Positions 1 through 34,542 of a stretch of DNA of 34,542 nucleotides are shown here, piece by piece. The notes under the pieces are model-generated. The model did no database searches, was not told where the DNA came from, and saw only the letters and a program-made list of their open reading frames with translations. A program made the position numbers and the translations under genes. Positions within the stretch are counted from its first letter, which is position 1; each line of letters begins with the position of its first letter. This DNA is from Mariprofundaceae bacterium (GTDB lineage Bacteria > Pseudomonadota > Zetaproteobacteria > Mariprofundales > Mariprofundaceae): positions 1 through 34,542 of the forward strand of contig JAUZQQ010000081.1 in the NCBI GenBank assembly GCA_030950905.1, given 5' to 3'.

Positions 1-431
1 TGATGTCGGCGATGATACAGTCCCACCCGTTCGAGCAAAGTATTGGCGCGGGCTTTCACAGCGTGCAAGCCCGCCAATTCCATAGGTAACATGAAGTTTT
101 CTAGCGCATTAAAGGTCGGAAGAAGCTGAAACGACTGAAAAACAAAACCAAGCATTTCCCCACGAACTTTTGCCCGCCCCTCTTCATCAAGTTTCCCTAG
201 ATCCTTGCCCCCTAAAAACACCGTGCCCGTTGTCGGTAAATCAAGCCCTGCCAAAATGCCCAGCAGTGTTGATTTGCCAGAACCCGACGCGCCCACTACG
301 CTTGCAGCCTCACCTGTGTGAATTTTCAGGTTGATGTCACGTAATATATGCAAATCTCCCTCTGGACTGGTTACACATTTACCCAAACCAGAGGCTTGCA
401 CAATCACAGGGGTACGCTTATCCATGCTCAT
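1..431 (-). CDS. ybbA: ABC transporter ATP-binding protein, YbbA/LolD type (partial, C-terminus outside window)
   Basis: Reverse-strand translation MSMDKRTPVIVQASGLGK...AASVVGASGSGKSTLLGILAGLDLPTTGTVFLGGKDLGKLDEEGRAKVRGEMLGFVFQSFQLLPTFNALENFMLPMELAGL: Walker A GASGSGKST and Q-loop FVFQSF. Divergent from tesA, the familiar ybbA/tesA arrangement. Absent from the ORF track because it is truncated by the window edge. Confidence 0.85.
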   Translation of the reverse strand, partial: MSMDKRTPVIVQASGLGKCVTSPEGDLHILRDINLKIHTGEAASVVGASGSGKSTLLGILAGLDLPTTGTVFLGGKDLGKLDEEGRAKVRGEMLGFVFQSFQLLPTFNALENFMLPMELAGLHAVKARANTLLERVGLYHRRH

Positions 432-1047
432 TCGGTCTCTCTTATGCCTATCTCTTTGCTGTATACCTTGGCTGACCCAAGCAAGCACCATTACAAAAAA
501 ATGCAATATTTTGGTGCTTGGCGACAGTTTAAGTGCTGCTTTTGGCATAGCAACGAAGGAAGGATGGGTGCACCTTCTGAAAATGCGATTAAAAGAACGC
601 GAAAGCACGTGTGGCGTGGTGAATGCCAGTGTCAGTGGTGAAACCACCCAAGGAGGACGCGCCAGATTGCCGGCGTTATTGCAGCAACATCAACCCAGTT
701 ATCTTATTCTTGAACTCGGTGCCAACAATGGTCTGCGGGCATTACCCGTTGATCGCATGCAAAAAGATCTTTCATCAATCATTGAAACTGCACAAAGCGT
801 AGGTATTCACGTGCTACTGGTCGGTATGCTTATGCCGCCCAATTATGGGCCAATATACACGCAGCAATTTGCCTCGGTCTATCAATCATTGGTCCACGAA
901 TATAAGACTCCTTTTGTCCCTTTTTTGCTGGAAGGGGTGATCACAAAACCTGCGTGGATGCAGGCTGATGCGCTACACCCAAACGCAAAAGCTCAATCAA
1001 CCATGCTAAATCTTATATGGAACCAGCTTCAGCCCATGATTAAATAG
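424..1047 (+). CDS. tesA: Multifunctional acyl-CoA thioesterase/arylesterase TesA (SGNH hydrolase), secreted
   Basis: Signal-peptide-like N-terminus MLIRSLLCLSLCCIPWLTQAS, then GDSLSAAFGI (block I), LGANNGLRALP (block III) and DALHPNAKA (block V). ATG at 424 preferred over the ORF-track start at 331. Confidence 0.88.
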   Translation: MLIRSLLCLSLCCIPWLTQASTITKKCNILVLGDSLSAAFGIATKEGWVHLLKMRLKERESTCGVVNASVSGETTQGGRARLPALLQQHQPSYLILELGANNGLRALPVDRMQKDLSSIIETAQSVGIHVLLVGMLMPPNYGPIYTQQFASVYQSLVHEYKTPFVPFLLEGVITKPAWMQADALHPNAKAQSTMLNLIWNQLQPMIK

Positions 1048-1212
1048 GCATAGCCTTTGCATTAAAGCCCTGTGTTTATGACGGAACTTTGTTGACAGCG
1101 TAAGGGCTTTTCCTAGCCTGTTCGGTTCTAAATTAAAACTTAGGTAAAACTTAGCCACGAGAATTTGAGCAATCTTTCTATTCTCGGACTGCCTCCTAAG
1201 AAGGATAAAACA

Positions 1213-1869
1213 GTGAACAGTAACAAAAATGGAAGCAGTCACCCAATGAATACAGAATTATCTGTTGATTTGGATGATTTAAAGCGGGATGTGCAATCAG
1301 CACAGATACAAGCTTGGTTACGCAAACACCAACAGTTGCTGACCGTTGGTGTGGTGGTGCTTTTGTTGATGGCAACGGGCGCAAGCTTATGGAATGAACG
1401 CCTTAGCTCACAGCGTGAAGCGGCGGCTTCTTTGTATTATCAGGGGGTAGCACAGACCGATTTAGAGAAAAAACAAGTCGTCTTCTCTGATATCATCAAA
1501 GATTACAGCAATACAGCTTACGGCCTTTTGGCACGTTTACAATTGGCTGTACTGGTAGAAAACCCTGAACCTATATACCAATCATTGATCGATGATAAAA
1601 CGATTTCGCAAATATTTCGTTGGCAAGCTCGTCTTGATTTGGCTGAGTATTATATCTCCCAAGATAAGCTGGATCATGCCAAGGCATTGCTGAGTATACG
1701 GCTTGGCAAACAATATGAGCAACTGCGTTATTATTTGCTGGCAAGCATTAGTGATGGAGCAGCAAAGAAGGACTATTTACAAAAATCTTTGGATGCTGAA
1801 TCGAATGATGCGTTGCTAAAAGACAAGGTTTCATCGTTGCTCGGTCAATCAATTGCGACCAAAGAATGA
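1213..1869 (+). CDS. yfgM: YfgM-family tetratricopeptide membrane protein
   Basis: One N-terminal TM (LLTVGVVVLLLMATGASLW) followed by TPR-like helices; directly upstream of bamB-der. GTG at 1213 has SD-like AAGAAGGA upstream; ATG at 1246 is an alternative start. Confidence 0.75.
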   Translation: MNSNKNGSSHPMNTELSVDLDDLKRDVQSAQIQAWLRKHQQLLTVGVVVLLLMATGASLWNERLSSQREAAASLYYQGVAQTDLEKKQVVFSDIIKDYSNTAYGLLARLQLAVLVENPEPIYQSLIDDKTISQIFRWQARLDLAEYYISQDKLDHAKALLSIRLGKQYEQLRYYLLASISDGAAKKDYLQKSLDAESNDALLKDKVSSLLGQSIATKE

Positions 1870-3020
1870 AACTATACCCATGGTTTAGCCTGTTGATGGC
1901 TGTGTTAATGTTTTCTGCATGTGCAAAAGATACGGTGCACAATACCCAAGCCATCCCCCTTAAACAATCCATTGGAATTCTTTGGCAAACAGATGTGGAT
2001 AATCGCAAACCGCAAGATGCGATGAGCTTTGCTCGCCCTATGGTGAGTGGCTTACTGCCTGAAGCAACCATTGCCATAGGCGGGCTTGATGCGCGTATTC
2101 ATCTGCTGTCTATGTCAGGGCATGAACAAGCCCGTATTCCAATCAAAAATAACTCGGACTCTGGTGGTCTGGAATTAAAAAATGGTCTGATTATCATCGG
2201 TGATACTGGCGGTATGCTGTATGCTGTTGACCCTGTAAAAAAAGAAACAATATGGGCATTGCAACTGTCGGCTGCTGTGACGGGTACGCCTGTTGCTGTT
2301 GCGCGTGATCTTTTGGTACAAACCATTGATGATCATATTTACCGTGTTTCTGAAGATGGTAAAAAACAATGGGTGTTTTCGGCGAAAGCCGAAACTTTGG
2401 GCTTGTATATTAGCCCGACACCGTTGCTTAAAGATGGTCGGATTTACAGCCTGCTTGGCAATGGCGATGCACTGGCTCTGGATGCCAAATCAGGCGATTT
2501 ATTGTGGCGCAAACAATTGTTGTTGGACTCACGGGCTGGGGCTTTGAACAATATGCGGGTTCCGCTTGCAACACCGCTTGCTTTGTCGTCATTAAAAATG
2601 GGGGGCAATACCTTCCCTGATGTGTTGTTGGTGGCCTTTTACCAAGGTGAAATTTTTATACTAAAACGGCAAGATGGCGCGTCATTGATGACCCATAAAA
2701 TCTCATTAAAATCATCGCCAGTGGTTCAAGATGGGCGCATGTTTATGGCCGATAGCCACGGTGAAGTGCAGGCTTGGGATATAGAATCAGGGGTATTGAT
2801 TTGGCATCGAACTTTATCCAAGGGCGAGCTGATGGGACCCATCTTGTGGAAAAAACAATTATGGGTACAAGATGATCAAGGTCAGTTGTTTCGTTTAAAT
2901 GCCGATGGTGATCTATTGGCCAGTCGGACATTCCCTGGTCGCTTTGATCGCTTGCCCATTATCACCGTTGATGGATTGTTGTACCACAACAACCTCGGCG
3001 GTCTGTACATGGTGTATTGA
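1866..3020 (+). CDS. bamB: Outer membrane assembly lipoprotein BamB (beta-propeller)
   Basis: Lipoprotein signal LLMAVLMFSAC and PQQ-like repeats (VYAVD/LYAVDPVKKETIW, ALDAKSGDLLWRKQL, VQAWDIESGVLIWHRTL); stop overlaps der start (TGATG). Confidence 0.88.
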   Translation: MKLYPWFSLLMAVLMFSACAKDTVHNTQAIPLKQSIGILWQTDVDNRKPQDAMSFARPMVSGLLPEATIAIGGLDARIHLLSMSGHEQARIPIKNNSDSGGLELKNGLIIIGDTGGMLYAVDPVKKETIWALQLSAAVTGTPVAVARDLLVQTIDDHIYRVSEDGKKQWVFSAKAETLGLYISPTPLLKDGRIYSLLGNGDALALDAKSGDLLWRKQLLLDSRAGALNNMRVPLATPLALSSLKMGGNTFPDVLLVAFYQGEIFILKRQDGASLMTHKISLKSSPVVQDGRMFMADSHGEVQAWDIESGVLIWHRTLSKGELMGPILWKKQLWVQDDQGQLFRLNADGDLLASRTFPGRFDRLPIITVDGLLYHNNLGGLYMVY

Positions 3021-4447
3021 TGGCACTTTCACGCTTACCCGTCGTGGCCATTGTTGGTCGTCCCAATGTCGGAAAATCGACACTTTTCAACCGTCTCGTT
3101 GGCTTCAGGCAGGCAATTGTTGGCGATCGCCCTGGTGTAACCGTTGATCGCTTAGAAGGGCAATGCCAATGCGGTGCGCGGCAAATGGTGTTGGTAGATA
3201 CAGGTGGCATTGGTGAAACACCGTATGGTGAAATGCAACAAGCCATTGATGCGCAGGTGGATGCAGCATTGGATGTCGCAGATTTGGTTATTTTTGCTGT
3301 GGACTCAAAAACGGGGGTCACGCCCGTTGATTATGAGATTGCTGCTATGCTGCGCCGCAGTGCCCGTGCTTTGTTGCTGGTTGTCAACAAGGCAGAAAAT
3401 GTCAGCACTGCCCATGATTTCTATTCTTTGGGACTGGGTGATCCTTTGCCTGTATCGGCAATGCATGGCGAAGGCGTGAGTCATTTAAAATCCACCCTAG
3501 AAGCCGCGCTGCCAGATTGGACAGCAAGCGATGATGATGCGCAAAAGCCACTGGCTTGTATCAGCGTCATTGGCCGCCCCAATGTGGGTAAATCCACATT
3601 GATCAATGCTTGGCTGGGGCGCGAACGTATGGTGGTTAGCCCGATTGCAGGAACCACCCGTGATGCCATTGATTCAGATATTCCTTGGCAAGGCGGCATT
3701 GTGCGTTTGATTGATACGGCAGGTCAGCGCAAACATGGCCGTATTGCTGATGTCATTGAGTTTGTTGCGCGTGTAAAAGCAGTGCAAGCCTTTCGCCGTG
3801 CTGATGTTGCGGTATTGCTGCTCGATGGCGGCGAAGGCATTGTCGAACAAGATATGCGTTTAATGCAATTGGCACGAGAGTCTGGCTGTGCTTTGATGGT
3901 GGTGGTCAACAAATGCGACCTTCTTTCAGATGCTGAATGGAAGTATTATGCCGAGCGTTTAAACTTTCGCATGCGTGGTTTACCTGATATACCCGTTAAA
4001 CGCATCAGTGCCAAAGACCGCAAAGGTATCAACAGTTTATTAAAATCAGCATTAAAGGCTGGTGAGCGCAATCGTTTTACCGTTGGTACTGGCGAATTGA
4101 ACCGTTGGTTAGAAGCGGTTCAAATACGTCAACGTGCGCCACTGGTGGATGGCGCTAGCGTGCGTCTTAAATATATCTCTCAAGTTGCAACAACGCCGCC
4201 AACGTTTAAAGTTTTTTGCAACCGCCTTAGCAGCATTCGTGGTGGTTATTTGCGTTATTTGGAGCAAGACTTTCGCCGTGTTTTTGACTTGCCAGGTATT
4301 CCCGTTCGTTTTATTTTTTCAGCCTCAAAAAACCCTTATGCAGGGCTTGATCCACAACGTGACGAAACGCCAGAGGCGCGCGCCGCTTACCGTCGTTCCA
4401 AAAAGCGTAACAGCAAACGGCAAGCGCATGAAGGCAAATACCGTTAA
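3020..4447 (+). CDS. der: Ribosome biogenesis GTPase Der (EngA)
   Basis: Two G domains: VAIVGRPNVGKSTLFNRLVG and ISVIGRPNVGKSTLINAWLG, with DTGG/DTAG and NKxD-type motifs; C-terminal KH-like domain. Confidence 0.96.
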   Translation: MALSRLPVVAIVGRPNVGKSTLFNRLVGFRQAIVGDRPGVTVDRLEGQCQCGARQMVLVDTGGIGETPYGEMQQAIDAQVDAALDVADLVIFAVDSKTGVTPVDYEIAAMLRRSARALLLVVNKAENVSTAHDFYSLGLGDPLPVSAMHGEGVSHLKSTLEAALPDWTASDDDAQKPLACISVIGRPNVGKSTLINAWLGRERMVVSPIAGTTRDAIDSDIPWQGGIVRLIDTAGQRKHGRIADVIEFVARVKAVQAFRRADVAVLLLDGGEGIVEQDMRLMQLARESGCALMVVVNKCDLLSDAEWKYYAERLNFRMRGLPDIPVKRISAKDRKGINSLLKSALKAGERNRFTVGTGELNRWLEAVQIRQRAPLVDGASVRLKYISQVATTPPTFKVFCNRLSSIRGGYLRYLEQDFRRVFDLPGIPVRFIFSASKNPYAGLDPQRDETPEARAAYRRSKKRNSKRQAHEGKYR

Positions 4448-4884
4448 TGCATTGTTTTGAAGAGACGCGGCTGCTAAATTGTGGCAGCCATGATATTTTT
4501 TTGGTGGTGATGGATATCGAACGCTACCCTGAGTTTCTACCTTGGGTATCAGAAGCCGTGGTATTAACGGCAGGCGACGACCAATTGAGTGCCGAGTTGG
4601 TGGCTGATTTTTCGGGTATGAAATACACCTTTCGCACCGTGGATCGTTTTGTTGTAGATCGCATGGTGGAAATCCGTTTGTTGGATGGTCCTTTTCGTTT
4701 TTTGGAAAGCTTTTGGACATTTGAGACTGTGGAAAACAATCGCTGCCGCGTTCATTTCTCTATTGAATTTGAATTTAAAAACATCATGGTTTCGTTGATT
4801 GCTACGCCAATTTTCACCGCTGCTTGCAAAAGCATGGTGCAGGCCTTTGAACAACGTGTTTACCAGTGCAAAAAGAAAATATAA
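4447..4884 (+). CDS. ratA: RatA-type polyketide cyclase/START-like protein (COQ10-like)
   Basis: VVMDIERYPEFLPWVSEAVVL ... FKNIMVSLIATPIFTAACKSMVQAFEQRV; adjacent to rnfH as in ratAB. Confidence 0.85.
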   Translation: MHCFEETRLLNCGSHDIFLVVMDIERYPEFLPWVSEAVVLTAGDDQLSAELVADFSGMKYTFRTVDRFVVDRMVEIRLLDGPFRFLESFWTFETVENNRCRVHFSIEFEFKNIMVSLIATPIFTAACKSMVQAFEQRVYQCKKKI

Positions 4885-5180
4885 TGCAAGTTTCTATCTG
4901 TTATGCTTTGCCCCAACAACAATATTTAGAAGTGGTTGATGTTGCGGATGCTTGCACCCTTGAAGAAGCCATTGCCACCAGTCGATTGCTGGAAGTCTTC
5001 CCTGATTTTGATCTAAACCTGCACGGTTTTGGTATTTATGCCAAACTTAGCAAACGCGATGCTATCGTTAAAGAGGGGGATCGCATTGAAATTTACCGCC
5101 CATTGCCGCGCAAGCCACGCGACCCCCATGCAATGGCCGAAAAAAAAGCCAGAATTAAAGCTAAGAAATTAATTACCTAG
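4884..5180 (+). CDS. rnfH: RnfH/RatB family ubiquitin-fold protein
   Basis: VSICYALPQQQYLEVVDVADACTLEEAIATS ... GIYAKLSKRDAIVKEGDRIEIYRPLPRKPRDPHAMAEKK is typical of RnfH. ATG at 4884 overlaps the ratA stop. Confidence 0.85.
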   Translation: MQVSICYALPQQQYLEVVDVADACTLEEAIATSRLLEVFPDFDLNLHGFGIYAKLSKRDAIVKEGDRIEIYRPLPRKPRDPHAMAEKKARIKAKKLIT

Positions 5181-6357
5181 AAAATGGGTTCTTCCCATAA
5201 AAAGCATCGTTGTTGGGTAAGCGCAATTGTTGTTTGGGCTGGAGAAATTTTTGAACATCAGGGTTTTCTAATTGCAAATCACGCATACGAACATGGTAAC
5301 GTTTTGCAATACGCCACCATGAATCCCCTTGTTGTACCGTGATATATTTGGCCTTCTTATCAGGCATAGAAGCCCCAGATAAATCAATACCATGTCCCGT
5401 CGAAAACGCAGGCAGGCATAGTGTTAATGTGGTATTTTTAGAATAACGGATGCGTTCTAATTCGGGGTTTAAACGAAAAATAGTTGTTGTTGCTATATGC
5501 AGCTTTTCACCCAATTCCTGAATGTCCAATCCTTGTTGTTGCAGCCGCTGAACACGCGGGCTTTCTGGGAAAGTGAGCCGCCCCATGTATTGGGCATAAG
5601 CAAGACTTAATACGTTTTTTACATAAGCACGACTGGCTTTGGGTGCAGGCAGTGCATTCAATCCATCTGAAGGTTGCCAGCCGCCTTGCTTTTGTAAAAA
5701 TTTTGCCAGTCGTGAAGGGCCACAGTTATAAGCCGCCAAGGCCAGCGGCCAATATTCAAAGCGTTCTTGTAAAGCTTGTAAGTATTGGGCGGCGGCATGG
5801 GTGCTTTTTTCGACATGGCGAAGATCATTGCTTTTCGTGTTTCCTTTAAGCCCCATGGCACGGGCTGTTGAAGGCATGAATTGCCACAGACCAGCGGCTC
5901 CTGCGGGCGATATCTCATAGGGGTTGTACTTGGACTCCACAGCGGGAACAACCTGCAAGGCTATTGGCATCTTCATTTCACGCAAAACATCAACCACCCG
6001 ACGGCGAACAAAAATAGAGTTATTGGCGACAACTTGCCAGTGTCGTTCAGGAAAATTTTTTACAGCACGTTCTTCCAACATGGTTAAATCAAGCTGGGAC
6101 AAACCTTTTAATAAAATAGGCAAAATAGGTGCAAGTGGAAGAATACTTGTCGGTGCAGGTGCAACAATGCTTGTGGGTAACGTGAGCATAGGCAAGGACA
6201 TCTTGGCAAGAGTTTCAGGCCATATGGGTTTAAATAGATGGTGTGTATTGCTGCTCGCTAATGTTTTTTTTGTCTTTTCATGCACATGCTGTGGCACACA
6301 GGAAGAAAGCAAAAGGAACAACAAAATAATAATGATAGTGATTGGCTTGCTTATCAT
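5173..6357 (-). CDS. mltD: Membrane-bound lytic murein transglycosylase D-like lipoprotein with LysM
   Basis: Lipoprotein signal IIIILLFLLLSSC; SLT motif VPAVESKYNPYEISPAGAAGLWQFMPSTARAMGL; C-terminal LysM YITVQQGDSWWRIAKRYHVRMRDLQLENP. Confidence 0.9.
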   Translation of the reverse strand: MISKPITIIIILLFLLLSSCVPQHVHEKTKKTLASSNTHHLFKPIWPETLAKMSLPMLTLPTSIVAPAPTSILPLAPILPILLKGLSQLDLTMLEERAVKNFPERHWQVVANNSIFVRRRVVDVLREMKMPIALQVVPAVESKYNPYEISPAGAAGLWQFMPSTARAMGLKGNTKSNDLRHVEKSTHAAAQYLQALQERFEYWPLALAAYNCGPSRLAKFLQKQGGWQPSDGLNALPAPKASRAYVKNVLSLAYAQYMGRLTFPESPRVQRLQQQGLDIQELGEKLHIATTTIFRLNPELERIRYSKNTTLTLCLPAFSTGHGIDLSGASMPDKKAKYITVQQGDSWWRIAKRYHVRMRDLQLENPDVQKFLQPKQQLRLPNNDAFYGKNPFSR

Positions 6358-8492
6358 CCCATATCCAACGGATCAACATCAATGCGGCAACGCACTTGCG
6401 AGGGTAAACGAAATTGATGGAGTACAGGGGTAAGCTTCCAAGGCAAATGCTGTTTGCTGGCATCACGCAATAATACTTCAAAACGGTAATGGTAAGCTTG
6501 ACGCTCTAACGCACATGGCATGGCTTCCATGACAGTAATGTCAGGAATAGCTTTGCATAACATCGCAATCTTTTCGGCGGCTGATTGTGCCATGGCTTCT
6601 TTTTGTGCGGAACATACGATACGAACCCATCGAGCAAAGGGGGGGAATTGTAGTTGTTGGCGCAGCAGCAGTTCTTCATCCAAAACATCGGCGGCTGATT
6701 GCCCATGCATGCGTACCAACCATGGGGCTTCAGGCATCCATGTTTGCAGTAAAACACGACCCGCTTTATGGCCGCGACCTGCACGCCCCATCACTTGTGT
6801 CATTTGTTGCCACCATCGCTCATTTGCGCGAAAATCAGGCAGTGATAATCCCATATCTGCATGAATAACCCCAACCAAGGTAACATTGGGGAAATCATGC
6901 CCTTTAACCAACATTTGTGTGCCAATGAGACAATCAATATCACCATCTTCAAATTGTTTTAAAACAGCAGCCAAACGCTGATGACTGGTGACCATATCAC
7001 GGTCAAAACGCGCCAATCGCAAGCGGGGGATATGCTGCTCTAATGTTTCATGCAAACGCTCTGTGCCAATCCCCATGGGCAGCAAGGCTACTTCGCCGCA
7101 TTGCTCGCAACAGCGTGGAACCACCCGATTATAACCACACACATGGCAGCGTAACTCTCGACTTTTACGATGCAATGTGAGACGAAGCGCGCATGCCACG
7201 CAGTGAGCCACATCACCGCAGGCGACACAGTGCAAGGCGGGGGCATAACCACGACGATTAAGAAATAAAATGGATTGTTCTCCAGCATCCAGTGTGTCTT
7301 TTAATGCCTGCATCAACGGCGGCGATATAACAGCTTTATGCTGGCGCATATCGACGATTTTAATCGCAACAGGCTGACTTTTTATCGCTTGCAGGGTTAG
7401 GTCCAGCCGTTCATAGCGACCTTGTTTTACTTGTTGCCAGCTTTCTAGGCTGGGTGTGGCAGAACCAAAGATTATGGGTATTTTCATGGTTTGGGCGAGC
7501 AATAATGCAGCATCACGGGCAGAGTAACAAAGACCATGATGCTGTTTAAAACTGGTATCGTGTTCTTCATCAATAACGATCATGCCCAAGCGTGGCAAGG
7601 GTAGAAACAGTGCAGAGCGTGTGCCTATCAATACCTCTGCTTCAGCCAAGTGACTGATTGCAGCCAAGCGTTGCGCTGTAGCCAACGCCGAATGCCATAC
7701 CATAACACGGTCAAATCGCTGGCATAAGCGTTGTTGCCACATCGGCGTTAAGCCAATTTCAGGCACTAAAATCAATACTTGCTTGCCTGCCTGAACACAA
7801 TGACGGGCAGCATTTAAATACACCTCAGTTTTGCCAGAACCTGTGCAGCCAAACAGCAACACCGGGTGAAAACAGTTTGGCGCGGCCAAAATACTGTTAA
7901 GTGCTTGTTGTTGTTCGTGGTTTAATGTTGGGGGTGGCGCGCTGCATGGGTTTTCTGCTAGCCATACCGCTGGGGCTACAGCTTCTTGCAAAGCACCTTG
8001 TTGCACAGCCTGTGAAATATCCCTGAAAATATAAGGGCTGGTACAACGAGCACGTAAAGTTTTAATGCTTAAGGGTGTATTCCTGCGAAATGCTTGATGC
8101 AAGTCGGGAAATGATTTAGCCAACATCGCTGTATCCAACTGGCGAAAACGGCGGTGATTGCCAACACTTGCCCAAGCCAGCGCAGTTTCCCACACGATGC
8201 CCAATGGTGGGAGATAATAACGTGCCAAACGCTGCAACCATTGCTGCCGCAACACATCATACAAGGGTGCGACATCCAACACATCCAGCACATCCAATGT
8301 TTTGATGCTGGGCTTTTCGCCTGACTGAGAAACAATCACACCAAGGCGTTCGCTACGCCTCAATGGTACAGATACGCGCAGACCAATGTGTACTGTTCCC
8401 AAATGTTTTGGCCAACGGTAATAAAACAAGTTCCGCAAGGGTGAATACACAGCAACAGCAACCCATATAACCGCATCTTGCTGTATTTTCAT
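6354..8492 (-). CDS. priA: Primosomal replication helicase PriA
   Basis: GCTGSGKTEVYLNAARHCV (Walker A), VIDEEHDTSFKQ (DEEH), zinc-binding CVACGDVAHCVACALRLTLH...CHVCGYN..CCEQCG, and GTQMLVKGHDFPNVTLVGV. Confidence 0.95.
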   Translation of the reverse strand: MKIQQDAVIWVAVAVYSPLRNLFYYRWPKHLGTVHIGLRVSVPLRRSERLGVIVSQSGEKPSIKTLDVLDVLDVAPLYDVLRQQWLQRLARYYLPPLGIVWETALAWASVGNHRRFRQLDTAMLAKSFPDLHQAFRRNTPLSIKTLRARCTSPYIFRDISQAVQQGALQEAVAPAVWLAENPCSAPPPTLNHEQQQALNSILAAPNCFHPVLLFGCTGSGKTEVYLNAARHCVQAGKQVLILVPEIGLTPMWQQRLCQRFDRVMVWHSALATAQRLAAISHLAEAEVLIGTRSALFLPLPRLGMIVIDEEHDTSFKQHHGLCYSARDAALLLAQTMKIPIIFGSATPSLESWQQVKQGRYERLDLTLQAIKSQPVAIKIVDMRQHKAVISPPLMQALKDTLDAGEQSILFLNRRGYAPALHCVACGDVAHCVACALRLTLHRKSRELRCHVCGYNRVVPRCCEQCGEVALLPMGIGTERLHETLEQHIPRLRLARFDRDMVTSHQRLAAVLKQFEDGDIDCLIGTQMLVKGHDFPNVTLVGVIHADMGLSLPDFRANERWWQQMTQVMGRAGRGHKAGRVLLQTWMPEAPWLVRMHGQSAADVLDEELLLRQQLQFPPFARWVRIVCSAQKEAMAQSAAEKIAMLCKAIPDITVMEAMPCALERQAYHYRFEVLLRDASKQHLPWKLTPVLHQFRLPSQVRCRIDVDPLDMG

Positions 8493-8494
8493 CG

Positions 8495-8519
8495 GTGTTT
8501 ACCTACTTAAGGTAAACAC
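8495..8519 (-). promoter_or_regulatory. Perfect inverted repeat (10-bp arms, 5-nt loop) between era stop and priA start
   Basis: GTGTTTACCT-ACTTA-AGGTAAACAC. On the minus strand it abuts the era TGA and lies 2 nt before the priA ATG; the only SD-like stretch (AAGTAGG) falls in its loop and 3' arm. Confidence 0.6.
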
Positions 8520-9422
8520 TCAAAAACCTGTACCCAAGCCAAGGTCTTCTAGTTTCATGGGGTGATCAAACCAACCCGAATCAATTTTAACCCACAAACG
8601 TAGATCAACATGTTGATCAAACAAGGTTTCTAAGCCTTTGCGGGCAGTGATTCCCATGCGTTTTATTTTTTCGCCGCTTTTACCAATAACCATGGGCTTG
8701 TGGCTTTCGCTACCAACAAGAATAACGGCTTCAATATGCAAGCCTTTGGCTGTTTCTTTAAAAACTTCAATATCCACCGCAGTTTGAAAGGGGATTTCTT
8801 GATGCATGGCTAAAAAAACTTGCTCGCGAACATATTCGGCGGCCAGTTGGCGCTGACTTTGATCGGTATACCAATCTGCATCATAGTCTGCCTCAGCTTC
8901 AGGCAAATATTCGATCAATGTTTTTAAGAAGCCATCAACTTGATTGCCTTTTTTTGCAGATAAAGGAATAAATGCCTTGGCTGTGGGATCCAATGTTTGA
9001 ATTTCTTGCAAACGGGGAAGCAACAATGCTTTGTCCATTTTGTCTACTTTGTTGAGTATATGAATGCGGGGTTGCCTTAAATTGTTTTCAGCAAAACGCG
9101 AAATTAAACGGGCAGTAATATGATCCAACGGACGACTGGCATCTTGCATAATTGCCAAAACATCGGCTTCTTCAGCCGCCGCATAAGCAATACGTACCAT
9201 ATTTTTATTTAATTGTCGCTTGCCTTTATGAATGCCTGGCGTATCGACAAAAATCATTTGTGCTTGCTCTGTGGTATGAATACCAAGAATGCGATGCCGC
9301 GTCGTTTGTGGTTTTGGGGTTACAATAGCAACACGCGCACCAATGATTTTATTCATCAACGTTGATTTCCCGACATTCGGGCGACCAAGTAAGGCTATTC
9401 TACCACAGCGAAATATTGACAT
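8520..9422 (-). CDS. era: GTPase Era
   Basis: IALLGRPNVGKSTLMNKIIG, DTPGIH, NKVDK; C-terminal KH domain VIGKSGEKIKRMGITARKGLE. Confidence 0.96.
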   Translation of the reverse strand: MSIFRCGRIALLGRPNVGKSTLMNKIIGARVAIVTPKPQTTRHRILGIHTTEQAQMIFVDTPGIHKGKRQLNKNMVRIAYAAAEEADVLAIMQDASRPLDHITARLISRFAENNLRQPRIHILNKVDKMDKALLLPRLQEIQTLDPTAKAFIPLSAKKGNQVDGFLKTLIEYLPEAEADYDADWYTDQSQRQLAAEYVREQVFLAMHQEIPFQTAVDIEVFKETAKGLHIEAVILVGSESHKPMVIGKSGEKIKRMGITARKGLETLFDQHVDLRLWVKIDSGWFDHPMKLEDLGLGTGF

Positions 9423-9433
9423 TATGATTTTTT

Positions 9434-10129
9434 TTAACCATTCCCCTTATTTTTTTCAAACCCTAATTCAATAATAGCCTGCTCTGCGGCCGTAAGTTCA
9501 GCGTGTTTTTTGCGATTTCCCCAACCATTTCCCATTGTTTTTCCTTTGATTTGGCACAGTGCTTGAAAACGAGGGTCTTTCTGCGGACCAAGGTCATGAA
9601 TATGATAATGTGGCAAGCCTTTGCCATGACCTTGTGTCCACTCTTGCAAACGACTTTTGGCATCGGTGGTATCCAGTGTTGCCAAAGCATCAAAAAGAAA
9701 TTGCCAAGCACGCAAAATCAAAGCTCGAGAGGCTTCAAAATCAAGTGTTTTAAAGGTTGCGCCAATAATTGCTTCCACGGCATTGGCTGCAATCGAGGGT
9801 GATTTAAGTATGCCATGGCCATCACGTTCACCTTCGCCAACACGCAAGTAATCAGCAAGCTGCCATGCGTTTGCAATTTGAAGCAAGCTGGCGCGGCATA
9901 CCAAATGCGCCCTTAATCGGGTTAAGTGACCTTCATCTTTATTGGGGTATTGGTGGTGTAAATATTCCGCAATAACAAGTCCAAGCACGGCATCACCCAA
10001 AAACTCCAAGCGCTCCATATGCAAAGGATCACCAGAGGAACAATGGGTTAATGCACGTTTAAATGCCGCATCGGGCAGCATGGTTAATGCCAAGCGTTGT
10101 TTCAGCGTATCATGATCCAGGTGTTTTTG
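9434..10129 (-). CDS. rnc: Ribonuclease III
   Basis: RNase III signature ERLEFLGDAVLGLVIAEYL, NAVEAIIGA, C-terminal dsRBD; upstream of era. Start taken at MQKHLDHD. Confidence 0.94.
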   Translation of the reverse strand, partial: QKHLDHDTLKQRLALTMLPDAAFKRALTHCSSGDPLHMERLEFLGDAVLGLVIAEYLHHQYPNKDEGHLTRLRAHLVCRASLLQIANAWQLADYLRVGEGERDGHGILKSPSIAANAVEAIIGATFKTLDFEASRALILRAWQFLFDALATLDTTDAKSRLQEWTQGHGKGLPHYHIHDLGPQKDPRFQALCQIKGKTMGNGWGNRKKHAELTAAEQAIIELGFEKNKGNG

Positions 10130-10565
10130 CATAAACCTCAAAATCCACATCCATGCGTGCTTGATGACGCATTTTATCGATGCCTTTTAATTTTACGGGG
10201 TCATAATCTGAATTGGGGTCAGCACTCTCAACAGGCCCCATGAGCCAAACAATAACGTGGTACTTTGATGATAATTCAACACGACCATAACCAGCATTAA
10301 TACGCAAGTTATCATAAAATTCTTGCGGCACGTCTGTTCGTTTCATGGCTTGTGTTTGAAACAAAATAGGCAAGCGGGCGCGGATTTTTAGTTCATCATC
10401 ATCGGCCATTTCTTTGCTCGTTGCCTCAAAAATATGCTGGACTTTGTAGTGTATATAATACACAGGAAATACTTTAAAAAGACCTATCAGTATGCCAGCG
10501 AGAATAATTAATAAAATGGCCATTTTAAACATAGAAAAGCCACGTTGCTTATTTGTTGTTATCAT
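10110..10565 (-). CDS. DUF4845-like small membrane protein
   Basis: Short protein with N-terminal pilin-like TM (RGFSMFKMAILLIILAGILIGLFKVFPVYY) between lepB and rnc, the usual place for DUF4845 genes. Confidence 0.7.
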   Translation of the reverse strand: MITTNKQRGFSMFKMAILLIILAGILIGLFKVFPVYYIHYKVQHIFEATSKEMADDDELKIRARLPILFQTQAMKRTDVPQEFYDNLRINAGYGRVELSSKYHVIVWLMGPVESADPNSDYDPVKLKGIDKMRHQARMDVDFEVYAKTPGS

Positions 10566-10574
10566 ATAAAAACC

Positions 10575-11246
10575 TCAATGCAGTATTGTACCCAAACGAT
10601 TCCAGCGTACTTCGCTTTTTGGACCATCCCATGACCACCAAATAATGGCCGCCTTGCCCACCAAGTATTCTTGCGGAACAAAGCCCCAAAACCGAGAATC
10701 ACGGGAGTTGTTTCGATTGTCTCCGAGCACCATATAATGCCCTTCTGGAACCGTCCACAAACCATCGCGCAAGGTGTATTCTTGGCGCAGGACATGGTGG
10801 GTGACATCAAAAATATTTTCTTCAAATTCCGTGGACACTTGTGCACTGCCATCACCCAAAAAATAGGTGCGTGGTGCGATTTTTGTCAACGGCATTTCTT
10901 GATCATTGATAAACAAACGATTGTGATCATAACGAATGTGATCACCGGGTACGCCAACCACCCGTTTGATGTAATCTTTACTGCGATCTTTCGGGTAATC
11001 AAAGACCACCACATCACCATGTTTTGCAGCACTGGGAAGCAATTGTATATCGGTAAAGGGAATGCGTAAACCATAAGAATAACGCAGCACAAACAAATAA
11101 TCGCCAACTTCCAGCGTAGGCACCATACTTGATGATGGTATTTTAAATGGTGCGGCAATAAAACTACGAATAACAAAGGCCAACAAACCAATAACAACAA
11201 TGCTTTCTAGCCATTCTCGCCAGACTGGTTTTTGATTTTCTTCCAT
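10575..11246 (-). CDS. lepB: Signal peptidase I
   Basis: FKIPSSSMVPTLEVGDYLFV (catalytic Ser), GDVVVFDYPKDRSKDYIKRVVGVPGD (catalytic Lys), GHYMVLGDNRNNSRDSRFWGFVP. Confidence 0.95.
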   Translation of the reverse strand: MEENQKPVWREWLESIVVIGLLAFVIRSFIAAPFKIPSSSMVPTLEVGDYLFVLRYSYGLRIPFTDIQLLPSAAKHGDVVVFDYPKDRSKDYIKRVVGVPGDHIRYDHNRLFINDQEMPLTKIAPRTYFLGDGSAQVSTEFEENIFDVTHHVLRQEYTLRDGLWTVPEGHYMVLGDNRNNSRDSRFWGFVPQEYLVGKAAIIWWSWDGPKSEVRWNRLGTILH

Positions 11247-13081
11247 CAGGTTCCTTCCCCTAATTTTAATACTGCCAAGAATGCCTCCTGTGGTACCTCC
11301 ACACTGCCGATTGATTTCATTCGTTTTTTCCCTGCTTTTTGTTTTTCTAATAATTTTCGTTTCCGTGTAATATCACCACCATAACATTTGGCTGTAACAT
11401 TTTTACGCACAGCTTTTACTGTTTCACGCGCCAGAATACGCCCGCCAATGGCAGCTTGTATCGGTATATCAAATTGTTGCCTTGGAATCAGTTGGCGTAA
11501 TTTTTTAACCAATTCACGGCCACGTGTTTCTGCAATAGTACGATGAACAATCATTGAAAGTGCATCCACTGTTTCAGCATGCACCAATACATCCAGTTTC
11601 ACCACATCATCTTCACAAAAACCAGCCAATTCATAATCCAACGATGCATAACCACGGGTCACCGATTTTAAACGGTCGTAAAAATCAATAACCATTTCAG
11701 CCAGCGGTAATTGGTACGAAAGCATTACCCGCCCTTGACCGATAAATTTCATGTCTTTTTGTATACCGCGTCTATTTTGACACAGTTTAATAACAGCACC
11801 GACAAACTCTTCGGGCATAAACACATGCGCGATCACAGTAGGTTCTTCGATACGAATAATGTTTTGTGGGTCGGGGAATTCGCTGGGGTTAGAAATTTCC
11901 CGCATCGCACCATTGTCCATGTACACTTGATAGACCACCGAAGGTGCTGTGCTGATAAGCTCAAGTGAAAATTCACGTTCCAAGCGTTCTTGTACGATTT
12001 CCATATGCAACATACCAAGAAAACCACAGCGAAAGCCTAAACCCAGCGCCATTGAACTTTCAGCATCAAAGGTGAATGCAGGGTCATTCAAATTTAACTT
12101 TTCCAGAGCGTCACGTAATTCACCATAATCACTTGAATCCATAGGGTAAAGACCAGAAAACACCATCGGCTTAGGCTCGCAGAAACCCGGTAAACTTTCG
12201 CTTGCAGGGTTTCGTTCCAAGGTCACTGTATCGCCAACTTTTAAAACTGACAGTTCCTTGATTCCACAGACCATAAAACCAACACAACCAGCATGCAATG
12301 ATGAGCAACTTGAGGCTTGTGGTAAAAAAACCCCTACATCATTGACTTCATAACTGCTGCCTGAAGACATAAAGCGAATTTTATCCCTTGCTCGAACTTC
12401 ACCATCAAACACGCGCAACAGAGCCACAGCCCCCACATAAGCGTCAAACCAAGAATCAATAATCAAGGCACGAAGCGGTAAATCATCTTGTTGATCCGCA
12501 GGCGGCGGTATACGCTGTATGATGGCTTCCAATATTTCGGCAATGCCTTCCCCTGTTTTTGCTGATACAGCAATAGCATCGGAAGCATCCAAGCCGATAA
12601 TTTCTTCAATCTGTCGTTTCGCCTCTTCTACATCGGCACTGGGCAGATCAATTTTATTGATAATGGGAATTATTTCTAAGTCTTGCTCCAGCGCAAGGTA
12701 AACATTGGCCAAGGTTTGTGCCTCAACCCCTTGGGTAGCATCGACAATCAACAATGCGCCCTCGCAGGCATGCAAAGAACGCGATACTTCGTAACTAAAA
12801 TCGACATGGCCTGGGGTATCAATAAGGTTTAATGTATAGGTAATACCATCATTCGCGACATAACTTAAACTGGCTGTTTGCGCCTTGATGGTAATGCCAC
12901 GTTCTTGCTCCAAATCCATGGAGTCCAACACTTGTTTTTTCATTTCGCGGTTGGAAAGCGCGCCTGTGATTTCGATCAAACGATCAGCAAGGGTTGATTT
13001 TCCATGATCAATATGGGCAATGATGGAGAAATTACGCAGGCATTGTTGTGGTGTGGTTAAAGGGGGTTGAAGCTGTTCCAT
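11246..13081 (-). CDS. lepA: Elongation factor 4 (LepA)
   Basis: [42 protein letters not shown]-terminal [42 protein letters not shown]. Confidence 0.97.
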
Positions 13082-13090
13082 GTGCGCGGC

Positions 13091-13119
13091 AGTGTAACAC
13101 TCGTGCTGTGATGTGCCAG
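13091..13119 (-). promoter_or_regulatory. Putative sigma70-type promoter for lepA
   Basis: Minus strand: CTGGCA (13119-13114), 17-bp spacer, TACACT (13096-13091), then a GC-rich discriminator ending at the lepA ATG (13081). By eye only. Confidence 0.4.
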
Positions 13120-13135
13120 ATGATTGCTTTAAAAC

Positions 13136-13163
13136 TTGACGCTGAAAATATATTTTCTACACT
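13136..13163 (+). promoter_or_regulatory. Putative sigma70 promoter for the tRNA gene
   Basis: TTGACG (13136-13141), 16-bp spacer, TACACT (13158-13163), followed by GC-rich GCGCCGC discriminator; tRNA starts at 13189. Confidence 0.6.
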
Positions 13164-13188
13164 GCGCCGCTGTCGTAGAAATAAAAAT

Positions 13189-13265
13189 GGCGCTTTAGCT
13201 CAGCTGGTTAGAGCACCGGAATCATAATCCGGGTGTCCGGGGTTCGAGTCCCTGAAGCGCCACCA
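13189..13265 (+). tRNA. tRNA with CAT anticodon (probably elongator tRNA-Met; tRNA-Ile2 not excluded)
   Basis: GGCGCTT-TA-GCTC-AGCTGGTTA-GAGC-A-CCGGA-ATCATAA-TCCGG-GTGTC-CGGGG-TTCGAGT-CCCTG-AAGCGCC-A-CCA folds as a complete 77-nt cloverleaf with encoded CCA. Confidence 0.95.
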
Positions 13266-13438
13266 TTCAATGTTTTTTCAAAACCCAGATACCTGCCTAA
13301 ATTTACGCTATTTCCCCCGTCTTAAATTGCAAGCTATACCGCAGAAGCAGCGCCTCTTCTTGACGCTTATGCAATAAAAGCAGACGCTTCTCCCCCATTA
13401 CAAAGCAGTTTATCTTTCTTATGCGCATATTTGCTCTG

Positions 13439-13447
13439 TGCTATGAT
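13439..13447 (+). promoter_or_regulatory. Putative extended -10 promoter for glutamate dehydrogenase
   Basis: TGC-TATGAT (TGn extended -10) about 17 nt upstream of the ATG at 13464; no good -35. Confidence 0.35.
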
Positions 13448-13463
13448 AATCGCTGGGGGAAAA

Positions 13464-16400
13464 ATGCGTAAAGTTCGGCAATCATTAATGCTATTGCTGC
13501 ATGAAGCAGCAAAACAATACCAGGTTCATGAAATACCCAAACGTTTGCAGGCTGCTGTACTGCACGATGCGATGACGCTGCTTCCTCTGCCTGAATGTGC
13601 TGCGTCATCTGAGTTGGTAGCCTTGCACTTGCGTACGCTGCGCACGGGTTCATTGCATCGTCATGTGTTAATCATTCGCTGCCCTGACCAAGCTTTTTAT
13701 TTGGATGCAGTAAAAAGTTATTTAACCCGCCATGGTATTGAACCGATCCAACATCAAACGGTGGTTGCTGCTATTTACTGCAACAAAAAGGCGCAGTGCC
13801 GCATTGAACTTGGCTCGCCTGAAGCCTCTTCTGATGAGAACTTTATGTTTATAGCCATCCATTTATCAGCGGCATTGGTGAAAAACAGTGATGTTATCAA
13901 GCAAGATATTCATGTTATCTTGCGAGCGGTTGCTTTATCGGTGGTTGATTTCCCTAAGATGCGTAAAAAACTACGCCATATTGGTCAAAAGCTCGGCGTA
14001 GACAATGCTATTGAAGGTGCATTGTTGGATTGGATGAATGATGATCATTATGTTATTTATGGTATGCAACTGGGGTCTTGGCGACAAGGGGTGATGCGGC
14101 ATTACCCTGTTTTGGATCGAATTATTCCAGGCTTGCGTAAAGAACTGCCTACAACCAAAGCAGCTTCATCGGTAGGTCTTGAATGGTTATCGTTAGCAAG
14201 CATGTTAAATCACCTTTATAGTCCATCACGCATGGAGGTGGTTCGTATTTCTTGGCTTGAGCACGATAGCTTGCAACAAGGCATCTTGATTGGTCATTTT
14301 GCACGCAGTGGACGGTATACTAATGCCAGTGAGATACCACGGTTACAGCAAACATGGCGCAGCCTATGCCAATCAAAAATGTTAAAATACTCCAGCTTTT
14401 ACCGCCGTGAAATTCGTTCGTTGTTTGACCGAATGCCAAAACCTGTGTTGCTTGGAGTACCTGGGCAAGATTGGCTTAAACCATTAAAAGAAATCACCGA
14501 TTTAAGCAGCCCTACGCAAATGAGTGTGGCCCGTTTGACACCAGAATATAGCACCATAGAATTTCTTATGATGGCCATGATGGGTGATCGTTTTGGGCCT
14601 AATATTTTATCGAGTATTCGCGATGTATTGCAGCATGAAGGTTTAATTTATCACGATCATATCAGCATTAACATGGGATCAAAGAAAATAATTATTGCTG
14701 CTATTGGTGCTTCTGTTGATGGTGTAAAAAAAGAATGGCCAGCGATGGCTTCACTGCATACGAAATTGCAAAATTGTATTGTGTTTTGGAAAGACCAAGC
14801 AAAACAAAGCATTTTATCGCAGCCTGATAAAGTAAATATACCGAAGGCATTGTATGCCTTGGAAGCATTGCCGCGCTTGTACCAAGAACTCTATCCGCCT
14901 GAACAATTTGTGCATGATCTTCAGGCAGCCAATCGTATTGCCCATCAACAACGTCGTTTGGTTCGGATTGATTTGCAAAAAAAATATATTACGCTCCATA
15001 TTTATAGCCATAACAACATACCACTGGGTGTATTAATAGAACGGATTCAAGCTTTTGGTTTGCTTGCCGTGCAAGAATCATTGCTCGCTTTTGGCCATGG
15101 TGATCAACAAATTGATTTAATTACCTTGCGTTGCACTGCACCATCAGGGCTTCGCGTTGAAGCCAAAGAGCGTTTGTCTTTTGGCATTGAAACAGTATTA
15201 AATGAAGAAGCCGATCACGATTTGCTCAATGCATTGTTGATTTCTGGTGGTTTATCTATTCGAGATATAGCGGTATTGATCACATTGAGAAATCATTTGA
15301 TTCAACTTCTTCCTGATGCTGCACCCGGCCCCTTATCAAGTATGATGAATCAGTACCCCATGGTTTCATCACGCTTGTACCGTGTTTTTGAAGCCCTTCA
15401 TCGCCCTGGTATGCCACAAGCATCCAGCCCCCAAAGTTGTTTGTCTTTTAAAAAATCAATGCGTGATGTAGCCAGCTTAACGCATGACCGTTGGTTTCGT
15501 GCCTTAGAAAGCATCGTTTTATCCAGCCTGCGTAGCAATGCATACAAGCGTGAAATAGCCGAACCGTTGGCCATTAAACTGGATCCAAAGTCATTGGATT
15601 TTATAGCGCATCCAAAACCTTACCGTGAGATATTTGTGCATGGGATCCATGTTGAAGGTGTGCATCTACGGGCTGGAAGTGTTGCCCGTGGGGGGATTCG
15701 TTATTCTGATCGTGCCAACGACTTTCGCACCGAGGTGCTGGAGCTAATGGCTACCCAAACAGTGAAAAACGGGCAAATTCTTCCTACGGGTGCCAAAGGT
15801 GGTTTTGTCATTCGCGGTGATGCTGTTGATGCAGAGTTCGTTTTAAAACAGTACCGACTTTTTATTCGTGCTTTATTAAAATTAACCGACAACCTTGTCG
15901 TTGGCGACATTGTTCCGCCAGTAGACATTCGTATTGCCGCTATGGATCAAAACGACCCTTACTTGGTGGTCGCTGCCGATAAAGGCACGGCATCTTTTTC
16001 TGATGATGCCAACCATGAAGCAGAAGATTATCAATACTGGCTGGGTGATGCCTTTGCGAGTGGTGGTCGTTATGGTTATGACCATAAGGTTTTTGGTATT
16101 ACTGCGCGTGGTGCATGGGTCTGTGCCGAACAACATTTTCACACATTGGGACGTGATGCGGCAATGGATTCCATCAGCGTTGTTGGTATTGGCGATATGG
16201 CAGGGGATGTGTTTGGCAATGGCATGTTGCTAAACCCTAATATTCGTTTGATTGCAGCCTTTAATCACCGTCATATTTTTCTTGACCCGAACCCAAAAAC
16301 TCCACTTGCTTTTGCTGAACGCCAACGTTTGTTTCAGGCAGCACAAGGGTGGAATGCTTATCAGTCCAACTGTATTAGCCATGGTGGTGGTGTTTTTGAA

Positions 16401-18065
16401 CGCAGCAGCAAAAAAATTATACTCGTTGATGAAACCTGTGCGGCATTGGGCATTACCACTGCTGCAATCTCAGGGGAGGCTTTGATTCGCGCCATTCTTA
16501 AAGCACCTGTGGATTTGTTATACAACGGTGGAATAGGTACTTACGTTAAAGGAAGCCACGAACTGCACACCGATGTGCGAGACCCTGCCAACAACAGTGT
16601 TCGTGTGAATGCCAGTGATTTGCGTTGTGCTGTGGTATGCGAAGGTGGCAATCTTGGTTTCACCCAACATGCGCGCATTGAATATGCCCAAGAAGGTGGG
16701 CTGATTTATACCGATGCCATCGACAATGCTGCTGGTGTCAACATGTCCGATCATGAAGTAAATTTAAAAATTCTTTTCTCGGCCACCGATGCTGGTGACA
16801 TCGGTACAAAGCGCCGCAATCAAGTGCTTGCTGGCGTGGCTGATGCAATAACAGAACAATGTTTGGATGACAACCGTCAGCAAGCCAATGCCATCATGTT
16901 GGCACAAATAGATGCCCAAAACCACCTTCCGCGCTTGATGCGTTTGCGCGAACAACTGGTCGATGATGCTCGTTTGGACTTGCGTATTGATGCGGGCATG
17001 CATGATGATAAAACTTTAGCATTAACACCACAATTGGCGGTTTTGCTGGGGCATGAAAAAAACCGTATTCATGATGCATTAAATGCTGACTACTATGCGG
17101 AGTGGAGCCTGTTTACCCGTGGTTTATTGCTGCATTATTTCCCCCTAAGTATTAGGCGGCGATTTCAAGATCAAATTATTCAGCATCCCTTGCGAATCAG
17201 TTTGGCAAACACCTGTGTCAGCAACCATGTATTAAACAACAACGGTTTAACCAGTGTGCATTATTTGCAATCTTTGCTTGACACATCGGCAGCTTACGCT
17301 TGTGAAGCGTTGATGATTGCTGAGCAATTGCTAAGCAGCCAGCTTATGCGTGATAGGATTCAGCAAAGTCATGGTGATGCACAGCTATTAAATAAAATCC
17401 AGCACAGCATTCAAGAGTACCATTTGCAGTTTGCAGAAGAGCTTTTGCGTCTTTGTGATGTTCGCAAGCTCGATGCAGGCTGGTTAAAACGACAACAACA
17501 AAGCCTTCGGACATTCAAAAAAACAGAGGCAGTCATGGGCATTGAAGGCAATAAGAATAATTATTTTTCACAGCTTTTGCGCGATGCAGTACGCACAGGT
17601 TTGCCGCAAGAAAGTGTTTCTTCTTTGGCAAAACTGCCTGAGCTCGCTCAAATTGCACCTGCATTGTACCTTAGCCGCCAATACAAACGACCATTAAAGC
17701 ATTGCTTGCATGCGATGCAGGCGGTACTTCATTTGCTTCCTTTTTCGGCTGTAGAATCACCCATGCGTGCTGCGAACTGGGGCGAAGATGAGGTTCATTT
17801 ATTACGTTGCGAATGGTTTCATCGCTTAACCCAGCTTAAAGCCAAGGCTGGCGCAGAACTGCTGATGGAAAAACATGGGGATTATCTACAAAGAGGCAAA
17901 GAGCGCTGGGCGAAACACCGTCATTGGCCAAGTTTGCAAGCCTTTTTATTAGAATCGACCAAGGGAAGCAATAACCCAAACAGCAATGAAACACAGCGTA
18001 CCCATTTAATGTTAATGATGGCACGGTTAGAGTCGGTTGTTGAAGAGTCTCAAGTAAGCGCTTGA
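13464..18065 (+). CDS. gdhB: Large (about 180 kDa class) NAD-specific glutamate dehydrogenase
   Basis: More than 1500 aa; VARGGIRYSDRANDFRTEVLELMATQTVKNGQILPTGAKGGFVIRG, VVAADKGTASFSDDAN, VVGIGDMAGDVFGNGML, NGGIGTYVKGS. SD GGGGGA precedes the ATG at 13464. The symbol is tentative. Confidence 0.92.
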   Translation: MRKVRQSLMLLLHEAAKQYQVHEIPKRLQAAVLHDAMTLLPLPECAASSELVALHLRTLRTGSLHRHVLIIRCPDQAFYLDAVKSYLTRHGIEPIQHQTVVAAIYCNKKAQCRIELGSPEASSDENFMFIAIHLSAALVKNSDVIKQDIHVILRAVALSVVDFPKMRKKLRHIGQKLGVDNAIEGALLDWMNDDHYVIYGMQLGSWRQGVMRHYPVLDRIIPGLRKELPTTKAASSVGLEWLSLASMLNHLYSPSRMEVVRISWLEHDSLQQGILIGHFARSGRYTNASEIPRLQQTWRSLCQSKMLKYSSFYRREIRSLFDRMPKPVLLGVPGQDWLKPLKEITDLSSPTQMSVARLTPEYSTIEFLMMAMMGDRFGPNILSSIRDVLQHEGLIYHDHISINMGSKKIIIAAIGASVDGVKKEWPAMASLHTKLQNCIVFWKDQAKQSILSQPDKVNIPKALYALEALPRLYQELYPPEQFVHDLQAANRIAHQQRRLVRIDLQKKYITLHIYSHNNIPLGVLIERIQAFGLLAVQESLLAFGHGDQQIDLITLRCTAPSGLRVEAKERLSFGIETVLNEEADHDLLNALLISGGLSIRDIAVLITLRNHLIQLLPDAAPGPLSSMMNQYPMVSSRLYRVFEALHRPGMPQASSPQSCLSFKKSMRDVASLTHDRWFRALESIVLSSLRSNAYKREIAEPLAIKLDPKSLDFIAHPKPYREIFVHGIHVEGVHLRAGSVARGGIRYSDRANDFRTEVLELMATQTVKNGQILPTGAKGGFVIRGDAVDAEFVLKQYRLFIRALLKLTDNLVVGDIVPPVDIRIAAMDQNDPYLVVAADKGTASFSDDANHEAEDYQYWLGDAFASGGRYGYDHKVFGITARGAWVCAEQHFHTLGRDAAMDSISVVGIGDMAGDVFGNGMLLNPNIRLIAAFNHRHIFLDPNPKTPLAFAERQRLFQAAQGWNAYQSNCISHGGGVFERSSKKIILVDETCAALGITTAAISGEALIRAILKAPVDLLYNGGIGTYVKGSHELHTDVRDPANNSVRVNASDLRCAVVCEGGNLGFTQHARIEYAQEGGLIYTDAIDNAAGVNMSDHEVNLKILFSATDAGDIGTKRRNQVLAGVADAITEQCLDDNRQQANAIMLAQIDAQNHLPRLMRLREQLVDDARLDLRIDAGMHDDKTLALTPQLAVLLGHEKNRIHDALNADYYAEWSLFTRGLLLHYFPLSIRRRFQDQIIQHPLRISLANTCVSNHVLNNNGLTSVHYLQSLLDTSAAYACEALMIAEQLLSSQLMRDRIQQSHGDAQLLNKIQHSIQEYHLQFAEELLRLCDVRKLDAGWLKRQQQSLRTFKKTEAVMGIEGNKNNYFSQLLRDAVRTGLPQESVSSLAKLPELAQIAPALYLSRQYKRPLKHCLHAMQAVLHLLPFSAVESPMRAANWGEDEVHLLRCEWFHRLTQLKAKAGAELLMEKHGDYLQRGKERWAKHRHWPSLQAFLLESTKGSNNPNSNETQRTHLMLMMARLESVVEESQVSA

Positions 18066-18155
18066 ACCCTATATTTTTAATAGCTAAGTTAATATTATTT
18101 CGCATGTTTTACGTCATATCAACCAGACAGCTTGCAAAGGTGTTCCTTGTTGATA

Positions 18156-18173
18156 CATTACTCTACAGTAATG
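18156..18173. promoter_or_regulatory. 18-bp palindrome upstream of the signalling cluster (candidate operator)
   Basis: CATTACT-CTAC-AGTAATG, 7-bp perfect arms, ending 39 bp before the ATG at 18213; no T-tract downstream. Confidence 0.45.
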
Positions 18174-18212
18174 GTTTCGTGTGCATTTCGCAATCTCGAT
18201 TCTTAGGGGGTC

Positions 18213-20345
18213 ATGACTGTGTCTACTGAAAATATCACACCCAAAAACAAGCATCGAAAAACAACAATAGATTTGTTGCATACCCATGATCGCATCATCG
18301 CTATTGTGTTGAATCATGTTAAAAGTGCCGTGATTTCAGTGGACAAAGCAGGTGGTATATTAACCGTTAATAAAGCGGCTTGCACCATTCTTGATTACCG
18401 TGAGGATGAGTTATTGGCGTTAAATTTGGGCGAGGTCTTAAACTTGCCACAAATCAATCGTCGTGGCATTGCTTTTTTGGTGGATCACCTTCATGATGGC
18501 AAGACCACTGAATTCACTTTTTCACCACAAGCCAAATTGGCGATGATCGCCAGGCTTTCTGTGACGGAAGCAGATGTCGATGGTGAAACCATTTACGTCG
18601 TTGTTTTTGACGATGTTACACCGCTTCGTGAGGCCGCGAACACCATCCGAAGTTTGGCCAGTTTTCCCGACGAAAGCCCCATGCCGATCATGCGTTATGC
18701 AGCCAGTGGCGAACGCCTGTATGCCAATGTTCCTGCTAAACAATTATTAAAACAAATTGAAGCAGACAAAATGAGCAATGATTGGCTTGATCTCGTTGCA
18801 TCGGTGCAGCAAAGAATGCAACAGATTGAAGCGAATTGGGTGATTGAAGGGCAGGTCTTTAAATGCCTTTTTATTCCTGTTTGTGATGAGTATGTTAATG
18901 TGTATTTGCGCAATGTTACCCAAGAGGTTGCCTTGCTCGATGAAATGGAACAATGCGTTAAAGCCCGTACCCGCGAATTGCGTGAAACCAATGAATACCT
19001 CAAAAAAGAAATCATGGTGCGCATGGAAACAGAAAAAAAATTGCGCCACCTTTCATTTAAAGACCCTCTTACAAACTTGGCCAATCGTCGCTTGTTTATG
19101 GAGCGATTAGAACATGCTATGCGTTTGTCTTTGCGAAACAATGACCGTTTGGCCGTGGTGTTTATGGACCTTGATCGTTTTAAGCTTGTGAATGATAGTT
19201 TAGGCCATGATGTGGGCGATGAACTGTTGATTCAAGTGGCTGATCGCCTCACCCAATGCCTGCGAAAAAGCGATACATTGGCACGCTTGGGTGGTGATGA
19301 ATTTGCTGCTGTTTTTGAACAAATTGAAACCAATGAAGACCTTGAACTTGTTGCTGAAAAAATTCGTTCGACATTGATCACGCCTTTTATCTTGGGTGAA
19401 GAGAAAGTTAGCGTGGGTTGCAGTATTGGTATTAGTTTTTTTCCTGATCATGGCACATCCATCAATAACTTGCTCAAAGCAGCCGACATTGCCATGTACA
19501 AAGCCAAAACAAAACGCAATACCTATTGTATTTATGAACAAGTTTTATCAGACAAAACAATTTTAAGCCAAGAATTAACCTATGCGTTGGAACGAAATGA
19601 GTTTTTTTTGATGTTTCAGCCTATTATTGATGTGAAAAATCGTAAAATTTCAGGCCTTGAAGCCTTAACTTACTGGAAGAATACGACACTGGGTACTGTC
19701 GCCCCGCACGATTTTCTTGCGATTGCCGAATCCAGTGGCCTGGTATCAATGATTGATATGTGGAAGATTGAAGCATGCTGTAAAGTATTGGAAGATTGGC
19801 AGCCATTATTGCCTTATGATATGATGTTAACCTTGGATGTCTCATTTGATATTCTGTTGCAAAAAGACTTTGTGCAGGTGCTTGCCAAATTATTAACAAC
19901 GCATAAGCTTAAAGCATCACAGTTGGAGTTTTCTTTTTCTGAATTTGCTGCAATGAAAGCATCAAAAAAGGCCAATCAAGCACTCGATGAATTGATCGAA
20001 CTGGGTTTGAAAATATCAATCAATAATTTTGGTGCGGGTTATTCTTCATTAAATCTCCTTCGTACGTTGCCCATTCAGGCCTTGCGTATTGATCGTACTT
20101 TTATTCGTGATTTAAACATCGATGAAAATGATCAGGTGATTGTAAAAATGATCATTCACTTGGCACAACTTTTGAATATTGACGTGGTTGCCGATGGTGT
20201 GGAAACAGATGAAAACTTTCGTTTTTTGCAAAAACTGGGCTGTCAATACATGCAAGGAACTTACTTTACACCCTTGCTGGATGGCAAAGCAGCAAGCAAC
20301 ATGGTTGCTGCGGGTATTTCGGCGGCATTGTTTCTTGATGTTTAG
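18213..20345 (+). CDS. PAS-PAS-GGDEF-EAL protein: probable diguanylate cyclase with degenerate EAL
   Basis: PAS-like regions ending FDDVTPLREAA and YLRNVTQEVALL; LSFKDPLTNLANRRLFMERL; GGDEF site LARLGGDEFAAVF with I-site RKSD five residues upstream; EAL region FFLMFQPIIDVKNRKISGLEAL with substituted catalytic residues. Confidence 0.92.
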   Translation: MTVSTENITPKNKHRKTTIDLLHTHDRIIAIVLNHVKSAVISVDKAGGILTVNKAACTILDYREDELLALNLGEVLNLPQINRRGIAFLVDHLHDGKTTEFTFSPQAKLAMIARLSVTEADVDGETIYVVVFDDVTPLREAANTIRSLASFPDESPMPIMRYAASGERLYANVPAKQLLKQIEADKMSNDWLDLVASVQQRMQQIEANWVIEGQVFKCLFIPVCDEYVNVYLRNVTQEVALLDEMEQCVKARTRELRETNEYLKKEIMVRMETEKKLRHLSFKDPLTNLANRRLFMERLEHAMRLSLRNNDRLAVVFMDLDRFKLVNDSLGHDVGDELLIQVADRLTQCLRKSDTLARLGGDEFAAVFEQIETNEDLELVAEKIRSTLITPFILGEEKVSVGCSIGISFFPDHGTSINNLLKAADIAMYKAKTKRNTYCIYEQVLSDKTILSQELTYALERNEFFLMFQPIIDVKNRKISGLEALTYWKNTTLGTVAPHDFLAIAESSGLVSMIDMWKIEACCKVLEDWQPLLPYDMMLTLDVSFDILLQKDFVQVLAKLLTTHKLKASQLEFSFSEFAAMKASKKANQALDELIELGLKISINNFGAGYSSLNLLRTLPIQALRIDRTFIRDLNIDENDQVIVKMIIHLAQLLNIDVVADGVETDENFRFLQKLGCQYMQGTYFTPLLDGKAASNMVAAGISAALFLDV

Positions 20346-20432
20346 CAACGTGCCTAAAAAAACTTGAGCAAGCAGCTACCACGTCATCTTTTCAAAAACG
20401 ACTGAGTTTTTACATAGGAACAGGAATTTAAT

Positions 20433-21038
20433 ATGCAGAAAAATAACAACGTAACATTTTTTAGTGAAAACAGCATGGCTGATGTATTGCAACAAGAAAT
20501 AGCCCAACGCTTGCTTGCTATTCGCATGAATGCCGCATTGTATAGCCGTCGCAATGAAGGTCGGGAAACGCAACAGCTTGCCAATCAAGCTGTTTGCATG
20601 ACCGATGAAATCATACGACATTTTGAGTCTTTGCTAAGCATCATGCGGCTTCCCAAGCTGGCTTTCGATCAAGGCATTGTAAACGCTGTTTCAGTATTGC
20701 AAAAAGATATTGAATCCATGGGGGCATCAAAATGTATTTTTCATGTGCCACAAGAACTCGAAAAACTCTCTTCTTCTGATGCTTTTTTCCTCTTTCAAAT
20801 CGTGCACGGGATTGTTTTGCAGTTCATGCTGGATGCTAAAAAAGGTGCTGTGATAACCGTTGAATTAAAGCTTGATACCAAGCTGCAACAATGTGTCATG
20901 ACCGCTTGTATACCAGATGGCGATAAACAATTGCTGTTTTTGCGAGAAACATTAAAGGGGCGTATTGTCGGCGATGTCAATTACAACAGTGAAAGCTCGA
21001 AGTTACATCTCACCGTGCCAGTTTCTGGTTTGGCATAG
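20433..21038 (+). CDS. Degenerate NarX/UhpB-type histidine kinase homologue (putative pseudokinase, soluble)
   Basis: MADVLQQEIAQRLLAIRMNA resembles the HisKA_3 motif IARELHDEIGQRLTAIRMNA but with LQQ in place of LHD; MRLPKLAFDQGIVNAVSVL matches the LRPxxLDxLGLxxALxxL segment; C-terminus LRETLKGRIVGDVNYNSESSKLHLTVPV resembles the HATPase end. No TM. Confidence 0.65.
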   Translation: MQKNNNVTFFSENSMADVLQQEIAQRLLAIRMNAALYSRRNEGRETQQLANQAVCMTDEIIRHFESLLSIMRLPKLAFDQGIVNAVSVLQKDIESMGASKCIFHVPQELEKLSSSDAFFLFQIVHGIVLQFMLDAKKGAVITVELKLDTKLQQCVMTACIPDGDKQLLFLRETLKGRIVGDVNYNSESSKLHLTVPVSGLA

Positions 21039-21053
21039 CAAGAAGATACAAAC

Positions 21054-21707
21054 ATGGAATCACATATTAACCCAATAAAAATGATGATTGTTGATCATCA
21101 AACCATTGTCCAGGCAGGTTTAAAAAAGCTTATTGAAAGCGCCCCTGATATTGATGTTGTCGCCGTAGCTGATTCTGGTGAAGAGGCCATAGCCCTTTAC
21201 AAGAGCGATCCAGTGGATGTTTTATTAATGGAAATAAACATGCCAGGTCTTGGCGGTTTTGTTGCCTGCCAGCGTTTGTTGCGACTTAGCCCTTCTGTGG
21301 CTATTTTGTTGATCAGCATGTACCAAGATGATGATTTGGCGGCCAAGGCTTTAAAAATTGGTGCCAAAGGTTTTATCTGCAAATGTTGTCATCCTGACGA
21401 ATTGTTGCATGCTATTCGTATGGTAAAACAAGGGCGTATCTTTCTTGATGCCAAAACTGCACAATCCTTGGCTATTCATTCTGCAACGGGCAAAGCAGAC
21501 ACGCCGATTGATGTGCTGACACCCCGTGAATTTGAAGTTTTTGTATTGCTGGCACAAGGGCTTCCAGTAAAAGAGATTTATCCAAAGTTGTACCTGAGCC
21601 CCAAGACGGTGAATGTCCATCGTGCCAACATATTAGAAAAACTCAAAGCCAAAAATGCAGCAGAACTGGCACGTATTGCGATTCGTTATCATGTTATTGA
21701 GGCATAG
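21054..21707 (+). CDS. NarL/GacA(UvrY)-type response regulator with non-canonical receiver (Asp to Glu)
   Basis: Receiver MMIVDHQTIVQAGLKKLIE...VDVLLMEINMPGLGGF...LLISMYQDDD...GAKGFICK; LuxR HTH LTPREFEVFVLLAQGLPVKEIYPKLYLSPKTVNVHRANILEKL. Confidence 0.88.
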   Translation: MESHINPIKMMIVDHQTIVQAGLKKLIESAPDIDVVAVADSGEEAIALYKSDPVDVLLMEINMPGLGGFVACQRLLRLSPSVAILLISMYQDDDLAAKALKIGAKGFICKCCHPDELLHAIRMVKQGRIFLDAKTAQSLAIHSATGKADTPIDVLTPREFEVFVLLAQGLPVKEIYPKLYLSPKTVNVHRANILEKLKAKNAAELARIAIRYHVIEA

Positions 21708-21719
21708 GATTTCTTAAAC

Positions 21720-21761
21720 AAGCTGATTATGCCAAATTTATAAGGCGATAGTGTCCAGCTT
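21720..21761 (+). terminator. Imperfect hairpin between the response regulator and trxB (weak terminator or attenuator candidate)
   Basis: Outer arms AAGCTG/CAGCTT with inner GCC/GGC pairing and bulges; a T-rich stretch (ATTTTTTAG) follows after a short gap. Confidence 0.3.
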
Positions 21762-21796
21762 AATATTAGATTTTTTAGTGACGAAAAGGGGTTTTT

Positions 21797-22732
21797 ATGT
21801 CTGTACAGCAACACCACAGATTGATTATTTTAGGTTCTGGGCCTGCGGGTTATTCTGCTGCCATTTATGCTGCACGGGCGAATTTAAAGCCAGTGATATT
21901 GCAGGGTATGCAGCCAGGCGGGCAATTAACCACAACAACAGATGTGGATAATTACCCGGGTTACAAAGATGGCGTACAAGGGCCAAAAATGATGGAAGAC
22001 CTGCAAGCATAAGCAGAACGGTTTGGCACGAGCGTTATTTGGGATCATGCAAACAGCGTGGATTTGTCCGTGCGCCCATTTGTACTGAACACCGATCAAG
22101 GGAAATATACCTGTGATGCATTAATCCTTGCCACAGGCGCTTCTGCTAAATATTTGGGTTTACCCAGCGAAACAGCATTTTCAGGGCGTGGGGTATCGGC
22201 TTGTGCCACTTGCGATGGATTCTTTTACCGCAATCAAGAAGTTGCCGTCATTGGTGGTGGTGATACAGCAGTGGAGGAGGCTATTTATCTTGCCAATATT
22301 TGCAGCAAAGTAACCTTGGTTCACCGACGCGATGCACTGCGTGCAGAAAAAGTTATGCAAGAACATTTACTGGCTTGTGATAACATTGAAGTTGCTTGGA
22401 ACAGCGTTCTTGATGAAATAGTGGGGGATGATAGTGGTGTCACTGGCATGCGCTTGAGATCAACACTGGATAATAGTATGCGGGACGTGTCTCTGCACGG
22501 TGTCTTTATTGCGATTGGTCATCAGCCCAATACTGGCTTTTTAGATCAGCAATTGGCATGTGATGATGCAGGTTACTTAATCGTCAATGGCCGCAGTACA
22601 GAAACATCTGTTGCTGGTGTGTTTGCTGCAGGTGATGTGGCTGACTCTGTTTACAGGCAGGCAATCACGAGTGCTGGTGAAGGCTGTAAGGCAGCACTGG
22701 ATGCGGAGCGTTGGTTGACGCTGCAACATTAA
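21797..22732 (+). pseudogene. trxB: Thioredoxin reductase TrxB interrupted by one in-frame TAA
   Basis: ORFs 21797..22012 and 22058..22732 are in the same frame, split only by TAA at 22010-22012. Both halves are Trx[49 protein letters not shown], then [39 protein letters not shown] and [44 protein letters not shown] precedes the ATG. Confidence 0.9.
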
Positions 22733-22742
22733 GGCAATGAAT

Positions 22743-22772
22743 GGCTTCCCGCTTTTACGACGGGAAGCCTTT
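22743..22772. terminator. Rho-independent-like hairpin between convergent trxB and ssb
   Basis: GGCTTCCCG-CTTTTACGA-CGGGAAGCC-TTT, 9-bp perfect GC-rich stem, 10 bp after the trxB stop. Confidence 0.75.
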
Positions 22773-22801
22773 AGTGTTCATTTGTGCTTGTTTTTTTTAA
22801 C

Positions 22802-22831
22802 CGCTAATGGACGCGAATAAACACGAATAAG
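22802..22831. repeat. Imperfect 10-bp tandem repeat (3 units), intergenic
   Basis: CGCTAATGGA / CGCGAATAAA / CACGAATAAG in the trxB-ssb intergenic region. Confidence 0.55.
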
Positions 22832-22900
22832 AGAAAAAGAAAAACCATGGGTATCCTGCCTAAATATTAGATGGTTATAAATTCCTGAAATTGATTTACC

Positions 22901-23491
22901 CTAAAACGGCATATCATCGTCGGTAGGCACGTTAGCAAAGTTAGGGGTGTCAGCAAAAGGATCGCTGCTTTGGGGTGATTGCTTGTTTTGTGGCTGTTCT
23001 GGGGGGTGTGGCTTGTTTTTTGCTTGCGCGGGTGCGGTTGGCTGATGGTTGGCTGATGGTGCTGCGCCCCCATAAGCGGGAAGACCTGCATCTTGTTGCC
23101 TGCCAGCTTGTTGTGTGCCAGCTTGTTGTGTGCCAGCTTGTTGCTGAGAAAAATCCCCATCACTTCGGCGATCCAACATTTTCATCTCATTGGCACGTAC
23201 TTTTGTCGTGTAACGATCTTGTCCATTTTGATCAGTCCATTTATCTGTTCGAATTGCACCCTCAATATAAACACGACTGCCTTTGCGCAAGTATTGATTG
23301 GCGATTTCGCCCAAACGTCCCCATAAATCAATACGATGCCATTCAGTCCGTTCTTGCATTTGACCTGTTGCACGGTCTTTCCAGCGTTCGGTTGTCGCTA
23401 TTCTGATGTTGCATATACAGGTTTGATCTTGGGTGAATCGGGTATCAGGATCCGCACCCAAGTTTCCAATCAACATAACTTTATTTAGCAT
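22901..23491 (-). CDS. ssb: Single-stranded DNA-binding protein
   Basis: MLNKVMLIGNLGADPDTRFTQDQTCICNIRIATTERWKDRATGQMQERTEWHRI OB-fold; acidic C-terminal tip DDDMPF. Confidence 0.96.
   Translation of the reverse strand: MLNKVMLIGNLGADPDTRFTQDQTCICNIRIATTERWKDRATGQMQERTEWHRIDLWGRLGEIANQYLRKGSRVYIEGAIRTDKWTDQNGQDRYTTKVRANEMKMLDRRSDGDFSQQQAGTQQAGTQQAGRQQDAGLPAYGGAAPSANHQPTAPAQAKNKPHPPEQPQNKQSPQSSDPFADTPNFANVPTDDDMPF
23101..23145. repeat. 15-bp tandem repeat (3 copies) in the ssb linker
   Basis: TGCCAGCTTGTTGTG x2 plus TGCCAGCTTGTTGCT; encodes QQAGTQQAGTQQAG on the minus strand. Confidence 0.9.
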
Positions 23492-23572
23492 ATAATCCTC
23501 TCATCATTTATGTTCTGTAGCCCGTTGCTAACGAAAATCAATAAAAAATCAAAGCGTATTATTCGCACATAC

Positions 23573-26500
23573 CTATTGACGCTTTTCATAATCGCTCACG
23601 GACTTCTTTGTTTTCATGCCACCAAACCATCGGTCAGGCAAGGTAAGCAAGCCTTCGATGATGCCTGCATTGGGTAAGCCTGCGGAGGCAGGTGTTACTT
23701 GTTCAATTGTTGCATTGCCAATAGCGCCATGCATATGATAAACCTTACGAATAAAAGAATGCGCAGCACCACCAATCAAATCCCGCAGCAAAGGTATTTT
23801 GTCCAAAATGGCATCCAAATTTTGTAAAGGGCGAAATACCATGGTCAGATCAATCGTTTTTTTATCAAGGTTATAACGCCCATAACCAGCCATATCCATG
23901 GCCGTGGAACGCATGGCAAGTTGATGAATATGAAGGTTTTGATTATTTAATGTGGCTTCTATTTGCAAGCGTTCATAAAATAAACCTGCATGGGTAAGGT
24001 CTTTTCGTTGACCAATCAATAACGCAGGAAGATCAGCAATGCTGGTGATGGCAAGAAGTTTTGTTAATAATCCACCTTTGGCAATACTTCCTTCATCCAC
24101 GCGCAAGCGCAAGCGTCCGCGCAAACCTTGCCACCAAGGCTGGTTTCGCATCAATACCCCTTCACCAGCAAAAAGTATTTGATCTTTACCGCCAGAAAAC
24201 ATTTTTGTCATGGCTTTGTTGCGCATCATGCGCGAAAAATCACCCTCGGTAGTAGCGAAACCTTGCCAGCGCATGCTGCCATCGGGCAAGGGGCTTAACG
24301 TCGCTGTTAATTGTAAGGATTGCTCATTCATGCTCGCAGAAAGAGACCCAACTTCTATTTTTCCTTTGCCCAGCATTTTAAAACGTACGCCAACATCACG
24401 CAACGCCATAGAGCCAAGGTTAATAATCTCGGCAGAAAAACGCCCCAGCGACAGGGGTTTTGATTGCATGGTTAATTGTATATTATGCATGCGCGCATCT
24501 TGCCAATCAAACGTGCGAATATGTGCTTTTAATTGCCAGTTTTTATCGACTTTTTCTTTTTTTCTGCTTGGAATACTGGTGGGTAATGCCGAACGGCGCA
24601 AGTAGTCAGCATCAACGATCATTCTCCACGGTTTATCGCCTCGGGGGCCCACAATAGACAAACGCCCACGAAAACCTCGGGTTTTTATTTGTTCTAATTC
24701 AATCGATATTCCTTGCGTATTAACATGCCCACGCCCGCGCAATTGAAAACCTGCATCGCGGCAGACGACTTCGTTTATTTGAATGCCCGATTCTTCCAAG
24801 CTATGCGCGGTAAAGCCAATACGCATGGCTTGGCCTATTTTCTTTGATTCACCTAGAAAGTTATCCCATGCTGCCGCGTTCAGGATGATACTTCCACGCC
24901 AATCACCATCAAACGCAAGATGCGCTTTAAATTGCCCCGATGGCTGGGTTATTGGAATATGGTAGGCCGTAACAATACGCGTCAAGGGGATCGCAAAGTC
25001 CCCAGAAAATTGACCCAAACGCCATGATTTATTTTTTATTTTGGCATCAAAATTTACGGTTCCATGCAGCATATCAGTTTCAACGGTGACAGATTTTCCT
25101 GTTATGCCCTTGTTTTTTTGCCAGACAATAGTGCCAGCATTTACCGTCACTTTTTGATCTTGAATGTAGAGCAACCATGGGGTAATGGGGGATAAGCTTG
25201 CAATCGCCCATTCAGGATCAGCTTTAACAGGGTTCCACAGTAAATCTACGTTTCCTTTTGCTTTACCATATTGCCAGCCAAGTTCTTTGGCACCATCAGG
25301 GTCTACCCAACGATGCAAACGCATCATGTCCACGTTTTTTGTTTTTGCTTTGATATTAAGAATTAACGTATCCCATGGGATATGCAATTGACCATACGCC
25401 AAACCGATAGCATTTGGCAATGTTGTTTGCTTGATGTTTGCATGCAAGCCGTCTTGATTTAGGTCTATGCTTGCTTCTGTATGCAACAAAAATTCGTTTT
25501 TTTTGCCCAAATATACATCCACATCAGACAAGTTGGAACGCACATGGTAACGAAAAGCACCATTGTTTAATGCGGCTGGCAGCTTATGCCAAGGTTTTAA
25601 CCATGGTAATGTTATATCCGCACGGGTGTTTTTGGCTGTACCATCATGCATACTTGATAACCAATCATGCCATGCTGTATCATTGTTGATAGGGCGCAAC
25701 CACGACCACAATAAAGGCATCTTCAAATAGGGGCTTTTTGCATGCAATGAAAGCATACCTTTTTCCCATTTTGCAGTGGCTACAATACGCTGCTTGCCGT
25801 GCTGCCAAAACAATTTAGAAAAATTAATACTGGACCAGCGTGAAGGGGTCCATAAAGATTCGCCCTCGATTTCACCTTCGATGTCCAATTGATCAAATGG
25901 AAGTTGAAAAGATGCCAAAGGTAGGGTTAGTAGTCCTGTAGCGGATGTTGCAGAAACAAATACCTGCCATTTATTGTTGGCTTTTCGCCGAAGCAATAGC
26001 TCAGCTGAAATATCGGGTGATAATTGAACACCTACACGCTGTTGCAAAAACAAATGTAAACGATCAACGCTTGCTTTGATCATTTTTACTTGCTTATCAT
26101 CATCCAACATCAAACTGATATTAAGCTCATCGGAAAACAATTCAACACTGCGCTGCGCCATAGAAAAAAAGCCTTTCGCATGGTGCAAAATGCGGTGGTA
26201 CTGCTTGTATTGCCACAGTAATGTCATGTTTTCATAGGCAATCAACGTGGAAGACTTTGAATCAAACCATGGTGCAGAATGAGCTTGCTGTGCGATTTTT
26301 TCATCATCTACATGATCCGAAAAAGCCACCTTCAACAAGCCATTACGGATGTAAATTTGATCGGGTAGCCAGATACCTTGTGCCAATTGACCGATTGACA
26401 CCACCAGTGAAATTTCCGCACCTTGTAAGCTTATGCGAGCGTCGGCTGATAACAAATCCAGACGCGCGGCATGAATTTCCAAGTCGCCACGCCAACGCCA

Positions 26501-26716
26501 CGACAAGCGTCCCAACGACAAGCTTTTTAACGACAACTGGTTACGTAAACTGGCCTCAATTTCAGGACGAAGTCGATCAAGGTCAGGTAATGTCCAAGAG
26601 ACCCACGCAACAGCCATGACAAGCAGCAATAACAACAAAAGAAATACGCGGCGACAAGACGATAATACGCATTGAAAGGCATAAAAAACGCTAGCAAAAG
26701 ATTCAGACACAGCCAC
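23573..26716 (-). CDS. AsmA-like/YhdP-family (DUF3971-type) envelope protein
   Basis: N-terminal TM (VFLLLLLLLVMAVAWVSW); large beta-rich protein; C-terminal TAMDMAGYGRYNLDKKTIDLTMVFRPLQNLDAILDKIPLLRDLIGG typical of the AsmA-like C-terminus. Confidence 0.8.
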   Translation of the reverse strand: MAVSESFASVFYAFQCVLSSCRRVFLLLLLLLVMAVAWVSWTLPDLDRLRPEIEASLRNQLSLKSLSLGRLSWRWRGDLEIHAARLDLLSADARISLQGAEISLVVSIGQLAQGIWLPDQIYIRNGLLKVAFSDHVDDEKIAQQAHSAPWFDSKSSTLIAYENMTLLWQYKQYHRILHHAKGFFSMAQRSVELFSDELNISLMLDDDKQVKMIKASVDRLHLFLQQRVGVQLSPDISAELLLRRKANNKWQVFVSATSATGLLTLPLASFQLPFDQLDIEGEIEGESLWTPSRWSSINFSKLFWQHGKQRIVATAKWEKGMLSLHAKSPYLKMPLLWSWLRPINNDTAWHDWLSSMHDGTAKNTRADITLPWLKPWHKLPAALNNGAFRYHVRSNLSDVDVYLGKKNEFLLHTEASIDLNQDGLHANIKQTTLPNAIGLAYGQLHIPWDTLILNIKAKTKNVDMMRLHRWVDPDGAKELGWQYGKAKGNVDLLWNPVKADPEWAIASLSPITPWLLYIQDQKVTVNAGTIVWQKNKGITGKSVTVETDMLHGTVNFDAKIKNKSWRLGQFSGDFAIPLTRIVTAYHIPITQPSGQFKAHLAFDGDWRGSIILNAAAWDNFLGESKKIGQAMRIGFTAHSLEESGIQINEVVCRDAGFQLRGRGHVNTQGISIELEQIKTRGFRGRLSIVGPRGDKPWRMIVDADYLRRSALPTSIPSRKKEKVDKNWQLKAHIRTFDWQDARMHNIQLTMQSKPLSLGRFSAEIINLGSMALRDVGVRFKMLGKGKIEVGSLSASMNEQSLQLTATLSPLPDGSMRWQGFATTEGDFSRMMRNKAMTKMFSGGKDQILFAGEGVLMRNQPWWQGLRGRLRLRVDEGSIAKGGLLTKLLAITSIADLPALLIGQRKDLTHAGLFYERLQIEATLNNQNLHIHQLAMRSTAMDMAGYGRYNLDKKTIDLTMVFRPLQNLDAILDKIPLLRDLIGGAAHSFIRKVYHMHGAIGNATIEQVTPASAGLPNAGIIEGLLTLPDRWFGGMKTKKSVSDYEKRQ

Positions 26717-26766
26717 CTACTTGGGAGACGCAGTCTCTGATTAAAGAACGTACCGCAAGAAACGTC

Positions 26767-27381
26767 TTATGCAGCATCCTTATCTTTCATTTTTTGAACC
26801 TTGGCTTTAATATCACCCAGCAATACTTTAAAGCCGTTTTTTTTCAAGGCTGATTTAAACTGCTTACGGTAAGTGCCAACCAAACTCACGCCTTCAATTT
26901 TAATATCAAACACGCGCCATCCCATGGTGCTTTGGTACAAACGATAAAACACAGGAATTTCTTTGTTTCCATCAACCACCCAAGACTTGACCAATGCTTT
27001 TTTCTTTTTAAATTGGGTATCAGCATAACGAATGGTTTGGTCACTGTAACTGTCCAAACGGTTGCCGTAGGAACGCTCCAATAGTTCACGAAATGCTGCG
27101 GAAAAGGCTATTTTATCGCTTTCACTCAAATCCCGCCAAGAACGACCAATACTGCCGCGTGCCATTTTACGGTAATCAAATTTATCGGCCACGGCATTGC
27201 TGATTGCAGCGCGATCATCTTCGCTAAGTGCCTTGGGGTCTTGCCGCGCCTTGAGTACATCAATAATACCATTAACGGTGGACTCAACCACTGCTTTTGG
27301 TCCATCATCCGCCATGGCTACGGGTGAAAACGCGAACCACAGGGTCGCGCACAATGCCATGATACTGTATTTTATTGTCAT
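26767..27381 (-). CDS. mlaC: Phospholipid-binding protein MlaC
   Basis: Signal peptide; FDYRKMARGSIGRSWRDLSESDKIAFSAAFRELLERSYGNRLDSYSDQTIRY ... IEGVSLVGTYRKQFKSALKKNGF. Confidence 0.92.
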   Translation of the reverse strand: MTIKYSIMALCATLWFAFSPVAMADDGPKAVVESTVNGIIDVLKARQDPKALSEDDRAAISNAVADKFDYRKMARGSIGRSWRDLSESDKIAFSAAFRELLERSYGNRLDSYSDQTIRYADTQFKKKKALVKSWVVDGNKEIPVFYRLYQSTMGWRVFDIKIEGVSLVGTYRKQFKSALKKNGFKVLLGDIKAKVQKMKDKDAA

Positions 27382-27383
27382 GT

Positions 27384-27839
27384 TTAATCCTTATTGTCTG
27401 GTGAGAAGATATATTTACTCACCAAGTCTTCAATATTGATGGCGGATTCTGTATCTTCTACTTCATCGCCATCAGCCAGTGTTGATTCATCCGCGCCTTG
27501 CGTGATACGAACATAACGCTCGCCAATGATACCTTTGGTGCGAATCGAGGCAATGGCATCGGTGCTGATGCCCACCCCTTCATCAATTTCCATTTGTATG
27601 TAGGCATCATTGTTGTCTTTTAACGAAACCGCAGCCACACGGCCGATGGAAACCCCGGCCAACATCACATCACCGCCAGTGCGAATGCCGCCAGCATCCG
27701 AGAACAAGGCATCAATGGTATAACCTGAAGTCGATAAACCACCAATTTGCCCCAGCTTAATAGCGAGACCTGCAATCGCCACAATGCCGACACAAACAAA
27801 CAAACCAACGATAATTTCAACTTTTCGATACTGTTGCAT
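27384..27839 (-). CDS. mlaD: MCE-domain protein MlaD
   Basis: RKVEIIVGLFVCVGIVAIAGLAIKLG TM, then MCE domain with FSDAGGIRTGGDVMLAGVSIGRVAAV. Confidence 0.93.
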   Translation of the reverse strand: MQQYRKVEIIVGLFVCVGIVAIAGLAIKLGQIGGLSTSGYTIDALFSDAGGIRTGGDVMLAGVSIGRVAAVSLKDNNDAYIQMEIDEGVGISTDAIASIRTKGIIGERYVRITQGADESTLADGDEVEDTESAINIEDLVSKYIFSPDNKD

Positions 27840-27854
27840 AATAAACCCCAAAAA

Positions 27855-28637
27855 TTATAAGAAAAATGATGTAAGAATATAATCAAAGATCAGCACGCTA
27901 ACAGAACTTAAAACCACCGCCTGCGTGGTGGCACGTGCCACGCCTTCGGTGGTTGGTTCTGCACGGTAGCCGTACCAAGTACAGATAATGCCGATCAACA
28001 GGCCAAATACAATGGTTTTAATCCAGCCAATATTTAAATCTTCCATGCGTACTTTGGTCACCATCTCGGCAATAAATGCACCAGAGTTCACGCCCAACAA
28101 ATCAACACCAATGACGTAACCCGCAGCCAGACCAACAACATCAAACAAGGCGATCAACAACGGCAAGGCGATCACAGTGGCAATAATACGCGGCATAATA
28201 ATACGCGCTTTGGGGTTTACAGCCATCATTTGCAAGGCATCGAGTTGTTCTGTTACGCGCATAATGCCAATTTCTGCCGTGATGCTGGAGCCAGCTCGAC
28301 CAATCATCATGAAGGCTCCCAACACAGGCCCTAATTCACGAATTATAGACAAGGCAATAGCCGAGCCAAGCAAAGATTCCGAACCGAATTTTGCAAGCAT
28401 ATAATACCCTTGCAAAGCCAACACCATACCTGTAAAAGCCCCTGTGATGGCAATGATAACCAACGAGCCAACACCCAAAGCGTATACCTGCTGTACAATA
28501 TGTCGGCCTTGCCAAGGGGGTTGAACCAACATCGCCATTGCCGAAAAACCCAAAATATTGGCATCACCCATGCGTTGCAACGTCAACAAGGTGCTGCGCC
28601 CAAGCTTTCCTAACACTTCTATAAGCAAATTAACCAT
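27855..28637 (-). CDS. mlaE: Lipid ABC transporter permease MlaE
   Basis: IRELGPVLGAFMMIGRAGSSITAEIGIMRVTEQLDALQMMAVNP is the MlaE signature. Confidence 0.95.
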   Translation of the reverse strand: MVNLLIEVLGKLGRSTLLTLQRMGDANILGFSAMAMLVQPPWQGRHIVQQVYALGVGSLVIIAITGAFTGMVLALQGYYMLAKFGSESLLGSAIALSIIRELGPVLGAFMMIGRAGSSITAEIGIMRVTEQLDALQMMAVNPKARIIMPRIIATVIALPLLIALFDVVGLAAGYVIGVDLLGVNSGAFIAEMVTKVRMEDLNIGWIKTIVFGLLIGIICTWYGYRAEPTTEGVARATTQAVVLSSVSVLIFDYILTSFFL

Positions 28638-29430
28638 GTGAATCCACCTGCATCAATGTTTCTAGGTAAGGTGTATCGCTGCGCGAAAAAGGAATCGGGC
28701 CATCGGGCTTGCCTTGAATAAATTGCTGCACACGCGCATCGCTGCTGTTGGCAATATGCTCAGCCGTTCCTTCGGCAATGACCCTTCCCTGCCATAGCAA
28801 AATAACCCAATCAGCAATCGCTAGACCTGCAGCAACGTCGTGGGTAACCACCACAGAGGTCATTTTTGTTTTTACGGTAAGTTGTTGGATCAAACGGGTA
28901 ACCACAGCAGCGGCAATGGGATCAAGCCCTGATGTGGGTTCATCAAAAAAAACCAGTTCAGGGTCAGTAATCAACGCTCTGGCAAAAGCCACGCGTTTGG
29001 CCATGCCACCAGACAATTCAGATGGCATTAAATGTTCAAAACCACGCATGCCGACTTGCTCCAGTTTCATGGTTACCATGGTGCGAATCAGCGATTCATC
29101 CAAGTTTGTATGTTCATGCAAAGGAAATGAAACATTTTCATAGACATTCAACGAATTAAGCAACGCCGAATATTGAAACACCATGCCCATGCGCAAACGC
29201 AAGGCGTACAAATGACGTGCGGCCATGCATGTTAAGTCGGAATCGTTATCAAACCAAATGTGGCCTGTACTGGCTTGCTCTAGGCCTGATAACAAACGCA
29301 ATAAGGTTGTTTTCCCCGATCCTGAGCCGCCCATAATCACAGTGGTTTTCTGTTTATGAATATGCAAATCAGTCGGTGCTACGGCAAGAAATTCACCAAA
29401 ACGGCGGCTTAGGTTTTGAACCTTGATCAT
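28630..29430 (-). CDS. mlaF: Lipid ABC transporter ATPase MlaF
   Basis: VIMGGSGSGKTTLLRLLSGL (Walker A), LSGGMAKRVAFARAL (signature), LVFFDEPTSGLDPIAA (Walker B). Confidence 0.94.
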   Translation of the reverse strand: MIKVQNLSRRFGEFLAVAPTDLHIHKQKTTVIMGGSGSGKTTLLRLLSGLEQASTGHIWFDNDSDLTCMAARHLYALRLRMGMVFQYSALLNSLNVYENVSFPLHEHTNLDESLIRTMVTMKLEQVGMRGFEHLMPSELSGGMAKRVAFARALITDPELVFFDEPTSGLDPIAAAVVTRLIQQLTVKTKMTSVVVTHDVAAGLAIADWVILLWQGRVIAEGTAEHIANSSDARVQQFIQGKPDGPIPFSRSDTPYLETLMQVDSHG

Positions 29431-29437
29431 GGTATCG

Positions 29438-30883
29438 TTATTCTTTGGGCAACGACGAAGGGCGTTGCATCAAGTATTCATCCACCGCATGTGCGGCTTG
29501 ACGACCTTCATTAATGGCACGAACAACCAAAGATTGACCACTGCGCATATCACCAGCGGTAAAAACTTTTTTACCCAATGAGGTTTGGTAGGATGCAGTA
29601 TTTGCTTTCACATTACCACGCTTATCATAATCCACACCCAAATCATCCAACATGCCTTGATGCACAGGGTGCAAAAACCCCATCGCCAACAACACCAAAT
29701 CTGCTTTGATTTCAAACCCGCTGTTTGGCACAGACTGTTTTTGCCAAGCACCATTGTTTTGCTGCCATGTAACGCGTTCACAGCGAATATGGGTGAGCAC
29801 CCCATCATGGCCGCATACTTCAAGGGTATCAATGCCAAACAGCCGTTCACAACCTTCTTCTTGCGACGTCGATGTGCGGTATTTATTCGGCCAATTTGGC
29901 CATGTTTTTAAGGGATCAGGTGCGTCTTCAGGGCGCGGTAAAATTTCAATTTGTGTGATCTTGGCTGCACCGTGACGGTTGGATGTGCCGATACAATCCG
30001 AGCCTGTATCACCACCGCCAATAACCACCACATGCTTGCCATGAGCCGAAATAAAAGGTTGATGTTTAACATTAAACAAACGCTTGGTATTGTTGCGTAA
30101 AAAGTCCATCGCGGCATACACGCCATTCATGGTAGATCCTGCCACGCTATGATGCAACAATCGCGGGTCTTCTGCACCACCTGTTAGTACGATGGCATCG
30201 TAATCATCCAGCAATTGCCGCGCAGGAAACGCCGCGCTACCAATGTGTGCATGGGTGCGAAAATCAACACCTTCGGCACGCATTTGCTGCAAACGACGGT
30301 CAATTATGTTTTTATCAAACTTAAAATTGGGAATGCCGTAACGCATAAGTCCACCAATTTTATCTTCTTTTTCAAACACCACCACATTATGCCCAGCCCG
30401 CGCAAGTTGTTGCGCACAAGCAAGACCAGCAGGGCCTGAACCTACAATGGCTATTTTTTTACCTGTTTTGTGTGGTGCTATTTGAGGGGTGATCCAGCCT
30501 TCTTGCCACCCCCGCGCAGCAATCGCCCATTCAATATTTTTAATCGAAACAGCATCACCAATCAATGTGACTGTACAAGCTTCTTCACATGGGGCTGGGC
30601 AAATACGCCCTGTAAATTCAGGGAAGTTATTGGTTGCATGCAAAACATCCAAAGCTTCTTGCCAACGATCACGGTAGACCAAGTCATTCCAATCGGGAAT
30701 GGTATTGTGAATCGGGCAAGCATCATGACAAAAGGGAATGCCACAATCCATACAGCGTCCACCCTGCGTGGCCATATCTTTGGGCAGTACTGAAAACTCT
30801 TGGTAATGTGTTAAACGATCGGCAACAGGCGCATAGGCGAGATTCTCGCGTGGAAATTCTTTAAACCCAGTTGGCTTACCCAT
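29438..30883 (-). CDS. gltD: Glutamate synthase small subunit
   Basis: GRCMDCGIPFCHDACPIHNTIPDWNDLV, GRICPAPCEEACTV, IAIVGSGPAGLACAQQLARAGHNVVVFEK, VVVIGGGDTGSDCIGT, FTAGDMRSGQSLVVRAI. Confidence 0.96.
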   Translation of the reverse strand: MGKPTGFKEFPRENLAYAPVADRLTHYQEFSVLPKDMATQGGRCMDCGIPFCHDACPIHNTIPDWNDLVYRDRWQEALDVLHATNNFPEFTGRICPAPCEEACTVTLIGDAVSIKNIEWAIAARGWQEGWITPQIAPHKTGKKIAIVGSGPAGLACAQQLARAGHNVVVFEKEDKIGGLMRYGIPNFKFDKNIIDRRLQQMRAEGVDFRTHAHIGSAAFPARQLLDDYDAIVLTGGAEDPRLLHHSVAGSTMNGVYAAMDFLRNNTKRLFNVKHQPFISAHGKHVVVIGGGDTGSDCIGTSNRHGAAKITQIEILPRPEDAPDPLKTWPNWPNKYRTSTSQEEGCERLFGIDTLEVCGHDGVLTHIRCERVTWQQNNGAWQKQSVPNSGFEIKADLVLLAMGFLHPVHQGMLDDLGVDYDKRGNVKANTASYQTSLGKKVFTAGDMRSGQSLVVRAINEGRQAAHAVDEYLMQRPSSLPKE

Positions 30884-33800
30884 GTGTACGATCCTCTTTG
30901 CTTATTGATGCTTTGGCTTGTGCTGCTTCCATTACCTGCAATGCACGGCGGTAATCGACAGGCATCACACGAACAAACTGTGGCAAATACGAATTCCAAT
31001 CAGCCAGAATTCGTCGTCCTTTGGCAGAATTGGTATAATGCACATGTTTTTGTATCAACAAACGGACAATACGTTGATCGGATTGATTTAATGAATGATG
31101 AATATCGACACGACCATGGGCTTCAAGATCTGCACCTTGATAATCCAGTGCTTCCAGCATCTCAGATTCTGCCAATACAGGCTGCAATTCGACCTGTGCC
31201 ATATTGCAACAAGAAGCAAATGTACCAGCCTCATCCAACACATAAGCGATGCCACCACTCATGCCCGCAGCAAAATTTCGTCCCGTGCTTCCGAGTACCA
31301 GCACTGTGCCACCCGTCATGTACTCGCAGCCATGGTCGCCCACGCCTTCGACCACCGCGACAGCACCCGAATTGCGTACTGCAAAACGCTCCCCTGCGAC
31401 ACCGTTAAAATAACATTCGCCAGCGACCGCACCAAACAATACCGTGTTGCCCACAATAATATTCTCTTCTGCTTTTAAGGTGGATTGCTTGGGCGGGTAA
31501 ATAGCGATACGCCCGCCTGATAATCCCTTGGCGACATAATCGTTGCCTTCACCTTGCAAATCAATGGTTACACCCCGAGCCAACCATGCGCCCAACGATT
31601 GCCCTGCTGTTCCTGTTGCATGAATAACAATGGTGTCTTCAGGTAATCCCTCAAGGCCATGACGGGCGGCGATTTTCCCTGACAACATGGTACCAAAACT
31701 GCGATCCACGTTGTAAATTTTTGTTTCAATGGTGACGGGTGTTTTCGATTCAAGCGCGACTTTGGCTTGTGCTATCAAGCTGTTATCTTTTACCGCATTT
31801 AAGCCATGGTTTTGTGCTTCGCAGTGGTAGGTTGCACTGTCTTGCGCATCATTACGGTGAAACACAGAAGAAAAATCCAGTCCCTGAGACTTCCAGTGTT
31901 TAATGGCATGGTTGGTGTCTAACCTATCAGAACGCCCAATCATGGCATTAAAGGTTTTAAAACCCAGTTGTGCCATGATCTCACGCACTTCTTGTGCTAA
32001 AAAGGTGAAAAAATTCACCACATCTTCGGGCTTACCTGTAAAGTTTTTACGCAGTTTAGGGTCTTGTGTGGCAACGCCAACAGGGCAGGTATTTAAATGG
32101 CCCTTGCGCATCATGATACAACCTTCGGCAACCAAGGCAATGGTACCAAAAGCCACTTCATCAGCACCCAGCAAGGCGGCAATCACCACATCCCGACCCG
32201 TACGCATCTGCCCATCCGCCTGTAAAATAGTGCGGCCACGCAAACGATTGAGAACCAACGTTTGTTGGGTTTCAGCAAGTCCTAATTCCCAGGTGCTGCC
32301 TGCGTGTTTGATGGACGTAAGCGGTGAAGCACCCGTGCCACCATCGTGGCCAGAAATCACCACGTGATCTGCATGTGCTTTTACCACCCCTGCGGCAATC
32401 GTGCCAACGCCGACTTCAGAAACCAGTTTTACGCTAATATCTGCATCTGTATTGGCGTTTTTCAAATCAAAAATTAATTGTGCTAAATCTTCAATCGAAT
32501 AAATATCATGGTGGGGAGGCGGTGAAATCAAGCCAACACCAGGGGTGGAATGACGCACACGACCAATGCGTTGATCGACTTTATGGCCGGGCAACTGGCC
32601 GCCTTCGCCTGGTTTTGCGCCTTGTGCCATTTTAATCTGAATTTGGTCGGCATTGGCAAGGTATTCGATGGTCACACCAAAACGCCCTGAGGCGACTTGC
32701 TTGATCGCCGAGCGCATGGAATCACCATTGGCCATCGGCGTGAAACGTTCGCGTTCTTCACCCCCCTCACCCGTATTGGATTTACCACCCAAACGATTCA
32801 TGGCAATGGCCAAAGTGCTGTGTGCTTCATGCGAAATAGAACCAAAGCTCATCGCCCCCGTAACAAAACGCTTGACGATTTCCGATACAGGCTCCACCTC
32901 ATCCAAGGCGATGGACGTTGTGGGCTTAAAAGCAAACAAACCACGCAAGGTCATTAAGCGACCTGCTTGTTGATCAATACTGGCGGAATATTTTTTATAA
33001 AGCTGATAATTATTAGTGCGTACACTGTGCTGTAAATGGGTGATAGACTCAGGGGTTAATGTATGCTGTTCACCGCGCAAACGCCACGCATATTCACCGC
33101 CAACATCCAATGCCTTTTGATCAACAGCAGTCGGATTATAAGCGTGTCGATGCAAGGTCACCGCTTCTTTGGCTACTTCAGCAAGCCCAATGCCTTCAAT
33201 TTGGGTTACAGTTCCTGTAAAATAGCGTGCAATAAAATCGCTGGACAAGCCCAATGCTTGAAACACCTGCGCACCACAGTATGATTGGTATGTAGAAATC
33301 CCCATCTTGGACATGACTTTGAACAAACCCTTGCCGATAGCTTTGATGTACCGCGCTTTGATCGCATCAAAATCAATACCATCGGGCAGATCACCCCGTG
33401 TTTGCATATCAAACAAGGTTTCAAAAGCAAGGTAGGGGTTGATGGCTTCCGCGCCATAACCCGCCAACGTAGCGAAGTGGTGAATCTCACGCGCTTGCCC
33501 CGTCTCAACAACCAGCCCAGTTTCTGTGCGTTGCCCATGACGAATTAAATACTGGTGTACCGCACTGGTCGCCAGTAAAATAGGGATAGCAATATGGTCT
33601 TCATCTATATCACGGTCAGAAACCACAATAATATTGTAGGCATCATTCACCGCAGCAGATGCCGCCTCACACAGCGCATCCAAGGCTTTTTCCATGCCTG
33701 AGGCTGCCAAATCAGCGGGGTAGCAGCACGACAAACGCTTGCAGCGAAACTTACCCTTTGTAACACCATCAATATGCAATATTTTTTGCATGTCGGTATT

Positions 33801-34542
33801 GCTTAAAATAGGTTGGGTTGCTTCCAATCGAAGGTGGGTATCCACGTCATGCCCCAATAAATTTGGCCGTGGGCCAATAATGCTCGTCAAGCTCATCACC
33901 ATTTCTTCACGAATCGGGTCGATAGGAGGGTTGGTGACTTGCGCAAACAATTGACGAAAATAATTAAACAACGGTTTAGAGCGATTAGAAAGCACGGCCA
34001 ACGGCGAATCATTGCCCATCGAACCCGTACCTTCTTGACCTGATGTGGCCATGGGTGTCAATAAAAATTTTAAATCTTCTTGGCTGTAACCAAAGGCCTG
34101 TTGACGGTGCAATAGCGTTTCATGATTCGGTGTCATCGGCTCAACTTCCGTGGGCAAGGAACTTAAATGAATCTGGGTCTCGGCAAGAATTTTTTGGTAA
34201 TCACGCGCATTGGCCAAGTCATGCTTGAGCTCGTCACCGTTGATAATACGCCCTTGTTCCAAGTCAATAAGAAACATACGGCCGGGCTGCAAACGCCATT
34301 TGCGTACAATATCTTGCTCAGGAATATCAAGCACGCCCATTTCAGAAGCCATGACCACCAAACCGTCTCGGGTTTCTAAGTAACGTGCGGGGCGCAGTCC
34401 ATTGCGATCCAGTGTTGCGCCAATTTGGCGACCATCGGTGAAAGCCACTGCTGCAGGGCCATCCCAAGGCTCCATCACAGCGGCGTGGTATTCATAAAAA
34501 GCACGTCGTTTCGCTTCCATTTGTTGGTTGCCAGCCCACGCT
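30876..34542 (-). CDS. gltB: Glutamate synthase large subunit (partial; N-terminus beyond window end)
   Basis: GVGLISPPPHHDIYSIEDLAQLIFDLKNANTDADISVKLVSEVGVGTIAAGVVKAHADHVVISGHDGGTGASPL and CIMMRKGHLNTCPVGVATQDPKLR; 3' end overlaps gltD by 8 bp. Confidence 0.96.
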   Translation of the reverse strand, partial: AWAGNQQMEAKRRAFYEYHAAVMEPWDGPAAVAFTDGRQIGATLDRNGLRPARYLETRDGLVVMASEMGVLDIPEQDIVRKWRLQPGRMFLIDLEQGRIINGDELKHDLANARDYQKILAETQIHLSSLPTEVEPMTPNHETLLHRQQAFGYSQEDLKFLLTPMATSGQEGTGSMGNDSPLAVLSNRSKPLFNYFRQLFAQVTNPPIDPIREEMVMSLTSIIGPRPNLLGHDVDTHLRLEATQPILSNTDMQKILHIDGVTKGKFRCKRLSCCYPADLAASGMEKALDALCEAASAAVNDAYNIIVVSDRDIDEDHIAIPILLATSAVHQYLIRHGQRTETGLVVETGQAREIHHFATLAGYGAEAINPYLAFETLFDMQTRGDLPDGIDFDAIKARYIKAIGKGLFKVMSKMGISTYQSYCGAQVFQALGLSSDFIARYFTGTVTQIEGIGLAEVAKEAVTLHRHAYNPTAVDQKALDVGGEYAWRLRGEQHTLTPESITHLQHSVRTNNYQLYKKYSASIDQQAGRLMTLRGLFAFKPTTSIALDEVEPVSEIVKRFVTGAMSFGSISHEAHSTLAIAMNRLGGKSNTGEGGEERERFTPMANGDSMRSAIKQVASGRFGVTIEYLANADQIQIKMAQGAKPGEGGQLPGHKVDQRIGRVRHSTPGVGLISPPPHHDIYSIEDLAQLIFDLKNANTDADISVKLVSEVGVGTIAAGVVKAHADHVVISGHDGGTGASPLTSIKHAGSTWELGLAETQQTLVLNRLRGRTILQADGQMRTGRDVVIAALLGADEVAFGTIALVAEGCIMMRKGHLNTCPVGVATQDPKLRKNFTGKPEDVVNFFTFLAQEVREIMAQLGFKTFNAMIGRSDRLDTNHAIKHWKSQGLDFSSVFHRNDAQDSATYHCEAQNHGLNAVKDNSLIAQAKVALESKTPVTIETKIYNVDRSFGTMLSGKIAARHGLEGLPEDTIVIHATGTAGQSLGAWLARGVTIDLQGEGNDYVAKGLSGGRIAIYPPKQSTLKAEENIIVGNTVLFGAVAGECYFNGVAGERFAVRNSGAVAVVEGVGDHGCEYMTGGTVLVLGSTGRNFAAGMSGGIAYVLDEAGTFASCCNMAQVELQPVLAESEMLEALDYQGADLEAHGRVDIHHSLNQSDQRIVRLLIQKHVHYTNSAKGRRILADWNSYLPQFVRVMPVDYRRALQVMEAAQAKASISKEDRTHG

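Follow-up and report, generated by a model that had tools for sequence, protein, structure and literature searches.

Pseudo-receivers and pseudo-histidine kinases are each already known (PMC12632262, PMC4395418, PMC4211667, PMC9491836). In the aspartate-less or pseudo-receivers RitR, ChxR, HP1043, NblR and BldM/WhiI the acceptor aspartate is replaced, most commonly by glutamate, the second aspartate of the DD pair (DD2) is lost, and the first aspartate (DD1), the lysine and the DNA-binding output are kept (PMC4395418, PMC12632262). The characterised aspartate-less receivers are greatly enriched for orphans. How pseudo-receivers are controlled is described as a mystery by a review from 2025, which counts a missing phosphosite in 2.0% of receivers (Asp) and in 0.3% of HisKA_3 domains (His) (PMC12632262). 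The pseudo-histidine kinases DivL, the pseudokinase version of ChrS and the RetS-type proteins have a histidine kinase fold without the normal phospho-donor chemistry and act via protein contacts on partners in which phosphorylation works (PMC4211667, PMC9491836, PMC12632262). Pairs of the HisKA_3/NarL family such as DesK-DesR and NarX-NarL have a canonical His, Asp and ATP-binding site, and in the solved complexes of DesK-DesR the DHp hairpin belongs to the receiver-binding domain. ChpT and Spo0B are DHp proteins that derive from kinases; their ATPase domain is degenerate, the His is kept and phosphate is passed on. Our searches, which covered open-licence papers, turned up no description of two cognate partners that are both dead, and none of a graded series leading down to a stand-alone hairpin.

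The locus described here stems from the Mariprofundaceae, a family known for iron oxidation, and lies within a window of 34,542 nucleotides, the whole stretch of DNA that was analysed. The genus of the window (g1 in the following) comprises four sequenced species, the window's own and three congeners, all with the regulator gene, and was compared with a sister genus (g9) and a further genus (g4). In all four species of g1 the genes for a GGDEF-EAL protein, a pseudo-kinase and a pseudo-receiver regulator follow each other in this order, separated by short gaps or joined by ATGA overlaps, the latter in two species. The features in the window are:

18213-20345, plus strand: PAS-GGDEF-EAL protein of 710 aa, GGDEF and RxxD intact, EAL altered (domain searches, four-species comparison).
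20433-21038, plus strand: pseudo-histidine kinase of 201 aa, DHp hairpin LQQEIAQRLLAIRMNAALYSRRNEGRETQ... kept, phospho-His changed to Gln, N and G boxes gone (profile, AF2, Foldseek).
20475-20645 (approximate extent), plus strand: conserved DHp hairpin inside the pseudo-kinase gene, core AIR...EGR...LA.. (alignments, DHp search).
21054-21707, plus strand: NarL/FixJ-type response regulator with a pseudo-receiver and an intact LuxR-type HTH (Pfam, alignment, AF2, Foldseek).

The regulator of 217 aa is recognised by the Pfam families Response_reg (PF00072; 3.1e-25, 88.9 bits), so that the receiver fold as such is preserved, and GerE/LuxR HTH (5e-18). Its AF2 model has a mean pLDDT of 88 and matches LiaR, NarL and RcsB in Foldseek, and its closest database records are Mariprofundaceae MAGs. 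The protein is closest to the NarL/UvrY type. It had been called GacA/UvrY-like from its sequence, a description that holds at the subfamily level only, since the best curated family, UvrY/SirA/GacA, is matched with 178.4 bits, below the equivalog cut-off of 280; the regulator is accordingly assigned by sequence to the NarL/FixJ type, and the assignment does not extend to GacA itself. In an ungapped alignment with 13 homologues from outside the genus Asp14-His15 fall on the DD pair, with His15 at DD2 (VDHQ versus VDDH), and Glu60 takes the place of the acceptor aspartate. The D-H pair and the Glu are found in 4/4 species of g1, which share 81-87% identity in this protein, whereas all 13 outside homologues have DD (once DE) and the acceptor Asp. 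On the sequences compared, the receiver changes are therefore fixed in the window's genus. A shifted alignment or a deletion that would restore DD is ruled out, as the lengths match gap-free without any indel, and a sequencing error is ruled out as the cause because the four species agree. The switch positions Ser88, Phe107 and Lys110 are retained in the same alignment. The sequence-only reading had noticed the change from DD to DH, the Asp-to-Glu acceptor, the retained switch Ser and Lys and the intact HTH, and all of these were borne out. Around Lys110 lies a CKCC motif (21378-21389 of the window, codons 109-112), whose three cysteines, Cys109, Cys111 and Cys112, do not vary within the genus; of the homologues compared, none from outside has Cys109 or Cys111 and one has Cys112. 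A VpsT-type c-di-GMP-binding pseudo-receiver was considered and rejected, as the motif W[FLM][TS]R after the receiver, which we take to mark this type, is absent and the regulator is devoid of any Trp.

Adjoining the regulator gene on its upstream side is the gene for the 201-aa protein; that this partner kinase is dead as well had escaped the sequence-only reading. Pfam and NCBIfam searches with this protein gave neither a kinase nor a HATPase match. Its homology to kinases comes to light by comparison of profiles, as hhalign of the g1 against the g9 profile relates it with 97% probability (8.9e-11) to the canonical HisKA_3 kinases of the sister genus. Moreover, its AF2 model, for which the input alignment included complete kinases, has a pLDDT of 82 and retrieves DHp-CA structures of histidine kinases in Foldseek, with RetS-GacS first (1.2e-6), followed by CpxA, DesK and DesK-DesR, so that homology extends over the DHp and the ATPase domain. 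At the position of the phospho-His all four g1 species have Gln (LQQE or MQQE versus LHNE/LHDE). In the alignment the g1 proteins also lack the N box (QEALTNAxRHG) and the G box (SGxGLLGIxxRV). Judged from profile and model, the gene encodes the cognate HisKA_3 kinase, predicted to be dead. Both partners are thus predicted to be devoid of phosphotransfer, the kinase by Gln in place of His and the loss of the boxes, the regulator by the loss of DD2 and of the acceptor Asp. The HisKA_3/NarL pairs of the DesK-DesR and NarX-NarL type represent the parent family of both proteins and the closest solved structures for the kinase profile and the regulator, but the g1 pair lacks their canonical His, Asp and ATP-binding site. 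In contrast to the characterised aspartate-less receivers with their excess of orphans, the cognate kinase is adjacent here and dead, and unlike the partners of DivL, ChrS and RetS-type pseudokinases the partner receiver also lacks its acceptor. As in ChpT and Spo0B the DHp hairpin is kept and the ATP-binding domain decays; the His, however, is gone.

Is the locus maintained by selection? In the closest congener pair (L039/L040) dN/dS is lowest for the regulator (0.02, at a dS of 0.49) and for GGDEF (0.02), followed by the DHp part (0.06), EAL (0.10) and the ATPase remnant (0.39). The DHp value rises to 0.09 between the window's own species and L038, and that of the ATPase remnant ranges from 0.39 to 0.67. 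Pairs that are further apart have saturated synonymous sites, and amino-acid identities were compared for them instead; the order is the same, with 81-87% for the regulator, 57-79% for the DHp part and 14-24% for the ATPase remnant. Purifying selection acts strongly on hairpin and regulator and hardly at all on the ATPase remnant. The low dN/dS of the DHp part together with the unchanged identity order in distant pairs argues that the kinase relic is not a pseudogene. Given the 2.0% and 0.3% of receivers and HisKA_3 domains without phosphosite, it is unusual to find both losses in one adjacent pair that selection maintains in four species. The suggestion of the sequence-only reading that DNA binding is retained without normal phosphorylation control is well supported at the level of sequence, by the loss of the pocket in 4/4 species, an HTH that is 89-100% identical among them and the very low dN/dS.

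Erosion of the kinase is also found in the sister genus. Where complete, the g9 orthologue is about 220 aa long, a soluble kinase of the HisKA_3 type encoded directly before a canonical regulator, and a complete kinase with its His is present in eight genomes (seven of g9 and one of g4). In seven other g9 genomes only a remnant of 65-78 aa (five genomes) or about 142 aa (two genomes) precedes the canonical regulator directly. This remnant is the DHp hairpin around ...AIRxAAQLMxRQSEGRQT..., its core reading for example LTAIHVAAQLMCRQSEGRQTYPVAKSIVMLTEQ, and lacks a His at the kinase position; in one of the eroded proteins (L060) a His is located one residue beyond it. The stand-alone hairpin proteins of 65-78 aa before a NarL-type regulator (L056, L061, L062, L063 and L014) were probably missed by annotation owing to their size. 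In the 36-codon core of the eroded g9 hairpins pS is 0.80 and pN 0.11, and the pN/pS ratio of 0.14 compares with 0.16 in intact kinases. As synonymous differences are near saturation and amino-acid changes few, it is the peptide and not the DNA that is kept, and constraint at the DNA level is ruled out. One clade of the regulator tree unites all four g1 rows (100/100) and another all seven eroded g9 rows (98/96); the distribution of intact and eroded kinases on this tree needs at least two changes, and so at least two separate erosions of the kinase. A search of 399 Pseudomonadota genomes with the g1 DHp query matched only this orthologous gene and only in Mariprofundaceae, and hairpin and regulator occur together in 19 of the 19 hairpin-carrying genomes. 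The Mariprofundaceae thus offer a graded series from a complete kinase through a His-less hairpin with a working receiver to a His-less relic with a dead receiver, by which a role of the DHp for the regulator apart from phosphate becomes testable.

How might a regulator without an acceptor be controlled by a kinase without phosphate to donate? The conservation pattern suggests contact, instead of phosphorylation, as the means by which the pair still signals. We propose, with a probability of roughly 0.6, a phosphorylation-independent pair in which the hairpin left over from the kinase docks on the receiver. The ancestor would have been an operon that encoded a NarL-type regulator together with a soluble HisKA_3 kinase. 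The g1 kinase has lost its His and the ATP-binding boxes and the regulator its DD2 and acceptor Asp, with the DHp hairpin, the receiver switch residues and the HTH being retained. A dimeric hairpin docking on the receiver may set dimerisation or DNA binding directly; this control could be activating or inhibiting, a choice on which the sequence does not tell. Glu60 may in addition bias the regulator towards the active state, with the caveat that an Asp-to-Glu change does not always mimic phosphorylation and Glu alone is often insufficient (PMC4395418). Docking is the simplest reading since the phosphate site is gone, HTH and switch residues are kept, and the surviving part of the kinase is the hairpin, which in DesK-DesR belongs to the receiver-binding domain. 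The docking model is at its weakest with receiver helix 1, the usual DHp contact: between the two genera its identity is 0.42, no higher than that of the receiver elsewhere (helix 5, 0.58; helix 4, 0.39), and it gives no clear docking signal; the hairpin could bind something else. That DHp hairpins of Mariprofundaceae have repeatedly been cut free as stand-alone, docking-only controllers, with both partners devoid of phosphotransfer in the window's genus, is a wider and more tentative proposal, for which we would put the odds slightly below even.

Alternatively, the regulator may act on its own, constitutively active, independent of phosphorylation and controlled by its own abundance only, with a kinase relic that makes no contact with it and owes its retention to something else, such as translational coupling or another partner. 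In aspartate-less receivers the acceptor Asp is most often replaced by Glu (26%), and some such regulators are constitutively active (PMC4395418); the ATGA overlaps suggest translational coupling. However, coupling alone would keep neither the hairpin peptide at saturated synonymous sites nor hairpin and regulator together in every hairpin-carrying genome, and we consider this explanation unlikely. The retained Ser88, Phe107, Lys110 and Asp14 could also mean that phosphorylation of the receiver persists via a shifted acceptor, with acetyl phosphate or another kinase as the donor, and substitutions of DD, T or K do not always abolish phosphorylation (PMC12632262). Here, though, a metal-ligand Asp and the acceptor Asp are both replaced, the acceptor loss is fixed in the genus and the partner kinase is predicted to be dead, which makes phosphorylation via a shifted site very improbable.

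The altered pocket might furthermore have become a new ligand site in this iron-oxidising family, with Asp14, His15 and Glu60 binding a transition metal and Cys109, Cys111 and Cys112 serving as a redox or metal switch. His15, Glu60, Cys109 and Cys111 occur in every species of the genus and in none of the 13 outside homologues, Cys112 is likewise invariant in the genus, and cysteine redox control is known from the pseudo-receivers RitR and HP1021 (PMC12632262). Yet Asp, His and Glu may be just common states of decay, with DD1 kept, DD2 lost and D changed to E, and such a metal or redox site seems rather improbable to us. Decay of the whole operon to a functionless state, finally, would fit the almost free ATPase remnant and the degenerate EAL domain, but frames are open in 4/4 species, dN/dS is 0.02-0.06 for regulator, DHp and GGDEF, and the HTH is identical in the closest pair despite a dS of 0.45, so that the selection test largely refutes this explanation, which we regard as barely credible.

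In the docking model the upstream GGDEF-EAL protein probably supplies a linked c-di-GMP signal. Scored against LEITES, DDFG, LKID and AEGVE, which we take to be the reference motifs of the EAL family, its EAL domain is altered in 4/4 species: Asn is changed to Asp (TLDVS), LEITES to LEFSFSE with the ES changed, DDFG to NNFG, LKID to LRID and AEGVE to ADGVE. Judged by these changes the protein is probably no phosphodiesterase and likely a cyclase or c-di-GMP receptor. The targets that the sequence-only reading had suggested for the regulator found no support. The window has four perfect 7-4-7 palindromes, against an expectation of 1.9; the one at 18156-18173 does not recur before the operon in the congeners and was rejected as an autoregulatory site, being not conserved and at chance level. 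A link to the csr system is not supported either: CsrA was found in one of the four incomplete genomes of the genus, being undetected in the window's genome (81.75% complete) and in two of the three congeners, and no convincing GacA box was found upstream of the operon, where the best matches have 3-5 mismatches of 12. On the 3' side of the regulator a thioredoxin reductase gene (21797-22732) has an in-frame TAA at 22010-22012, about a quarter in, which may be a base error of the MAG or mark a broken gene.
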